From Hyphomicrobiaceae bacterium (GTDB lineage: Bacteria > Pseudomonadota > Alphaproteobacteria > Rhizobiales > Hyphomicrobiaceae), in assembly GCA_022844225.1 (NCBI GenBank), contig JALHMC010000001.1:186001-250000 (forward strand): a DNA stretch of 64,000 nucleotides. The letters are read 5' to 3'. Within the stretch, counting starts at the first letter, position 1, and the number at the start of each line of letters is the position of its first letter. Under the pieces are notes generated by a model, which worked only from the letters and a program-made list of their open reading frames with translations, did no database searches and had not been told where the DNA came from. Shown one piece after another: positions 1-64,000 of this stretch. Both the position numbers and the translations under genes were made by a program.

Positions 1-684
1 GATCCACGAGACGCCGATCAGATCATAGATGCCGACCAGGGCCCGACCCAGATTTGTGTACTTCGACTTGCCGGCCAGCCGAGGTCGGTCATTCACGGGC
101 TCGTAGGCAACCTCATGACCATACGTGATAAAGAGGGCGGGCAGGTAGCGATGCATCGATGTGAAGTAAGGCAGCCTCAGGAACGCCTCTCGCCAGTAGA
201 CCTTGATGCCGCAGCCTGTGTCCGGACAGTCGTCCTTCAGAACACGGTCACGCAGCCAGTTCGCAAATCGCGAGGCGAGCCGCTTCGAGCCTTCGGCCTT
301 GCGATCCGTGCGGATCCCCCCGACCAGCGCCGGTCCATTGGTACCGGGAGCGGCGAGCCGAGCGACCAGCCTCGGGATATCCGCAGGATCGTTCTGACCG
401 TCGCCGTCCATGGTGGCGATGACAGGGCTCGAAGCCGCCAATATGCCGGTGCGCATGGCGGCACTCTGCCCGCTGCGCTCGCCGTGGCGCAGATAGCGCA
501 ATCCACTCATGGCTCCCCGCGCTATCAAGGCCTTGACCTCGCTCCCGGTGCCGTCCTCGCTGCAGTCGTCAACGACGATGACCTCGGCCAGCACCTCGGC
601 CGGCACAAGCGCATAGGTCTCCTCGACCAGGCGTCCGATATTGCCGGCCTCGTTGAGTGCTGGAATCACCACCGTGACGCGCAT
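1..684 (-). CDS. GT2 family glycosyltransferase (polyprenol-phosphate sugar transferase type), 3' end cut by window
   Basis: This frame is missing from the ORF track because it runs off the left edge. I read it directly from the reverse strand. It begins MRVTVVIPALNEAGNIG and contains VIVVDDCSEDGT, the nucleotide-sugar-binding DD motif, and ATMDGDGQNDPADIP, which carries the DxD-like DGD motif of DPM1/ArnC-type GT2 enzymes. Such enzymes move a sugar from a nucleotide donor to a polyprenyl phosphate on the inner face of the cytoplasmic membrane. About 228 residues are visible and the C-terminus is outside the window. GGGAG lies 10 bases before the chosen ATG. An in-frame ATG at 771 would add 29 residues before the domain and is less likely. 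The divergent GT-C transferase next door could use the lipid-linked sugar made here, which is inference. Confidence 0.88.
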   Translation of the reverse strand, partial: MRVTVVIPALNEAGNIGRLVEETYALVPAEVLAEVIVVDDCSEDGTGSEVKALIARGAMSGLRYLRHGERSGQSAAMRTGILAASSPVIATMDGDGQNDPADIPRLVARLAAPGTNGPALVGGIRTDRKAEGSKRLASRFANWLRDRVLKDDCPDTGCGIKVYWREAFLRLPYFTSMHRYLPALFITYGHEVAYEPVNDRPRLAGKSKYTNLGRALVGIYDLIGVSWI

Positions 685-1012
685 GGTGCTCGTGCTCCCG
701 AACTCGTAGCGGCCGAGCCTGCCGACCGGTGCTTCGCATTCGGCATTGCACAGGCCCGGGACGCGGCCCATGCGCCGACCTGACGCGGTGCTGCCCTTTC
801 CACGGCTTTGATCGCATCAACGCCAGATAACCGTCGCGTGAAGGCCCCCATTCCGCCAAAGCATCGCGGCACTCGAGACCACCTTTCAGGCTTTCATGCG
901 GCGAGCCGACGCGGTAAACGACCCGGCAGACGGCCGGGCGGGAGATCGCGTCATCGGGCCGGCAGGAACGTACCGTGCGGCGCATTGCCGCCAACAAGGA
1001 CGAAATCCGAGC
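685..1012. other. divergent intergenic region between two glycosyltransferase genes
   Basis: This 328-base stretch separates the two divergent start codons. The track ORFs here (808-1038, 886-1134, 666-872) have arginine-rich, low-complexity translations without family features and look like shadows. It should carry both promoters, but I cannot point to convincing -35/-10 boxes. Confidence 0.5.
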
Positions 1013-2512
1013 ATGAGACGCGCGCTGGCGGCGCCTGAACTGCAAACCGAGCGGCTGGCCGCGGTGCCGATGCTCCTGCTCGCTCTCGGCGCGCTACTGG
1101 CGTGGCGTCTGGTTGCTCTGGCCATGAATGGCACGGATCTCTTCTTCGATGAAGCACAGTACTGGAGTTGGGCTCAGACGCCGGCGTTCGGCTATTATTC
1201 GAAGCCCCCACTGGTGGCAGCGCTCATCGGAGCCGCCGGGGCCGTGTGCGGTGATGGCACGTTCTGCGTGCGTGTCGCCTCGCCGATCCTGCATACGCTG
1301 ACCGCGGTCCTCGTCTTTCTGATCGGACGACGCCTCTTTGACGATCGGATCGGGCTTTGGGCCGCCCTTACCTTTGCCACGTTACCGGGTGTATCCCTCT
1401 CGGCGGGTATCATCTCGACCGATGTTCCACTTCTCGCGGCATGGGCACTGTCTCTCCTCGGACTGGTGGGTCTGCTACAGGCGCGCCAGAGCTGGGCGCC
1501 CGCAGTTGCCCTGGGACTGGGCTTAGGACTCGGCCTCAACGCCAAGTATGCGATGGCGTTTTTTCCCCTGTCGCTTGCCGTTTGGATGATAGCGACACCG
1601 TCGGCACGCCCGCTCCTCCGGGATCCTCGGCTATGGGCGGCTCTGGCGCTCGGGGCAGCCATAATCGCACCGAACCTCGCCTGGAATGCCGCCAACAAGT
1701 TCGCGACGTTCACCCACACCGCCGACAACGCAAAATGGGGCGGGTCGCTACTCAAGCCCGGCAAGGCGCTCGAATTCCTGGCCGCCCAACTTGCGGTTTT
1801 CGGCCCGATCCTGCTCGCCGGGCTGGTGCTGACCTTGCATCGCGGATGGAAGAACGGCCTTGCGGCAGCAGACCGGATGCTCGTCTGCTTCACCGTTCCC
1901 GTCATCGCTGTCATAGCGACTCAAGCCTTCGTGTCACGCGCGCATGCGAATTGGGCGGCGACCGCTTACGTCGCGGCAAGCATCCTTGTTCCCGCGACAC
2001 TGATACGGCTCGACCTCGAGCGGTGGCTGAGGGCTTCACTCGCCCTGCATCTGTTCATCATGGCCTTGCTCACGGCCGGTACGTCGATGGCGGGACGCTT
2101 CGCCTTGCCACTGGCGGGCGATCCGTTCCAACGCACACTCGGCTGGCGCGAGATCAGCGTTCGGACATCCGAACATCTCGCCGTAGCGCGCGCCAAGGGA
2201 CAGCCATACGGCGCGGTAATCGCGGACGAGCGCGCCGTGACCGCCGCTCTCCTCTATTACATGCGCCGTGAGAGCACGCCGGTGCAGGCTTGGCTCTCAG
2301 GACCAAGGCCGCTCGACCACTACGAGATGACCCGTGCGTTCCGGGGAGCGGAGAATGGCCCGGTGCTGCTGGTGTCGGTGCGCCAGGACGCCGATCGCAT
2401 CACTGGGCATTTCGATCGTACCAGCAATATCCGCACCGAACAGGTGCCGGCCGGCTTGGGGCAACCACGAACCGTTCGCTTCATCACCCTCGAAGGCTAC
2501 CGCGGTCGCTGA
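1013..2512 (+). CDS. GT-C family membrane glycosyltransferase (ArnT/PMT-like)
   Basis: The product is a predicted polytopic inner-membrane glycosyltransferase of about 499 residues that uses a polyprenyl-phosphate-linked sugar. The first periplasmic loop has FFDEAQYWSW at residues 44-53, the acidic pair typical of ArnT/PMT (GT39/GT83) enzymes. It is followed by many hydrophobic segments, for example at about 17-36 and 90-110, and by a less hydrophobic C-terminal region from about residue 390. The track ORF starts at 896, but the ATG at 1013 has AAGGA upstream and leads straight into the hydrophobic N-terminus; the first 39 track residues look non-coding. It is divergent from the GT2 gene that could make its donor. 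bdhA follows 39 bases later on the same strand and may be cotranscribed. The acceptor (lipid A, glycan or protein) is unknown. Confidence 0.83.
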   Translation: MRRALAAPELQTERLAAVPMLLLALGALLAWRLVALAMNGTDLFFDEAQYWSWAQTPAFGYYSKPPLVAALIGAAGAVCGDGTFCVRVASPILHTLTAVLVFLIGRRLFDDRIGLWAALTFATLPGVSLSAGIISTDVPLLAAWALSLLGLVGLLQARQSWAPAVALGLGLGLGLNAKYAMAFFPLSLAVWMIATPSARPLLRDPRLWAALALGAAIIAPNLAWNAANKFATFTHTADNAKWGGSLLKPGKALEFLAAQLAVFGPILLAGLVLTLHRGWKNGLAAADRMLVCFTVPVIAVIATQAFVSRAHANWAATAYVAASILVPATLIRLDLERWLRASLALHLFIMALLTAGTSMAGRFALPLAGDPFQRTLGWREISVRTSEHLAVARAKGQPYGAVIADERAVTAALLYYMRRESTPVQAWLSGPRPLDHYEMTRAFRGAENGPVLLVSVRQDADRITGHFDRTSNIRTEQVPAGLGQPRTVRFITLEGYRGR

Positions 2513-2551
2513 GCCAGCGGTTGGTGGCCCATGACGCTAGGAGACAAGCAC

Positions 2552-3331
2552 ATGACACTCAAAGGCAAGAGCGCGGTGGTGACGGGCTCGACGTCAGGCA
2601 TCGGCCTCGCCATCGCATGCGCCCTCGCCGAGGCGGGCGCGAATGTGGTCGTGAACGGACTCGGCACCGAGGCCGACAACGCCGAGGCCATCCGCAAGGT
2701 TTCGGCGCACGGCACGCGTGTCGCCTTCGATGGCGCAAATATGCTGCGTCATAACCAGATTGCGGAGATGATCGCCAAGACCGAGCGCGATTTGGGCTCG
2801 GTGGATATCGTCGTCAACAATGCCGGCATCCAGCACGTATCGCCGATCGAGGATTTTCCGATCGAGAAGTGGGATGCGATCATCGCCATCAATCTCTCTT
2901 CCTCATTCCATACGATCCGGGCTGCGCTTCCGGGAATGAAGAAGCGCAACTGGGGTCGCGTCATCAACGTGTGCTCGGCGCACAGCCTCGTTGCCTCCCC
3001 GTTCAAGTCCGCCTATGTCGCCGCCAAGCATGGACTGGCCGGAATGACGAAAGCGGTTGCACTCGAGGTGGCCGAGACAGGCATCACCGTCAATGCCATC
3101 TCGCCCGGGTTCGTGTGGACCCCACTTGTCGAGAAACAGATCCCCGACCTCGCCCGGTCACAAGGCATCACCGAAGAAGCGGCCAAGAAGCAGGTCCTCG
3201 CTTCTCAGCCTACGGGGCGCTTCGTTACGGTCGACGAAGTGGGCGGGCTCGCTGCTTTCCTCGCAACCGATGCGGCCCGCTCTATCACGGGTGCAAATTA
3301 CTCGATCGATGGCGGCTGGGTGGCGCGGTAG
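2552..3331 (+). CDS. bdhA: D-beta-hydroxybutyrate dehydrogenase (SDR)
   Basis: This cytosolic short-chain dehydrogenase interconverts 3-hydroxybutyrate and acetoacetate with NAD(H), a step in the use of polyhydroxybutyrate. The 259-residue length fits the family. The cofactor motif TGSTSGIG is near the N-terminus, followed by NNAG and the catalytic S...YVAAK set. The family's substrate-binding residues appear to be present: Gln in GIQHVSP, His in SAHSL, Lys in SPFKSAY and Gln in VEKQIPD. The C-terminus SIDGGW is typical of SDRs. The track start at 2531 adds seven residues, but AGGAGAC at 2539-2545 sits 6 bases before the ATG at 2552 and decides the start. A hairpin downstream probably ends the transcript. 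Confidence 0.92.
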   Translation: MTLKGKSAVVTGSTSGIGLAIACALAEAGANVVVNGLGTEADNAEAIRKVSAHGTRVAFDGANMLRHNQIAEMIAKTERDLGSVDIVVNNAGIQHVSPIEDFPIEKWDAIIAINLSSSFHTIRAALPGMKKRNWGRVINVCSAHSLVASPFKSAYVAAKHGLAGMTKAVALEVAETGITVNAISPGFVWTPLVEKQIPDLARSQGITEEAAKKQVLASQPTGRFVTVDEVGGLAAFLATDAARSITGANYSIDGGWVAR

Positions 3332-3363
3332 GCGCCAGTTACATTGCAGGCCCTCAAACGCAG

Positions 3364-3393
3364 AACGGCCCCGATGCATGCACCGGGGCCGTT
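3364..3393. terminator. probable intrinsic terminator between convergent genes
   Basis: AACGGCCCCG pairs perfectly with CGGGGCCGTT around a 10-base loop. It is followed by a short T-containing tract (CGTCTTTGT). It lies 32 bases after the bdhA stop, with the next gene converging from the right. Confidence 0.65.
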
Positions 3394-3416
3394 CGTCTTT
3401 GTCAGTCCGGTGTAGA

Positions 3417-4730
3417 TCAGTTCAAGACCGTCTCACGGATGCCCTCGATCGGCGTAACCGGCATGATGTCCGGCACCTTGCCTTGGCCTGTGTGGCGCTG
3501 CGTGTTGAAGACACCATTGCCGCGGAAGTAGAAGTCCTTGGCGATCATGCCGAAGACGTTGACAGCCTGCGCGTTGACGTCGCCCTGGCCGGAGACCTCG
3601 ATGCGTTGCGTGGGCATGTAGATTGTGCCGTTGAGCTTGAAGATGCCGCCGCCCTGGATGTTCGACTCACCGCCGCGGTTGGCATCGGCATCCGCGATCA
3701 CCAGGAAGCCGGCGTAGCTGGCCGTCTCGTGGCGTCCCGACAGGTCGGTGGTGCCGCCGCCGATGATCTGCATCCGCGAATTGGCGCCAGCCAGGTAGAA
3801 GAGCACGTTGGTGCCGCTGACCGACGAACCGGACTGCACGTTCAAGACGCCGTTGTCGATGTAGTAGATGCCAGGATTGAACTTCACCGTGGCGCCGGCC
3901 TTGATATCAATACCACCGCAATAGCGGCCGGGATCGAGCGTGAACACGCCCTTTTTCAAATCGAGATTGCTCGCCTTGCAGGTCACAGCTTTGAAGGGCC
4001 TCCCGAAGGTGGGCTGATAGGTTTGTCCCTCGACGTAGGCGCCGACCACGGCAAACGGATCGGGGACCACTTTGCAGCCGCTCTTCGGCAACGGTGAGAA
4101 CGTCTCATGGGACTGCGCGTAGCCGCCGACGGCGCAGTGCCCCTTGCCCACAGCGCGAGCGTTCGAGCCATTGGCGTTGATGGCAGTCGACTTGGTCGAA
4201 TTGGTATGCGACCAGCAGCCGGCATAATTGACCTGATTATCGCCCTGGAGATGGATGCCGTCGTCGCTGTTCGGGTCGAGAGCCAGCAGGCAGATCTTGC
4301 CGGGGTCGACGTTGTCGATCGGATCGCCGGCAACCGCCGTGCCCACGGCCGCCGCCATCATGCTGGGGATGCTGGCTAGGCTGAGAAACGGCGTCGACAC
4401 GCTGGCGCTGGCCGAAACACTGACGACATTGCCGGTGATCGTCACGAGGGGATCCCTCATGGCAACGCTGCCACCTGCGACGTTGGCGCGGAAGATCTTC
4501 ACTGCGATGTCGGCGCGGTCAGCGTCGGTCGCCTGAAGCGGACGTGCCGCCGCCAGGGCAGCGGCGTCGGCCGCGGACTGCACCCGGGCCTTTTGCGAGA
4601 GAACGCGACCGTAGTCGACTGTGCCACCTGCCAGGATGGTAACCGGAACGATCATCATCGCGAATAGCATGCCGATGTTGCCGTCCTTCGACGACAAGAA
4701 TTTGCTGAGGTGCCAGGAGGACGTCGTCAT
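3417..4730 (-). CDS. TadE/TadG-like pilus-assembly-type membrane protein
   Basis: This 437-residue protein has a short cytoplasmic head followed by a hydrophobic anchor (about residues 18-40, IGMLFAMMIVPVTILAGG). The segment VDYGRVLSQKARVQSAADAAALAAA is the signature of TadE/TadG-like proteins associated with Flp pili. The large extracytoplasmic part has four or more cysteines and repeated glycine/asparagine-rich beta-type segments such as GDVNAQAVNVFG. No VWA MIDAS motif is visible. The start is an ATG with GAGG about 10 bases upstream. No other tad/cpa genes are adjacent, so it is an orphan; a second TadG-like gene lies at 21.3-22.9 kb. Its role in pilus or surface biology is inferred from the N-terminal domain only. 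Confidence 0.72.
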   Translation of the reverse strand: MTTSSWHLSKFLSSKDGNIGMLFAMMIVPVTILAGGTVDYGRVLSQKARVQSAADAAALAAARPLQATDADRADIAVKIFRANVAGGSVAMRDPLVTITGNVVSVSASASVSTPFLSLASIPSMMAAAVGTAVAGDPIDNVDPGKICLLALDPNSDDGIHLQGDNQVNYAGCWSHTNSTKSTAINANGSNARAVGKGHCAVGGYAQSHETFSPLPKSGCKVVPDPFAVVGAYVEGQTYQPTFGRPFKAVTCKASNLDLKKGVFTLDPGRYCGGIDIKAGATVKFNPGIYYIDNGVLNVQSGSSVSGTNVLFYLAGANSRMQIIGGGTTDLSGRHETASYAGFLVIADADANRGGESNIQGGGIFKLNGTIYMPTQRIEVSGQGDVNAQAVNVFGMIAKDFYFRGNGVFNTQRHTGQGKVPDIMPVTPIEGIRETVLN

Positions 4731-5015
4731 CGAGCTTTGCCTCTTCTTAGTCGTGCGACCATTCTACATCAATTCGCGCTGCTTCCGGCGGCGGCTTGGC
4801 GATTTCTTAAAGCCAAATCTCTTAAAGGCTGCCACTGTCGCCGTATAAATTTGTTTCTAGTTTTTCTGAAATGATCAATCCCCTGCCTAGCGCCGCAATC
4901 GAAATTGGATACAATTTTATATAGACACCAAACAAAATCTGCGGTGCCTTTTTATTCGTCTTTCAGAGGCACCCGCTATTTATCGAGCAGTTCGCCAAAT
5001 CACTTGGAGAGACAG

Positions 5016-5399
5016 ATGAGAGTCGTCAAATACTGGGCTTCAACCGCCACCATGGCCGCCTTTCTGGGACTGGCCGTCCAGGCTGCCGTCGCCCAGGACT
5101 TGAGCGCGACCATCTCGTGTCTGCATGGCCAGATTGCCGCTCGCGACTATGCCGAACTCGGCCAGCGCCTCAGCGAGACAATGTGGGACAACAAGGGCGG
5201 CGTCGCCCTAGTCTCCGAGGTCGGCGGCTTGAAACTGCGCGTCGTCGATAACAACGGTAGTTCGGTCTGCGATAGCACCGCCAACAACTCGACGTCGTGC
5301 CGGTTCCGGGTCGACCTCAGCAGCGTTGACGCATTCAACATCGTCATCGACAATGTCGACGTCGAGACAGCCAACACGTACAAAGTCTGCGCCTACTGA
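5016..5399 (+). CDS. small secreted protein of unknown function
   Basis: I do not recognise a family. The 127-residue product starts with a clear Sec signal peptide (MRVVKYWASTATMAAFLGLAVQAAVAQD), with likely cleavage after AVA at about residue 26. The mature part is about 100 residues, acidic, with four cysteines that could form two disulfides (ISC, SVC, TSC and KVC). The track start at 4905 adds 37 residues without function; GGAGAG at 5006-5011 places the start at 5016. The gene is flanked by an AT-rich upstream region and a strong terminator, so it is probably a single-gene transcript. The mature protein could be a small periplasmic or extracellular beta-sandwich, which is a guess. Confidence 0.75.
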   Translation: MRVVKYWASTATMAAFLGLAVQAAVAQDLSATISCLHGQIAARDYAELGQRLSETMWDNKGGVALVSEVGGLKLRVVDNNGSSVCDSTANNSTSCRFRVDLSSVDAFNIVIDNVDVETANTYKVCAY

Positions 5400-5433
5400 C
5401 GCGATAAGCCTAGGCCGATTGCAGATACCAAAA

Positions 5434-5463
5434 CAGGCGGCCGAGGGGCCGCCTGCTTTTTCT
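5434..5463. terminator. strong bidirectional intrinsic terminator
   Basis: CAGGCGGCC and GGCCGCCTG form a perfect 9-bp stem with a GAGG tetraloop, followed by CTTTTTC on the plus strand. On the minus strand the same stem is followed by TTTT. It therefore serves both the secreted-protein gene and ftsH. Confidence 0.88.
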
Positions 5464-5491
5464 TCAATCAAGAATTTCTGCCTCGATCAGA

Positions 5492-7429
5492 TCAGGTCTG
5501 GGGCTGCGGCTCAAGCCCGCCGGCGCCTGGCTCCTCACGAGGGGGACGCTGTTTACCGGCTACGGGCACGGCTGACCCCATCGGCCCTTTGGTTTCCTCG
5601 TCGTCGGACTTTCGGATGATCTTGTCGCCTCGCATGACGGTCAAGCATTCCTCGCCGCTGATCGTCTCGAATTCCATCAGAGCTTGCGCCACAGCCTCGA
5701 GATCGTCGCGGTGCGCACCGAGTACCTCCCAGGCTTTGGCTTGACCGGCCGTCACAATCTTTCGGATCTCCTCGTCGATCATGCGCGCCGTCTCCTCGCT
5801 CATGTTCTGGCGCTGCGTAATGGCGTGACCGAGGAAGACTTCCTGCTGGTTGTCGGTATAGCGCAGCGGACCGAGCTTCTCGCTCATTCCCCACTCGGTC
5901 ACCATGCTCCGGGCGAGGCTGGTCGCCTGCATGATATCCGACGAAGCGCCCGTGTTGAGATGCTCCTTGCCGTAAACCAACTGTTCGGCCACCCGGCCAC
6001 CAAAGGTCATCGCAATCCGCGCCTCACACCACGTCTTCGAATAGCTGAGCTTGTCGCGTTCCGGCAGGCTCATCGTCACGCCCAGAGCACGGCCGCGCGG
6101 GATGATCGTGACCTTATGCAGCGGATCATTACCGGGAACGAGCAAGTTGACGATGGCATGTCCGGCCTCGTGATAGGCCGTCGCCAGCTTCTCCTCCTCG
6201 GTCATGGCCATCGAGCGACGCTCGGCGCCCATCATAACTTTGTCCTTCGCATCCTCGAACTCGGATTGCGTGACCATCCGTTTTGAACGGCGTGCGGCAA
6301 GAAGAGCGGCCTCGTTGACAAGATTCGCGAGGTCGGCACCGGAAAAACCCGGGGTGCCACGCGCGAGCACCTTGGGATCGACGTCAGGAGCCAACGGCAC
6401 CTTCTTCATGTGGACGCGCAGAATCTTTTCGCGACCGATGACGTCCGGGTTCGGGACGGTGATCTGTCGATCGAACCGGCCCGGGCGGAGCAGCGCCGGA
6501 TCGAGAACGTCCGGCCGGTTCGTGGCCGCGAGGATGATGATGCCCTCGTTGGCTTCAAAGCCGTCCATTTCTACCAGCAACTGATTGAGCGTCTGCTCGC
6601 GCTCGTCATTGCCGCCGCCGAGGCCCGCGCCGCGATGGCGACCGACAGCGTCAATCTCGTCGATGAAGATGATGCAGGGTGCGTTCTTCTTTGCTTGGTC
6701 AAACATATCACGAACGCGGCTGGCGCCGACGCCGACGAACATCTCAACGAAATCCGAGCCCGAGATGGTGAAGAACGGCACATTGGCTTCACCCGCCACC
6801 GCGCGCGCTATCAAGGTCTTGCCCGTGCCGGGAGGACCAACCAGCAAACAGCCGCGAGGGATACGGCCGCCAAGGCGCTGAAATTTTTGCGGATCGCGGA
6901 GGAACTCCACGATCTCCTGCAGATCAACCTTGGCCTCGTCTACGCCGGCGACATCGTCGAAAGTCACTCGGCCGTGACGTTCGGTCAACAGCTTGGCCTT
7001 GGACTTGCCGAAGCCCATGGCTCGGCCTCCACCCGACTGCATCTGGCGCATGAAGAATACCCAGACGCCAATCATCAGAAGTATCGGGAACCAGGAAGCC
7101 AGCAGACCGAGGAGCGACGGTACGTCTTCCTCTGCCGGACGGACGTTGATCTTGACGCCCTGCGCCTCAAGATCCTTGATCACCTCGTTCTGGTTATTTG
7201 GACCGAGGGTGCTGAAGGATCGCGATTTGTCGGCGAACTGGCCCGAATACCGGTTTCCTTGGATCAATACTTCATTGATATTACCGGACTTAACCTGGGA
7301 CTTGAACTCGGTGTAGCCGATCTCGTTGGCACGCCGGTTCTGGACAGGGTTCTGGAACAGATTGAATAGCGCGAACAACAACAGGCCGATGACGACCCAG
7401 ATCGCGAAGTTCCTGAAGTGAGAATTCAT
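5492..7429 (-). CDS. ftsH: ATP-dependent zinc metalloprotease FtsH
   Basis: FtsH is the membrane-anchored AAA+ protease that degrades unfolded membrane proteins and regulatory proteins such as LpxC. Two membrane segments (about residues 8-24 and 107-127) bracket a small periplasmic domain. The AAA module has Walker A GPPGTGKT at 198-205 and Walker B IIFIDEID at 253-260. The second-region-of-homology segment [17 protein letters not shown] follows. The zinc site HEAGH is at 420-424. The 645-residue length is normal. It is the last gene of the tolB-pal-cpoB-tilS-ftsH block, 199 bases after tilS, and ends at the bidirectional terminator. The C-terminal tail is rich in Pro, Gly and Glu. Confidence 0.98.
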
Positions 7430-7628
7430 CTAAGTCCCTTCCTGGGGCGTGCATCGCAGCCTCGGCAACCGCACGGCACTTGCAGCAAACGTGCCGCGCA
7501 CCTCTGCCAGCGATAGGCTCAGCTAACATAGGGTCCCACACGAGTCTTGCCAAGTTGCCGGCAATTCCTTCTGATCGATTGGTTGTACTTGCCTGCGAAA
7601 TTCTCTCAACTCTCTCAAAGAACGCCTT

Positions 7629-9353
7629 TTACGGCGCTGCGCCCGGCTGGAAGTGAGCGCTGTACCGCCCGCATTCCAAACCCGGAGCAGCACTCCAATC
7701 CCGCTCGATCTCCTGCCGCAGCCACGAGGGCACGGAAGCGGGAAGACGCTCGAAGAACGGCACGCTCGCGAGGCGATCGCCCACCCAGAACGCCGGCAGC
7801 GTCGCCATCGCACCGGGTGGCACGCCGCGGAGGCTGTCGAGTGCTGGAATGCAGCGCCTCAATCCTGCCCAGGCCTTTGCCCCCAAGGCCCGCACGGTGA
7901 CCGGATCCGGCGTGTCGGCCGATACAGCCACGGAGAACCGCCCGTCCCACCAACCGCAATCGCCGGGCGCCAGCTGCAGCTCTCCAAATCCTCGGCGTCC
8001 GTATTCCCGCCACACCCGCAGTTTGCGCCGGCTCGGATCGCGATGGTGCACGTAATCGATGCGGCAACCACCGAGCGTGCGCCCCAGCTTAAAGTTCTCC
8101 TTCGGATACGCCATGCCTGATTCGGCGCCACTGACGCTTCGGTCGGCCGAGACGATGGCTAGCAGCGTCGATTCTACGAGATCCTCGATCTCGCAAAGGC
8201 GCGGCTTCCGGCTCTCACCGCCGTAGAGACTTACAAGTCGACCAAGCAGCCGACACAGCATCTCTTCGCAAGCACGGGTCATCGTCGTGCCGACCCGCAG
8301 CAATTCCGCTCTGTCGATCGCGATCGAGGCATAGAGGCCACCATTAAGCTCCACAGGATCCGAGACAGACGGCCCATTATAGAGATGCTGATGCTCCAGA
8401 TGATGGACCACCTCACGTGCCCGCTGCAGTCGACGGACGCTGAGATGCAAATTATCGCTGTTGAACCCGAGCGCCTCGAGTTTCACAATCTCCGCGCGCA
8501 TCCGCACCCGCTCGAACCTGGGATCGGCATTACTGGGATCCTCGCGCCAGTCGAGCGTATGTAGCCGAGCTGTCGCTGCCAGCCGCTCGGGGGCAATATC
8601 GAGCAGCGGTCGGCAGATCTTGATGTCGACGGGGTACGGGCGCTCCGGCGTCGGAGCCCTGTACCGATGCGTGAGCGGCAGCATCGAAGCCAAACCGTCG
8701 AGCCCGGAGCCTCTTTTCAGATGCATGAAAAAGGTCTCGATCTGGTCGCCGCGATGGTGGGCTGTCACGATGGCCCGGCGAGGAAGATAGACGCCGGCAA
8801 TCGCAGAATACGACCACCACTCGTCCTCAATGGCATCGCACATCAAGCCATAGCGCGCATCGCGGGCGCGGGCCTGCAACGCTGAGGCTTGCCGGTCGCT
8901 CGCGGCAGCGTGATCCCAAACGAGCGTGTGATGCAGAAAGCCTAGTGCGGCGGCGGCCTTGGCCACGAAAGCCGCCTCTTCCGCCGACGCGGCCCGCAGG
9001 CCATGATCCACTGTAAGGACAACGATAGCAGACGCTGCGCGACGCGCGAGCAGCTCGGCGCACTCCAAGTCTTCGCCGAGCCACCCGGCTCGAGCCGTTA
9101 ACCTGGGGCGTCGCAACCGTGGCGGCCCACCAGGGAGCACGACGTCCGAACGATCTGTCGCTCCGTTGGTGCTGGCGACGCCGTGGAGCCAGTTGGCCCC
9201 TAGTGCCGTTTTGACCCATCGCGCCAGTAGGTGCATCAACACCATGCTGTCGCGTCCACCCGAAACGGCGATCGCCAAGGGCCGATTGGGAAGACAGGCG
9301 AAAATTTGTTCGAGCTCGGAATCCGAGATGGCGCTATCGGGCGTCAACGTCAT
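7629..9353 (-). CDS. tilS: tRNA(Ile)-lysidine synthase
   Basis: TilS attaches lysine to C34 of tRNA-Ile(CAU) so that it reads AUA and not AUG. The PP-loop ATP-binding motif SGGRDS is at residues 31-36. VDHGLR, the HHRGDQIET segment and the basic core PLL...RTH-like regions typical of TilS follow. At 574 residues it is much longer than the E. coli enzyme (about 430). Roughly 60 extra residues, Pro/Arg-rich, separate the PP-loop from VDHGLR, and the C-terminal domain is also extended. It lies 27 bases downstream of cpoB and upstream of ftsH, a common order in alphaproteobacteria. The tRNA-Met(CAT) in this window is not its substrate. Confidence 0.93.
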   Translation of the reverse strand: MTLTPDSAISDSELEQIFACLPNRPLAIAVSGGRDSMVLMHLLARWVKTALGANWLHGVASTNGATDRSDVVLPGGPPRLRRPRLTARAGWLGEDLECAELLARRAASAIVVLTVDHGLRAASAEEAAFVAKAAAALGFLHHTLVWDHAAASDRQASALQARARDARYGLMCDAIEDEWWSYSAIAGVYLPRRAIVTAHHRGDQIETFFMHLKRGSGLDGLASMLPLTHRYRAPTPERPYPVDIKICRPLLDIAPERLAATARLHTLDWREDPSNADPRFERVRMRAEIVKLEALGFNSDNLHLSVRRLQRAREVVHHLEHQHLYNGPSVSDPVELNGGLYASIAIDRAELLRVGTTMTRACEEMLCRLLGRLVSLYGGESRKPRLCEIEDLVESTLLAIVSADRSVSGAESGMAYPKENFKLGRTLGGCRIDYVHHRDPSRRKLRVWREYGRRGFGELQLAPGDCGWWDGRFSVAVSADTPDPVTVRALGAKAWAGLRRCIPALDSLRGVPPGAMATLPAFWVGDRLASVPFFERLPASVPSWLRQEIERDWSAAPGLECGRYSAHFQPGAAP

Positions 9354-9380
9354 TGCTGAAGGCGGCGCACGAGCCCCTCC

Positions 9381-10340
9381 TCAACACCCTTGCCGCTGTT
9401 TGAGCGCACGTGCCTTGACGCGCACATCGGCTGGCGCGTTCGGATGGCGGCTGTCGAGTTCAGCGAAAATGCCACAATCTTTCTGGCCCAGCTGCTCAAG
9501 GGATAAGGCGAGCTTCAACAGGCTGTTCGGCACCTTTGCTGACGTTTTGTGCTTCTCGATTACGGCCAGGAACGCTTGCCCCGCAGGCCTGTAACGTCGT
9601 TGAACATAAAGCGCCTCGCCGAGCCAGTATTGGGCGTCGGCGGCCAGCCTGTCGCTCGGATAGCGCCGCAAGAACTCGTCGAACGATGCTTCGGCTGCTC
9701 CATAGTCCTGTTGCAGCAGATACCCGTACGCCGTCTCATAGAGATCGCGAGGACTGCCCGCGCCGCCTGCGGCTGGAGGCAGCGCTGGCGACGCAGAGGC
9801 CGTTTGCGGTGTCTCGGTGCCGAGAATGCGTCCGATCGGATCGGGCCTCCCTTCCGGCGGTGAGACCGTCGTCGAGCCGAATCCGCCGGGTGCAGGGCCG
9901 ACGGATGGCGGTGCCGGTGCCGGTGCGAATGGAGCTGCATCCGTGCGTCGATTGCCGCTGAGCTGCCGGACCTGGGCGGACAGTTGCTCGAGTTGGGCTG
10001 TGAGGGCGCGAATCTGCGTCTCGAGGCTGTCAACTCGGGCTTGATCGACACCCCCGGTGGCGGGTGCCGAACCGCTGCGCAGCGTCGCCGCACCGCCGCC
10101 GCGACCCAAGGATTCAAGCGTGCCGACCACGACCTGCATATCGGCGAGTTGCTCCTCGAGGTGATCCACACGACCCTTGAGCTGCGAATCGACCGGCGTG
10201 GCCGCAGGGTTCGCGTCTTTCGTCGCCTTGGCACGAGGCTGGGTACGCGCTTGCGGCTCCTGCGCCACAGCCTCATTCTGCTGTGCGGAACCGCACAACG
10301 CGAGCGCGAGCGCGATAAGCCAGAGTCTCTGGATGCTCAT
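9381..10340 (-). CDS. cpoB: Tol-Pal accessory protein CpoB (YbgF)
   Basis: CpoB is periplasmic and links Tol-Pal-driven outer-membrane constriction to septal peptidoglycan synthesis. The 319-residue product has a signal peptide (MSIQRLWLIALALALCGSAQ). An N-terminal coiled coil spans roughly residues 50-125 (VDHLEEQLADMQVVVGTLE, then VDSLETQIRALTAQLEQL). A Pro/Ala/Gly-rich linker follows, then a C-terminal TPR domain from about 200 (YETAYGYLLQQDYGAAEASF, YWLGEALYVQRRY, PNSLLKLALSLEQLGQ). A GGAG lies 9 bases before the ATG. It sits between the OmpA-like gene and tilS on the same strand, and a 210-base gap upstream may hold its own promoter. Confidence 0.92.
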   Translation of the reverse strand: MSIQRLWLIALALALCGSAQQNEAVAQEPQARTQPRAKATKDANPAATPVDSQLKGRVDHLEEQLADMQVVVGTLESLGRGGGAATLRSGSAPATGGVDQARVDSLETQIRALTAQLEQLSAQVRQLSGNRRTDAAPFAPAPAPPSVGPAPGGFGSTTVSPPEGRPDPIGRILGTETPQTASASPALPPAAGGAGSPRDLYETAYGYLLQQDYGAAEASFDEFLRRYPSDRLAADAQYWLGEALYVQRRYRPAGQAFLAVIEKHKTSAKVPNSLLKLALSLEQLGQKDCGIFAELDSRHPNAPADVRVKARALKQRQGC

Positions 10341-10550
10341 CGAAGCTCACTCCGGTTGCTTGGCGCAGACGCGCTGATCGCTTCGTCCATGTAATACGTG
10401 ACCTGCGGATGCCGCCTCGCGTGTGCAGCGCCAATGCCGTCGGCGTGTTCCGGGCGACATCCTCGCGGCGCTGCGAGCATCCCGCTAAGTGACCTCTGCG
10501 ACTGGCCCTTGTCAATCGCACGCCCGCCAGCACGCACAGCTCAGAGCCAA

Positions 10551-11624
10551 TCAGTTGCCGGGGGTGCGTAATGTCCGACTCGGTACGGTCGCCAGGGCCG
10601 GCTCCTCGGGACCGCGTCGTATGTCGCTGCCATCACCAGCGCCGCCGATGCGAACCACGACTCTGCGATTCTGGGCGGCGCACTCCGGTGCCTGGCATAT
10701 GGCGATCGGTCGATCCCGTCCGTAGGCGTAGATGATTATGCGATCGGGGCCTACCCCCTGCTCAACGAGGAGAGCCGCCACAGCCTCGGCCCGCTTCTGC
10801 GAAAGCTCGGTATCGCGCTCATGATTCGTTCGGTGGTCGTCGGCGTGGGCTTCAACGACGACCGGCAAGTCGGAATGTCGTCCGAGCCAGCGTGCCTGAC
10901 CGGCAATGACGGCCCGAGCCCGGCTTCCCAGGTCGCTGCTCGTTTCTGCGAAGAAGACCCTGTCACCGGCGGCTGTCTGGAACTCGAGCGCCAGCATCTG
11001 GAGACGACGCTGGTCCTGCAACTGAAGTCGCTGTCGACTGACAGCTTCGTCCTGTCCGGGTCGAACCGAACGAGGTCCAGCAGCGTCTCGGCCTGCTCGC
11101 GATCGCTCATCGTTGTCGCTGAGCTGCGCGGGAGGGTCGCCGCGTCTCGCTCCCCGCGACTCGGCCTCGGGTGATGCCCTTCCGCGCGATCCGCGGCCTG
11201 CACCGAACATCGCCAAGAGGCGCTCGCGTGCGCGATCTGCCGCAGGTGTTTCAGCGTAGGTTTCAATGAGAACCTCGAGCCGACGCCGAGCCAGCATGAC
11301 GTCTCCTTGCTCAAGAGCGTCACTCGCGTCGACGAGTATCCCTGCGGCCGACCGCTGACGCTCGACCGGTTCGGATTCTTCCGCCTCACCGGTGCGCTTG
11401 TCCGAGATATCCAGTCTCGACGGCCATCCGACGCCCCGCTCTGACCCTTGCGCGCGCGGTGGTTCCGAAACCTGAGCAACGCCTGTGGTCACCTGCAGCA
11501 CGAGCAGGAGGCCGAGCAGTGCGCCACAGGCAAGGCGCCCACTCCTGCCCTCGCTCCGGATGCGGCTCGCATCGAGCGTGACTTCGGAGTATCTGCCGGC
11601 ATTCCTCAAGCCATCCGCCGCCAT
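10551..11624 (-). CDS. OmpA-family protein, Pal paralogue with degenerate motif
   Basis: This 357-residue protein has a hydrophobic export segment at about residues 32-51 (LACGALLGLLLVLQVTTGVAQ) without a lipobox. A central region rich in Arg, Glu, Gly and Ser follows (about 60-210). A C-terminal OmpA-type peptidoglycan-binding domain starts at about residue 225. The tail YGRDRPIAICQAPECAAQNRRV closely parallels Pal's YGKERPVAVCNDISCWSQNRR, including both cysteines. Pal's GHADERGT is changed to AHADDHRT, but the binding Asp and the Arg of KRAEAV remain. It probably arose by duplication of the neighbouring pal and binds the cell wall without a lipid anchor. A terminator upstream separates it from pal, so it probably has its own promoter. 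Confidence 0.82.
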   Translation of the reverse strand: MAADGLRNAGRYSEVTLDASRIRSEGRSGRLACGALLGLLLVLQVTTGVAQVSEPPRAQGSERGVGWPSRLDISDKRTGEAEESEPVERQRSAAGILVDASDALEQGDVMLARRRLEVLIETYAETPAADRARERLLAMFGAGRGSRGRASPEAESRGARRGDPPAQLSDNDERSRAGRDAAGPRSVRPGQDEAVSRQRLQLQDQRRLQMLALEFQTAAGDRVFFAETSSDLGSRARAVIAGQARWLGRHSDLPVVVEAHADDHRTNHERDTELSQKRAEAVAALLVEQGVGPDRIIIYAYGRDRPIAICQAPECAAQNRRVVVRIGGAGDGSDIRRGPEEPALATVPSRTLRTPGN

Positions 11625-11744
11625 TGCACCGGTCCCGCCGCGTCTAAGCTAAGGCTCACCTATCCTTTGACATTGGGGCGCATTTTTGTTGGCGGATCTG
11701 TGATCCGGGCCAAGCCAACAGGAAGCATTACACTCTTTGGTCGT

Positions 11745-11781
11745 CTCAAAAACAAACGAGGCCGGCTTATGCGCCGACCTC
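11745..11781 (-). terminator. intrinsic terminator of pal
   Basis: On the minus strand GAGGTCGGC pairs with GCCGGCCTC (one G-U pair) around GCATAA. It is followed by GTTTGTTTTTG. It begins about 32 bases after the pal stop codon and separates pal from the OmpA-like paralogue. Confidence 0.85.
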
Positions 11782-11812
11782 GATCCTGCTCCAGTAATTC
11801 TGTGGCGTCTGC

Positions 11813-12340
11813 TTACGACCCGACGCCCCTGCTGTTCAATACCGTTTGAGCTCTCCGGTTCTGCGACCAGCAGGAGATGTCGTTGCAGACCGCGACCGGT
11901 CGCTCCTTACCGTAGGAGATCGTACGTATCCGGGCGCTACTGACACCGTTGCGAGCCAGGAAGCTCTTGACCGACTCTGCGCGCTTTGCGCCGAGGCCTA
12001 TGTTGTACTCGCGCGTCCCGCGCTCGTCGGCATGACCCTCGATCGTGATCGTATACTGCGAATACTGCTGCAGCCAACGTGCCTGACCGGCCAACGTCTG
12101 TTGGGCTTCGGGTGACAGATCGGTCGCATCAGTCGAGAAGTAGACGATATCGCCTACATTCTGCGCAAAATCCTGCGATGAACCCGGCTTTGCTGTTCCG
12201 CGCGAACTCCCCAACCCTCCAGGGCCGAGGCGTACGTCGTCCGGCTTCGGATTCTGATTGGCGCACGCTCCGGCGCCGAACGCCAATAGGCCCACAATGA
12301 AGATGCGCGTCAGCACCCGGCTTCCCCTCCGCTCGCTCAT
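11813..12340 (-). CDS. pal: peptidoglycan-associated lipoprotein Pal
   Basis: Pal anchors the outer membrane to peptidoglycan and works with TolB and TolA during cell constriction. The 175-residue precursor has a lipoprotein signal (RIFIVGLLAFGAGAC) with lipidated Cys at about residue 26, then a short linker. The OmpA-type domain carries the classic EGHADERGTREYN diaminopimelate-binding motif and GAKRAESVK. Two further cysteines (VCNDISC) sit near the C-terminus. In many alphaproteobacteria pal follows tolB directly; here two very small lipoprotein genes lie between them. A terminator closes the gene. Confidence 0.96.
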   Translation of the reverse strand: MSERRGSRVLTRIFIVGLLAFGAGACANQNPKPDDVRLGPGGLGSSRGTAKPGSSQDFAQNVGDIVYFSTDATDLSPEAQQTLAGQARWLQQYSQYTITIEGHADERGTREYNIGLGAKRAESVKSFLARNGVSSARIRTISYGKERPVAVCNDISCWSQNRRAQTVLNSRGVGS

Positions 12341-12651
12341 GCTAACCCCCTTGTCGGCGCCTCGGGCCGCGCCGCCATCGCCGCAACGACCCGTATGGCC
12401 TGCTTACGGAATGGCCAGATCAACGACTGATTAATCACAGCCACCGTGCAAAATTATGGCCTGTCCTTGGCCAAACAGCGGTCTGGCAGGATCGGTTCAA
12501 GGAAGCAACCCGTTCGACACGGCAATCCCCAAGCCAATCAAAGGACGAATTCAGACTGAAACGAAAGAAGCCGCCCTTATCTGGACGGCCTCTCTCAACT
12601 CAAGACGCTTCGCGACAGCAGCTGCCGCATTACTCTTGCACAAGGCAACCC
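12341..12651. other. intergenic region upstream of pal
   Basis: This 311-base stretch contains the terminator of the small lipoprotein genes and, by position, the pal promoter. I see no coding sequence; the track ORFs here are shadows or antisense to the small lipoproteins. Confidence 0.5.
12560..12591 (-). terminator. intrinsic terminator after the small lipoprotein pair
   Basis: On the minus strand AGGCCGTCC pairs with GGGCGGCTT (9 bp, two wobble pairs) around AGATAA. It is followed by CTTTCGTTTC. It lies about 60 bases after the stop of the second small lipoprotein. Confidence 0.65.
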
Positions 12652-12780
12652 TTAGCGGGAAACCTGCTGCTGCACGGCGACATCCGCGCCGAGCTTCATG
12701 GGCTCGTGGCCCACTTCCTTGCGGCAAGCGCCGAGGGCGACAGCAGCAAGGACCGTTGCAAGAACGATAGCGCCTTTCAT
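12652..12780 (-). CDS. 42-residue lipoprotein with HEPMKLGADV motif (second of a tandem pair)
   Basis: The gene is too short for the ORF track. The translation starts MKGAIVLATVLAAVALGAC and continues RKEVGHEPMKLGADV, ending QQQVSR. AGGAG lies 6 bases before the ATG. The hydrophobic signal with LGAC gives a likely lipidated Cys at residue 19, so the mature lipopeptide has only 24 residues. It resembles entericidin-type mini-lipoproteins in architecture, but I do not recognise the family. It shares the HEPMKLGADV core with the gene immediately upstream, so the two are tandem duplicates. It sits between tolB and pal on the same strand and ends at an intrinsic terminator. Function is unknown; an envelope role is suggested by the lipobox and the neighbours. 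Confidence 0.82.
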   Translation of the reverse strand: MKGAIVLATVLAAVALGACRKEVGHEPMKLGADVAVQQQVSR

Positions 12781-12817
12781 TGTATTCTCCTTTTGCCCTG
12801 CAGGGCAGCACGACTTG

Positions 12818-12955
12818 TTAGCGAGCAACCTGGATGGTCGCTGGAACGTCAGCGCCGAGCTTCATCGGCTCGTGATATTCCTCGCGACGGCACGCCGAAA
12901 CTGCGACCGTGGCCAGGATCGTCGCGAGGACGATGGCACTCTTGACAGCGTTCAT
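12818..12955 (-). CDS. 45-residue lipoprotein with HEPMKLGADV motif (first of a tandem pair)
   Basis: The gene is too short for the ORF track. The translation starts MNAVKSAIVLATILATVAVS, then ACRREEYHEPMKLGADV, ending ATIQVAR. AGGAG lies 7 bases before the ATG. The lipobox-like VSAC places the lipidated Cys at residue 22, leaving a mature peptide of 24 residues, the same size as its neighbour. Signal peptides and the CR(K/R)E...HEPMKLGADV block align between the two, with a 37-base gap separating the genes. It lies 268 bases downstream of tolB. The conservation of the mature part argues that it is translated. Confidence 0.82.
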   Translation of the reverse strand: MNAVKSAIVLATILATVAVSACRREEYHEPMKLGADVPATIQVAR

Positions 12956-13223
12956 GTTCTCTCTCCTAGAGCTAGTTCGGCAATCGCCTGTTTGGGGTAT
13001 CCCCGTGCACCCTGCAGATCAAGAAGTGTGGCCAGTATCACCAGCTTTTCCACCGCTTGCGATGCGAAAATACAACGAAGAGGCCCCGCTCAGGTAACGC
13101 TCCAGAAGGCCGGATGACGCCTACATCATGTACGCGAAAACGCCGGTTTCACGGGCCTTTGAGCTCGGGAACCGATGCACGCGAAAGTAGGTGGAAGGCG
13201 TTAATGCCGCGTTAAACGTCGTG

Positions 13224-14585
13224 CTACTTCAGGAGCGGCGACCAGGCGGGGTCGGAGGCGAATGAGGGCGTCCGAACGACTCGCTCGTTGTGGCCGGTGA
13301 TGTCGACGGAAAGGAGCTGCGGGCCTCCAGTGGCGCCGGCCTGCTCGCGGAAGAACATGAGGAAGCGTCCATTCGGGGCCCACGTGGGACCCTCGTTATG
13401 GAAACCGTCGCTGAGGACCCGCTCACCCGTACCATCGATGCGCATGACACCGATAAGAAAACGCCCGCCGAGTTGCTTCGTGAACGCGATGTGGTCCCCG
13501 CGCGGGGACCACACGGGGGTAGAATACCTGCCGTCACCGTTGCTCAACCGGCGGGCGCCTCCGCCTTCCGACGACATGACGTAGAGCTGCTGCGTGCCCT
13601 CGCGGTCCGATTCGAAGACGATCTGGCGGCCGTCGGGTGCATAGCATGGGCCTGTATCGATCGACTGCGGGTTGGTGAGTCGCCGCATTTGCCGGGAGCG
13701 CAGGTCCATCTCGAGTAGTCCGCTCACCCCGCCTTCGCCTTGGCTCATGACAATGCGCTGGCCATCCGGCGAGAACCGAGGTGCGAACGACATGCCGGGA
13801 AAGTCGCCCACGACTTGACGCTGACCGGTCTCAATATTCATGAGCACCACGCGGGGTTCCCCCCGCGTATAGGTCATGTAGGTGATTTCCTGGCTGGTCG
13901 GGCTGAAGCGAGGCGTGATCACCAGCTCCTGACCGTTGCTGAGGTAGCGCACGCCTGCGCCGTCCTGGTCCATCAGCGCCAGCCTCTTGATGCGCTTCTG
14001 TTTGGGCCCTGTCTCGTCGATAAAAACGATGCGCGTGTCGAAATACCCCTTCTCGAGCGTCAGCTTCTCCCAGACTTGGTCGGCCACGATGTGGGCGATC
14101 CGCCGCCAGCTTTGGGCCGAGGTCGATAGCTGCTGGCCCGTGAGTTGCTTGCCGAGCAGCACGTCCCAAAGCCGAAACTCGGTGCGAACGCGGCCATCGC
14201 CGGTCCGGGCGACCCGGCCGACGACAAGCGCCTCGGCGCCTACCGATCGCCAATCGGCAAAGCGCGGTGCAATGTTGATGTCGCCGATGCGCTCGATGAA
14301 CGAGCGCGAATCGAGCGGCTGAAACAGCCCGGAACTCTGCAGGTCGGCCGCGATGATATTGGCCACCTCCTGCCCGAGCTGCGGGTCGTCCGACAGAAAG
14401 GGCGGAATGGCGATCGGTCGCGGTCGCAGGTTCGCCTGGTCGACATCGACCTCGAGTGGCCCAGATCCCGGAGCACGGCCCTGCGCTTGCGCGGCGCGGC
14501 CCTGAGCCAAGACCGACATCGCAGGCAGACCGCTGACCAAGGCGGCACCTAAAGACAGGCGCAAGGCATCGCGACGGGTTGGCAC
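13224..14585 (-). CDS. tolB: Tol-Pal system translocation protein TolB
   Basis: TolB is the periplasmic beta-propeller that shuttles between Pal and TolA. The N-terminal domain (about residues 45-190) is followed by repeated propeller strands, for example [49 protein letters not shown] and [13 protein letters not shown]. The track ORF begins at a TTG at 14627. I prefer the GTG at 14585, which has GAGGAAG upstream and gives 453 residues starting with [12 protein letters not shown]. That sequence resembles a twin-arginine signal followed by a hydrophobic stretch ending VLAQ. Unusually, tolQRA are not adjacent but lie 13.7 kb away on the other strand. Confidence 0.95.
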
Positions 14586-14707
14586 CGGCTTCCTCTTCTC
14601 AAAATGCGCACAATGGTGGCCGGACAAGGCCCACCGCTTGATCGGGTGTCAAGGTGTCGAAAATTGGGTGCCGTCGACCAAGACCGTACCGACAGCTTTT
14701 TTTGCCA

Positions 14708-15589
14708 TCAGGCACTCGGCATGGTCCGCGCTGCCTCGGAGGCAGCAAAGACGTCGAGCGCCGCGGAGTCCACCGCAATCGAAGTACCTCCAGCAACCAG
14801 GCTCACACCGTTCCTGCGGGCCTCGAGGGCGCGATCGAGACGCACAAGAGCGAGTGCGCGCGTGCCGTCGACGGAGCCCACGCGCCCGATGACCGCGTCG
14901 CCGGCCATCACTTCGCTACCTTTGGCGAGAGGGGCGTCGCCCTCGATCCGCACGACGCGCTTCCTCACGACCGTCTTGTGCTGCATGCGAGCCACGACCT
15001 CCTGCCCGACGAAGCAGCCCTTCACGAAGGAAACGCCAGCAAACCGATCGAATCCCGCTTCATGTGGGAAAGCATCACCGAGCGCATAATCGCGCCCTGC
15101 TTCGGGTACGCCCAGCGCAATGCGGTGCCGGTGGAAAGCGGCCTCCCCCTCGTCCACGGCTGCGAGCTTCATGGACATCTCTGGTGCCATGATCGCGCGA
15201 TATCCGAGCCCTTCAGCGCGCGGATCGGGATAGACAGTGGCGAGCGGCCAAGACGGCGCTGGTCCACCCCAGCTGGCGACGACGATGCGGCTCCCAGAGA
15301 GATCGTTGAGCGCGACCTTCGCGCGCAGGCGGTAGAGCGTCAGCCGCTTCACGAGATCCCCAGCGCCGGCTCGTGCGGTTTCCAGGAGATAACCATCGCC
15401 GTGTCGAGCGACGAAGAACTCGAACAAAATCTTGCCCTGCGGTGTGAGCAGCCCGGTGTGGATCGCAGGAACGGCATCTAGTTGGGCCATGTCGTTCGTG
15501 ATCAGGTTGTCGAGAAAGTCGCGCGAATCTTCGCCGCTCACCGACACGACACCTCGATCGGGCAACAGAGCTAGGTGGTTCGCGCTCAT
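14708..15589 (-). CDS. ygfZ: YgfZ/GcvT-like folate-binding protein
   Basis: YgfZ proteins bind tetrahydrofolate and support repair or assembly of iron-sulfur enzymes such as MiaB. The family signature KGCFVGQEVVARM, with the conserved Cys, is at about residues 195-207. The folate-binding GcvT-like fold begins with LPDRGVVSVSGEDSRDFLDNLITND. The track ORF extends to 16066, over pyrC on the other strand. The ATG at 15589 with GGAAGCG upstream gives a 293-residue protein of family length. It lies 122 bases upstream of tolB on the same strand and is divergent from the dihydroorotase-like gene. Confidence 0.9.
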   Translation of the reverse strand: MSANHLALLPDRGVVSVSGEDSRDFLDNLITNDMAQLDAVPAIHTGLLTPQGKILFEFFVARHGDGYLLETARAGAGDLVKRLTLYRLRAKVALNDLSGSRIVVASWGGPAPSWPLATVYPDPRAEGLGYRAIMAPEMSMKLAAVDEGEAAFHRHRIALGVPEAGRDYALGDAFPHEAGFDRFAGVSFVKGCFVGQEVVARMQHKTVVRKRVVRIEGDAPLAKGSEVMAGDAVIGRVGSVDGTRALALVRLDRALEARRNGVSLVAGGTSIAVDSAALDVFAASEAARTMPSA

Positions 15590-15709
15590 GATCGCTTCCT
15601 TCGCACTCGCAAAACGCCAGCGGAGCTTCTCTAGATGGTCGATATACGCTAATCCGGCATCCGAAACGTCACGCGCCGGGAAAGGCGCCAGCTGAGCGGG
15701 TTCGCGCAC

Positions 15710-17041
15710 ATGACCGACACCTATGATCTCCTCATCAAGGGCGCAACCGTCGTCAATCACGACGGCGAGGGCGTGCGCGATGTCGCCATCCGAGCCGGAC
15801 GCATTGCCGCCATCGGCCAACTCGGGAGCGCAAAGGCAGCCGAGGTGCTCGACGCACGAGGATTGCACGTGCTGCCCGGCGTGATCGACAGCCAAGTGCA
15901 CTTCCGCGAGCCGGGGCTCGAGCACAAGGAGGATCTGGCAACCGGCAGCCGTGCAGCCGTCATGGGTGGTGTCACGGCCGTTTTCGAGATGCCGAACACC
16001 AAGCCACTGACAACGGATGCGGCTGCGCTGGCGGATAAGGTACGCAGGGCGCGCGGCAGGATGCACTGCGATTTCGCCTTCTATGTCGGGGGCACGCGCG
16101 AGAACATCGCCGACATTCCGGCACTTGAAAAGCTCGAGGCCTCGGCCGGCATCAAGGTCTTCATGGGTGCCTCGACCGGCGACCTCCTCGTCGAGGACGA
16201 GCCTTCGCTCGACCGCATCATCGCGCAGCTCTCACGGCGGGCAGCCTTCCACTCCGAAGATGAAGCGCGACTTCGCGCCCGTGCCGACGTCCGGGAGCAC
16301 GGCAATCCCGCGACGCACCCCATTTGGCGTGACCCGGAAGCGGCAATGATTGCCACACGGCGACTGGTGGGCCTCGCCGAGAAGTACAGGAGACGTGTCC
16401 ACGTCCTCCACATCTCGACAGCCGACGAGATCAAATGGCTCCGTGACCACAAGGACTGGGCGAGCTGCGAGGTGACGCCGAATCACCTCACGCTCGTTGC
16501 TCCCGATTGTTACGAGCGGCTCGGCACCTTTGCGCAGATGAATCCACCCGTGCGCGACGAGACGCATCGACAAGGCATCTGGGCCGGAATCGCGGATGGA
16601 ACTGTCGACGTCCTAGGTTCCGACCATGCCCCGCACACGATCGAGGAGAAGCACCACCCCTATCCCGAGAGCCATTCGGGCATGACAGGCGTGCAGACGC
16701 TGGTACCGCTGATGCTCGATCACGTGAACGCGGGCCGCCTTTCGCTCGCCCGCCTCGTGGACCTCACCAGCGCGGGTGTACAACGACTATTCGGCATCAT
16801 CGGCAAAGGCCGTATCGCCGTCGGCTATGACGCCGACTTCACCATCGTCGACATGGGGCGAGCGGAGACGATCACCAACGGCTGGATCCAGTCGCGCTCC
16901 CAATGGACGCCCTATGACGGGATGAAGGTGAAAGGTTGGCCCGTCGGCACACTCGTTCGCGGACGCCGCGTCATGTGGCAAGGCGAGATCGAGAAGATTG
17001 CAGCCGGCGCTCCCGTGCGCTTCCTCGATGGCGCGGCCTGA
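15710..17041 (+). CDS. pyrC: dihydroorotase-like amidohydrolase with Gln in the first metal motif
   Basis: The 443-residue protein belongs to the class I dihydroorotase/allantoinase group, which closes or opens cyclic amides; pyrimidine synthesis is the likely pathway. Visible elements are EMPNTKPLT, FYVGGTREN, GIKVFMGAS (the carboxylated Lys), AFHSEDE, HVLHISTADE and LGSDHAPHT (metal Asp). The first metal motif, usually D-x-H-x-H, reads IDSQVHFREPG, so the first His is replaced by Gln. That may change metal content or activity. No pyrB or other pyrimidine gene is adjacent. Similar sequences are annotated as dihydroorotase in related bacteria as far as I remember, but I cannot confirm the substrate. 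Confidence 0.82.
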   Translation: MTDTYDLLIKGATVVNHDGEGVRDVAIRAGRIAAIGQLGSAKAAEVLDARGLHVLPGVIDSQVHFREPGLEHKEDLATGSRAAVMGGVTAVFEMPNTKPLTTDAAALADKVRRARGRMHCDFAFYVGGTRENIADIPALEKLEASAGIKVFMGASTGDLLVEDEPSLDRIIAQLSRRAAFHSEDEARLRARADVREHGNPATHPIWRDPEAAMIATRRLVGLAEKYRRRVHVLHISTADEIKWLRDHKDWASCEVTPNHLTLVAPDCYERLGTFAQMNPPVRDETHRQGIWAGIADGTVDVLGSDHAPHTIEEKHHPYPESHSGMTGVQTLVPLMLDHVNAGRLSLARLVDLTSAGVQRLFGIIGKGRIAVGYDADFTIVDMGRAETITNGWIQSRSQWTPYDGMKVKGWPVGTLVRGRRVMWQGEIEKIAAGAPVRFLDGAA

Positions 17042-17070
17042 GGCCGTCGCCATCGTCAAAGGTATCTAGG

Positions 17071-17880
17071 TCAACGCCGGCCAGCTTCCGCAGTACGCAG
17101 GCTCGAAACAACGACGACCTTGGTGCCGACGCCAACTCGGGCGGCCAAATCGATCACGTGGCCGTTCAGCATTCGGAAACAGCCCGACGACGAGGCACGA
17201 CCGATCGATTTCGCGTCATTGGTGCCGTGAATCCGATAGAGCGTGTTGCCAAGGTAGAGTGCCTTTGCGCCGAGCGGGTTACGGATGCCGCCAGTCATCT
17301 TCTCAGGCAGCTTGGGATCGCGCTCACGCATCTCGGCCGGCGGGTGCCAATCGGGCCACTCCGCTATGCGACTGATCTTCTCCTCGCCGGTCCACGAGAA
17401 CCCCTCGCGGCCGACGGATATCGGGTAGCGTAATGCCGAACCGGCGGCCTCGACGAGCAGGAGCTGACGTCCGGCCGTGTCGATGAGGATCGTGCCAGGT
17501 CCGTGCGCACTGCGGAAACTGATACGCTCCGGCCCGAGCGGCTCGATGTCCGGACGGGCACCTCCACTCATGAGCTTCGGCGCCTGTTCAAAGCCGTCCC
17601 GGTCGTAGCTCGACCGCCGACGTGGCTCGTAGTCGTCATCTCTGTCGTAGTAGCGCCGTCGATCCTCGTACGGATCGTAATAGCGGCTCGGCGGCACGCG
17701 ATAACCCCACAAACTTGGTGCCGGCTCGTAATAACTCCGCTCCCGGTAATAGTTGCCTCGTGGCCGTGGCTCGTCCCAGCGCCAGCTTTGCGCCTCGGCA
17801 GGTACAGCAGTCATGATCAACGTCGCGGGCATCGCTGCCAGGAGCGTTGGCATCAGACTGAGAAAAATCATTCTCTTCAT
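17071..17880 (-). CDS. L,D-transpeptidase (YkuD/ErfK family), Tyr/Arg-rich linker
   Basis: This periplasmic cell-wall enzyme probably makes 3-3 cross-links or attaches proteins to peptidoglycan. The 269-residue precursor has a signal peptide ending AEAQ at about residue 31. A linker extremely rich in Tyr, Arg and Asp spans about 35-95 (YYDPYEDRRRYYDRDDDYE). The YkuD domain has the catalytic motif HGTNDAKSIGRASSSGCFRM near residues 218-237. GGGAG lies 9 bases before the ATG. It converges with pyrC across a 29-base gap. The next gene is a close paralogue with an almost identical catalytic domain but a different linker. Confidence 0.9.
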   Translation of the reverse strand: MKRMIFLSLMPTLLAAMPATLIMTAVPAEAQSWRWDEPRPRGNYYRERSYYEPAPSLWGYRVPPSRYYDPYEDRRRYYDRDDDYEPRRRSSYDRDGFEQAPKLMSGGARPDIEPLGPERISFRSAHGPGTILIDTAGRQLLLVEAAGSALRYPISVGREGFSWTGEEKISRIAEWPDWHPPAEMRERDPKLPEKMTGGIRNPLGAKALYLGNTLYRIHGTNDAKSIGRASSSGCFRMLNGHVIDLAARVGVGTKVVVVSSLRTAEAGRR

Positions 17881-18092
17881 GGCGTTCTACTCCCTGCCTC
17901 ACAGATATGGGGCGAACTCCGCGAATTTGAAGTCCCCGGTTCGAGTTTCGTTAGCAGTCCTTCGCCCTTTACCGGCTCACCGATGGCGACGACCGTGGCA
18001 TGGTCATGGCGGCGCCGGCCAATGACATTGGCGAGAGGACTGAGACGCTAAGTGAGACTGGGATGCGGGACCGCTGTTCGAGCCCCCGACGG

Positions 18093-18836
18093 TTAGTTCC
18101 TCGCCGTGCGTGTCGAGCCATTGACTACGACAACCTTCGTCCCGACTCCCACACGGCTCGCGAGATCGACCACATGCCTATTGTGCATGCGAAAGCAACC
18201 TGACGACGAGGCGCGTCCGATCGAGCGGGCATCGCTCGTGCCGTGAATCCGATAGAGCGTATTGCCAAGGTAGAGGGCCTTGGCGCCGAGTGGATTACGG
18301 ACGCCGCCGATCATTTTAACCGGAAGCCTCGGGTCGCGTTCGCGCATCTCGGCAGGCGGGTGCCAATCCGGCCAGTTCGCCATGCGGCTGATCTTCTCCG
18401 TGCCCGTCCAGGTGAAGCCTTCCCGGCCAACCGATACAGGATAAACCAATGCCGTCGAAGGCCCTCGCACCAGGTAGAGACGGCGCGCGGCCGTATCGAC
18501 CACGATGGTCCCGGCTGGTTGCCCGGAAGTGTAGCGGACCTCCGTCGGGGCCTGCGGATCGATTGCGGGACGCGGTCCACCATCAAGGACCTGGGGCGCG
18601 GACGGGTTGCCCGTTGGCTCGTCATCGTCGTCGGCAGAGAAAATGCTGCCAAGCGGCGTCAAACTCGCGGGTGCTGCGGAGCCTGGTCGGGCCTTCTTCG
18701 CTTTGGGCGTGGGTGAAGGTGTGCTCGGTCGCGAAGTCTCGAGCAGGCTTCGTTGATACCATGGAGCCCAAGTCTGACCGATAGCAGGCGCAGACATCAT
18801 CACAGTCAAACCGGCGACGACCACAAAACGGTTCAT
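18093..18836 (-). CDS. L,D-transpeptidase (YkuD/ErfK family), paralogue
   Basis: This is the second of a tandem pair. The 247-residue precursor begins MNRFVVVAGLTVMMSAPAIGQ, a Sec signal. A Pro/Lys/Ala-rich linker follows, then a YkuD domain with HGTSDARSIGRASSSGCFRM. From GREGF to the C-terminal KVVVV the domain is nearly identical to its neighbour, pointing to a fairly recent duplication or gene conversion. The track start at 18863 adds nine residues; I chose the ATG at 18836, which has an AGAGGGGG stretch upstream and leads directly into the signal peptide. The differing linkers suggest different placement or partners in the periplasm. Confidence 0.88.
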   Translation of the reverse strand: MNRFVVVAGLTVMMSAPAIGQTWAPWYQRSLLETSRPSTPSPTPKAKKARPGSAAPASLTPLGSIFSADDDDEPTGNPSAPQVLDGGPRPAIDPQAPTEVRYTSGQPAGTIVVDTAARRLYLVRGPSTALVYPVSVGREGFTWTGTEKISRMANWPDWHPPAEMRERDPRLPVKMIGGVRNPLGAKALYLGNTLYRIHGTSDARSIGRASSSGCFRMHNRHVVDLASRVGVGTKVVVVNGSTRTARN

Positions 18837-19248
18837 CAGAGGCCCCCTCTTTCGCGGATACACTTTCGTAATGGATCATCGTCGACCGGGCCTAACCGAT
18901 GGTCGACGTATGGTTACCGGAGACATGTAAGCGGTCCTGCCCGCGGGATGTGTACGCGCGGATGTCGATGGTCGCAGCAGGGCCAACTCGATTTGGGTTC
19001 GCGATGCCCGGCAGCGTGCCTGTGCACCGAGCAGGCCGTCACATGGACAAGGGCCGTTGCGCTCAGTACCAGTACCCGATCGAGCATGCGAAGGCCTGTG
19101 GCGGGCTGGCAGCGGGAGGTTTCCGTTTGAGCGGCGAGGATGACGGTCGGCGCACGACTGAGCGCAGCCAGCGCGCACGACAACACCTGTCCTGGCCACT
19201 CCAGCGCGCAGTCGAGGGCCCATCGCATCGAAGCACCGTCCTGGGCCT
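18837..19248. other. intergenic region without a supported gene
   Basis: This 412-base stretch lies between the second L,D-transpeptidase and the LysE gene. Overlapping ORFs on both strands (18899-19261 plus, 18914-19228 minus) give translations rich in Arg, His, Cys and Ser with no family features and no good ribosome-binding site. I see no repeat or RNA gene. Confidence 0.5.
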
Positions 19249-19908
19249 ATGGTGGGGCTAGGGCTGGTGCCAAATCCTCTCGTCATACCCATCGGATTCC
19301 TGATCGGGGTGCTGATCGCGCTGCCCATCGGGCCGATCAATTTCCTCGGTTTGCAAAGGGCAGCCGAGCGCGGCTTTTTTGGCGGCCTCGCAGCTGGCAT
19401 CGGCATTACGCTCGGCGATGCCATGATCGCCTCGGTGGCGACGTTCGGCGTCAAGGCTCTTAGCGGCGCCGTGGCTCACTATCGCTGGGCGATCCAGATC
19501 GTCGGCGGTATCGCGCTGATCGCGTCCGGGACGAAGCTCTTTTTCTCGCGCAATACATTCCGCAGCGTGCAGGATGCGGCCGACACCACGCTCTCCGACT
19601 ACGCGTGGGACATTCCCAAGCTGGTGATCCTGACGATCACGAACCCCGGGGCTGTCCTGAGCCTCATCGCCATCATCGGTGGGGCGAGTTCGTTCGTCGA
19701 GGTCGAGTCGCGGAGCGATGCGATCGCAATGGTTCTCGCGATCATGGGCGGCAGCTTCTTCTATTGGCTGGTCGTCTCGCACCTGATCAATAGCGTGCGA
19801 CACCGTCTGACGTCTCCCGCAATGCAACGCATCAATCAGCTATCGGGCCTCATTCTGATTGGTTTCGGTTGTCTGCTGATCGGTGAGATGATCTTGAAGC
19901 GGCTCTGA
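19249..19908 (+). CDS. LysE/RhtB-family exporter
   Basis: The 219-residue protein is a predicted inner-membrane exporter of amino acids or small metabolites. It starts with a hydrophobic helix containing the family-type segment GVLIALPIGPINFLGLQRA. About six membrane segments are visible: residues 10-30, 40-65, 72-90, 120-145, 160-180 and 198-216. A short cytoplasmic loop (SRNTFRSVQDAADTTLSDY) lies in the middle, as usual for the family. The exact start is uncertain because several hydrophobic residues precede it and no strong ribosome-binding site is evident. An LLM monooxygenase follows 67 bases later on the same strand. The exported substrate cannot be read from the sequence. Confidence 0.8.
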   Translation: MVGLGLVPNPLVIPIGFLIGVLIALPIGPINFLGLQRAAERGFFGGLAAGIGITLGDAMIASVATFGVKALSGAVAHYRWAIQIVGGIALIASGTKLFFSRNTFRSVQDAADTTLSDYAWDIPKLVILTITNPGAVLSLIAIIGGASSFVEVESRSDAIAMVLAIMGGSFFYWLVVSHLINSVRHRLTSPAMQRINQLSGLILIGFGCLLIGEMILKRL

Positions 19909-19975
19909 CGGGCGTGCGCTGGCGGGCGAATGCTGTCATCGAGCGCGGGTGCCGTCCGATACCGGGGACACACAC

Positions 19976-21334
19976 ATGACGACAGAGATCGTGATCAACG
20001 CCTTCCACATGAACACGGTAGGGCATCAGTCGCCGGGTATGTGGACACATCCCCGCGACCGCGCACGGCATTACACCGATCTCGCCTATTGGGCCAACCT
20101 TGCCCGGACCTTGGAACGCGGAAAGATCGACGCGCTGTTCCTCGCCGACGTGCTGGGGGTCTACGACGTCTATTCCGGAACTCCGGACGCGGCTCTTCGC
20201 TCCGGGGTCCAGGTTCCGGTCAATGATCCTTCGCTGCTCATCCCGGCGATGGCGATGGTGACGGAGAACCTCGGCTTTGGCGTCACATGTACGTTGAGTT
20301 TCGAGCCCCCCTACCCGTTCGCGCGCCGCATGTCGACACTCGATCATCTGACGAAGGGGCGTGTCGGCTGGAACATCGTCACCGGCTATCTCGATAGCGC
20401 TGCGAAGGGCATGGGAGAGCGGGCCCAGGTCGGGCACGACAGGCGCTACGACATCGCCGATGACTACATGCAGGTGGTCTACAAGCTCTGGGAAGGCAGT
20501 TGGGAGGACGACGCGGTCAGGGCCGACAAGGCCGCCCGCGTCTTCGCCGATCCAACGAAAGTCCACCGGGTGTGTCACGACGGTGAGTTCTACAAGCTCG
20601 ATGCAATTCATCTGTGCGAGCCGTCGCCCCAGCGCACGCCGCTGCTTTTCCAGGCGGGCGCCTCCGGGCGTGGACGTCAATTCGCGGGCCAGCACGCTGA
20701 ATGCGTCTTCATCAACGGCCCGACAAAGGCTGCGATCAAGCCTTACGTCACGGGCCTGCGCGAGCAGGCGGTTGCTGCAGGTCGCGATCCGGCGGATCTC
20801 AAGATACTAGCTCTTGCAACACCTATCGTCGGGCGGACAAGCGCCGAGGCACGTGAGAAGCACGCCGAGTATGTGCGGTACGTGAGCCACGAAGGCGCAC
20901 TCGCTCTGATGTCCGGCTGGACTGGGGTCGATCTCTCCAAATACGGCCTCGACGATGTCGTGCGATACGAGAAAACCGACGCCAATCGTTCCGCACTCGA
21001 AAGCTTCACCACCGCGGATCCGGATCGAACCTGGACTGTGCGCGAGATCGCCGAGAAGGTTGCCATCGGCGGGCGCAGTCCCGTGATGGTGGGCTCGGGC
21101 GCGGAGGTGGCAGCAGAGATGATGGCCTGGGTCGACGAGACCGGCATCGACGGCTTCAATCTCGCCTATGTCGTCATGCCGGAAAGCTTCACCGACCTCG
21201 TCGACCTCGTGATTCCCGAGTTGCAGTCACGCGGTCGCTTCAAGACAGCTTACCGTCCCGGCACGCTGCGGGAAAAGCTGTTCGGCGGGGCGCGACTTCC
21301 AAGCAACCACCCGGCTGCAAGGGCGAGGCGGTAG
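19976..21334 (+). CDS. luciferase-like FMN-dependent monooxygenase, NtaA/SnaA/DszA family (LLM-1)
   Basis: The 452-residue protein belongs to the two-component flavin monooxygenases that use FMNH2 from a separate reductase to oxidise xenobiotics, organosulfur compounds or chelators. Family features include NAFHMNTVGHQSPGMWTHP, LARTLERGKIDALFLADVLG, STLDHLTKGRVGWNIVTGY, the MADEYM-type segment DIADDYMQVVYKLWEGSW, and LLFQAGASGRGRQFA. The track start (19949) adds nine residues; GGGG upstream favours the ATG at 19976. It is closest in this window to LLM-4 at 47-48.4 kb. No reductase is adjacent. It follows a LysE-type exporter. Substrate unknown. Confidence 0.9.
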   Translation: MTTEIVINAFHMNTVGHQSPGMWTHPRDRARHYTDLAYWANLARTLERGKIDALFLADVLGVYDVYSGTPDAALRSGVQVPVNDPSLLIPAMAMVTENLGFGVTCTLSFEPPYPFARRMSTLDHLTKGRVGWNIVTGYLDSAAKGMGERAQVGHDRRYDIADDYMQVVYKLWEGSWEDDAVRADKAARVFADPTKVHRVCHDGEFYKLDAIHLCEPSPQRTPLLFQAGASGRGRQFAGQHAECVFINGPTKAAIKPYVTGLREQAVAAGRDPADLKILALATPIVGRTSAEAREKHAEYVRYVSHEGALALMSGWTGVDLSKYGLDDVVRYEKTDANRSALESFTTADPDRTWTVREIAEKVAIGGRSPVMVGSGAEVAAEMMAWVDETGIDGFNLAYVVMPESFTDLVDLVIPELQSRGRFKTAYRPGTLREKLFGGARLPSNHPAARARR

Positions 21335-21348
21335 CCGGCAATCGAGGG

Positions 21349-22932
21349 TTATTGCGTCAGTCGGATGGCCGAGAGCTTCATGGCGATATCGGTGAATGCC
21401 GCATAGAGCTGCTGCACGTTGAGCGTATTGTAGAAGTGGGAGATGTCCGTGCCGCACGCCCTCAACGTCTGCTCGGCGATGGCGCGCTCGGCGGCTGGTA
21501 GCTGATCCAGCGCGAGCCCCACGGTGAAGACCTCAATGCCTTTGGCTTTCATGCCAGAGCACAATTGGAGAGCATAGTTGGAGACCGTCTGCTGCGACAC
21601 TTCCTTGGCACTGCGGAAAGTGTTGTAGCCGCCGTCCGTCATCAGGACTGCAACTTTTCGCAGCTCAGGCGCACCATTCGGCCGTTTGCTCGTCAACATC
21701 GAGTAAGGCGCAGGCGCACTCGCGCCTGAGAAGATAGACTGCCACTCCGGTGAAAGCATGTACCAAGCCCAGGCCGTGCCCAGCGCACCGGCCGTCGCGC
21801 CATAGGCCTCAAGGCCATCGATACTGGCCATTAGCGTCGACCTGTCCGACGTCAGCGGCACGATCTCGTTGGCCTCGGCGACGTCGGCGCAGCCATAACT
21901 CGCGTAATTCCACTGGTAGGAAGGGTCCGCAGCGCTGGCCCCGAGGTAGCTCGCCGCCGCCGCTCCGCTGCTGTCCCAGCCCCGAGTCATCCTGGTTCCG
22001 TCATGCGCATTCAGCCACGCGCCGGCGCCCGGCGCACGATCTGTCGCGTCGATCTGACCGGTCGCTTCATAAAATCTGTCAGTGACACAGGGCATGATGG
22101 GCAACGCGCTCACGTACTGCGTTACCGCGGATGTGCAAGTCCAATTGCCTGCCGATTCGCTGCCGCCACTACCCGTGCTCGATGAGCAATAGTTCATCCA
22201 GCCGCTCCATGTGGGAGGGAGCCCGGTCAGCGCGCTCATCCGCGCTCCACCACCATTGTTCGGGCCAACCCGGACACGCGTCGAAAACGGCATGACGGCG
22301 ACTTTGGAGGTCAGGTGCGATTGATCATCGGAGACGACGATCTCGACAAGCCGCTTCGCCGCCTCTTTAAGCCCCGTGAGCTTGGTTCCGCTCGTACAGG
22401 GGCCAACACCGTCATCGCACATCGATCCGGTCACATCGAGCATCACGGCAACTTCGATATTGCTGCCGCCCGAACCGCCAACCGTGACCGACGCCGACGC
22501 GAGCTTCGCTCCAGAGACAGCAACCACAGACATTTCGGCAATGCCCGCCACCTGGAGCAGTGTGGTCCCGATCATAGCCGTACCGGTCGCGTCGATGGCC
22601 TTGCCATCTGACGATACAGCAAATGCAACGTCGTCCCGCAACAGCGTGGGCGCGCCCTGCAAATTGCTTACATACGTCCTTCGGGCCACGTCGAGTGCTT
22701 CGGCCGGCGAATCTGGATCGAGTTGCAGAGATCGCGCACCGGCGAGAACAGCCGCGTCTATGGCGGCACTGACCGCGGACCGTGCCAGAAACAACCGTCC
22801 CGTATCGACAGCAATTCCTGCGGCCAGAAACAGCAGCGACGCCGAGACAGCAAAGATAATGAGCACCGTGCCGCGGTCGTCCCTCGCGAACCTCTGAACA
22901 ATACGATGCGAATGAAGTCTGGGTGCAGGCAT
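21349..22932 (-). CDS. TadG-like protein with von Willebrand factor A domain
   Basis: The 527-residue protein has a basic N-terminus and DDRGTVLIIFAVSASLLFLAAGIAVD, the TadE/TadG anchor pattern, followed by ARSAVSAAIDAAVLAGA. A VWA domain begins near residue 170 with the metal-ion motif DVTGSM, and a later LMTDGGYNTF segment fits the fold. It has an aromatic, Ser/Gly-rich surface region. The track start is a TTG at 22959; the ATG at 22932 seems at least as good. It converges with LLM-1 across 14 bases. No tad secretion or pilin genes are nearby, so it is an orphan like the 3.4-4.7 kb gene. A role in surface attachment is possible but unproven. Confidence 0.8.
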   Translation of the reverse strand: MPAPRLHSHRIVQRFARDDRGTVLIIFAVSASLLFLAAGIAVDTGRLFLARSAVSAAIDAAVLAGARSLQLDPDSPAEALDVARRTYVSNLQGAPTLLRDDVAFAVSSDGKAIDATGTAMIGTTLLQVAGIAEMSVVAVSGAKLASASVTVGGSGGSNIEVAVMLDVTGSMCDDGVGPCTSGTKLTGLKEAAKRLVEIVVSDDQSHLTSKVAVMPFSTRVRVGPNNGGGARMSALTGLPPTWSGWMNYCSSSTGSGGSESAGNWTCTSAVTQYVSALPIMPCVTDRFYEATGQIDATDRAPGAGAWLNAHDGTRMTRGWDSSGAAAASYLGASAADPSYQWNYASYGCADVAEANEIVPLTSDRSTLMASIDGLEAYGATAGALGTAWAWYMLSPEWQSIFSGASAPAPYSMLTSKRPNGAPELRKVAVLMTDGGYNTFRSAKEVSQQTVSNYALQLCSGMKAKGIEVFTVGLALDQLPAAERAIAEQTLRACGTDISHFYNTLNVQQLYAAFTDIAMKLSAIRLTQ

Positions 22933-23099
22933 TCCCGACAGTATCCCGAGTTGACGCAAGATCGTTGGCTGACCTCGGCAACGTACGATTTACCTGTCAA
23001 CGCAACGTCGACGTTTCCTCCGAATCCAGATTATCCGAATTAGGTGTTTGGCAAGGCTACGCGGCCGGACAGCGCCTAAGCTCCTCGCCCCCCGCGTCG

Positions 23100-24455
23100 T
23101 CACATCCGCCAGTCACCCCGACGCGCCATCGGCAAACCGAGGTTCTCGCGAAGCGTCGTTCCACGATAATCTTTGTGGTAAACGCCGCGGCGCTGCAGCT
23201 CCGGAACGACAAGGCGCACGAAATCCTCATAGCCGCCAGGCATCTCGGTGGTGGCGAGTACGTAACCGTCGCATGCGCGGCCCTTGAACCAGGCCTCCAT
23301 CTCGTCCGCCACATCCTTAGGCGTGCCTTTGAAGATCGGAGCCTCGCGCAATCGACCCCGGCCTGAATGCTCGACGAAATCTCGAGTCGTCGGGTTCTTT
23401 TTGCCGGAGTTGGCGATGACACGGTCCCGCATACCGTGCATTCCCGTGAGCTGTGCGAGCTCCTGGTCCGAGAACGGCTCATCCATGGGCTTCGATCCGA
23501 AGTCGAAATTGATCGCCTCCGAAAGCAGCGCGAGCGTATCGATCGGGCGAGCAAGGCTATCGGAGATCGCGAATTTCTCCTCGGCCATGGCGCGCGTTTC
23601 GCCGACGAAAACGTAGCAGGCCGGCGCGATCACGACCTTCTCCGGGTCGCGACCAGCCGCTGCAATCGCGCCCTTGACCTCGGCGTAATTGGCCTTGGCG
23701 TGCTCGATATTGCGCACCGAACAAAAGATCAGCTCGGCCCAACGGGCGGCGAACTGCTTGCCACGGCCGGACTGACCGGCTTGGATGATGACAGGCCGTC
23801 CCTGCGGCGTCCACGGCACGGTGAAGGGGCCACGCGACTGGTAGTATCTGCCTTTGTGATCGAGCCGGTGGACCTTCTTGCCGTCGGCGAAGCGACCCTC
23901 CTTGTCGACGATCAACGCGTCGGGTTCCCACGTGTCCCAGTGACCGAGCACGACCTCCATGAACTCGTCGGCCATGTCGTATCGGTGGTCGTGATCGACA
24001 TGGGTGTCGCGGCCGAAGTTCAAAGCCTCACCGTCGTTGACGGAGGTCACGACATTCCAAGCGGCGCGACCGCCGATCATGTGATCCACCGTTCCCCAGG
24101 CCCGGGCGATGTGGAACGGCTCGAAATACGTCGTCGACCCGGTGCCGCCGATACCCAACTTCGTCGACGCCAGCCCCATAACCGTCATGATGGTGGTCAC
24201 GTCGAGCTTGACCACACGAACGCCGCCTTCAACTGCCTCGACGTGGTCGTTCTTGTAGCGATCCGGCATTGCGAGACGGTCGTCGAAGAATGCAACGTGG
24301 AACTTCCCTTCCTCCAGAACGCGGGCCATCCGCTGGAAATAGGCGGGTGTCAGGAAATCGCTGTGCGACGACGGGTGCCGCCAGGAGCCCGTGTAGTTCG
24401 AGCAGTTTTGCGCCTGCATGAAAGCGATCATCGTGATTTGGCGGGGATCGGACAT
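23100..24455 (-). CDS. luciferase-like FMN-dependent monooxygenase, NtaA/SnaA/DszA family (LLM-2)
   Basis: This 451-residue flavin monooxygenase of the NtaA type has FMQAQNCSNYTGSWRHPSS, LEEGKFHVAFFDDRLAMPD, GTVDHMIGGRAAWNVVTSVN, YDMADEFMEVVLGHWDTW and VIIQAGQSGRGKQFAARWAE. It is clearly the paralogue of LLM-3 at 37.8-39.2 kb; both share the QAQNCSNY start and the C-terminal RGVYHKDY/RGLHQKDY end. The track ORF adds five residues; GGAG nine bases before the ATG at 24455 decides the start. An MBL-fold hydrolase gene lies immediately upstream (90 bases) on the same strand and is probably cotranscribed. A flavin reductase is not adjacent. Substrate unknown. Confidence 0.9.
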   Translation of the reverse strand: MSDPRQITMIAFMQAQNCSNYTGSWRHPSSHSDFLTPAYFQRMARVLEEGKFHVAFFDDRLAMPDRYKNDHVEAVEGGVRVVKLDVTTIMTVMGLASTKLGIGGTGSTTYFEPFHIARAWGTVDHMIGGRAAWNVVTSVNDGEALNFGRDTHVDHDHRYDMADEFMEVVLGHWDTWEPDALIVDKEGRFADGKKVHRLDHKGRYYQSRGPFTVPWTPQGRPVIIQAGQSGRGKQFAARWAELIFCSVRNIEHAKANYAEVKGAIAAAGRDPEKVVIAPACYVFVGETRAMAEEKFAISDSLARPIDTLALLSEAINFDFGSKPMDEPFSDQELAQLTGMHGMRDRVIANSGKKNPTTRDFVEHSGRGRLREAPIFKGTPKDVADEMEAWFKGRACDGYVLATTEMPGGYEDFVRLVVPELQRRGVYHKDYRGTTLRENLGLPMARRGDWRM

Positions 24456-24545
24456 CGGCGTGCTCCACAATTGAATTCAATTTCCTCCCATTGCACTGCC
24501 CCCAGAGGGAAGAAGCTCAGGGTGATGGGAGAAAGATGACCCGCC

Positions 24546-25352
24546 CTACCACTTCGGCGGAAGGTCGAGGCGGAGGATCTGGCCATCCATGCCCGGGCCA
24601 GCGGGCGGATATGCCTTGGTGACGCGCGCATCGTGGCCGGGGATCAGGAGGTCGCGATGGCCCGCCATCTGATTTATCGATCGGTAACCCTCGATCATGT
24701 CAGCGAGGTCGTAGAAGATCGCAAAGGGGCGCTCGAAATCGGTCTCGTCGAAGACATGCACGGCGTCGGAGGCAAGCACCACCCATCCGCGCTTGGTGTG
24801 CACGCGCACGATCGCCTGACCCCGTGCGTGACCACCGACAAGGATGAACTCGATACCCGGCGCGATCTCGACGTCGCCGTCATGGAAGACCATCCGGTCG
24901 GCATAGACGAGATCGATCAGTTGTTTAACGTCGTCTGGATGATAGGCGAGGCGGAATGGCTTCATGGTCATATCGCGACCGGTGACGTGGATCATCTCCT
25001 CGTCCTGGATATGGAATCGCGCCTTCTTGTAGTCCTCCAGGGTGCCGACGTGATCGAAATGAGCGTGCGTCAGGATCACGTCCGGTTCAGAGGCCGCATC
25101 GATACCGATTCGAGCCAGAGCCTCCGAAGGGCGACACAGGAAATCGTAATCGCGGCCCATACGTTTGGCCTGTACTGACGTCATTCCGGTGTCGATGATC
25201 CAGTTTCGACCGTTACCTTTCAGCGCATACGTGAAGAAATCGAGCCCCTGTATCATCTTGCCATGCTGGCCGCCGATGAACATGTGGCCTTCGTCGCGAA
25301 GATCCTGCTTGGCATAGCGGATGGCGTAGATCTCATATGTGGGCAGGGTCAT
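24546..25352 (-). CDS. MBL-fold hydrolase, N-acyl homoserine lactonase-like
   Basis: The 268-residue metallo-beta-lactamase-fold enzyme has the zinc motif THAHFDHVG near residue 115. WIIDTGM is upstream, and a later ligand region VLASDAVHV and LIPGHDARV follow. The overall arrangement resembles AttM/AiiA-type lactonases, which open lactone rings. It heads a probable two-gene transcript with LLM-2. A pairing of Baeyer-Villiger-like or other flavin oxidation with lactone or ester hydrolysis would make sense, but this is inference. A comparable MBL gene accompanies LLM-3, although it belongs to a different subtype with a Tat signal. Confidence 0.83.
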   Translation of the reverse strand: MTLPTYEIYAIRYAKQDLRDEGHMFIGGQHGKMIQGLDFFTYALKGNGRNWIIDTGMTSVQAKRMGRDYDFLCRPSEALARIGIDAASEPDVILTHAHFDHVGTLEDYKKARFHIQDEEMIHVTGRDMTMKPFRLAYHPDDVKQLIDLVYADRMVFHDGDVEIAPGIEFILVGGHARGQAIVRVHTKRGWVVLASDAVHVFDETDFERPFAIFYDLADMIEGYRSINQMAGHRDLLIPGHDARVTKAYPPAGPGMDGQILRLDLPPKW

Positions 25353-25473
25353 GGGCTCGCTCCGGGCGTACTTCAGATATGTCCGGACAACCTTATAGCG
25401 CCCTTCACCGTCACGACCAGGGACATCGCAGCGCGGCCCCGCCGAATTGCGACAAGCCGCCTGCGCAGACGCC

Positions 25474-26361
25474 TCACCTCTTCGGCAAGGTTGTCGACGC
25501 CGCCCGTTCGACTGGCGGCTTCGATGATGATTTCGGTTTGACGCCGCAGCGCTCCATCGGCAAGGCGGTCGTCAGCCAACCGTTCTTCCCGACACCGACG
25601 ACATATCGGCGACAAGCGGGAGAGATTCCGGGCACGAAGTGAATCCGGAATCGCGCGATCCCGGGCTTCGGCTGTGTCGGCCAGACGAGAACGGCGTCGT
25701 CCGGCGTCTCCGCAATCGCCTTCTTGATGGCTGTGGCTGCATTCTTGAAGTCGGTCGCGGTCAGGCTCTGGAGCAAAGCCCGGGACAAATCGGGATGCAG
25801 GCCCACTGCCTCGGCTCGCTTCTGGATCGGATCGGTCAGCGGGGGTAATGGAGGCAGGGGCGCGGGCTTCTCGATCTCGGCGGGCTTTGCGGCCGTTTCA
25901 TCGATCTGTTCGGCTGGTGGTGGCGCTGCCTCAGCCTCCGCGCGAGCGACATCCTTGATCACCAGATCGCTGGTCGCGCCCAAGACAACCCGGCCGGCAG
26001 ATTCGATCACGGCTGAATCGAGTAGCTGCAACGGGGCGAGCGAAAGTGGCGGCGTCGGCAATTCTGCCGGACGAGAGATCGGGTGCCACTCGCTCAGCAT
26101 CGCCTCTCCCCAGGATGCGGCCGATGTCAGTCGTTTCGATGCCCAGTCCCAGGTTCCCTCGGGATCGGTGGCGCAGGCCCAGCCTCCGCCGCCAAGTGCG
26201 AGCAAGGCAACGGCGCGCAACCACCATCGCTTCCGCTTCGGCGCGATCGGCGCACCGACACGCTCCTCAGGAGCGAGTTCCCAGCGCAGACGATCGGAAT
26301 GTTCACGAAACAGGGCTGCTGAAGACGGCGTCTCGGCCGACACGTACGCGCGGGTTGTCAT
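25474..26361 (-). CDS. membrane-anchored hypothetical protein
   Basis: I do not recognise the family. The 295-residue protein has a basic cytoplasmic head, then a single membrane segment (about 50-64, WLRAVALLALGGGGWACA). An Ala/Pro/Glu-rich linker follows (PPPAEQIDETAAKPAEIEKPAPLPPLPPL, read in pieces). The C-terminal domain, from about 195, has VGLHPDLSRALLQSLTATDFKNAATAIKKAIAETPDDAVLVWP and a short segment with two cysteines (SPACRRY, MERCGV). The track start at 26433 adds 24 residues; GAGGTGGGT directly before the ATG at 26361 is a better site. It lies upstream of the MBL/LLM-2 pair on the same strand with a 121-base gap, so shared regulation is uncertain. Confidence 0.7.
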   Translation of the reverse strand: MTTRAYVSAETPSSAALFREHSDRLRWELAPEERVGAPIAPKRKRWWLRAVALLALGGGGWACATDPEGTWDWASKRLTSAASWGEAMLSEWHPISRPAELPTPPLSLAPLQLLDSAVIESAGRVVLGATSDLVIKDVARAEAEAAPPPAEQIDETAAKPAEIEKPAPLPPLPPLTDPIQKRAEAVGLHPDLSRALLQSLTATDFKNAATAIKKAIAETPDDAVLVWPTQPKPGIARFRIHFVPGISPACRRYVVGVGKNGWLTTALPMERCGVKPKSSSKPPVERAASTTLPKR

Positions 26362-26628
26362 ACCCACCTCACTCTCGTTATACGATCGACATCGATGGCC
26401 CGCAGATTGACGGCTCGGCAAAATTCCCGGCAAAAAGAAGGCGATAGACGTTCACTCCGACGCATTCGCCGGCCACGTGAGCGAAGTGCTGCGGTTCGCC
26501 GCAGATGTGCTCGTGAAGATCGCTGGGGTTGCGGCCTTCGACTGACGACAGTTCGCTCTTCGAGTTCGTGGAGAGGCGTGCAACGCTGGCGGTCATTCAC
26601 CCAGCTCCTGACACAGACCCGATGGCCC

Positions 26629-28032
26629 ATGTCGCTTTCCCGTCGCCGCTCGCTCGCCGCCCTACTCGTCGTTTGCCTCGGGACGCTCGCCGCTCCGCTC
26701 GATAGCGCCGTCAACATTGCGTTCCCAAGCATTACCGCCGCGTTCGGCCTGCCGCAGTCCGGCATCCGCTGGGTGATCATCGCCTATGTGCTGACTTACG
26801 CGAGCCTGACGCTGGCGTTCGGCAAGCTGGGCGATCTGCTCGGCTACCGCCGAGTGTTCGTGACTGGCCTTGTCATTTCGGCTTTTGGTTATGCGGCGTG
26901 CTCCCTGGCGCCGGATGTCGGGCTGCTGCTTGCGGGACGCGTTCTGCAAGGCGTCGGCGCGGCCCTGACTTGGAGCTGTGCACCGGCACTCGCAACCTCA
27001 CTTTATCCGGAATCCGAGCGCACCCGGGTCCTGGGTTTTTACTCGGCCGCCATCGCTGTCGGCGCGGCGCTCGGGCCACTTGCGGGCGGTGTGCTCGTCG
27101 AACGCTTCGGCTGGCCGGTCGTGTTCTGGGCCCGGCTGCCACTGGTGGCGACGGCCTTCGCACTGGCCTGGCTCATCCCCACAGCTGTGGCAAGCGCGAC
27201 GCGGCGTGCCTTCGACTGGACCGGCGCACTTCTGCTCGTGACATGGTTGTCGGCCTTCCTGCTCGCCGCAGCCCGACCCGAGATGCCGAACGGGGAGATT
27301 ATCGCAGCAGCACTCGTCGTGATCGGGGCAGCGACTTTCTGGGCATTCCTGGCGCACGAGTCGCGTCACCCCGACCCGATCATCCGACCATCGCTTTTTC
27401 GCGAGCGCGTATTCCTTGTTCTCAACCTCGCCAGCATCGCGCTCAACTTCGCGGGATTCGCCGTGATGTTGCTCGTACCCTTTCATCTGGCTCGGACGGC
27501 CGGACTTGACCCGGGCATCGGAGGCCTCGTCCTTTGTGCCAACGCATCGGGCGTCGTGGTAGGTTCGTGGCTCGCCGGGCGGGTTGCCCAGCGCGTCGGA
27601 TCAACTCCGCTCGCCCTGATCGGCACGCTGGTCTCGGTCATCGGACTTGCGCTGGTCTCGAGCTGGAGCCGCGATACGACGGCGGTCATGATGGCCATAT
27701 GCCTTGCTTTCCAAGGCTTCGGACTCGGACTGTTCCAGGTTTGTTACGCCGATCGAGTCCTGGAGACTCTGCCCCAGGCAGACCGAGGCGTCGCCGGGAG
27801 CCTCACACTGGTCACTCGCACGATCGGTATCGTCGGCGCGGCGGCAGGACTGACGGCACTGAGCCGGACCATCGAGGCCGATGCGTTGGCCGCCGGCCTG
27901 CCGGATGCCACCCTTCTGGCGTTCAAGCAGACGTTCGCATTCGTCAGTGCCGGGCTCGCGGCAGGCCTCGCCGCAGTCCTCGTCGGATTAGGCCTCGGCA
28001 GGGCAACCCGACCACGCGCAACCCGCTCCTGA
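26629..28032 (+). CDS. MFS drug/metabolite exporter (DHA2-type)
   Basis: The 467-residue transporter has 12-14 predicted membrane helices. Early helix 1 carries LGTLAAPLDSAVNIAFPSI, the DHA2-like D1 pattern. Motif A is GKLGDLLGYRRVF, and motif C-like GPLAGGVLVERFGW follows near helix 5. A proton-driven exporter of drugs or metabolites is the usual role. The track ORF starts at 26395, but the first 78 residues are Arg-rich and non-hydrophobic and do not fit an MFS protein. The ATG at 26629 is chosen because it directly precedes helix 1, although no strong ribosome-binding site is visible. It precedes tolQ by 266 bases and is unlikely to belong with it functionally. Confidence 0.85.
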   Translation: MSLSRRRSLAALLVVCLGTLAAPLDSAVNIAFPSITAAFGLPQSGIRWVIIAYVLTYASLTLAFGKLGDLLGYRRVFVTGLVISAFGYAACSLAPDVGLLLAGRVLQGVGAALTWSCAPALATSLYPESERTRVLGFYSAAIAVGAALGPLAGGVLVERFGWPVVFWARLPLVATAFALAWLIPTAVASATRRAFDWTGALLLVTWLSAFLLAAARPEMPNGEIIAAALVVIGAATFWAFLAHESRHPDPIIRPSLFRERVFLVLNLASIALNFAGFAVMLLVPFHLARTAGLDPGIGGLVLCANASGVVVGSWLAGRVAQRVGSTPLALIGTLVSVIGLALVSSWSRDTTAVMMAICLAFQGFGLGLFQVCYADRVLETLPQADRGVAGSLTLVTRTIGIVGAAAGLTALSRTIEADALAAGLPDATLLAFKQTFAFVSAGLAAGLAAVLVGLGLGRATRPRATRS

Positions 28033-28298
28033 CCCATAGCACTGTGGACAAAAGATCACGGACAAGTCCGCGCCCTTGAGATGCGGGTTGGACCACGGTC
28101 TATATCGCCTTGCTCGTTCACGTTTCGTGTCACGGGGACGCCGGGGCCGCAGTTTGGTCAAATTGGCGGGCAAGAAGCTTCGTTTGGGGAGAGTCGCGCG
28201 TCCAGGCGAAACGGTGTGGCAGAGGGATGGGGATATCGCCCAGTCTCATCCGCAAGGTCCGTCGCGCCCGACCCGGCACCAGAATTTGCGGGAGCACT

Positions 28299-29012
28299 AT
28301 GAATCCGACCGACGTCGTGCAGCATGCGATCGGGGCGACGGCCGGTGGACACTCGTTCTACGAGTTGTTCATGCAGGCCCATATCGTCGTCAAGGTGGTG
28401 ATGATCGGGCTAGTTCTGGCCTCCGTCTGGTCGTGGGCCATCATCTTCACCAAAATCTTTGCCTTCCGGCGTGCTCGCCGCGAAGCCGACCGCTTCGAGC
28501 AGCTGTTCTGGTCCGGGCAGTCGCTTGAGGAACTGTACACTGCCCTTTCACGCGATCGCACTTTCTCGATGGCGGCACTCTTCGTTGCCGCGATGCGCGA
28601 GTGGAAGCGCTCCGTCGAGGGGAATATTCGCGCGCTCGGCGGCATCCAGCTGCGCGTCGAAAAGGTGATGGACGTCACCATTAGTCGCGAGATGGAGCGG
28701 CTCGAGCGAAGTCTGCTGTTTCTGGCAACGGTCGGCTCGACAGCGCCGTTCGTAGGTCTTTTCGGCACGGTCTGGGGCATCATGACCAGCTTCCAAGCCA
28801 TTGCCATCTCGAAGAACACTAGCCTCGCCGTCGTGGCGCCGGGTATTGCCGAGGCGCTGTTTGCGACGGCACTCGGCTTGCTGGCCGCAATACCGGCTGT
28901 GATCGCCTACAACAAATTCTCTGCCGATTCGGCTCGGCTCGCGCAGCGCCTCGAGGCGTTCGCCGACGAGTTTGCCGCCATTGTTTCGCGCCAGATCGAC
29001 GTCCGCTCTTAG
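28299..29012 (+). CDS. tolQ: Tol-Pal system proton-channel protein TolQ
   Basis: TolQ forms with TolR the proton-driven motor that energises TolA at the division site. The 237-residue protein has three membrane segments (about 25-45, 135-160 and 175-195). It has the ExbB/TolQ/MotA signature VGSTAPFVGLFGTVWGIM, and VVAPGIAEALFATALGLLAAIPAVIAYN follows. The track start at 28110 adds 63 Arg/Gly-rich residues; GGGAG five bases before the ATG at 28299 fixes the start. It heads tolQ-tolR-tolA. The thioesterase gene ybgC, often first in this operon, is absent; an MFS gene is upstream instead. Confidence 0.96.
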   Translation: MNPTDVVQHAIGATAGGHSFYELFMQAHIVVKVVMIGLVLASVWSWAIIFTKIFAFRRARREADRFEQLFWSGQSLEELYTALSRDRTFSMAALFVAAMREWKRSVEGNIRALGGIQLRVEKVMDVTISREMERLERSLLFLATVGSTAPFVGLFGTVWGIMTSFQAIAISKNTSLAVVAPGIAEALFATALGLLAAIPAVIAYNKFSADSARLAQRLEAFADEFAAIVSRQIDVRS

Positions 29013-29024
29013 GGGGGCAAGCTC

Positions 29025-29504
29025 ATGGGTGCGAGCCTTGGCGGAGGTGGTGGGAGCGGTCACAGCGGCCGGCGAGGTCGCAGGCGTCGACATGCGCCGA
29101 TGAGCGAAATCAACGTCACGCCCTTCGTCGACGTGATGCTCGTACTCTTGATCATCTTCATGGTCGCAGCACCGTTGCTGACCGGCGGAGTTCAGGTGGA
29201 GCTGCCGCAGGCCAAGGGCCGCCAGCTCGAGACCAATAAGGAGCCCCTCGTGGTCTCCGTAACCAAGAGCGGGCAGGTGTTCCTCGGCCAGGAAGAGAAG
29301 ACACCGATGTCGCTCGACGAGCTCGGGCCCAAACTCACGGCGATCGCGCAGTCGCGAGGCAGCGGATCAGGACAGGACGAGCCCGTCTTTGTCCGGGGAG
29401 ACCGTGCAGTCGAGTACGGTCACGTCGCGCGCGTGATGGCGCGCTTGAAGGAATCGGGTTTCCGTAAGATCTCGCTCGTGACCGAGGTGGAGGGTGGGGG
29501 TTAA
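29025..29504 (+). CDS. tolR: Tol-Pal system protein TolR
   Basis: TolR is the partner of TolQ in the inner-membrane motor. The 159-residue protein begins with a Gly/Arg-rich cytoplasmic head, then MSEINVTPFVDVMLVLLIIFMV, the single helix with the essential Asp. A periplasmic domain follows, ending EYGHVARVMARLKESGFRKISLVTE. It starts 12 bases after tolQ with a GGGGG-type site, and tolA starts 3 bases after its stop, so the three genes form one operon. Confidence 0.96.
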   Translation: MGASLGGGGGSGHSGRRGRRRRHAPMSEINVTPFVDVMLVLLIIFMVAAPLLTGGVQVELPQAKGRQLETNKEPLVVSVTKSGQVFLGQEEKTPMSLDELGPKLTAIAQSRGSGSGQDEPVFVRGDRAVEYGHVARVMARLKESGFRKISLVTEVEGGG

Positions 29505-29507
29505 GGG

Positions 29508-30629
29508 GTGACATTCGGGCTGGCAATGTCCGTCGTGCTCCACGCAGCGCTGCTCGGCTATGCGATGCTTTCGATTGCCCATACGCCGCCTCGCGAGCAG
29601 AAGTCGCCGACCGAGGCCATCGTCGCCGACGTCATCTCGGCCTCCGAGCTCAACCAGATGCGCAAGGGCGTCCGCGAGGCCAAGCTTGATGAGGCCGAAG
29701 CGAAGGACGTGAAGAAGCCGGACGAAGGCAAAAAGGACGCACCCAAGCAGCGCCCGGTCGTGGCACAGCCGCCGCCCCCCGCTGCCGAACCGCCGCCGCC
29801 CGAGCCCGCCAAGCCGGTCGAGGTCGCCAAGGCCGAACCTCCGCCCCCTCCCCCACCCGCACAAAAAGTCGAGCCCCCAAAGCCGGAGCCGGACAAAGCT
29901 GCGCTCGCGCAAAAGCTCGACGAGCTGGCCTTGCAAAAAGCGGAGGAGGAAAAGCAGAAGGAGGAGGCCTCTGCGGCTAAAGCCAAAGCCGAGGCGGAAG
30001 AGAAAGCGAAGGCCGACGCCGAGGCAAGGGCCGCCGAGGAAAAGCGGAAAGCCGAAGAAAAAAAGAAGGCTGAGGAAAAAAAGAAGCAGGAACTGGCGGA
30101 GAAGAAGAAGCGGGAGCTGGCCGAGAAGAAGAAGCGCGACGACGCCAAGCGCAAGGCGGAACTCGCCAAACAGAAGCAGCTCGACACGAACCGGCTCTCG
30201 GCGTTGCTCGACAAGACACCCGATCCTAAGCAGGCCCCGGCCGCCAACGACGCGCCCGAACGGCCGACCAATGCGAAGGGCCCTGTACGCGGCGACGCCC
30301 AAGGCCGCGACAGCACCATCTCGGCGAATGAAGCGAGCTTCCTTGCCGGACTGATGCGGCAGGCGGTCAGCCGCTGCTGGAACATCAATGCCGGCGTCGA
30401 TGGCATCCAGCAGATGGTGGTCAAGGTCGAGATCCGCTTGACGCCCGAAGGGCGGCTCGCGTCTTCACCGCGCGTCGTCAACACCATGGCAAACCCGGTT
30501 TTCCGGGACGCTGCCGACTCCGCTGTGCGCGCGCTCGTCCAGTGCGAGCCTTACGTCCTTCCTGAGGACAAGTATGCCGGCGGCTGGGAGCATATGATTC
30601 TGACCTTCGATCCCGCCCGCATGTTCTGA
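29508..30629 (+). CDS. tolA: Tol-Pal system protein TolA
   Basis: TolA spans the periplasm and contacts Pal/TolB. The 373-residue protein has an N-terminal membrane segment (VVLHAALLGYAMLSIA) and a Pro-rich stretch at about 80-120. A long Lys/Ala/Glu-rich helical region (about 125-230, EEKRKAEEKKKAEEKKKQ) follows. The C-terminal domain is TolA/TonB-like, with FLAGLMRQAVSRCWN and VVNTMANPVFRDAADSAVRALVQCEPY; its two Cys are placed as in alphaproteobacterial TolA. The start is a GTG nearly abutting the tolR stop. An ATG at 29526 inside the first helix is an alternative. Confidence 0.94.
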   Translation: MTFGLAMSVVLHAALLGYAMLSIAHTPPREQKSPTEAIVADVISASELNQMRKGVREAKLDEAEAKDVKKPDEGKKDAPKQRPVVAQPPPPAAEPPPPEPAKPVEVAKAEPPPPPPPAQKVEPPKPEPDKAALAQKLDELALQKAEEEKQKEEASAAKAKAEAEEKAKADAEARAAEEKRKAEEKKKAEEKKKQELAEKKKRELAEKKKRDDAKRKAELAKQKQLDTNRLSALLDKTPDPKQAPAANDAPERPTNAKGPVRGDAQGRDSTISANEASFLAGLMRQAVSRCWNINAGVDGIQQMVVKVEIRLTPEGRLASSPRVVNTMANPVFRDAADSAVRALVQCEPYVLPEDKYAGGWEHMILTFDPARMF

Positions 30630-30728
30630 ACGAGGTCGGAGTTGGCGAACGGGGTCAAGCCTGCCTAGGATATGACCTGCGGCAGGCGCCCAGCGCTCAC
30701 CGATCGATCATTCTCAAGGACAGGGACC

Positions 30729-31661
30729 ATGCCAGAGCGCTCGAACCAGCGGACCGCTTATTTCAACGGTAAGTACGTGCCCGAAGGCGAGGTGCGCGTG
30801 CCCTTCCGCGACCGAAGCTTTCTCTATGGCGACGGCTGCTTCGACATGACCCGAACCTTCGCCGGCAAGCCCTTTCGCGTGAAGGAGCATATCGATCGCT
30901 TCTATCGCTCGCTTGCGTACCTCGGCATCGATATTGGGTTGAAGCCCGCCGAGCTGACCGAGATCACTCACGAGGTTGTGCACCGCAACGCCCATCTGCT
31001 TGGCCAGGGCGACGACTGGTGGGTCGGGCAACGCGTCTCGCGCGGCATCAAGAGTGTCGGCGAAGGCATGGACCCATGGGAAGACATGGGGCCGAGCATC
31101 ATCGTCGACTGCATGCCGCTCCCCTTCAAGGCGCGCGCCGCACACTATCGTGACGGCATCCGCGTGGTGGTGCCGTCGGTGCGCCGGACGCCGCCCGGTT
31201 CCCTTTCTCCGCGCGTCAAGACGCACAACTATCTCAACATGGTGATGGCCGACATGGAGGCGCGTGAACGCGATCCGGAGGCCTGGGCCGTGCTCCTGGA
31301 TGAGAACGGCAATCTCTGCGAGGGCATGGGGTCGAACATCTTCGTGGTGAAGGATGGCCGTATCTCGACGCCGCAGGGCCGTTACGTACTCGAAGGCATC
31401 TCGCGACAGACTGTGATCGAATTGGCCAGGCAAGAAGGCTTCGAGGTGGTCGAGCGCGACATCGACCTCTACGACGCCTACACGGCGGACGAGGTCTTCC
31501 TGACCTCGACGAGCCTGTGCCTATGTCCCGTTTCAAAGGTCAATCATGCGGCCATCGGCGACGGCAAAGTGCCAGGGCCCGTAGCGGCACGTCTCCTCAA
31601 GGCTTACTCGGACTACGTGGGCATCGATATCGCCGCGCAGTATCTGAGCCGGCTGAAATAG
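30729..31661 (+). CDS. PLP-dependent class IV aminotransferase (D-amino acid / branched-chain type)
   Basis: The 310-residue fold-type IV enzyme has FLYGDGCFDMTRTF near the N-terminus. The PLP-binding Lys lies in SPRVKTHNYLN, the family pattern EGMGSNIFVV follows, and the C-terminal TADEVFLTSTS loop matches BCAT/D-aminotransferases. It would transfer amino groups between 2-oxo acids and branched-chain or D-amino acids, or act on a related amine. The track ORF starts at 30672; the ATG at 30729, after CAGGGACC, gives a normal family length. It follows tolA by 99 bases and precedes an SMP-30 lactonase by 68 bases, possibly one transcript. The exact substrate cannot be told from sequence alone. 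Confidence 0.86.
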   Translation: MPERSNQRTAYFNGKYVPEGEVRVPFRDRSFLYGDGCFDMTRTFAGKPFRVKEHIDRFYRSLAYLGIDIGLKPAELTEITHEVVHRNAHLLGQGDDWWVGQRVSRGIKSVGEGMDPWEDMGPSIIVDCMPLPFKARAAHYRDGIRVVVPSVRRTPPGSLSPRVKTHNYLNMVMADMEARERDPEAWAVLLDENGNLCEGMGSNIFVVKDGRISTPQGRYVLEGISRQTVIELARQEGFEVVERDIDLYDAYTADEVFLTSTSLCLCPVSKVNHAAIGDGKVPGPVAARLLKAYSDYVGIDIAAQYLSRLK

Positions 31662-31729
31662 CCTTTCCACGAGCAGGTGCGGTCAACGGCGCCTCAATTT
31701 GAACTCAGCGTTACTCAGGAGAAACGTTC

Positions 31730-32641
31730 ATGACGGACGTGACGATTCTGGCGAGCGGGCTCGGTTTTCCCGAGGGACCGGTGGTCTGTGCCGACGGCTC
31801 GGTGATTCTCACGGAGATCCGCAATGGCCGCTGCACCCGGGTAACATCCGACGGCAAGGTCAGCCTGTTCTCGGATTGCGGCGGCGGGCCGAACGGGCTC
31901 GCCTTCGGACCGGACGGACACTTGTACCTCTGCAACAACGGTGGCAGCCGCTACGTCGAGGGCCATTCGATGGGTCTCGGCCCACACCCGGACTACAAAT
32001 TCGGGTACGTGCAGCGGCTCGACGCCAAGACGGGCAAGGCGACGCTCCTCTACAAGGACGTGGCCGGCAATCCGCTCTCAGCACCGAACGATCTGGTTTT
32101 CGACAAGGACGGCGGCTTCTACTTCACCGATCTCGGCAAACGCCACCCCCGACATCGGGACAATGCCGGCATCTACTATGCCCTGCCTGACGGCTCCAAG
32201 ATCGTCGAGGTGGCTTATCCGATGCTCAGCACCAATGGATGCGGCTTGTCACCCGATGGCAAGACGCTCTATGCCGCCGACACCGAAGGCGCACGGCTGT
32301 GGGCCTTCGAAGTGCAAGGCCCGGGCAAGCTGAAACCGAAATCAGAGTTTGCGCCACACAGCGGGCGCATGATTGCCGGTCTCCCCGGTCGCGCGCGGTT
32401 CGACAGCCTCGCCGTGATGGCGAGCGGGAACATCTGCGTCGCAACACTGACAACGGGCTATATCACCGAGATCTCGCCGAAGGGCGACATCGTGCGCGAA
32501 GTGAAGATGCCGGACGTCTATCCCACCAACATCTGTTTCGGCGGCACAGATATGTGCACCGCCTACGTCACGCTCTCCGACAAGGGCCAACTCGCGATGC
32601 TTCGGTGGCCTGAGCCGGGGCTGAAGTTGAATTTCAATTAG
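31730..32641 (+). CDS. SMP-30/gluconolactonase-like lactone hydrolase
   Basis: The 303-residue six-bladed beta-propeller has the metal-binding residues of the SMP-30/gluconolactonase family. These are Glu in GFPEGPVVCADG, Asn in SAPNDLVFDKDGGFYFTD and Asp in TLYAADTEGARLWAFEV. Such enzymes hydrolyse sugar-acid or other lactones. A CAGGAG site lies 8 bases before the ATG. No signal peptide is visible, so it is probably cytosolic. It follows the class IV aminotransferase and may be cotranscribed. A hairpin without a T-run lies just after the stop. Confidence 0.88.
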   Translation: MTDVTILASGLGFPEGPVVCADGSVILTEIRNGRCTRVTSDGKVSLFSDCGGGPNGLAFGPDGHLYLCNNGGSRYVEGHSMGLGPHPDYKFGYVQRLDAKTGKATLLYKDVAGNPLSAPNDLVFDKDGGFYFTDLGKRHPRHRDNAGIYYALPDGSKIVEVAYPMLSTNGCGLSPDGKTLYAADTEGARLWAFEVQGPGKLKPKSEFAPHSGRMIAGLPGRARFDSLAVMASGNICVATLTTGYITEISPKGDIVREVKMPDVYPTNICFGGTDMCTAYVTLSDKGQLAMLRWPEPGLKLNFN

Positions 32642-32649
32642 TTGAGGCT

Positions 32650-32683
32650 CGCGCAGAGGCTCAGATGAGGCTGGCTCTGCGCG
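32650..32683 (+). terminator. hairpin after the SMP-30 gene, possible terminator
   Basis: CGCGCAGAG pairs perfectly with CTCTGCGCG around a 16-base loop, 9 bases after the stop codon. No T-run follows, so intrinsic termination is uncertain. Confidence 0.4.
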
Positions 32684-32737
32684 CGGTCGCTCGCCCGAGT
32701 TACCCCGTAGGCGCTAAAGTCACGAAGGTGATGACGC

Positions 32738-33418
32738 TCACCCGGCGCCTGGTGTCGTCTGATCGAAGCCGACGAAGACCTCGAACTCGCCGGCCCGCGA
32801 GCCGACCGGGACGTCGAACGAGACAGTTCTTACGGCTGAGAAGTAACCGACGGGTCTGTCGGCGGACACCGTCACGTCGACCATGCCGCTCTCGTTCACG
32901 ATCCGCGCACGCTTTGCATCGGTGACGAAGATATTGACCGGTAGCGTGACCAATCCTGCCTGCCCTTTCGGACCGAGCAGCACACGTCCAGAGAAACCAT
33001 ACTTGACCGTAACGCGTGTCCCCTGGATCTGGCACTCACGTGCCGTCTGGGTGATCTCGCCGCGATGACGCACAGCGAGGCCATCTCCGACCTTGCCTTG
33101 TTCGTAGATCGTCACGTGATGATCGCGGGGCCAAACCGCGAAGCGAGGACACCCACCTGCCACGTCGCCACCGACCGGCATCGGAGAGTTGGCTTTGGCT
33201 GCCGACAGCATCTGCTCGTGCGTAACGGCCTTCTCGGCAGTCTTGGACGCGGCCCCGCCACCAAACATGCCGCCACCGATCCCCGAAGTGATCGAGGACA
33301 TGCCGCATCCGCTCGCCATCGTTGCTATCGCCGCAGCACCGGCCAATCTGACCAGTGCGCGCAAAGCGCCTGTCGCTGCTCGCGCCACGCTACCCCCGTC
33401 CATTCGAAGCCGCGACAT
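32738..33418 (-). CDS. putative outer-membrane or periplasmic lipoprotein of unknown function
   Basis: I do not recognise a named family. The 226-residue precursor has a hydrophobic signal with a lipobox-like MASGC (residue 34 Cys). A Gly/Ser-rich stretch (GMSSITSGIGGGMFGGG) follows, then a beta-rich domain with CPRFAVWPRDHHVTIYEQG, ECQIQGTRVTVKYGFSGRVLLGPKGQAG and LVTLPVNIFVTDAKR. The track ORF begins at 33691, but the extra 91 residues cover the ispH promoter region and look non-coding. The ATG at 33418 is chosen, with 33403 as an alternative. It is divergent from ispH. A two-cysteine pair in the mature domain may form a disulfide. Confidence 0.68.
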   Translation of the reverse strand: MSRLRMDGGSVARAATGALRALVRLAGAAAIATMASGCGMSSITSGIGGGMFGGGAASKTAEKAVTHEQMLSAAKANSPMPVGGDVAGGCPRFAVWPRDHHVTIYEQGKVGDGLAVRHRGEITQTARECQIQGTRVTVKYGFSGRVLLGPKGQAGLVTLPVNIFVTDAKRARIVNESGMVDVTVSADRPVGYFSAVRTVSFDVPVGSRAGEFEVFVGFDQTTPGAG

Positions 33419-33584
33419 CTGACGCGCCGCTGACTCGGTACCCCCGCAGGTCACGGGCGGACCATCGCCCTTGTTCAAAGCGGATGTCAAGTGTAGCACC
33501 ATGGGTTTTCCGGGTGGCGTGTCGCGCCGGACCCGGATGTCCTCAGTTGGGATCGCGAACGCGCCGACGGAGCCTCTCCACCGC

Positions 33585-34556
33585 ATGGAACCGACAGTCC
33601 TCCCACCGCTCACCGTACTGCTCGCGGCGCCGCGCGGCTTCTGTGCCGGCGTCGACCGGGCCATCCAGATCGTCGAGTTGGCGCTGCGCAAATACGGTCC
33701 CCCCGTCTACGTTCGGCACGAGATCGTGCACAACCGGTTCGTGGTTGAGTCCCTGCGCCAGAAAGGCGCCATATTCGTGGAAGAGCTGGACGAGATCCCA
33801 GAAACCGATGCGCCTGTGATCTTTTCGGCACACGGTGTGCCGAAGTCCGTCCCTGCCGCGGCGCGCAAGCGAAACATGTTCTTCCTGGATGCGACCTGTC
33901 CCCTGGTCTCCAAAGTTCACGTCGAGGCAGAGCGCCATTACGCCGAAAATCTCGAGATCATCCTCATCGGACACACGGGGCATCCCGAGGTGGTGGGAAC
34001 GACGGGCCAGCTGCCGGAGGGCGCGGTACGGATCGTCGAGACCGTCGAGGACGCGAGACGCCTCGTGCCGCGCGACCCGGACCGCCTCGCCTGGATCACG
34101 CAGACGACGCTCTCCGTCGATGATACGGCCGAGATCGTGGCCGTTCTCAAGGAGCGGTTTCCCGCCATCGTCGGGCCCCACAAGGAGGACATCTGCTACG
34201 CAACGACCAACCGTCAGGCCGCAGTCAAGGTGATCGCACCGAGAGCCGATTGCGTGCTCGTCGTGGGCGCGCCGAACAGCTCGAATTCGCTTCGCCTCGT
34301 CGAGGTGGCTGAGCGGGCCGGTTGCTCCCGCGCGATGCTGGTCCAGCGGGCAAGCGACTTGCCATGGGAGCAACTCGAAGGTGTGCGAACCCTCGGCATC
34401 ACCGCCGGCGCGTCGGCGCCGGAGGTTCTGGTCGACGAGATCATCACAGCGCTCGGGGAGCGCTTCCTCGTCACGCTCGAGCAGGTTCGGACTGCCGAGG
34501 AACGCATTGCGTTCAATGTACCGCGCGAGCTGCGCGACGCACCGGTCTCCGGCTGA
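33585..34556 (+). CDS. ispH: 4-hydroxy-3-methylbut-2-enyl diphosphate reductase
   Basis: IspH catalyses the last step of the MEP isoprenoid pathway, reducing HMBPP to IPP and DMAPP at a [4Fe-4S] cluster. The three cluster cysteines are in PRGFCAGV (residue 20), DATCPLV (105) and [11 protein letters not shown] (204). The catalytic Glu region is HKED, with SSNS and SAHGVP substrate motifs. The ATG at 33585 gives 323 residues, close to the usual 316-320. The track ORF starts at a TTG at 33471; a start at 33537 is also possible. It is followed by thrB after 25 bases and then rnhA, forming an operon with an order seen in Hyphomicrobiales. Confidence 0.95.
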
Positions 34557-34581
34557 TCAGTAAACGCGGAGCGGGATCCCA

Positions 34582-35568
34582 ATGGCAGTCTACACGGACG
34601 TTGGCGACGAGGAGATCGCCGCCTTCATCGCCAGCTATGGTCTGGGCGCGGTGGTGTCCTTCAAGGGCATTGCGGAAGGCGTGGAGAACACGAACTACCT
34701 CGTTGAGACGGAGCGCGGATGGTTCATTCTGACGCTTTACGAGAAGCGCGTGAACCCTGCCGAACTCCCGTTCTTTCTCGCGCTGATGGAGCATCTGGCC
34801 GGATCCGGCCTCAATTGCCCGACGCCAGTACGGGACTGCGAGGGCCGCAACTTGCGCGAGCTTGCTGGCCGGCCGGCGGCGCTGGTCACTTTTCTCGAAG
34901 GCCTTTCGGTGCGGCGCCCGACTGCCGATCACTGCAGGGAGATCGGCGAAGCATTGGCCCGCATGCACATCGCGGCGGCGGATTTCTCGATGCGGCGGCG
35001 CAACGGGCTGGGGATCGACGAGTGGCGCCCCCTCTACCAGCGGTTTGCCGTCCGGGCCGATGAGGTTCGCGGCGGGCTCGGCGCACTGATCGAAACCGAA
35101 CTCGACTTCCTCGACGCGCATTGGCCGCGACATCTGCCAGAAGGGGTCATCCACGCCGATCTCTTCCCCGACAACGTGTTCTTCCTCCACGATCGTCTGT
35201 CCGGGCTGATCGATTTCTACTTCGCTTGCACGGACGCGTTGGCTTACGACGTTGCCGTATGCCTCAACGCTTGGTGTTTCGAGGCCAACGGCCAGTTCAA
35301 CATAACCAAGGGACGCGCGCTGTTGAAGGGTTACGATAGCGTTCGCTGCCTGACCGACGACGAGAGGAAGGCACTCCCCGTGCTCGCACGCGGCTCAGCT
35401 TTGCGCTTTCTGCTGACCCGCGCTTACGACTGGATCAATACGCCGCCCGATGCACTCGTGAAACGGAAGGATCCGGGGGAGTACTTGCGGCGGCTCAGCT
35501 TTCATCAAGCGGTCCGTAGCGAGCGCGAGTACGGCCTGGACGCTGGCCTCGGCGCAGGCACCCCATGA
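34582..35568 (+). CDS. thrB: homoserine kinase (type II, APH-fold)
   Basis: The enzyme phosphorylates L-homoserine for threonine synthesis. This 328-residue protein belongs to the choline-kinase/APH-like ThrB group of alphaproteobacteria, not the GHMP kinases. Motifs are [11 protein letters not shown] at the nucleotide-binding lobe, [13 protein letters not shown] (the catalytic Brenner-type motif) and [19 protein letters not shown] (metal Asp). A GGAGCGGGAT stretch precedes the ATG. The start of rnhA overlaps its end by four bases (ATGA), showing translational coupling. Confidence 0.94.
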
Positions 35569-36026
35569 GCGACGAAGACAAGCCTCAGGTCACGATCTTT
35601 ACGGATGGGGCCTGCTCGGGCAATCCTGGCCCTGGCGGCTGGGGCGCGATTTTGGTCTCCGGTCCGCACCGCAAGGAGATCAACGGCGGCGAGGCGACCA
35701 CGACCAACAATCGTATGGAATTGATGGCAGCCATCTCTGCCCTCGAGGCGCTGAAGAAACCTTCCAAAGTCGAACTATGGACCGACAGCAACTACGTTAA
35801 GGACGGCATCTCGAAGTGGATCCACGGCTGGAAACGCAACGGCTGGAAGACGGCCGACAAGAAGCCCGTGAAGAACGCCGAGCTGTGGCAGCGACTCGAC
35901 GAGGCGCGCCGCCGCCACGAGATCGAATGGCACTGGGTGAAGGGGCATGCCGGTCACGATGAGAACGAGCGAGCCGACGAGCTCGCTCGGGAGGGCATGG
36001 CACCGTTCAAGAAGGGCGGCAAGTGA
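35565..36026 (+). CDS. rnhA: ribonuclease HI
   Basis: RNase HI cleaves the RNA strand of RNA-DNA hybrids, for example at R-loops and Okazaki primers. The 153-residue protein has all four acidic active-site elements: Asp in [16 protein letters not shown], Glu in [10 protein letters not shown], Asp in WTDSNYV and Asp in ENERADELA. The substrate-handling basic protrusion HGWKRNGWK is also present. The start codon overlaps the thrB stop. It ends near a hairpin in a 60-base gap before a convergent MBL-fold gene. Confidence 0.97.
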
Positions 36027-36027
36027 A

Positions 36028-36048
36028 CGTGCTCGGGTCAAGAGCACG
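36028..36048. terminator. short hairpin between convergent genes
   Basis: CGTGCTC pairs perfectly with GAGCACG around GGGTCAA, 2 bases after the rnhA stop. There is no T-run on either side, so it may be only a partial terminator or an RNA-stabilising structure. Confidence 0.35.
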
Positions 36049-36086
36049 CAACACACGTTCTCAGCAACCGACCTCCAGTTTTTACT

Positions 36087-37085
36087 TCATGTCTTCTTCG
36101 GCGGGACCTGTACGATCTCCATCGGTGCCGCATGGTAGCGGAAGCCGTCGCCATGCTTCGATAGGTGCCCGTAGCCCGGCCACGGGAAGTGGTAGGCGAT
36201 GACTGGGATCTTCTGCGTCGCAAACATGTCGAGGTACTTCACTCGCGTTTGAGCGGACTGCTTCGGATCGGTGTCGTAGGCGAACTCGAGCCGCGGCCGC
36301 TCGACCAGCAGCACCTGGTGGTGTGTCAGATCACCGATGAAGCAAAGTTGCTTGCCCTCGCTCGACAGCATGAAAACCATGTGCCCCACAGTATGTCCCG
36401 GCGCCGCCATCGCCGTGATGCCGGGCAGGAACTCCTCGCCATCCTTGATGAATTTGATACGGTCGCGGTACGGCAACAGGTTCTTGCGTGCGTGAACGAC
36501 GAAGTCCTTGAGCTTTTTCGGGTCCTTGTCGTCGGTCCAGAAGTCGAAGTCGGCTTGGCTCATGTAGACTTGCGCGTTCGGGAAAAGCCTCTTTCCCTTT
36601 GCGTCGACCATGCCCCCGATGTGGTCGATGTGCCCGTGCGTGATGACGATCGAATCGATTTGGCCGGGGCGAATACCGGCTTCCCGAAGGCTCGTCATGA
36701 GCCGCCCGGTCGTCGGACCGAACATCTTCTGCGTGCCCATGCCAGTATCGAACAGGACGAGGTTCTTACCCGTGTTGACGACCGGCGAGTTCTGCTCGAG
36801 CACGACGTTGCTGGCAGACAGATAATTGTCGGTCAGCAACTTGCCGATCTCGTCCTTACTGGCGCCGAGGAACGCGCCACCAGGGTCGCCAAGCGGCAGC
36901 GGGCCGTCCGACACCATCGTGACCTGCATGGTGCCGTGCTTGAATCGATACCAATAGGGAACCTGCGATTTGAGCGCAGGTGCCTTCGCCATGGCACCTG
37001 ATGCGCCGAGACCAGTCGCAGCCGCGGTTGCGAACGCGCCAGCGCCGAACAGCGCTGCTCGGCGGCTCAACAAGAATTCCGACAT
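36087..37085 (-). CDS. Tat-exported MBL-fold metallohydrolase
   Basis: The 332-residue protein begins MSEFLLSRRAALFGAGAFATAAATG, a twin-arginine-type signal, so it is probably folded with zinc in the cytosol and sent to the periplasm. The MBL zinc motif THGHIDHIGG is near residue 155. Further ligands lie in APGHTVGHMVF, FIGDLTHHQ and AYHFPWPGYGH. GGAGGA, 5 bases before the ATG at 37085, is a strong site; the track start at 37109 is not needed. It is the third gene of a probable operon with a flavin reductase and LLM-3. A periplasmic hydrolase may act on the incoming compound or on an oxidised product; the direction is unknown. Confidence 0.87.
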   Translation of the reverse strand: MSEFLLSRRAALFGAGAFATAAATGLGASGAMAKAPALKSQVPYWYRFKHGTMQVTMVSDGPLPLGDPGGAFLGASKDEIGKLLTDNYLSASNVVLEQNSPVVNTGKNLVLFDTGMGTQKMFGPTTGRLMTSLREAGIRPGQIDSIVITHGHIDHIGGMVDAKGKRLFPNAQVYMSQADFDFWTDDKDPKKLKDFVVHARKNLLPYRDRIKFIKDGEEFLPGITAMAAPGHTVGHMVFMLSSEGKQLCFIGDLTHHQVLLVERPRLEFAYDTDPKQSAQTRVKYLDMFATQKIPVIAYHFPWPGYGHLSKHGDGFRYHAAPMEIVQVPPKKT

Positions 37086-37212
37086 CGTTATCCTCCATGA
37101 GACGAGCACGTTCGTTCAGTTCGCGTGCCCCGGCAGGTGAAGACTATGCCGCAACTCGCCCGCGCAGCAACACTCCAGGCGAACGAAGGCCTTCGAGGGG
37201 GCCGAAGCCGCG

Positions 37213-37695
37213 TCAGCGCCCCTTCACATCCCAGAAGTCGCCGCGGAAGTAGAGAAGCGGCTGGACGTCCTCGCGGAATCGACCGTCGCGAACCCGGCCG
37301 ATGAAGATCGAATGCGTCTGAAACTCGTGCTCGTCCACGAGTTCGCAATCGAGCGTCGCCAGGGACCCTTTCAAGGTCGGTGCGCCCGTCGCGAGCGCCT
37401 CCCAGGCGTCGGCGTCGAACCTCGCTTCACCCTCCACGATCTTGGTCGAGAACCGCTTGGCCAAGTCGAAGTGCTCCTGCGCCAGGATGTTGACCCCGAA
37501 GCACTTGGCGGCACGAATCGGCGCGTGGGCACTGGCGTTCCGGTTGACGCAGATCAGAACCGTCGGCGGCGAATCGGTGAGCGAGCACATGGCCGTCGCT
37601 GTGAGGCCCGTGCGACTGCCCGGACTTCCCACGGTAATAATCGTGACCGCGCCCGCCTGGTGGCGCATGAGGTTCTTGAACTTGGCGCTGTCCAT
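37213..37695 (-). CDS. flavin reductase (NtaB/HpaC type)
   Basis: The 160-residue flavin reductase domain protein probably supplies reduced FMN to the adjacent LLM-3 monooxygenase using NAD(P)H. Family features are HQAGAVTIITVGSPGSRTGLTATAMCSLTDSPPTVLICVN (read in pieces), GVNILAQEHFDLAKRF and the C-terminal EDVQPLLYFRGDFWDV. The track ORF starts at 37776; GGGAG before the ATG at 37695 fits a normal-length protein. It lies between LLM-3 (146 bases upstream) and the Tat-exported MBL hydrolase (127 bases downstream). It is the only flavin reductase visible near the four LLM genes and could serve them all. Confidence 0.9.
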   Translation of the reverse strand: MDSAKFKNLMRHQAGAVTIITVGSPGSRTGLTATAMCSLTDSPPTVLICVNRNASAHAPIRAAKCFGVNILAQEHFDLAKRFSTKIVEGEARFDADAWEALATGAPTLKGSLATLDCELVDEHEFQTHSIFIGRVRDGRFREDVQPLLYFRGDFWDVKGR

Positions 37696-37841
37696 CGTCG
37701 TGCTCCCGAGGCGCGGTATGGGTATCCGGCTCCAGCCTGACGGCGCAGGCAGAGCCTTGAACATGCTGGCAGACATCGCATCGTGACAGCAGCATCAGGC
37801 TAAAGCCAGACACCGGTCCGCCGCAATGCTCCTCGCGAGGA

Positions 37842-39200
37842 TCAGGCTTTCTTCCAGTCCCCGATTTGCGCTTTGGGCAGCCCGAGGTTGTCGCGAAGTG
37901 TGGGACCCTTGTAGTCCTTTTGATGAAGCCCGCGACGCTGAAGCTCCGGCACCACGAGGCGCACGAAATCCTCATAGGCACCCGGAATGTGAGTTGCAGC
38001 CACCACAAACCCATCACAGCAGGTGCCGAACCACTCCTCGAGGCCGTCGGCTATCTCCTTCGGTGTACCGACGAAACGCGGGAATTCGCGCACGGTGCCG
38101 CGGCTCGAGAATTGGACGAAATCGCGGATTGTCGGGTTCTTCTTGCCGGAGAGCGTCGTGACGCGGTCGATGATGGCGCGCAGGCCGCTGACGCCCGCAA
38201 GTTCTTCGTCGCTGAAGCTCGAATCCATGGGCTTCGAGTAGAAGTCGAAGTTCAGGGCCTCGGATAGCAATGCCAAGCCGTCGACAGGCTTCGCCAGCTG
38301 ATCGATCAGCGCCATCTTATCATCGGCCATGGCTTTGGACTCGCCCGGCACGACGTAAACGGCCGGCGCCACGGCCACGCTGGCGGGATCGCGTCCCTCT
38401 TTGGCGACCATCGCCTTGAAGTTGTCGTAGGTCCGCTTGCCGATCTCGAGGTTCGGCAGCACCCAGAAGACCAGCTCGCCCCAGCGCGCCGAAAAGGCCT
38501 GGCCGCGCCCGGATTGGCCGGCCTGAATGACAACCGGGCGTCCCTGCGCCGAGCGTGGCACCGTGAACGGGCCCTTGGAGCTATACCACTTTCCCTTGTG
38601 CTCGAGCCGGTGGACTTTATCGGGGTGAGCAAAGAGTCCCTCCTCCTTGTCGACCACGAGGGCGTCGTCCTCCCAAGTGTCCCAATGGCCGAGCACGACC
38701 TCCATGAACTCGTCGGCCATGTCGTACCGGAGGTCATGCTCCACATGGGACACTTGGCCCATATTGTGCGCCTCGCTATCGTTCAGCGAGGTGACGACGT
38801 TCCAGGCGGCACGGCCGGCCGTCATCAGATCGAGTGTCGCCATCACGCGAGCGACGTGGAACGGCTGATAGTAGGTCGTCGAGTAGGTTGACCCGAGGCC
38901 AAGATTTTTGGTCGCCATGCCCATGCAGGCAAGAATCGTGACGGGGTCCATCTTGACGACACGCGCTCCGTTGCGGACGGCCTCGCGATGGTCGTTGCCG
39001 AGAATGTCCGGCATGGCCAGACGGTCGTCGAAGAAGCACAGGTGGAACTTGCCGTATTCCAACGTCTGCGCGATCCGCTGGTAATACTGCGGCCCCAGGA
39101 AGTCGGTCGCGGAATTAGGGTGGCGCCAAGAGCCGATGTAGTTCGAGCAGTTCTGGGCCTGCATGAACCCGACCAGGGTCATCTCGCGCTTACGGGCCAT
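37842..39200 (-). CDS. luciferase-like FMN-dependent monooxygenase, NtaA/SnaA/DszA family (LLM-3)
   Basis: The 452-residue monooxygenase component has FMQAQNCSNYIGSWRHPNS, LEYGKFHLCFFDDRLAMPD, ATLDLMTAGRAAWNVVTSLN, YDMADEFMEVVLGHWDTW and VVIQAGQSGRGQAFSARWGE. It is the clear paralogue of LLM-2. GAGGACGACGACG precedes the ATG. As first gene of the LLM/reductase/MBL set it forms a complete two-component oxygenase: reductase delivers FMNH2, LLM oxidises the substrate. The substrate class (aromatic, sulfur or chelator) cannot be decided. Confidence 0.92.
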   Translation of the reverse strand: MARKREMTLVGFMQAQNCSNYIGSWRHPNSATDFLGPQYYQRIAQTLEYGKFHLCFFDDRLAMPDILGNDHREAVRNGARVVKMDPVTILACMGMATKNLGLGSTYSTTYYQPFHVARVMATLDLMTAGRAAWNVVTSLNDSEAHNMGQVSHVEHDLRYDMADEFMEVVLGHWDTWEDDALVVDKEEGLFAHPDKVHRLEHKGKWYSSKGPFTVPRSAQGRPVVIQAGQSGRGQAFSARWGELVFWVLPNLEIGKRTYDNFKAMVAKEGRDPASVAVAPAVYVVPGESKAMADDKMALIDQLAKPVDGLALLSEALNFDFYSKPMDSSFSDEELAGVSGLRAIIDRVTTLSGKKNPTIRDFVQFSSRGTVREFPRFVGTPKEIADGLEEWFGTCCDGFVVAATHIPGAYEDFVRLVVPELQRRGLHQKDYKGPTLRDNLGLPKAQIGDWKKA

Positions 39201-39487
39201 CGTCGTCGTCCTCTCAGAAGCCTGGGCAGTGTGTCGCTATGTCCGGACAAGGGCGATAGCGGCTTTTACGCGGCGCGTCATGCGGTTCTATCGGCCTGCG
39301 CCGAAAAGCGGCGGGTCGGGAGACCTTAGACTTGATCCGCATCAAACTCTAACGCCACGCGCCGGCCTTGCCAGCGCCGCGGAATGACGGCAAGGGAGTG
39401 GTCCCGGCCCGACTTGGGACCCGATTGCCTCTTCCGGCAACCGAGGCCCTGTCGGCATCTGCACTCAAGCTGGCGGCCCAGAACCTC

Positions 39488-41716
39488 ATGCCCTCGTCCA
39501 ATGAACTGCTGATCGAGCTCTTCTCTGAAGAGATCCCGGCGCGCATGCAAAGCAAGGCCGCCGAGGATCTCCGGCGTCTCGTGGTCGACGGTTTGAAGGG
39601 TCGAGGCTTGTCCGTTGGAGCGGCCATCGCGTTTGCGACGCCGCGGCGCCTCGCACTGGTGGTGCAGGGCGTGCCGCCGATGTCACCGGCTATCTCGGAC
39701 GAGAGAAAGGGTCCGCGCGTCGGCGCCCCCGATGCTGCGATCCAGGGGTTCCTCAAAAGCGCAGGCCTCGCCTCGATCGAGCAGGCCCGGGTCGTCGAGG
39801 ACGGCAAGAAGGGCAGCTACTACCTCGCGAAGATCGAGAAGCCCGGTCAGCCGGCAACGGTGCTCATCGGTGACGTCCTGACGGAGACGCTCGAGAAATT
39901 CCCTTGGCCGAAGTCGCAGAGGTGGGGCGCTGGATCGTTCCAGTGGGTTCGCCCCTTGCATTCGATCATCTGCCTTTATGCCGGCAAGGTGGTTCCGATC
40001 GAGGTCGGCGGTGTCACGGCATCGAACGTGACGCGAGGCCACCGCTTCCATGGCAACGAGCCGTTCCTGGTTGAGAGCTTCGAGGACTACGGCACGAAGT
40101 TGAAGGCGGCCAAGGTATTGCTGCCGTCGTCCGAACGCGCCGAAATGATCCGCGAGCAGGCGCTGGCGCTGGCGAAGAAGGCCGGACTCCAGCTGGTCCA
40201 GGACGAGGCACTGCTCGCCGAGAACGCCGGGCTTGCCGAATGGCCCCTCGTGCTGATGGGCACTTTCGATGAAGACTTCCTCGCCGTGCCGGGCGAATGC
40301 CTGACGACCTCGATGAAAAGCCACCAGAAGTGCTTCTCGCTGACCGACCCGGCGACCGGGAAGCTCGCCAACAAGTTCCTGATGGTCTCGAACCTCATTC
40401 CGGTCGACGGCGGGCACGAGGTGATCGCCGGCAACGAGCGGGTCATCCGGGCCAGGCTTTCGGATGCGCGTTTCTTCTGGGAGCAGGATCTCAAGCGCCA
40501 CCTCGAGCCGATGCACTTCGAGCTGAAGGGCATCACCTTCCACGAGAAGCTCGGCACGCAGTGGGATCGCATGGAGCGGATCACGGAGCTGGCGCGGCAG
40601 ATCGCGGGCAGCGTCGATGCGGAGCCGGAGCTGGCGGGGCGCGCGGCGCAGCTGTGCAAGGCGGATCTCGTCTCGGGCATGGTCGGCGAGTTCCCCGAGT
40701 TGCAGGGCCTGATGGGCCGCTACTACGCCGAGGCCGAGCACATGAACCCCAAGATCGCCGCGGCGATCGAGGAGCACTATAAGCCGCGCGGCCAAAGCGA
40801 CACCGTGCCGACGGCACCGGTCTCGATTGCGGTGGCGCTGGCCGACAAGCTCGACACGCTGGTGGGGTTCTGGGCGATCGGCGAAAAGCCGACCGGGAGC
40901 GGCGATCCGTATCAGCTCAGGCGGGCAGCGTTGGGCGTGATCCGGATCGTGCTGGAGAATGATTTGCGGGTTTCCCTTCGCAAAGTGCTCTTCAGACCAA
41001 TTCTCGACGCTCATGTGCGGTTGATGGCAGCCCGCGTGAGCGAGAAGTTGCCGAGCCTCGATGAAGTTATTCAAGACAAGTATAGCTCATTGGACGACGT
41101 GAACTGGAAGGAGGTTTACTCCGAGCGCCTGACAAGAGCAGGTGCGAGCAAGGAGGCTGAGCAGCTTCCAAAGAACGTGGACGCGACCTATGGTGACCTC
41201 CTCTCCTTCTTCGCCGACCGGCTTAAGGTCCATCTCCGCGAAAAGGGTGCCCGGCACGACCTGATCGATGCCGTGTTTGCCCTTGGCGGGCAGGATGATC
41301 TCGCGCTCATCGTGCGTCGTGTCGAGGCGCTGGACGACTTCCTCAAGACGGACGACGGGGCCAACCTGCTGGCCGGTGTCAAGCGGGCCGCCAACATCCT
41401 CGCCATCGAGGAGAAGAAGGACAAAACCACCTACGCCGACGCCTACGACATCAAGCTCCTCGTCGAGAAGGAGGAAGCCGCCCTCGCCGCGGCGATCGAA
41501 CAGGCCAAGCAGGACACCGTCGCCGCGCTCAACGTCGAGAACTTTACCGGCGCCATGAACGCGCTCGCCGACCTCAGGTCACCCGTCGATGCCTTTTTCG
41601 AGAAGGTGACGGTCAACGCCCCCGATACGGCGCTGCGCGCGAACCGGCTGAAGCTGCTGTCGGAGATCCGCGCAGCGACCCTCAACGTCGCCGATTTCTC
41701 TAAGATCTCGGGGTGA
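39488..41716 (+). CDS. glyS: glycyl-tRNA synthetase beta subunit
   Basis: GlyS is the tRNA-binding beta subunit of the bacterial alpha2-beta2 glycyl-tRNA synthetase. The 742-residue protein starts SSNELLIELFSEEIPARM, typical of the family. It contains MKSHQKCFSLTDP, LIPVDGGHEVIAGNERVIRARLSDARFFWEQDL and VALADKLDTLVGFW, all hallmarks of GlyS. The C-terminus has a helical tRNA-arm-binding-type domain. The track start at 39368 adds 40 residues of low quality; the ATG at 39488 begins the domain directly. The partner glyQ, normally immediately upstream, is not in the window; LLM-3 lies there on the opposite strand. Confidence 0.95.
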   Translation: MPSSNELLIELFSEEIPARMQSKAAEDLRRLVVDGLKGRGLSVGAAIAFATPRRLALVVQGVPPMSPAISDERKGPRVGAPDAAIQGFLKSAGLASIEQARVVEDGKKGSYYLAKIEKPGQPATVLIGDVLTETLEKFPWPKSQRWGAGSFQWVRPLHSIICLYAGKVVPIEVGGVTASNVTRGHRFHGNEPFLVESFEDYGTKLKAAKVLLPSSERAEMIREQALALAKKAGLQLVQDEALLAENAGLAEWPLVLMGTFDEDFLAVPGECLTTSMKSHQKCFSLTDPATGKLANKFLMVSNLIPVDGGHEVIAGNERVIRARLSDARFFWEQDLKRHLEPMHFELKGITFHEKLGTQWDRMERITELARQIAGSVDAEPELAGRAAQLCKADLVSGMVGEFPELQGLMGRYYAEAEHMNPKIAAAIEEHYKPRGQSDTVPTAPVSIAVALADKLDTLVGFWAIGEKPTGSGDPYQLRRAALGVIRIVLENDLRVSLRKVLFRPILDAHVRLMAARVSEKLPSLDEVIQDKYSSLDDVNWKEVYSERLTRAGASKEAEQLPKNVDATYGDLLSFFADRLKVHLREKGARHDLIDAVFALGGQDDLALIVRRVEALDDFLKTDDGANLLAGVKRAANILAIEEKKDKTTYADAYDIKLLVEKEEAALAAAIEQAKQDTVAALNVENFTGAMNALADLRSPVDAFFEKVTVNAPDTALRANRLKLLSEIRAATLNVADFSKISG

Positions 41717-42042
41717 AGGCGGGCAGCCTTGAAGGGGGCTGCGTCGTGCTAACCCGCTGCCCCACGCGTTAAGCCTCCCCTTCACTGCCCCCTCCCCGCA
41801 AAGGGGCAGGGGGACGCAAGAGCCGATAGGACTGGACGACCATGGCTCTCGCCTTTGGCGAGGGCTGCTGCCCATGGACAGGCCCACGGCAGTCGTCGGC
41901 AGAGCTAACTGGGGCTGATGGCAGGGCTAACTGGGGGGTAACCATTTTCTGCGCCTAGTGGAGGCCGGGTGGCGAGGTGCGCGCGCGTTTTCGCAGCTGC
42001 ACTTGCTCGTCGTTGTCGCGAGTGAGCGTAGAGGAGTTCCGC
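41717..42042. other. intergenic region with short repeats downstream of glyS
   Basis: This 326-base gap holds a C/G-run inverted repeat (listed separately) and two copies of GGGCTAACTGGGG-like sequence at about 41905-41940. I see no gene. The upstream GAGGAG of the next gene lies at its right end. Confidence 0.5.
41785..41809. repeat. C/G-rich inverted repeat, REP-like
   Basis: CTGCCCC pairs with GGGGCAG around CTCCCCGCAAA. The context CCTCCCC...GGGGGA resembles the short palindromic intergenic elements common in alphaproteobacterial genomes; copy number cannot be judged from one window. Confidence 0.45.
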
Positions 42043-44319
42043 ATGTCAAATGCCACCAAGAGCCTCACTGCGGGCTGGCAATCGGACACGCTCATACGTC
42101 TCGTCGTCATCGCCTTCACGGCCGCGCTCTTCATGTCGGCGCTGCTGCTCTTCTCCGTGCAACCGATGTTCGCGCGGATGATCTTGCCGCATCTCGGCGG
42201 ATCGCCCTCGGTGTGGGCCGTGTCGCTGTGCTTCTTCCAGGCCGTCCTGCTGGGCGGTTACACTTATGCCCATTTGCTAGAGCGCATCGGTGATCGCCGC
42301 CTGGCCCTCGGTGTGCATCTGGTACTGCTGACGTCGGCCGCGCTCGCACTACCCTTCGCCGTGCCAGCCGATACCGACGTCTCGGGCGGCAACCTCTATC
42401 TGTCGGTCGTCGGCATCCTGGCCGTCGGGGTCGGATTACCGTTCTTCGCGATCTCCGCCAACGCGCCCTTGCTGCAGTCGTGGTTCGCCCGGTCCGGCCA
42501 TCCGCGCGCAGCCGACCCCTATTTCCTCTATGGCGCCTCGAACATCGGCTCATTGGCGGCGTTGCTCGCCTATCCCGTCGTCGTCGAGCCAAGCCTTGGC
42601 CTCGGCTCGCAAGCCGTGATGTGGGCCGGTGGCTTCGTCGTCCTGATGGCCCTTATCGGCGTCAGCGGCATGCTGGGGCTTGCCCTGAAGCCTCACCAGG
42701 ACGCCGCTATCTCGAACGAAGCTCGCCCCCTGCAGCCGACCAGCTGGGCGCAGCGTGGCACGTGGATAGGTCTCGCCTTCGTGCCGTCGGGGCTGCTGGT
42801 CGCCTTCACCAGCTACCTGACGACCGACATCGCCTCGGCGCCGTTCCTGTGGGTGCTGCCACTGGCGCTGTTCCTGTCGACGTTCATCTTCGTCTTCAAA
42901 GACACGCCGCCGATCCCACACGCCGCGTTCCTAGCCGTGCAGACCGTGGCCGTCGTCGGCGCGCTTGCCGGCCTCGCCGCATCGTCGGGCGGCGGCTGGG
43001 TGCTCGGGGTCACGATGGGCTTCCTCGCCTTCTTCGTCACCTCGATGGTGTGCCACCGCGAGCTTTATCTCGCCCGACCCGACCGTGCGCATCTCACCGA
43101 GTTCTATATGTGGATGTCGCTCGGCGGTGTGCTCGGCGGCGTGTTCGCCGCGATCATCGCGCCGCAGATCTTCAGCTCGATCCACGAATTCCCGCTACTG
43201 ATCATCCTCGGATTGGCCGCGAGGCCGGGTGTGCGCGAGGCACTCAGCGACAGCAAGGAGCGCGCGGATGCGCTCCGCTTACCGCTCCTGCTGCTCGCGG
43301 CAATCGCGATCACGGCCATCGTGCTGCGCAGCATGACACTCTCCGAGTTGGCGCTCCGCTTTGCCTATCTGCCGGTCATCGCCATCCTCGGGGTTCTGAT
43401 GGTCGCCTCGACCTTGCGGCCCCTTCGACTGGTCGCTCTGGCCGGCGTCGCGGGACTGAGCATCATCCTGCTGCCATCCACATTCAGCCGCGGCATCACC
43501 GAGCGCGGCTTCTTTGGTGTCCTCCGGGTCGTGACATCCGCCGATGGCAGCACGCGTGCGCTGATGCATGGCACCACACTGCATGGCGGCGAGCGACTGA
43601 AGGACAAGGCGGGCAATCCCGTCGCCCATCCGACGCCGGCCGCCTACTACCATCACGAAGGTCCTCTCACGCGCGCCATCGAGACGGCCCGCGAGCTCCA
43701 CGGTGCAACGGGGCGCCCCTTCGCGGCCGGCATCGTCGGCCTGGGAGCCGGCGCCATGGCCTGCCATTCCAAGCCGGGCGAATTCTGGCGCTTCTATGAG
43801 ATCGATCCGGTTGTGGTGCGGATCGCATTGAACCCCGAGATGTTCACGTACCTCGCCAAGTGCCGCCCGGGCGCCGACATCATTCTCGGCGATGCCCGTC
43901 TGACGGTTTCGCGCGAGCCTAAGGGTACGTTCGACTATCTCGCCATTGACGCCTTCTCGTCGGACGCCGTGCCCGTGCATCTGATCACGCGTGAGGCGAT
44001 CGCCATGTACCTGGACCGGCTGACCCCGTCAGGCATTCTTGCGATGCACGTCTCGAACCGTCACATGAACCTCGAGGAGGTCGCCTCGGTTACGGCTCGA
44101 TCGGTGCCGGGCGCGCATGTCGCGGTCGTGGCCCATGCGCCGCCGAGGGACAGCGACGCGACGCCGAGCCGCGTCGTGCTCGTCGCGCGCTCCGAAGCTG
44201 CCATGGCGCGCGTCCTCGCTTGGCACGACGCGAGGCCCGCCCCTTCGAGCGAGGTTGCGCCCTGGACCGACGATTACGCGAATGTGCTGGCCGCGATCTG
44301 GCGCAGGTACATGCACTGA
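42043..44319 (+). CDS. membrane-fused spermidine-synthase-like protein
   Basis: The 758-residue protein joins an MFS-like membrane half to a spermidine-synthase-like Rossmann domain. The membrane half (about residues 20-490) has at least 12 hydrophobic segments, starting ALFMSALLLFSVQPMFARMILPHLGGSPSVW (in pieces). The C-terminal domain has FAAGIVGLGAGAMACHS, FYEIDPVVVRIA, GDARLTVS and FDYLAIDAFSSDAVPVHLIT, the SAM-type nucleotide-binding and DAFSSD catalytic-region motifs. This fusion is widespread in bacteria, but its substrate is not established as far as I know. GAGGAG precedes the ATG at 42043. It converges with the amidohydrolase across 9 bases. Confidence 0.85.
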   Translation: MSNATKSLTAGWQSDTLIRLVVIAFTAALFMSALLLFSVQPMFARMILPHLGGSPSVWAVSLCFFQAVLLGGYTYAHLLERIGDRRLALGVHLVLLTSAALALPFAVPADTDVSGGNLYLSVVGILAVGVGLPFFAISANAPLLQSWFARSGHPRAADPYFLYGASNIGSLAALLAYPVVVEPSLGLGSQAVMWAGGFVVLMALIGVSGMLGLALKPHQDAAISNEARPLQPTSWAQRGTWIGLAFVPSGLLVAFTSYLTTDIASAPFLWVLPLALFLSTFIFVFKDTPPIPHAAFLAVQTVAVVGALAGLAASSGGGWVLGVTMGFLAFFVTSMVCHRELYLARPDRAHLTEFYMWMSLGGVLGGVFAAIIAPQIFSSIHEFPLLIILGLAARPGVREALSDSKERADALRLPLLLLAAIAITAIVLRSMTLSELALRFAYLPVIAILGVLMVASTLRPLRLVALAGVAGLSIILLPSTFSRGITERGFFGVLRVVTSADGSTRALMHGTTLHGGERLKDKAGNPVAHPTPAAYYHHEGPLTRAIETARELHGATGRPFAAGIVGLGAGAMACHSKPGEFWRFYEIDPVVVRIALNPEMFTYLAKCRPGADIILGDARLTVSREPKGTFDYLAIDAFSSDAVPVHLITREAIAMYLDRLTPSGILAMHVSNRHMNLEEVASVTARSVPGAHVAVVAHAPPRDSDATPSRVVLVARSEAAMARVLAWHDARPAPSSEVAPWTDDYANVLAAIWRRYMH

Positions 44320-44328
44320 CGCCCTGCG

Positions 44329-45504
44329 TCAGCCACTCTTCCGGGCCGGAAATGCGCCTTCCTTCGCCGAATGCCACCATTTGCCGGCAATGACGGTGCC
44401 CTCGGCAAAGATGCGCTTGGCGCCTGTCATATGCTCGCCAAGTACGTCTTCGTAGTCGAAGGCGCCGTCCTTGACGGAGAGGATGGTTGCATCTCCCGCC
44501 GATCCGGTCTTGAGCGATCCCAGCTCGGGGCGCTTCAAGGCCATCGCGGCATTGACGGTCGATTGCTTCACCACCTCGGCGAGCGGCATGCCCATGCACA
44601 GGAACTTGGACATGGTCGTCACCTGATCGTAGGCCGGACCGTCGATGCAAAGCTGGTGCACGTCGGACGAGATCGTATCCGGCATGAATCCCCCGGCCAA
44701 CATGGCACGCGCCGTCTTGAACGAGAACGAGCCCTTGCCGTGACCGATATCGAAGAGAACGCCGCGGGCGCGGGCCTCGCGGACGGCTTCCTTGACCTTT
44801 CCCTGCGCCGTGACCGGTGCATTCGGAAATGGGCGAAACGCATGTGTGAGCACGTCGCCCGGGCGCAGCATGCCGATCACCTCCTCGTAGGATGGCGGCG
44901 GGTGGTCGATGTGGCACATCAGCGGCATGCCGACCTCGTCGGCCACCTGCAGCGCGATGTTCAAGGGCGCCGTGCCCTGATCGCCCGAAGCATGCAGGCC
45001 AACGCGCACCTTGATGCCGACGATCACGTCCCGGTTGGCGTCGGCGACGGCGACGGCCTCGCGCGGCGCCATCAGCTCCATGTTCTTCGATTCGCCGATC
45101 ATGTGTGTCTTCGAGAAGGCGTAGATGCCAGCGAACGAGACGTGCAGGTAAGCGAGGATGCGCGCTTCGCTTCGCTCGATCACGTGCTTCTTGAAGCCGG
45201 CAAAATTGCCAGGCCCGGCGCTGCCGGTATCGACCGAGGTTGTAACGCCCGACAGTCGGCAAAACTCGTCCGCGTCGATGCCGAGTGAGGTGCCGCCCCA
45301 ATAGACGTGGGTATGGAGGTCGATCAGGCCGGGGGTAACGACGTGCCCCGTGACGTCGCGAACCTCGGTCGCGGGCCCGGCTTTGAGGTCCTTGCCGACG
45401 CCGGCCGACTTGCCGCCTGCGAATGCCACGTCCAGGATGCCGTCCACCCCCTGCGAGGGATCGATCACATGGCCGCCTTTGAGGATCAGGTCGTAAGTGG
45501 GCAT
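44329..45504 (-). CDS. amidohydrolase/deacetylase family metallohydrolase
   Basis: The 391-residue enzyme has the first metal motif DLHTHVYWG, the carboxylated-Lys region GIKVRVG, CHIDHPP, and TISSDVHQL with the metal Asp, as in EF0837/AHS-type amidohydrolases. It starts MPTYDLILKGGHVIDPSQ, the usual beta-sandwich entry of the superfamily. A GGAG lies 8 bases before the ATG. Homologues act on N-acyl amino sugars or amino acids; the substrate here is unknown. It is not in an obvious operon and converges with the spermidine-synthase-like gene. Confidence 0.85.
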   Translation of the reverse strand: MPTYDLILKGGHVIDPSQGVDGILDVAFAGGKSAGVGKDLKAGPATEVRDVTGHVVTPGLIDLHTHVYWGGTSLGIDADEFCRLSGVTTSVDTGSAGPGNFAGFKKHVIERSEARILAYLHVSFAGIYAFSKTHMIGESKNMELMAPREAVAVADANRDVIVGIKVRVGLHASGDQGTAPLNIALQVADEVGMPLMCHIDHPPPSYEEVIGMLRPGDVLTHAFRPFPNAPVTAQGKVKEAVREARARGVLFDIGHGKGSFSFKTARAMLAGGFMPDTISSDVHQLCIDGPAYDQVTTMSKFLCMGMPLAEVVKQSTVNAAMALKRPELGSLKTGSAGDATILSVKDGAFDYEDVLGEHMTGAKRIFAEGTVIAGKWWHSAKEGAFPARKSG

Positions 45505-45768
45505 TGGGGGGGCTCCGGTTTTGCTTTGCCCAAAGGTGCCATCGATGCGAACCCTAGGCGAGGGTGAAGATTAGGCGGGGGCGACCCTGAGGAGCCGGCC
45601 GCAGAGCAGCCGTCGAGATTTGGCGATGGTCGGGCCCGGATTACCCGGTTCGCAGGGGCCGGCGGCGCCCGGCACTGCCTCAACTTGACAGCGCGGCCCG
45701 CCACTCCGTATATCCGGCCACTCGGGCCGCCGGATGCGAAGTGGGCATCCGAAGGCCGTATCAAGAGT

Positions 45769-45845
45769 GGCGGGATAGCTCAGGTGGTTAGAGCGAAGGT
45801 CTCATAATCCTTAGGTCGGCGGTTCAAGTCCGCCTCCCGCTACCA
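45769..45845 (+). tRNA. tRNA-Met (anticodon CAT), CCA encoded
   Basis: A complete cloverleaf can be drawn over 77 bases. The acceptor is GGCGGGA/TCCCGCT (G1-U72 wobble), the D stem GCTC/GAGC, the anticodon loop CTCATAA, the variable loop AGGTC and the T stem GGCGG/CCGCC with TTCAAGT. Discriminator A is followed by encoded CCA. The anticodon stem AAGGT/TCCTT has a T31-T39 mismatch. The absence of the initiator GGG/CCC anticodon stem indicates elongator Met, while tRNA-Ile2(CAT) usually has a different acceptor stem. So elongator Met is the best call. Confidence 0.92.
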
Positions 45846-45996
45846 AGAATTCAAGAGCGACGTCTCAACATCCGGGTCGGGGGTCCGGCTAATCGCGACC
45901 ACTATCAGGTTCGCGATCGTTGCGGTGTCCACTCCCGCTCGATGGGTCCCGGGGACATGCCCCGGGATGACACTTGCGTGACCTCAGGATATCGCC

Positions 45997-46932
45997 CTAC
46001 GCCTTCTCCGCCTTCGCGGGCGCCTCGTTGGGGATGCCGGCCATGAGGGAGGTCGGGATGACGTCGATCAGCTCGTCGACATTGAACATGCCGGCGTCCT
46101 CGTACTTAAAGATCGAGCGCTTCACCTCGCCATAGTAATAGGTGTGATAGTGCCCCTTCTCGGCGTGGAAGATCTGGCCGTTGACGTCGGCGGCGGCATC
46201 GGTCGCGAGGTAGGCCACCATCGGCGCGATGTACTCCGGACCCGGCATCTGCATGCGCTGCTCGTAGTCCTTCTGCGTCATCAGGCCGTTCTCGACGCGC
46301 CGCTTCCAGTTGGCGATCACCGCGTCGTTCACCGTCATGCGGGTGGCGGCGAATGGGCACATGGCGTTGGCCGTGATGCCGTACTGCCCGGCCTCGCGGG
46401 CAATCGTGCGGGTGAGCCCGATGATGCCGGCCTTGGCGGCGGCATAGTTGCATTGCCCGACCGAGCCCTTGAAGGCGTCAGAAGAGAAATTGATGATCCG
46501 GCCATGACGGGCGTTGCGCATCATCTTGGTGGCGTGCGTGCACATGTTCCACGTGCCCTTTAAGTGCACACCGATGACGAGGTCGAAGTCCTCCTCGGTC
46601 ATGTTCCAGATCATGCGCTCGCGCAGCATGCCGGCGGTGTTCACGACGAAGTCGATCTTGCCGTAGGTCTCGGCGCAGGTACGCACCATGCGGCCGGCGG
46701 ACTGGTAGTCGGCCACGCTGTCGTTGTTGGCGGTCGCCTTGCCGCCTGCCTTGACGATCTCGGCGGCGACCTGATGCGCCGAGTCGTCCTTGTCGGCCTG
46801 GCCCTCGCGTCCGGCACCCACGTCGTTGACGATGACGCTGGCGCCCTGCTCGGCCATCAGCAGCGCCACCGCGCGTCCGATCCCTCGGCCTGCTCCCGTG
46901 ACGATGCCGGCCTTGCCTTCGAGGTTCTTCAT
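45997..46932 (-). CDS. short-chain dehydrogenase (MFE-2/17beta-HSD4-like SDR)
   Basis: The 311-residue SDR has TGAGRGIGRAVALLMAEQGASVIVNDVG (in pieces), the NTAG motif (Thr in place of the usual Asn-Asn), NFSSDAFKG with catalytic Ser and YAAAKAG with Tyr/Lys. The Asp of VNDVG suggests NAD rather than NADP. It resembles the hydroxyacyl-CoA dehydrogenase domain of multifunctional enzyme type 2. The C-terminus ends EAPAKAEKA. GGAG eight bases before the ATG supports the start. LLM-4 lies 60 bases upstream on the same strand, so the SDR may process the oxidised product. Confidence 0.85.
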   Translation of the reverse strand: MKNLEGKAGIVTGAGRGIGRAVALLMAEQGASVIVNDVGAGREGQADKDDSAHQVAAEIVKAGGKATANNDSVADYQSAGRMVRTCAETYGKIDFVVNTAGMLRERMIWNMTEEDFDLVIGVHLKGTWNMCTHATKMMRNARHGRIINFSSDAFKGSVGQCNYAAAKAGIIGLTRTIAREAGQYGITANAMCPFAATRMTVNDAVIANWKRRVENGLMTQKDYEQRMQMPGPEYIAPMVAYLATDAAADVNGQIFHAEKGHYHTYYYGEVKRSIFKYEDAGMFNVDELIDVIPTSLMAGIPNEAPAKAEKA

Positions 46933-46992
46933 GATGGCGTCTCCAGTATGCTGTTCTGATCGAGAGAGGATAGGCGCGAGCAGAGCCGGGTG

Positions 46993-48363
46993 TCACCTGG
47001 ACTCGACACGCACCGCCGCCGCAGGATGACAGGCGGGCAGCCTGGCCCGTCCGGCGCCATAGAGCTTCTCGCGCAATGTCCCTGTCTCGTAGCCGGACTT
47101 GTATCGTCCGCGCTCCTGGAGCACCGGCACCACCAGATCGACAAAATCCTCGACGCATTCCGGCATGACTGTGCGGGAAAGATTGAAACCATCGATGCCC
47201 GTTGACTCCATAATTTCGATCAACGCGTCTGCCACCTGCTCCGCCGAGCCTACGGTTGGCTGCCACCGGCTGCCCAGCACGACCTGATCCATGATCCGCC
47301 GCCGCGTCCATGTGCTCTCGGTCCTACGCGTGATCGCATCCATGAAGGAGTTGTTCGCATCCGTCTTCACATGGCGGATCGGCTCGTCCAGAGCGTAGCC
47401 GCCGAGATCGATGCCGAGCGACGCGGAGAAATGCGCAAGCGCCCCCTCCACGCTGGAGCAGCGACGGTAGTCCTCGAGCTTGTCCCGGGCTTCCTTCTCC
47501 GTGCGGCCGACGACGACCGTCGCCAGTTGGAACATCAAGACCTCGGCAGCGTCCCGGCCGGCGCCGGCTGCTTGAGCCCGAATATCGGCAACGGTGGCTG
47601 CGAGCGCTCTTTTCGACTGCTCCGCGAGAAAGACGCACTCGGCGTGCTTTGCCGCGAACCGTCTGCCGCGGGTGGAGGCGCCAGCCTGGTAGAGCACCGG
47701 GGTCCGCTGTGGGGACGGCTCACTCAGATGCAGCGCGTCGACTTTGTACCGTGTGCCTTCGTAACGCACGCGATGCAGCTTTGCCGGGTCGGCATACGGT
47801 CCGGCGTCCCGGCCATTCCTCACCGCGTCATCCTGCCAACTCCCCTCCCAAAGCCGGTAGACGATCTCCATGTATTCGTCGGCCATGTCGTAGCGGTCGT
47901 CGTGACCGATCATCTTCTGGTCGCCCATGCCGCGGGCGGCACTGTCCAGGTAGCCTGTGACGATATTCCAGCCGATCCGGCCGCGCGTCAGGTGGTCCAG
48001 CGTCGACATTCGGCGCGCGAACGTGTAGGGCGCCTCATAAGTGAGGTTGCACGTCACCCCGAAGCCCAGGTGTTTCGTCACTGCGGCCATGGCCGGCACG
48101 AGCAGCAGTGGGTCGTTCACGGGGATCTGGACTGATTCCCGGATCGAGGTGTCTCCATCGCCGCGATAGACGTCGTAGACACCCAGGATATCGGCGAGGA
48201 AAATGCCGTCGAACAACCCGCGCTCCAGAGTTCGGGCAAGGTCCATCCAATAATCGATGTCGGTGTAGCGCCTCGATTGGTCGCGAGGGTGCCGCCACAT
48301 GCCGTGCTGGATGTGGCCAACACAATTCATGTCGAAGGCATTGAGCCTGAGCTGCTTCGGCAT
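46993..48363 (-). CDS. luciferase-like FMN-dependent monooxygenase, NtaA/SnaA/DszA family (LLM-4)
   Basis: The 456-residue monooxygenase has LNAFDMNCVGHIQHGMWRHP, LARTLERGLFDGIFLADILG, STLDHLTRGRIGWNIVTGY, YDMADEYMEIVYRLWEGSW and VLYQAGASTRGRRFAAKHAE. It is closest to LLM-1. The track ORF starts at 48594 and carries 77 extra residues rich in Arg, Ser and Cys that overlap the next gene; I reject them. GCGAGGCG places the start at the ATG 48363, with an in-frame ATG two codons earlier. It lies between a class I/II aminotransferase and an SDR on the same strand. Confidence 0.9.
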   Translation of the reverse strand: MPKQLRLNAFDMNCVGHIQHGMWRHPRDQSRRYTDIDYWMDLARTLERGLFDGIFLADILGVYDVYRGDGDTSIRESVQIPVNDPLLLVPAMAAVTKHLGFGVTCNLTYEAPYTFARRMSTLDHLTRGRIGWNIVTGYLDSAARGMGDQKMIGHDDRYDMADEYMEIVYRLWEGSWQDDAVRNGRDAGPYADPAKLHRVRYEGTRYKVDALHLSEPSPQRTPVLYQAGASTRGRRFAAKHAECVFLAEQSKRALAATVADIRAQAAGAGRDAAEVLMFQLATVVVGRTEKEARDKLEDYRRCSSVEGALAHFSASLGIDLGGYALDEPIRHVKTDANNSFMDAITRRTESTWTRRRIMDQVVLGSRWQPTVGSAEQVADALIEIMESTGIDGFNLSRTVMPECVEDFVDLVVPVLQERGRYKSGYETGTLREKLYGAGRARLPACHPAAAVRVESR

Positions 48364-48457
48364 TCGCATCGCCTCGCTGGTGGATCGCGGCAGGCCGAAA
48401 CAGCCACACTGTGAAGACGACCGGCCACTCGCGAGACATAGTCTGGCGCGTGCCGCC

Positions 48458-49657
48458 TCACACGCGCAAGCGCTCCCATGCCTGGAGCCGCCGCGCCGCT
48501 TCCCCCATGCGCTCCGTCGAGCCCGCGTAGGAGAATCGCACGAACCGGTGCCCGCGCGCCTCGTCGAAGTCCACGCCTGGAGTTGCCGCGACACCTGTCT
48601 CGGCCAGCATCAGCTTGGTGAAAGCGAGACTGTCGTCCGTAAAGCGTGAGACATCGACGTAGAGATAGAAGGCGCCGTCAGCCGGCACGATCTCGGTGAA
48701 GCCGGCGCTGGGGAGCTGGTTCAGCAGCAATTCACGGTTTGCCGCGTAGATGCGCCTGTTGGCCTCGAGTTCCTCCAACCCGTCGAAGGCACCGAGCGCC
48801 GCCACCTGCGACACCGCCGGTGGCGATATGTAGAGGTTCTGCGCCAGTCGTTCGACCGTGCGCACGAGGGCCGGTGGCACCACCATCCAACCGACCCGCC
48901 AACCCGTCATCGAGAAGTATTTCGAGAAGCTGTTGATCACGACCACGTCGTCGGAGAACTGCAGTGCCGTCGCCTGCGGCAAGCCCCACGTCAGGCCGTG
49001 ATAGATCTCGTCCGAAACGAACCAGAGCTTGCGCCGCTTTGCCACTGTCGCGATTTCAGCGAGGCGGTCGGGCTCGAGCATGGTCCCGGTCGGGTTCGCT
49101 GGGCTCGCGATGAGAAGGCCCGCCAGGTCGTGCTCATCGGCGGCAGCCTCGATCGCGGCCGCTGTCGGCATCCACCGGGTCGAGGGCCCTGTCTCCAGAT
49201 TGACCGGACATGCCCCCAATGCGGTCAGGATATGCCGGTAGCAGGGATACCCAGGCGCCGGCAGCGCCACCAGGTCACCGATCCCGAACAGTGACAGAAA
49301 CGCCAGGACGAAGGCGCCTGATGATCCGCTGGTGACGACCACGCGATCAGGTGACAGATCGAGGCCGTACCAATCGCGATAGAGCCTCGCGATCCGCTCC
49401 CTCAAGGGATCCAAGCCTAGCGCCAGAGTGTAGCCGAGATTTTCGGCGTCGAGCGCCCGCTTTACGGCCTCACGCGCTGCTCTCGGCGCCGCCGTCGCCG
49501 GTTGGCCAACCTGCATGTGCACGATGTCGCGACCCTGCGCTTCCGCCGCTGCAGCCTGCCGCATCACGTCCATAACGATGAAGGCATCGATCGCACTGCG
49601 CGCCGGTAGCGGCCGCAAGAGCGAGGAAGCCGCCAATGTTCGATCGCTCGCCATCAT
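48458..49657 (-). CDS. PLP-dependent class I/II aminotransferase
   Basis: The 399-residue fold-type I enzyme has HMQVGQPAT, VVVTSGSSGAFVLAFLSLF, ASPANPTGTML (the cofactor Asn) and SDEIYHGLTW (Asp/Tyr). The PLP Lys lies in NSFSKYFSMTGWRVGW, and the substrate-carboxylate Arg in RFSYAGS. It resembles aspartate/aromatic or alanine-type aminotransferases. The track start at 49870 includes 71 unsupported residues; GGAGG five bases before the ATG at 49657 is decisive. It is 94 bases upstream of LLM-4, and divergent from the protease gene. Confidence 0.87.
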   Translation of the reverse strand: MMASDRTLAASSLLRPLPARSAIDAFIVMDVMRQAAAAEAQGRDIVHMQVGQPATAAPRAAREAVKRALDAENLGYTLALGLDPLRERIARLYRDWYGLDLSPDRVVVTSGSSGAFVLAFLSLFGIGDLVALPAPGYPCYRHILTALGACPVNLETGPSTRWMPTAAAIEAAADEHDLAGLLIASPANPTGTMLEPDRLAEIATVAKRRKLWFVSDEIYHGLTWGLPQATALQFSDDVVVINSFSKYFSMTGWRVGWMVVPPALVRTVERLAQNLYISPPAVSQVAALGAFDGLEELEANRRIYAANRELLLNQLPSAGFTEIVPADGAFYLYVDVSRFTDDSLAFTKLMLAETGVAATPGVDFDEARGHRFVRFSYAGSTERMGEAARRLQAWERLRV

Positions 49658-49890
49658 CGCCACCTCCGCGACGGGATGCCCCGCCTTGTTATCGCCACGC
49701 CTGCGACCCAGGTACGCGGTCAAGACGGTTTCGGCGAGTCGCGCATTGCAGGATCTTATAGTCTCGTGCGAACGAGCGAGCCAGCTACGCTCGGCGGTGT
49801 TTGCAAGCGCGGATGCTCGGATTGACCCCCAACGACCCGCGTGCATAGGTCCGCGAGGTCGGAGGGCCACACGCAGTCAGGAGATCGGGG

Positions 49891-51288
49891 ATGCATCCGA
49901 TGACAGCGATAAGAGGCGTCGCAAGACGGCGAACGGGGCTGCGGCTCGCGGCCGCGACGGTCGCATTCGCGGCCGGCGTCGCGGCACCAATGACAGCCAG
50001 CGCCCAGCATCTAAGCTTCATTCGCGACACCGAGATCGAGAGACTGCTCAACGATTATTCGCGGCCCATCTTCCGGGCCGCTGGCCTCGGCGGCCAGAAC
50101 ATCACGATGCGCATCGTCAAGCACGAATCGTTCAATGCCTTCGTTCTGGATGGGCAGAACGTCTTCATGCACACCGGCGCCCTGATGCAATCGGAGACGC
50201 CGAACCAAGTCATCGGAATTATTGCCCACGAGACCGGCCATATCGCTGGAGGGCATCTGGCGCAACTGCGCGACCGCATCGCCCGCGACCAGACAAAGAG
50301 CCTGCTCATCAAGATCCTCGGGATCGGCATGATGGTCGCCGGTGGCGGCGGTGGCGTCTCCGGGGCGGGCACTGGCGTGCTGGCCGGCGGTGATCAGATG
50401 CTGATCCGCTCACTGCTCGCCGATCGGCGAGCTCAGGAATCCTCCGCCGACCAATCAGGCTTGCGCTTCCTCGATGCGACGAAGCAGTCTGGACAGGGCA
50501 TGCTCGAGACCTTCGAACGCTTCGCCCAGCAGGAATACATTTCGGCCTCGGGCGCAACGCAGGACGCCTTCGCCCGCAGCCATCCTGTCGCCGTCGAGCG
50601 CTTGGCACAACTGCGCCAGCGAGTGGCGGCGAGCCCTCACGCCAACCAGAAGGACCCGGCGGAGCTCCAGCTGCGCCATGACCTGATGCGCGCCAAGCTG
50701 GCTGGCTATCTTGAACGACCTCAGATCGTCCTCAACCGCTACCGGCAGGATGACCAGAGCCTGCCGGCGCGCTATGCACGGACCATCGCCACATTCTTCG
50801 GACGCGGCGTCGACGCGGGACTTCCGGAAGTCGAGAAGCTGATCCGCGAGCAGCCGCAGAACGCTTATTTTCATGAACTCAAGGCCGACTTTCTGATGCG
50901 GTCCGGCCGTTCGCGCGAGGCCATCCAACCCCTCAGGACAGCGCTGAAACTCGCGGGCGATGCACCACTGATGGCGGTGCGCCTCGCACAGGCTCTCGAT
51001 GGCGAAGCCGACCCCAAGAGTGTCGAGGAGACCATCGCGCTCGCGCGCAAATCACTGGTCAACGACAAGAACCCTCAGGGATTCCGCCTGCTCGCCTCGG
51101 GCTACGCCAAGCAGGGTCGCGTAGCGGAGGCCGATCTCGCCATTGCCGAGGCGCACTTCCTGGAAGGCAACATCAAACGGGCCCAGATTTTCGCCAAGCG
51201 ATCGCAGCGTGGCCTCAAGAACGGATCGCCCGAAGGACTCAGAGCTGGCGATATCGTGAGTTACAAGCTACCGCCCGACGCGCTATAG
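49891..51288 (+). CDS. periplasmic M48 metalloprotease with TPR repeats, BepA-like
   Basis: The 465-residue protein has a signal peptide ending ASAQH at about residue 39. The zinc motif HETGH is at 113-117, and the third ligand region is RAQESSADQSGLRFL. Membrane-interacting Gly-rich segment MMVAGGGGGVSGAG follows the zinc motif. A TPR-rich C-terminal half (about 250-440) contains YFHELKADFLMRSGRSREAI and GFRLLASGYAKQGRVAEADLAI. BepA/YfgC proteins help or degrade outer-membrane proteins, including LptD, during assembly. The gene is followed by a DsbA-like gene after 31 bases, a natural pairing for envelope protein folding. Confidence 0.9.
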   Translation: MHPMTAIRGVARRRTGLRLAAATVAFAAGVAAPMTASAQHLSFIRDTEIERLLNDYSRPIFRAAGLGGQNITMRIVKHESFNAFVLDGQNVFMHTGALMQSETPNQVIGIIAHETGHIAGGHLAQLRDRIARDQTKSLLIKILGIGMMVAGGGGGVSGAGTGVLAGGDQMLIRSLLADRRAQESSADQSGLRFLDATKQSGQGMLETFERFAQQEYISASGATQDAFARSHPVAVERLAQLRQRVAASPHANQKDPAELQLRHDLMRAKLAGYLERPQIVLNRYRQDDQSLPARYARTIATFFGRGVDAGLPEVEKLIREQPQNAYFHELKADFLMRSGRSREAIQPLRTALKLAGDAPLMAVRLAQALDGEADPKSVEETIALARKSLVNDKNPQGFRLLASGYAKQGRVAEADLAIAEAHFLEGNIKRAQIFAKRSQRGLKNGSPEGLRAGDIVSYKLPPDAL

Positions 51289-51319
51289 AGCGCGCAACGT
51301 GCATGGAGACACACCACAT

Positions 51320-52210
51320 ATGACGCGAGCTGCGCGCCGGCTGACCGGCATCCGTCTGGCTTTCACCGCCGCCATCGTCGTCGCCTCGGCAGGACTGGGC
51401 GCCGGTGGGCTGATCGCCGCAGATCGCGCCGGGCACCCCGCCGCCGGTTCGGGCGTGCAGCTTGCCCAAGCTGCACCAACCAACAGTCCAGCAGCCGCCG
51501 CCACCGCGGGCGCGCCGTCAAGCCCGTTCGATGCCAGCCAGAAAGCAGCCATCGAAGCCATCATCAAAGAGTACCTGCTAACCCATCCGGAGCTGATGCT
51601 CGACGTGCAGGCCGCACTCGAGGAACGGATGGAGAAGATCCAGGCAGAGAAGCTGAAAACGGCACTAGCCGATAATGCCAGCGAGATCTTTCGCAGCCCG
51701 GATGCGCCGATCGCCGGCAATCCGTCCGGCGACATCCCGGTTGTCGAATTCTTCGACTACAATTGCGGTTACTGCAAGCGCGCCTTTACGGACATCGCCA
51801 AGCTCATCGAGGTCGACCCGAAAATCAAGCTCGTGCTGAAGGAGTTGCCGATCCTCAGCAAAGCCTCGGAGGAAGCCGCGCGTGTCGCTCTCGCGGCCAA
51901 GAAGCAGGGCAAGTACTGGGAAGTTCACCGCGCACTCCTGACCGTACGCGGTGAAGTGAACGAGCAATCGTCTCTGCGCGCTGCCGAAAAGGTCGGGCTC
52001 GACATCACCAAGCTGAAGAAGGACATGGCATCCGACGAGGTGACCGGCGAAATCGAACGCGTCCGAGATCTGGCGCGCAAGATGGGTATCCAGGGCACGC
52101 CTCATTTTCTCGTCGGTGATCGGGCCATTCCAGGCGCACCCGGGAACCTTCTCGACCAAATCCGCGGTCACGCAGCCGATCTGAGAAAGAACGGTTGCTC
52201 GGTCTGCTAA
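51320..52210 (+). CDS. DsbA-family thiol:disulfide oxidoreductase
   Basis: The 296-residue protein has an N-terminal signal or anchor (about 15-35, [22 protein letters not shown]). A Pro/Ala-rich linker and a helical segment ([24 protein letters not shown]) follow, then a thioredoxin fold with [12 protein letters not shown] carrying the CGYC active site. A cis-Pro region [12 protein letters not shown] is near the C-terminus. It likely forms or shuffles disulfides in the periplasm. The track start at 51299 is a GTG; I prefer the ATG at 51320 after GGAG. It lies between bepA-like protease and aroQ. Confidence 0.9.
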
Positions 52211-52373
52211 TCGTCGCTGGGTCGTTCACGGGCCGACGCTGCGAACTCTCGGCGTGGCCCGAGCCCCTTGCGGGCGTACTTCCGCAGCGCGGCGAAAGCT
52301 GGTACATCCTCCCGTCCCCTCGTTCCGGGAGCCGGTTCAGACCCGGCCCGAGACGACGGGAAGCGGGAGCCAA

Positions 52374-52853
52374 ATGCACGTGTCGACAGCAAAGCCCGTC
52401 TACGTTTTGAACGGCCCGAACTTGAACATGCTCGGGCTGCGCGAGCCGTCGATCTATGGCCACGAGTCTCTCGCCGACGTGGAGGTGCGCGTTCGTAGCC
52501 ACGCCGAGCAGCTGGGCCTGAGGATAGATTTTCGCCAGACCAACTTCGAAGGCGAACTCGTCACCTGGATCCAGGAGGCTCGCGACAAGGCGTGCGGCAT
52601 TCTGCTCAACGCTGGTGCGCTCACGCACACCTCCATCGCCGTGCTCGATGCACTGAGCGCTGCCGAGCTGCCGGCGATCGAAGTCCATCTGTCCAACGTC
52701 TTCCGGCGCGAGGCTTTCCGCCATCATTCCTATGTGTCACTCGCGGCCGTGGGCGTGATTTGCGGATTCGGCCCGGCGAGCTACACACTTGCACTGGACG
52801 GTCTTGCAAACATCCTCGCTCGCAAGACCAGCGACTCGAAGGCACCGGCCTGA
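52374..52853 (+). CDS. aroQ: type II 3-dehydroquinate dehydratase
   Basis: AroQ converts 3-dehydroquinate to 3-dehydroshikimate in the shikimate pathway. The 159-residue protein has [18 protein letters not shown] with catalytic Arg and Tyr, [33 protein letters not shown] and [19 protein letters not shown] with catalytic His and Arg. The track ORF starts at 52254; CGGGAGC before the ATG at 52374 fixes the start. It is followed by accB after 33 bases, and the aroQ-accB-accC order is common in alphaproteobacteria. Confidence 0.95.
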
Positions 52854-52886
52854 AGCAGGCGCCGGCGGTTCAACACCTGTGCGGAA

Positions 52887-53381
52887 ATGAGCATGGCCAA
52901 GGATCCCAAAGACAAGGACGGCATCGAGCGAGCGCTCATTCGCGACCTCGCGCAACTGTTGAACGAGAACGGACTCACCGAAATCGAAATCGAGCGGGAC
53001 GGGCTGAAGCTGCGCATCGCGCGCCAAGCGACAGCAGTCCAGGCGGCGCCATCAACGCTTTCCACAGCTCCCGCTGCGCGGCCCTCACCGTCGATCGGCT
53101 CGACCGAGCAACCAGCAGCATCCGCGGCAGCCGATCTCGGAGCGCATCCCGGTTGCGTCCGCTCGCCGATGGTTGGCACAGCTTACCGCTCGCCTGAACC
53201 GGGCTCCGCGCCGTTCGTAGAAATTGGTGCGCGGGTCAGTCAGGGCCAGACGCTGCTGATCATCGAGGCCATGAAGACCATGAACCACATCCCGGCGCCT
53301 CGGTCGGGAACCGTCTCGCACGTCCTGTTCGAAAACGGACAGCCGGTGGAATTCAACGAGCCGCTCGTCGTCATCGAATGA
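52887..53381 (+). CDS. accB: acetyl-CoA carboxylase biotin carboxyl carrier protein
   Basis: AccB carries biotin between biotin carboxylase and carboxyltransferase in fatty-acid synthesis. The 164-residue protein has an N-terminal helix-rich part and a Pro/Ala/Ser linker (about 45-90). The biotinyl domain starts with [18 protein letters not shown] and has biotin Lys in EAMKTMN. The usual AMKMMN is replaced by AMKTMN; this variant also occurs in other bacteria. Two start Met are close together (52887, 52893). It precedes accC, separated by a 94-base gap containing an inverted repeat. Confidence 0.94.
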
Positions 53382-53389
53382 AAGGGAGA

Positions 53390-53466
53390 GGCAGCAGGCA
53401 CTAGGCAGCAGGCTGAAGGGAACGTGAGAGTTGTGCCCTATCGCCTACTGCCTGCTGCGTACTGCC
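53390..53466. repeat. imperfect inverted repeat between accB and accC
   Basis: Two 24-base arms rich in GGCAGCAGGC / GCCTGCTGC pair with about 19 of 24 positions matched, separated by about 29 bases. The arms themselves are made of direct repeats of GGCAGCAGGCA-like units. The element sits between the accB stop and the accC start and ends 9 bases before accC, covering the likely accC leader. It looks like a mobile or dispersed intergenic palindrome, or a leader hairpin affecting accC expression. Confidence 0.65.
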
Positions 53467-53475
53467 GGCAAAGCC

Positions 53476-54819
53476 ATGTTCGACAAGGTCATGATCGCCA
53501 ACCGCGGTGAGATCGCGCTGCGGATCCAGCGGGCCTGCAAGGAGCTCGGCATAGCGACCGTCGCTGTCCATTCGACGGCTGACGCCGATGCGATGCACGT
53601 CAGGCTCGCAGACGAGAGCGTCTGCATCGGCCCGCCTCCCGCCGCGGAAAGCTATCTCAATATTCCACGCCTCCTGGCCGCATGCGAGATCACCGGCGCC
53701 GACGCGATCCATCCCGGCTACGGCTTTCTTTCCGAGAATGCGCGATTCGCCGAGATCCTCGAGGAGCACGGCATCACGTTCATCGGTCCAACGTCCGAGC
53801 ATATCCGCATTATGGGCGACAAGATCGAAGCCAAGGAAACCGCTAAGCGGCTCGGCATTCCGGTCGTCCCGGGATCTGAGGGTGGGATCACGAGCGAGGC
53901 CCAGGCACAGCGGGTCGCGAAGAGCATCGGCTACCCGGTTCTGGTCAAGGCGGCCGCAGGTGGCGGTGGACGTGGCATGAAAGTCGCGCGCTCAGCCGAC
54001 GAACTCGATAGTGCCCTCAAGACAGCGCGTGCCGAGGCCAAGGCCGCGTTCGGCGACGACAGCGTCTATCTCGAGAAGTACCTCTCACATCCCCGTCACA
54101 TTGAGATCCAGGTTTTCGGTGACGGCAAGGGCAATGCCATCCATCTCGGCGAACGCGACTGCTCGCTTCAGCGGCGCCACCAGAAGGTGCTCGAGGAGGC
54201 ACCATCGCCCGCACTCAACGCCGAGGCTCGCGACAAGATCGGCATGACCGTGGCGCGTGCCATGCAGACGCTCAAGTACCGAGGTGCCGGCACGGTCGAG
54301 TTTCTTTACGAAGACGGCGAATTCTACTTCATCGAGATGAATACGCGCCTGCAGGTCGAGCATCCGGTCACCGAGATGATCACGGGTCTGGATCTCGTGC
54401 TCGAGCAGATCCGGATCGCCGCTGGTCACCCACTCTCCCTGACGCAGGACGAGGTGACGTTCTCGGGTCATGCCATCGAATGCCGCATCAATGCTGAGAA
54501 CTCCAAGACATTCCGCCCGTCACCCGGACGCATCACCTACTGGCATCCACCCGGCGGGCTCGGTGTGCGCGTCGATTCTGGCGCCTATCAAGGCTATCGC
54601 ATCCCACCCAACTACGACAGCCTCATCGGCAAGTTGATCGTCGCCGGCAAGAACCGGAACGAGTGCCTGATGCGCCTGAAGCGTTGCCTGTCGGAGTTCG
54701 TCATCGACGGCATCGACACGACCATTCCGCTCTTTACTGAGCTGGTGCGCCATCCCGACATCGCCAATGGCACCTATGACATCCACTGGCTGGAGCGGCA
54801 CCTCGGCTTGAAAAACTGA
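53476..54819 (+). CDS. accC: acetyl-CoA carboxylase biotin carboxylase subunit
   Basis: AccC carboxylates biotin on AccB using ATP and bicarbonate. The 447-residue protein has [29 protein letters not shown], the ATP-grasp glycine loop [29 protein letters not shown] and [14 protein letters not shown] with catalytic residues. Length and motifs are standard. The track start at 53431 lies inside the inverted repeat; the ATG at 53476 is the correct start. Confidence 0.97.
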
Positions 54820-54918
54820 GACGTTGGCAACAGCCCGTTAGGCTTCGCAGGTACGCGTGCCTCGCCTTTGCCACGCGCACGCGGTAAGTAGGCGTGAATA
54901 GCGGCAACAGCGGACGCC

Positions 54919-55605
54919 ATGGCCTCGCGCGACGACATTGCCATCGAGATCACACCGGAGGTGCTGCTCAAGGCCTACGCGTGCGGAATCTTTCCTATGG
55001 CCGAGAGCGCCGACGATCCGGCGCTCTACTGGATCGAGCCGCAGGCCCGCGGCATCCTGCCATTGGATCAGGTGCACATTCCTAAGCGCTTGGCGCGCAC
55101 CATCCGCTCGGGACGCTTCGAGATCCGAATCGACAGCGACTACGCCGGCGTCATCGATGGCTGTTCAGCGTCTCGACCAGGGCGACGCTCCACCTGGATC
55201 AATGGACGCATTCGTCAGCTTTACGGTGCTCTGTTCGAGCAGGGGCATTGCCACACCGTCGAGACCTGGTTCGAGCGGCGGCTCGTCGGCGGACTCTATG
55301 GCGTCGCACTCGGCGGCGCCTTCTTCGGCGAAAGCATGTTCTCGACGGAGACGGACGCCAGCAAGGTCGCGCTCGTCTATCTGGTGGCGCGCTTGCTCCA
55401 TGGCGGCTTTTCGCTGCTCGACACCCAGTTCGTCACCGACCATCTGCGCCAGTTCGGGACGATCGAACTCGAAAAGGTCGCCTTTCAAAAGGCCCTCGAC
55501 CGCGCCATGCGCCAACGCGCCTCGTTTCATGCCCTTGGTCACGACGCCTCGCCCGACAAGGTGCTCGACATCGTGCGCGCCGCAGCGCAGCGAGCCGCGC
55601 CGTAA
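54919..55605 (+). CDS. aat: leucyl/phenylalanyl-tRNA-protein transferase
   Basis: Aat attaches Leu or Phe from tRNA to proteins with N-terminal Arg or Lys, marking them for ClpAP via the N-end rule. The 228-residue protein has [53 protein letters not shown] and [15 protein letters not shown], all family hallmarks. It follows accC after 99 bases and converges with a GMC oxidoreductase gene across 38 bases. The order accB-accC-aat is common in Hyphomicrobiales. Confidence 0.95.
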
Positions 55606-55643
55606 CTGCGCAAGAGGTTTCCCGACCCACCTTGACGTCATCG

Positions 55644-57245
55644 TCAAGCCGCCGCGCGGGCATCCTCCTTGATCATCGAGGCACCCTTGTCCGCAATCAT
55701 GATCGTGGGGGCATTCGTGTTGCCCGTCGTCACGAGAGGCATGACCGACGCATCGATCACGCGCAGGCCAGATAGTCCCCGCACCCTCAGCCGCGAATCG
55801 ACCACGGCCATCGGATCCTCGCCCATGCGGCAGGTGCCGACCGGATGGTAGATCGTCGTCCCGAAATTTCGCACGTAATCGCTCACCTCACTCTCGCTAC
55901 GCACGTCCGGCCCGGGCACGATCTCGGTCGCCGCATGCGGCGCGAACGCCGGCTGTGCAAAGATGCGGCGGGCATGCGAAATCCCGGCAAGGATCACTCT
56001 GAGATCACCGGGCGCGGAGAGATAGTTCGGCCGGATCACGGGGCGATCGTAGGGATCAGGGGAGACCGCCATGATCGTCCCTCGGCTCTCAGGTCGCGCG
56101 ATGGACACCGCGATCGTCGCTCCCGGCTCTCGCTCCAAGGCACCAAACACGGTCGGATCGTAGCTAGCGGGCGAGAACAGGAGCTGGATATCAGGGCTCG
56201 CCAGCCCCTCACGACTGCGGCAGAAGCATTGCGCACTCGACACACCGAACGTCAGCGCGCCGCGCCCAACGGTTACCCACTTGGCGATCTCGCCCAACAG
56301 CAACAGTCCCCGAGACATTTCATTGATCGAGCGTGCGTCTTTCACCCGGTACGAGACGCGCGCGACGTAGTGATCAGAAAGGTTGGCTCCGACGCCGGCC
56401 AGGTCATGGCGGACATCGACGCCGATCGCTCTCAGATGTGCGGCTGGCCCAATTCCCGACACTTGCAGCAAATGCGGAGAATTAACCGACCCCGACGAGA
56501 CGATGACCTCGCGCCGCGCTTTGATGTCCATCTCGCGACCCATCTGCTCGACCCGAACCCCCGTCGCCCGTTTTCCGTCGAGCAGGATGCGGAGCGCGGT
56601 GGCGTTGGTGAGCACGCGGAAGTTGGAACGACGCCGGGCGTGGCGGAGGAATGTCTGAGCCGTCGAGCCTCTGAATCGCCCATTGCGCGACATTTGAGAG
56701 TAACCGACACCCTCAGCCGGTGTCTCGCCGGAGAGGTCCTTGGCGAACGGAAAGCCGGCCTGTTGCGCCGCCTCCACGAACCGGTGAGTCAGGGGAAGGA
56801 CTGTGCGATAGTCCTCGATCAGGAGCGGCCCGTCTTTCCCGCGGTGCTCTCCGTCGCCGGGAGCGTACCGCTCGATCGCCTTGAAATGCGGCTTGCAGTC
56901 GTCGTAGCTCCAACCGCGCGCGCCCATCTGTGCCCAGTTGTCGAAGTCGGACGGGTTCCCGCGTACGAACAGCATGCCGTTGATCGACGACGAGCCGCCC
57001 AGCACCCGGCCCCGCGGCCAATGTATGGCGCGGTTGCCCGAGCCGGGGTCAGGCTGACTTTCGTAATTCCAGTTGACGAGCGGATTCTTGAGCAGCTTCA
57101 GGACGCCTGCCGGAACGTGAATCCAAGGGTGCAGATCGCGTGGACCGGCTTCCAGCAGGATTACCTGAGCGCCATCAGCCGACAGTCGATCGGCAAGAAC
57201 ACACCCGGCTGACCCCGCCCCCACGATCACATAATCCGCCTCCAT
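55644..57245 (-). CDS. GMC-family FAD-dependent oxidoreductase (choline/alcohol dehydrogenase type)
   Basis: The 533-residue flavoprotein has the FAD-binding VIVGAGSAGCVLADRL at the N-terminus and GRVLGGSSSINGMLFVRG, the GMC signature 1. It also has SSGSVNSPHLLQVSGIGP, signature 2, and a C-terminal YHPVGTCRMG with catalytic His, then NTNAPTIMIADKGA. Such enzymes oxidise alcohols (choline, long-chain or polyethylene-glycol alcohols). The track ORF starts at 57323; the ATG at 57245 begins the Rossmann fold directly. A GGAG about 12 bases upstream is weakly placed. No betaine genes are near, so choline dehydrogenase is not favoured. Confidence 0.9.
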   Translation of the reverse strand: MEADYVIVGAGSAGCVLADRLSADGAQVILLEAGPRDLHPWIHVPAGVLKLLKNPLVNWNYESQPDPGSGNRAIHWPRGRVLGGSSSINGMLFVRGNPSDFDNWAQMGARGWSYDDCKPHFKAIERYAPGDGEHRGKDGPLLIEDYRTVLPLTHRFVEAAQQAGFPFAKDLSGETPAEGVGYSQMSRNGRFRGSTAQTFLRHARRRSNFRVLTNATALRILLDGKRATGVRVEQMGREMDIKARREVIVSSGSVNSPHLLQVSGIGPAAHLRAIGVDVRHDLAGVGANLSDHYVARVSYRVKDARSINEMSRGLLLLGEIAKWVTVGRGALTFGVSSAQCFCRSREGLASPDIQLLFSPASYDPTVFGALEREPGATIAVSIARPESRGTIMAVSPDPYDRPVIRPNYLSAPGDLRVILAGISHARRIFAQPAFAPHAATEIVPGPDVRSESEVSDYVRNFGTTIYHPVGTCRMGEDPMAVVDSRLRVRGLSGLRVIDASVMPLVTTGNTNAPTIMIADKGASMIKEDARAAA

Positions 57246-57686
57246 AACGCCGCATCTCCCCGCATCCCGTGATTTGGCGGGAGCATAGCCGCGCCGTCGC
57301 GGTCCGCAATGCTTAGCGTGCATGGCTGGATGTCAATGACGCTCAAACTCGTCGTCAACCGGTACGGCCCGGCCGACCAGAGCGAGGCCAGGACTGGCCC
57401 CGGCACGCAGTGCAACTCGCGATAGGACAAACAAGCGAATCTGTCTCAAGAGCCGCTTGCAACCCTCCGGTCGTCCGCACATAGTTCGCTCACGACGAGC
57501 ATGATCGACACGCTGCTAATTCACTGATCTGCAATCTAGTCCACTCAGCTTGCTTCCTTGCAATACTGAGATAAGCGCCTGACGATGGGCGGCTGAGTGG
57601 GGCTAGATGGACGTCGGCCGTTCGTCTGTGACGACAGGTGACCGGGACCCGTCGATGATGCACGGCTCGCAAGTGTTGGGGGGGAC
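57246..57686. other. intergenic region at the left edge of the accessory island
   Basis: This 441-base stretch lies between the divergent GMC and TPR genes. I see no coding sequence, repeat or clear hairpin. A G-run (GGGGGGG) directly before 57687 serves as ribosome-binding site for the next gene. The track ORFs here are Arg/Ser/Cys-rich shadows. Confidence 0.5.
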
Positions 57687-58979
57687 ATGAGCCGCAGGGA
57701 ACCGAGCATGAATTCACCCGGTGCCGGGGGCACGCGTAAGGACGGAAAGCCAGCCCTGCCTTCTCTCGCCATTCTACCGTTCCGCACAATGCACGACGGC
57801 CTCCTGCGCGCAGACTTCGCCAATTGCGTAACCATGCGGATCACCGAGACGCTGAAGAGCGTCAAGGCGATGCGCGTGATCGCAGCCGCGTCGACCATGA
57901 ATTTGCCCCACGATATGCCGGTCGCGGAAGTCGGACGCTGTCTCGATGTCGACTATGTACTCCGTGGGCAGATCGTCCGAGCCGACCAGACGCTCTACTT
58001 CACGCAGTGGCTCTACCAAGGGTTATCCGGCGAACTCATCCTCGAGCATGAAGTGGAATGCGGGCTCGGTCAGCTGGAGGGGTTTGAGCGCGACGTCCTG
58101 GCCCGCGTCATCGCCGACGTTCGGTTGCCTCTCCTGGAAAGCGAGATCGACCGGATCATGGCTAAAAGGCCCCGGGAGGGATCTGCCTACGAGCTAGCGC
58201 TTCGGGCACAGGTCGCTATGTGCAGGCTCGATCGCCGCAGCGTAACACGCGCCAAGGCGCTACTCGAGCGCGCCATTGAGAAGGACCCCGGCTATGCAAC
58301 GGCCTATGCTTGGCTGGCGCGGTACTATTCGATCCGCATCGGCCAAGGCTGGACGACAGACCCTGCTGCCGACGCCAACGAAGCGCGGCGCCTTGCCGAG
58401 TGCGCCATCGCGCGAGATCCCGAGAACGTTGTTGCCCTGGCAACCGCAGGACATTTGGCGTCCTACCTCGACAGGAACTTCGCTGCTGGCGAGCGTCTGC
58501 TTCGACGCGCCGTCAAGATTTGCCCGAACGAGCCGCTCGGCTGGCTTCTATTGGCTGGAACACTGGCCTATACCGGGCGACCAACCGAAGGACGCAAGGC
58601 TGTCGAGTACGCGCTGACACTGTCCCCCATCGATTCGCAGGCCAACTTTTTCTATAATTTCGCTGCGGTCTGCTGCTACGCCGAAGGCGATTACGAGGCG
58701 GCGATCCGGTATGCTCAGCGGTCGTTCGAATTCAATCCGCGCTACTCCACGACCCTCAAGGCACTTGTGGTCTCGTTGGTCGCTTGTGGCCGTGTGGCGG
58801 AAGCCCGCGAGTATGCCGCCCTGCTGCGCAAGTGCGAGCCGGCCTATACGGCCGCCCGCGCCGCCAGCACGGTCCCGTTCCAGGACAGGGTCCTCAGAGA
58901 GCAGTTCCTCCGTCAGTTGCGTACTGGGGGGTGTTTCGACTCCCCCCGCTCGACGCGCAGCCCAAGGCGAACCCGCTAG
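57687..58979 (+). CDS. TPR protein with cyclase/CadC-type N-terminal domain
   Basis: The 430-residue protein starts SLAILPFRTMHDGLLRADFANCVTMRITETLKSV (in pieces) and VGRCLDVDYVLRGQIVRADQTLYFTQWLYQGLSGELI. This is the FlgO/TolB-N-like domain that in class III adenylate cyclases and CadC-type regulators sits between the output domain and TPRs. Here no cyclase or DNA-binding domain precedes it. From about residue 170 to 390 there are TPR-type helices (AKALLERAIEKDPGYATAYAWLARYY, EARRLAECAIARDPENVVALATAG, AIRYAQRSFEFNPRYSTTLKALV). The C-terminus is Arg-rich. It has no signal peptide and is probably cytosolic. Its stop codon shares a CTAG with the stop of the convergent DUF6065-like gene. Confidence 0.78.
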   Translation: MSRREPSMNSPGAGGTRKDGKPALPSLAILPFRTMHDGLLRADFANCVTMRITETLKSVKAMRVIAAASTMNLPHDMPVAEVGRCLDVDYVLRGQIVRADQTLYFTQWLYQGLSGELILEHEVECGLGQLEGFERDVLARVIADVRLPLLESEIDRIMAKRPREGSAYELALRAQVAMCRLDRRSVTRAKALLERAIEKDPGYATAYAWLARYYSIRIGQGWTTDPAADANEARRLAECAIARDPENVVALATAGHLASYLDRNFAAGERLLRRAVKICPNEPLGWLLLAGTLAYTGRPTEGRKAVEYALTLSPIDSQANFFYNFAAVCCYAEGDYEAAIRYAQRSFEFNPRYSTTLKALVVSLVACGRVAEAREYAALLRKCEPAYTAARAASTVPFQDRVLREQFLRQLRTGGCFDSPRSTRSPRRTR

Positions 58980-59785
58980 GCACCTCCCTCCGCTGCCTCG
59001 GAGCGGTGCACAGCCCCCGCTTTGCGCACTCTGGCCGCATAGGCGCCGCGCCGACGTTGCGGCGCCGCGTTCGGCTTCACGACCGTATCCCGGTAGCGGT
59101 CCCAATCGTCCTCTGTCAAAGCACCGATGTCGGCATCGACCCGAATGTCATTCAGCCTAGCGTCGTCATAATCGATCCGACGCACCGGTTGCACCTGCAT
59201 GAACGGCACGTCCTCATCGAAGTCGATCGGGGCACCCGTCCGCGTCAGCCGGATATTGGTGAAGAGCCCGGCGAACCAGCCGTCGGTCTCGATGATGCCC
59301 TCGTAGAGTTCGTACCCCGATGGCCGCGGGAGATTGGCAACGGGCCTGACCAGCAGGCTCCATCCCGGCGCGGTCTGGGCAATCGATCCAGGCCAGACCT
59401 GCACCGTACCCACCTGCACAGAAGCCGCCAGAAAGGGCTGTGCATAGCCACGCGCATCCTCCGGTGCCACCCGATCAAACACCTCTGGAAAGCCCGGATA
59501 GTGGATCGATCGGAGCGGCAGGAAGTCATCCATCCCGGGGAGGCGCCAGGAGACCTCGCACCCGTCCCAGAGTAGCTGAAAGCGGCGGGGCAGAAACACA
59601 TGCCAGCCAAAGGCCGATGCGGCGGATACGGGCTCGCAATAGCGTAGCGCGCGGACTGGCAGCGTGCCCCCGACAGACCGGTCGGCGCGGCGAGGAGGAC
59701 GACCACCGTCCACGACCTGAATAAACCGGGCCAAAGGTACTTTATTGACCGTTGGCGCACCGGCCTCGATCGAAATCGAACCCAT
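58976..59785 (-). CDS. DUF6065-like protein of unknown function
   Basis: The 269-residue protein resembles what I remember of the DUF6065 family. It has PVRALRYCEPVSAASAFGWHVFLPRRFQLLWDG, then PGWSLLVRPVANLPRPSGYELYEGIIETDGWFAGLFTNIRLTR, and FDEDVPFMQVQPVRR. No catalytic residues are known to me. A basic, unstructured C-terminus (QRRRGAYAARVRKAG) follows a segment EDDWDRYRDTVVKPN. The track start at 59929 covers promoter-like DNA; GAGGG nine bases before the ATG at 59785 decides the start. It lies 187 bases downstream of the repeat-peptide gene on the same strand, behind a promoter-like sequence and a hairpin. Its stop overlaps that of the TPR gene. It may act on or with the peptide, which is inference. 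Confidence 0.72.
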   Translation of the reverse strand: MGSISIEAGAPTVNKVPLARFIQVVDGGRPPRRADRSVGGTLPVRALRYCEPVSAASAFGWHVFLPRRFQLLWDGCEVSWRLPGMDDFLPLRSIHYPGFPEVFDRVAPEDARGYAQPFLAASVQVGTVQVWPGSIAQTAPGWSLLVRPVANLPRPSGYELYEGIIETDGWFAGLFTNIRLTRTGAPIDFDEDVPFMQVQPVRRIDYDDARLNDIRVDADIGALTEDDWDRYRDTVVKPNAAPQRRRGAYAARVRKAGAVHRSEAAEGGA

Positions 59786-59813
59786 ATTATCATCCCTCTT
59801 ACGACAATCGAGG

Positions 59814-59836
59814 ATAGTCGGAGAAAATCCGACTAT
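59814..59836 (-). promoter_or_regulatory. perfect hairpin in the leader of the DUF6065-like gene
   Basis: On the minus strand ATAGTCGGA pairs perfectly with TCCGACTAT around TTTTC. It ends about 16 bases before the GAGGG ribosome-binding site and about 28 bases before the start codon. There is no T-run, so it is more likely a leader or processing hairpin than a terminator. Confidence 0.7.
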
Positions 59837-59851
59837 AATAACCGCATAGAT

Positions 59852-59880
59852 ATTATAATGTCCCGCCATAAAACACGCAA
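59852..59880 (-). promoter_or_regulatory. sigma70-type promoter candidate for the DUF6065-like gene
   Basis: On the minus strand TTGCGT (-35) is followed after exactly 17 bases by a consensus TATAAT (-10). A transcript would start near 59845 and begin just before the hairpin at 59836. The surrounding DNA is AT-rich for this genome. Confidence 0.6.
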
Positions 59881-59972
59881 TGGCGCGACTGACACCCGAC
59901 ATTTGATATCGAAGACAGCACGGGACCACCCGGGTGAAAAAACCCCCGGGTAGAACCGCGCCTCCGCCCCTA

Positions 59973-60137
59973 TTACCAGGGCATCAGGCTGTCCCCAAGG
60001 CGCACCTTCGGCGCCTCGGTCCATGGCGACAGGCTGTCGCCGAGCCGCACGCGCGTGAACTGCTCGGAGGAGGAGGTGGTGGCCGTCTCGTCGGCTTTGA
60101 CGGCAGGTTGCGATATCGACTTGATCGACTTCGTCAT
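59973..60137 (-). CDS. 54-residue repeat peptide, candidate modified-peptide precursor
   Basis: The gene is short; the ORF track merges it into a longer 109-residue frame. AGGAG seven bases before the ATG at 60137 marks the start. The peptide has a Lys/Ser/Thr/Ala-rich first half (MTKSIKSISQPAVKADETAT) and ends with two near-identical decapeptides, VRLGDSLSPW and VRLGDSLMPW, joined by TEAPK and followed directly by the stop. Of the five codon differences between the repeats, four are synonymous and one is Ser/Met, so the peptide sequence is conserved. There is no Cys or Tyr. A leader plus repeated C-terminal core is the layout of RiPP precursors with several cores. The neighbours are a sulfotransferase and a DUF6065-like protein. 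Peptide processing is inference only. Confidence 0.75.
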   Translation of the reverse strand: MTKSIKSISQPAVKADETATTSSSEQFTRVRLGDSLSPWTEAPKVRLGDSLMPW

Positions 60138-60183
60138 TGATTCACTCCTAATGATTGGGTCTTTGAAAATTTGCTGCAGCAAC

Positions 60184-60218
60184 GCTGTGATATTCACCAC
60201 AGCCACAGAGCCCGTCAA
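60184..60218 (-). promoter_or_regulatory. weak promoter candidate with overlapping palindrome upstream of the repeat peptide
   Basis: On the minus strand TTGACG (60213-60218) is followed after 17 bases by GAATAT, a poor -10. A palindrome GCTGTG-N8-CACAGC (60184-60203) overlaps this -10 and the spacer and could be an operator. Start-site data are needed to decide. Confidence 0.3.
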
Positions 60219-60326
60219 GACCAATAATGCGGCACTCTGAACTACGCTAAGCGCGAAGGCGGCTCCAATTCGAGCGATCCGAACCGGCATTCCCGTCCGC
60301 AATCGATCCGCGAGCGCAACCGTGAA

Positions 60327-61022
60327 TCAAAACTCGTAGCCGAAATGCGCGATTTCCGGTGCATACCAGTCGGAAACAAGCGCTCGGGAGGCATCGGTAT
60401 ACATGTCGCGATAGCTGCCTTGCCTTGAACGAGACACGTTCTCGCGTGGCAATGTCACCCGACCCGACAGTCCGAGCGTGGAAAGCACTTTGGCGAAATC
60501 AACGTCGAGGCTCTCATAGCGGCCGATGTAGTCGAGTGTGACGTGATCCTCCTCGGTGTAGAGGCTCCAATTCTCGACGAAGGCGCGGCGACGATCACGA
60601 TTGAAGTCATCGAACGTGGGCCGCGCATCAGCGGGCCTCGATTTCGTTTTGTAATGATACCACGAGACTTGCCGATCCCATGGGTTCCGCTCGAAGCTGA
60701 ACTTGAAATACTCTCGCCAGACCTCCTCACCCGCATAGGTCCGGATCCGCCACGCAGGCATATGCTCGTAGTATCCGACTGACGGATGATAGTGCCGCTC
60801 GGGCCGGCCGAGCAGTGTCTTCCACAACGGCCGCCCCGGCTTCGCGGGATGATCGATCCGGAAATTCTGCGCCGGCTTCTGGCGAACGCCGCGCAATTGC
60901 TCGCTCGCTTCGGTGATGACGTCGTCCGGCCCGCAGATCGCGGAGAGCGCTGCCTCGATCGATGTCGAGCCCGTCTTATAGGTCTTTACGTAGATGAACT
61001 TGTGAGCGTGACTCAGGATCAT
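60327..61022 (-). CDS. sulfotransferase family protein
   Basis: The 231-residue protein begins MILSHAHKFIYVKTYKTGSTSIEAALS. KTYKTGSTS matches the PAPS 5'-phosphosulfate-binding loop of sulfotransferases. FKFSFERNPWDRQVSWYHYK resembles the 3'-phosphate-binding region with its Arg and downstream Ser. Transfer of sulfate from PAPS to a hydroxyl or amine is the family reaction; the acceptor is unknown. The track start at 61145 adds 41 residues; GAGG seven bases before the ATG at 61022 is better. It is the first minus-strand gene of the island, 189 bases upstream of the repeat peptide. As the peptide lacks Tyr, Ser or Thr hydroxyls would be the only peptide acceptors; a lipid or glycan acceptor is equally possible. 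Confidence 0.82.
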   Translation of the reverse strand: MILSHAHKFIYVKTYKTGSTSIEAALSAICGPDDVITEASEQLRGVRQKPAQNFRIDHPAKPGRPLWKTLLGRPERHYHPSVGYYEHMPAWRIRTYAGEEVWREYFKFSFERNPWDRQVSWYHYKTKSRPADARPTFDDFNRDRRRAFVENWSLYTEEDHVTLDYIGRYESLDVDFAKVLSTLGLSGRVTLPRENVSRSRQGSYRDMYTDASRALVSDWYAPEIAHFGYEF

Positions 61023-61208
61023 GCGCGACCTCTTCGGTGCAACCGGTTTGGCACGCCATGGACCGTGTTCCAAGCGGATTTCGCAACCGCATGAGAAGCT
61101 AATCCGAGGCGTCCATGCCACACTCACGGGAGCGATCTCTAACAAATTAGCAAGTTGGTAACCAAGCCATTCTAGCCTCCCTTCCAGAGACCGTGTGGAG
61201 TGGGTGGC

Positions 61209-62246
61209 ATGGACATTCTAAGAGCCATATCGGTGGACGAGATCCGCCGTCGGGGAAGTATCCGCGACGGGGATGTCGCACGCCTGCGTGTTGCTTACGA
61301 AAGCACCGCAGCCATCACGATCGAGGACGCCGAAGGCCTTTTCTCAATCCACGCCGCCACACCGATCCAGGATCCTGCCTGGACTTCCCTTTTTCTCGAG
61401 ATCATCACCGACTTCATCGTCGATCAGGCTGAGCCGGTCGGCTATATCGTTGCAGACAACGCCCGCTGGCTGATCGGACAGGTCAGCACATTCGGGCGGG
61501 TCGAGACATCGACCGAGATGACGCTTATCGTCAATGTGATCGAGCGTGCACGCTGGACTGCACCGAGCCTCGCGGCCTTTGCCCTCGACCAGATCCGCCA
61601 CGCGGTCGTCTCCGGTACCGGGCCGCTGCGTGCGGGCCGGGATGCGCCCGCCGGCGTGATCACTGCGCCGGAAGTGGACATGACGGCGCGGATCATTCGG
61701 GCCTTCGGCGCCGAGACCGGACTTGCCCTCACTCGCATAGAGGCCGAAGCTCTCCTCTCGATCAACCGCGCGATCGCCCCAGGTGGAAGCTCGCCGGCCT
61801 GGAGCGTGCTTCTGGTCCAGACACTGGGCTCCAGCGTCCTGGCAGCACTTGGTCACTCGGTGCCGCCCCGCCGCGAGCTCGTCGATTCGATCTCCTCACC
61901 AGCCAACGCCAGTAGCATCGTTGGCATGCTCATCGGTGCGAGAGATCCACGATCCGAGTTGCCGGCGCGACACGGGCCTGCAACCGGCGGCTGCGAAGTT
62001 TGGCGGACGGCCCGTATCCTATCCTCGGAGGAGCGGGCGCTCACGCGCCTCGAACGTCAACGCCTCGAGATCGTGACCAACGAGGTCATCGAGGAGACCG
62101 ACGACATCTGGCTCATGGACCGCCTCGCTGAGTCGCGTCCTGGCGACGAGAACGAGGCGACGCTGCTCGCTTACGTCATTCGGGAAGCCAGCCGGCTCAC
62201 GCCTGAACTCGAGCAATTCGCGGCCCGCCGCGCCATCGCCGCCTGA
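61209..62246 (+). CDS. hypothetical protein with internal duplication
   Basis: I do not recognise a named family. The 345-residue soluble protein contains two related segments. The first is AAITIEDAEGLFSIHAATPI followed by DPAWTSLFLEIITDFIV (about 40-80). The second is LALTRIEAEALLSINRAIAP followed by SSPAWSVLLVQTLGSSVL (about 175-215). Both share the pattern EAExLxSIxxA...PAWxxLxxxxL. A C-terminal helical region has ERALTRLERQRLEIVTNEVI and EATLLAYVIREASRLTPELEQF. No signal peptide or membrane segment is visible. GGAG eight bases before the ATG at 61209 sets the start; the track ORF begins three codons earlier at a GTG. It is divergent from the sulfotransferase gene with a 186-base shared promoter region. 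Confidence 0.72.
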   Translation: MDILRAISVDEIRRRGSIRDGDVARLRVAYESTAAITIEDAEGLFSIHAATPIQDPAWTSLFLEIITDFIVDQAEPVGYIVADNARWLIGQVSTFGRVETSTEMTLIVNVIERARWTAPSLAAFALDQIRHAVVSGTGPLRAGRDAPAGVITAPEVDMTARIIRAFGAETGLALTRIEAEALLSINRAIAPGGSSPAWSVLLVQTLGSSVLAALGHSVPPRRELVDSISSPANASSIVGMLIGARDPRSELPARHGPATGGCEVWRTARILSSEERALTRLERQRLEIVTNEVIEETDDIWLMDRLAESRPGDENEATLLAYVIREASRLTPELEQFAARRAIAA

Positions 62247-62349
62247 CAGCCAAGATCGCGATAGCCGTCGCGAGACCGACTTCGTCCTTGCAGGCGGGGG
62301 GTACCGGTCGCTAGCTTCCCTGCCATCAGATGAGGTGCAGGAGGAAGTG

Positions 62350-63240
62350 ATGGCTATCGGTTTCGTCGGCATCGGCAACATGGGTCTGCCGATGGCCGAC
62401 AAGCTCGTCGGTGCGGGTGAGGAACTCGTCGTTCACGATGTTCGCCAAGAGGCCCTGAAACCTCTCGTCGAGAAGCAGGCTCGTCCTGCCGCCTCCCCCA
62501 AGGAGGTCGGCGATCGATGCGGCACGGCTTTCGTATCACTGCCGACGCTCGACACCCTCAGAGAGGTTGTGCTCGGCCCGAACGGCCTCTTCCACGGCTC
62601 GACCGTGAAGCTCGTCGTCAACACCTGCACGGTGGGCGTGCCTCTCGTTGAGGAGATCGAAGCCGCGCTGGCGGCCAAGGGCATCGAGATGGTCGACTGC
62701 CCGATCAGCGGAGGACCTCCGGGCGCCCGCGCCGGCACGCTCTCCGTCATGGTCTCCGGCAAGCCTGAGCTGGTCCAGCAGATCATGCCGCTAATCTCCC
62801 GCTGGGGCCCGGTGACCGTGGCGGGTCCGAAGCCCGGATTGGCCCAGGTGCTGAAGCTCACCAACAATATCCTGTCAGCCGTCTCGCTGGCGGCCTCGCT
62901 CGAGGCCTACGTCATGGGCGCCAAGGGAGGCCTCGATCCCGAGGTGATGACCGAAGCCATCAACCGGGGCAGCGGCCGTAACAGCGCGACGCAGGACAAG
63001 ATTCCCCGCTCCGTGCTCAATCGCGCCTTCGATTACGGCGCCCCGATGCACATTCTCACGAAGGACGTCGATCTCGCCATACAGCAGGCTGACCGGCTCG
63101 GCATACCGATGTGGGTCTGTACGGCCGCCCGACAGATGTTCAAGAACGCCATGTTCGCCGGGATGGAGAACAAGGACATCACCGAGCTCGTGACCATGAT
63201 CGAGAAGGGTGCGGGCTTCGTTCTGCCGAAGACGCGCTGA
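62350..63240 (+). CDS. NAD-dependent beta-hydroxyacid dehydrogenase (3-hydroxyisobutyrate dehydrogenase family)
   Basis: The 296-residue enzyme has GFVGIGNMGLPMADKLVGAG, the NAD-binding and family signature, DCPISGGPPGARAGTLSVMVSG with the substrate loop, and the catalytic Lys in LKLTNNILSAVSLAA. Members oxidise 3-hydroxyisobutyrate, tartronate semialdehyde or related acids; substrate cannot be told here. AGGAGG lies before the ATG at 62350, and the track start at 62335 overlaps it, so 62350 is the better choice. The AlaX-like gene follows after 122 bases. Confidence 0.9.
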   Translation: MAIGFVGIGNMGLPMADKLVGAGEELVVHDVRQEALKPLVEKQARPAASPKEVGDRCGTAFVSLPTLDTLREVVLGPNGLFHGSTVKLVVNTCTVGVPLVEEIEAALAAKGIEMVDCPISGGPPGARAGTLSVMVSGKPELVQQIMPLISRWGPVTVAGPKPGLAQVLKLTNNILSAVSLAASLEAYVMGAKGGLDPEVMTEAINRGSGRNSATQDKIPRSVLNRAFDYGAPMHILTKDVDLAIQQADRLGIPMWVCTAARQMFKNAMFAGMENKDITELVTMIEKGAGFVLPKTR

Positions 63241-63362
63241 GGCGAGCCAGCGTCACGTAGCAGGCGCTCGGTATCGCAGGCATGGTGCAAGGCGGACAAC
63301 GTTCCGCTACGAAGTCGCTTGCGCCAATGTGCATTCCGCAAACGGCAAACGAGAACGTATCG

Positions 63363-64000
63363 ATGACTGACCAACTCTACCGGACAGACGCCTACCTGCG
63401 CTGCTGCGAGGCAACCGTCGTCGACGTGAACGATCGCGGCGGCATCGTGTTCGATCGCACGCCGTTCTACGCAGCGGGGGGCGGGCAGCCGGGCGACCGC
63501 GGCACGATCCACTTTCCGGGTGGCGAGTGCCCGATCGCAACCACCGTCTACGACAACACCGACAAGTCGCGCATCGTCCACGTCGCGGCAGAGGGAGCGG
63601 CACTACCCGCCGTGGGTGCCCCGGTCACGGCAGAGCTGGACTGGGAGCTGCGCCACAGGCACATGCGCATGCACACGGCGCTGCATCTCCTGTGCAGCCT
63701 GGTGAAGTTTCCCGTAACCGGCGGCCAGATCGGCCCGGAGGAAGGTCGCCTCGACTTCGACATCGAGGATGCGTCCGCAGTCGACAAGGACAAGCTGACC
63801 GCGGATCTGATTGCTCTCGTTGCGGCCAATCACCCCGTGTCGGAGCGATGGATCACGGACTCCGAGCTCGATGCCAATCCAGGCCTCGTGCGCACCATGG
63901 CCGTGAAGCCACCCATGGGCTCGGGTCGCGTCCGGCTGGTCCTCATCGGCGAGAATGGCTCGGTGGACATGCAGCCGTGCGGTGGAACGCACGTCAGGGC
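63363..64000 (+). CDS. AlaX-type alanyl-tRNA editing protein, 3' end cut by window
   Basis: The frame is missing from the ORF track because it runs off the right edge; I read it directly. It starts MTDQLYRTDAYLRCCEATVV, then FDRTPFYAAGGGQPGDRGTI, HRHMRMHTALHLLCSLV and VDMQPCGGTHVR. The HxxxH pair and the CGGTH motif form the zinc site of AlaRS editing domains. Free-standing AlaX proteins remove Ser or Gly wrongly attached to tRNA-Ala. No aminoacylation domain precedes it. About 212 residues are visible, and most of the editing domain is present. Which AlaX subtype it is depends on the missing C-terminus. Confidence 0.9.
   Translation, partial: MTDQLYRTDAYLRCCEATVVDVNDRGGIVFDRTPFYAAGGGQPGDRGTIHFPGGECPIATTVYDNTDKSRIVHVAAEGAALPAVGAPVTAELDWELRHRHMRMHTALHLLCSLVKFPVTGGQIGPEEGRLDFDIEDASAVDKDKLTADLIALVAANHPVSERWITDSELDANPGLVRTMAVKPPMGSGRVRLVLIGENGSVDMQPCGGTHVR

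Follow-up and report, generated by a model that had tools for sequence, protein, structure and literature searches.

Multi-core RiPP precursors are known from the cyanobactins, graspetides and dikaritins. The locus described here resembles them in that a small gene encoding several near-identical cores of varying number lies beside a dedicated gene, and genes for transporters and regulators are often close by. It differs from them in the partner, which belongs to DUF6065 (PF19541) and has a predicted dUTPase-like fold, no known maturation enzyme or recognition domain having been found, and in the peptide, where the repeats and not the leader are conserved, Cys is rare and no Ser/Thr is fixed. 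We found no literature on DUF6065 or on the peptide motif among open-access papers, and a description elsewhere is possible. The peptide is one member of a hitherto undescribed family of small repeat peptides in bacteria, encoded immediately 5' of the gene for a dedicated DUF6065 protein.

The window, i.e. the whole 64,000-nucleotide stretch of Hyphomicrobiaceae DNA that was analysed, contains a minus-strand ORF (Table 1) whose 54-aa translation is MTKSIKSISQPAVKADETATTSSSEQFTRVRLGDSLSPWTEAPKVRLGDSLMPW, followed by the stop codon. As the sequence-only reading had described, the decapeptide VRLGDSL(S/M)PW occurs in it twice; the two units have a period of 15 aa, with the linker TEAPK. Their codons (unit 1, GTG CGG CTC GGC GAC AGC CTG TCG CCA TGG; unit 2, GTG CGC CTT GGG GAC AGC CTG ATG CCC TGG) differ at five of ten positions, as had also been noted: those for Arg, Leu, Gly and Pro by synonymous third-position changes, and Ser to Met through two changes. 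When six random nucleotide changes without a stop were simulated, at most one amino-acid change resulted in 0.7% of runs, so the repeat pair taken alone is modest evidence of selection, which becomes strong once homologues are added. An AGGAG lies about 9 nt 5' of the ATG, likewise in both orthologues. An alternative in-frame TTG start further upstream (60302) does not displace the ATG at 60137, which has the AGGAG. Another DNA match, of 30 nt, in the same genome was rejected as due to chance.

Table 1. Features of the repeat-peptide locus, in window positions.
Feature	Position	Strand	Evidence
TPR protein without the DNA-binding N-terminus of BTAD/SARP-type regulators	57687..58979	+	blastp; Pfam
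Candidate modifying enzyme or partner (269 aa; DUF6065 family; dUTPase-like fold predicted)	58976..59785	-	PF19541; AlphaFold; Foldseek
Gap between the two genes, with a strong G+C-rich hairpin immediately past the peptide stop	59786..59972	-	MFE -74.5 kcal/mol, z -3.8
Gene for the 54-aa repeat peptide, a proposed multi-core precursor	59973..60137	-	ATG 60137, TAA 59975-59973; AGGAG; orthologues G001, G002
Repeat unit 2, VRLGDSLMPW, runs up to the stop codon	59976..60005	-	ORF translation
Repeat unit 1, VRLGDSLSPW	60021..60050	-	ORF translation
Fast-evolving N-terminal 29 aa, resembling a leader	60051..60137	-	pN/pS 0.77 vs 0.25 in repeats
Sulfotransfer_2 protein; membership of module uncertain	60327..61022	-	PF03567 E 7.8e-13

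A search of related genomes with the window peptide returned two clear homologues, both from the same genus, while weak protein matches in more distant genomes (E 0.05-1) were dismissed as noise. The G002 orthologue has the units VQLGDGLSPW and VRLGDGLMPW and that of G001 has three units; divergence among the orthologues is mainly synonymous. By Nei-Gojobori counts, which are small here, pN/pS is 0.17 between the two window units; against the nearest orthologue, G002, it is 0.25 over the 25 C-terminal codons and 0.77 over the N-terminal part, which was aligned so as to keep differences to a minimum. It is therefore mainly on the repeats that selection acts. The proposal that selection keeps the peptide while the DNA drifts is supported by these values, which are well under 1; frameshifts or stops in the repeats of the homologues, set beforehand as refuting it, are absent. 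Selection and the ribosome site together let us infer that the ORF is translated. Neither peptide nor DUF6065 gene was found in a third genome of the genus (G003), so the module is patchy even inside the genus. The sequence-only reading had further taken the unit, ending in Trp, as the functional part. Copy number varies between two and three within the genus, which would be expected of a unit that is itself the functional element, and this part of the proposal gains from it; the Trp ending turned out to be a local form, since Phe is the usual last residue of the unit in the family as a whole, with Leu, Trp or another residue in some cases.

The gene next downstream of the window peptide encodes a divergent DUF6065 protein, which lay beyond the coordinates of the sequence-only reading and was missed there. 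With the DUF6065 protein alignment alone as bait, 27 loci were recovered from the genome collection. A small same-strand ORF was located directly upstream of the DUF6065 relative in 34 of the 40 loci with enough upstream DNA (L043, with 221 nt only, was excluded from this count), and these ORFs usually hold 2-12 copies of a module close to D-x-G-[KR]-V-[RK]-[LIM]-G-x-x-x-P-x-[FLW]. Over the whole family the copy number ranges from 1 to 12, the period from 11 to 31 aa and the distance between precursor stop and DUF6065 start from 1 to 199 nt. Precursors with two units (L064, DQGKVRLGDQAPVF), three units (L052, ADSGKIKIGGGNINL), five units (L045, ADAGRVRLGGQGPAF), six units (L050, ADAGKVRFGGNAPSL), nine units (L047, DSDRVKVGGMQPTF), ten units (L057, KVVTGGMAVPHL) and twelve units (L075 of G119, VRMGSGELPPRVAKHVKATQ) were found, as well as two single-unit precursors (L058, L060) and three with divergent repeats that show the motif in part only (L059, L062, L063). 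On a Rhizobium plasmid, three units (DDGKVHIANKSPAF) lie in an annotated hypothetical protein, followed by DUF6065 and then an MFS gene. The remaining six loci, four from Elioraea together with L044 and L061, had no such peptide nearby. A later DUF6065-profile search of 385 genomes added four full-length relatives besides that of the window (L077, L079, L080, L081), all four with a repeat peptide upstream; one of them (L080, in G333) has a single in-frame TAG in the DUF6065 gene behind its ten-unit precursor, from a pseudogene or a sequencing error. The taxa represented include Alpha-, Beta- and Gammaproteobacteria, one Polyangiaceae MAG and one MAG labelled Actinobacteria, and MAG labels may be wrong.

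In the viral collection, the peptide was found upstream in 7 of 11 contigs. The other four, IMG/VR contigs L121, L123, L124 and L129, begin about 22 nt or less from the DUF6065 match, where the repeat gene belongs; assemblies may be interrupted at repeats or acquire false terminal repeats from them, so that a bacterial and not a viral origin of these contigs is possible. No relative was found in phage records or PHROGs. Pfam/NCBIfam matches of high-copy precursors (CsrA, PAAR, ribonuclease HII and others) were set aside as low-scoring repeat artefacts.

The strict motif pattern gave 40 matches in 15.4 kb of upstream sense DNA against 5 in 680 kb elsewhere, three of them inside the long L047 precursor and 2 outside precursors, and a self-repeat score of at least 8 was reached by 60% of 25 upstream segments vs 0.9% of 900 control segments. 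No repeat peptide was found upstream in the typical DUF6065 loci L065-L070, nor in a third DUF6065 group (L071-L074, L076). Phylogenetically, the peptide-linked proteins cluster together (94/82 support), separate from both peptide-less groups; deep placement is uncertain because of long branches. In the third group, Ser/Asn-repeat proteins with signal-peptide-like N-termini adjoin DUF6065 on the opposite strand (L073:6840-7451, L074:6636-7184). On a conjugative Sinorhizobium plasmid (L119:4492-5705), the gene for DUF6065 and a repeat-free hypothetical gene upstream of it overlap.

The window partner scores 57.1 bits against PF19541, above the cut-off of 26.6, and is divergent, typical members reaching more than 300 bits. 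Across 39 DUF6065 proteins, C50, N151, G163, T167 and P194 show no variation, and almost none is seen at E/D166 and D168; C50, N151 and T167 are common to the window protein and typical members. Conserved across all DUF6065 groups, C50, N151 and T167 with E/D166 and D168 look catalytic. The protein has a predicted dUTPase-like fold: in its AlphaFold model (26 sequences; pLDDT 85.8, pTM 0.73), the top 50 Foldseek matches in the PDB are all dUTPases (best E 4.7e-4; TM by target 0.48-0.74), dUTPase-Stl repressor complexes among them. In a viral structure library, dUTPases were matched too, with uncharacterised phage proteins ranked first. At the sequence level, there is no Pfam match of the window protein to PF00692, no match of the DUF6065 profile in a PDB sequence search, and an hhalign comparison with dUTPase profiles that is not significant (probability 0.2%) and collinear in register only. 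In that alignment, TAPGWSLLVRPVANLPR and GIIETDGWFAGLFTN fall on dUTPase motifs II and III (e.g. GIIETDxWFGPLFTN vs GTIDADYRGEVxVxLxN), and the Asp of motif III is Glu in DUF6065. We infer a putative active site with a chemistry differing from dUTP hydrolysis.

The order TPR gene, DUF6065 gene, peptide and sulfotransferase is shared by all three species of the genus that carry the module. The window TPR protein is homologous over about 390 aa to the C-terminal half of BTAD/SARP-type regulators in other genera (blastp against L047, L048, L062 and L050, E 6e-62 to 3e-35), the DNA-binding and BTAD part being absent, and looks like a regulator of this type that has lost its DNA-binding N-terminus. 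Regulators with BTAD and TPR domains adjoin L047, L048, L050 and L060, and TPR relatives adjoin L051, L062 and L075; at L047 (362-6758), three such regulators stand in tandem beside the nine-unit precursor. EamA transporters adjoin L040, L042, L047, L048, L051 and L064, and MFS transporters were found at L075 and L118. The Sulfotransfer_2 gene adjoins the peptide in the window, L038 and L039 (inverted in L039, from G001) and was seen in none of the loci of other genera; we dropped it as a tailoring enzyme, as it was not found beyond the genus and the repeats lack Tyr. No dedicated protease is conserved near the peptide/DUF6065 loci, and no RiPP enzyme or recognition domain was detected by Pfam/NCBIfam among the window genes and selected relatives' precursors and neighbours. 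The hairpin between the two genes has counterparts in the orthologous gaps (z -7.2 and -4.4) and in many other loci, where it is terminator-like in L057. In the window its T run sits in the loop and we do not call it a terminator; it is a possible attenuator between precursor and partner gene.

We favour, with moderate confidence, the explanation that the ORF is the multi-core precursor of a RiPP-like system whose DUF6065 partner recognises and most likely covalently modifies each unit. A RiPP-like pathway fits best because of the repeated small substrate, the dedicated partner, the variable copy number, the attenuator-like hairpin and the transporter and regulator neighbours; the locus has the short precursor with a conserved, repeated core that such a system calls for. 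Each 15-residue unit would be one copy of the module, bound and most likely modified by the adjacent DUF6065 protein; units may then be cleaved off and exported as active products, EamA or MFS transporters lying beside several relatives. The hairpin would keep precursor RNA above enzyme RNA, and SARP/TPR-type regulators, in the window a TPR protein derived from that family, would control the locus. Our guess is that D, G, K/R, V, R and G form the recognition part of the unit and that the x-x-x-P-x-F tail is the product. Against this explanation, we know of no modified peptide or catalytic activity for DUF6065, and covalent peptide chemistry by a dUTPase fold would be unusual. Conservation is also higher in the repeats than in the N-terminus, whereas a leader and core typically show the opposite, and the six peptide-less relatives and the lack of a conserved protease and of RiPP-type domains in the genes scanned weigh on the same side.

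The peptide might instead be an unmodified binding partner of DUF6065, its repeats occupying the dUTPase-like pocket or the trimer interface as a multivalent scaffold, inhibitor or signal. This is the most serious competitor, and we consider it unlikely: gene pairing and motif conservation fit it equally, the conservation lies in the repeats themselves and not in the leader, and dUTPase-fold proteins can be protein-binding switches, as in the dUTPase-Stl complexes, but the conserved DUF6065 residues look catalytic, and a highly variable copy number that includes single units suits precursor expansion better than a fixed assembly. A role for the peptide as a repetitive structural or surface protein (a beta-solenoid or fibre), with DUF6065 as chaperone or processing factor, is improbable. 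The ten-repeat L057 protein was modelled as a regular beta-strand ladder, but at a pLDDT of 62 only; periods range over 11-31 aa, several members have a single unit, and a signal peptide is not evident by eye. Slightly less probable again is a secreted pheromone sensed by the adjoining TPR regulator in the manner of RRNPP signalling. SARP/TPR-type regulators (the TPR half in the window) do stand beside the module in several genera, but none is near many members and their kinship is with the SARP/BTAD type, not RRNPP; a pheromone would also be compatible with modification and so is a rival only in part. A chance ORF or non-coding feature, which the shortness of the ORF and the unannotated family might suggest, has a negligible probability: the ORF has a ribosome site and orthologues in two species, it is under purifying selection, and more than 30 precursors that share the motif occupy the corresponding position.

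Judged from sequence, the repeat peptide probably qualifies as a candidate for a new class of peptides modified by an enzyme. More tentatively, and with doubts that slightly outweigh our belief, the peptide-linked DUF6065 protein may represent the first case of a dUTPase-like fold in a peptide-modifying enzyme, defining an undescribed proteobacterial class of multi-core RiPPs with the module D-x-G-[KR]-V-[RK]-[LIM]-G. To our knowledge, no dUTPase-like fold occurs among peptide-modifying enzymes. If true, this would assign a function to part of DUF6065, add a new fold to the peptide-modifying enzymes, and open up more than 30 natural precursors whose repeats would be ready-made substrates.
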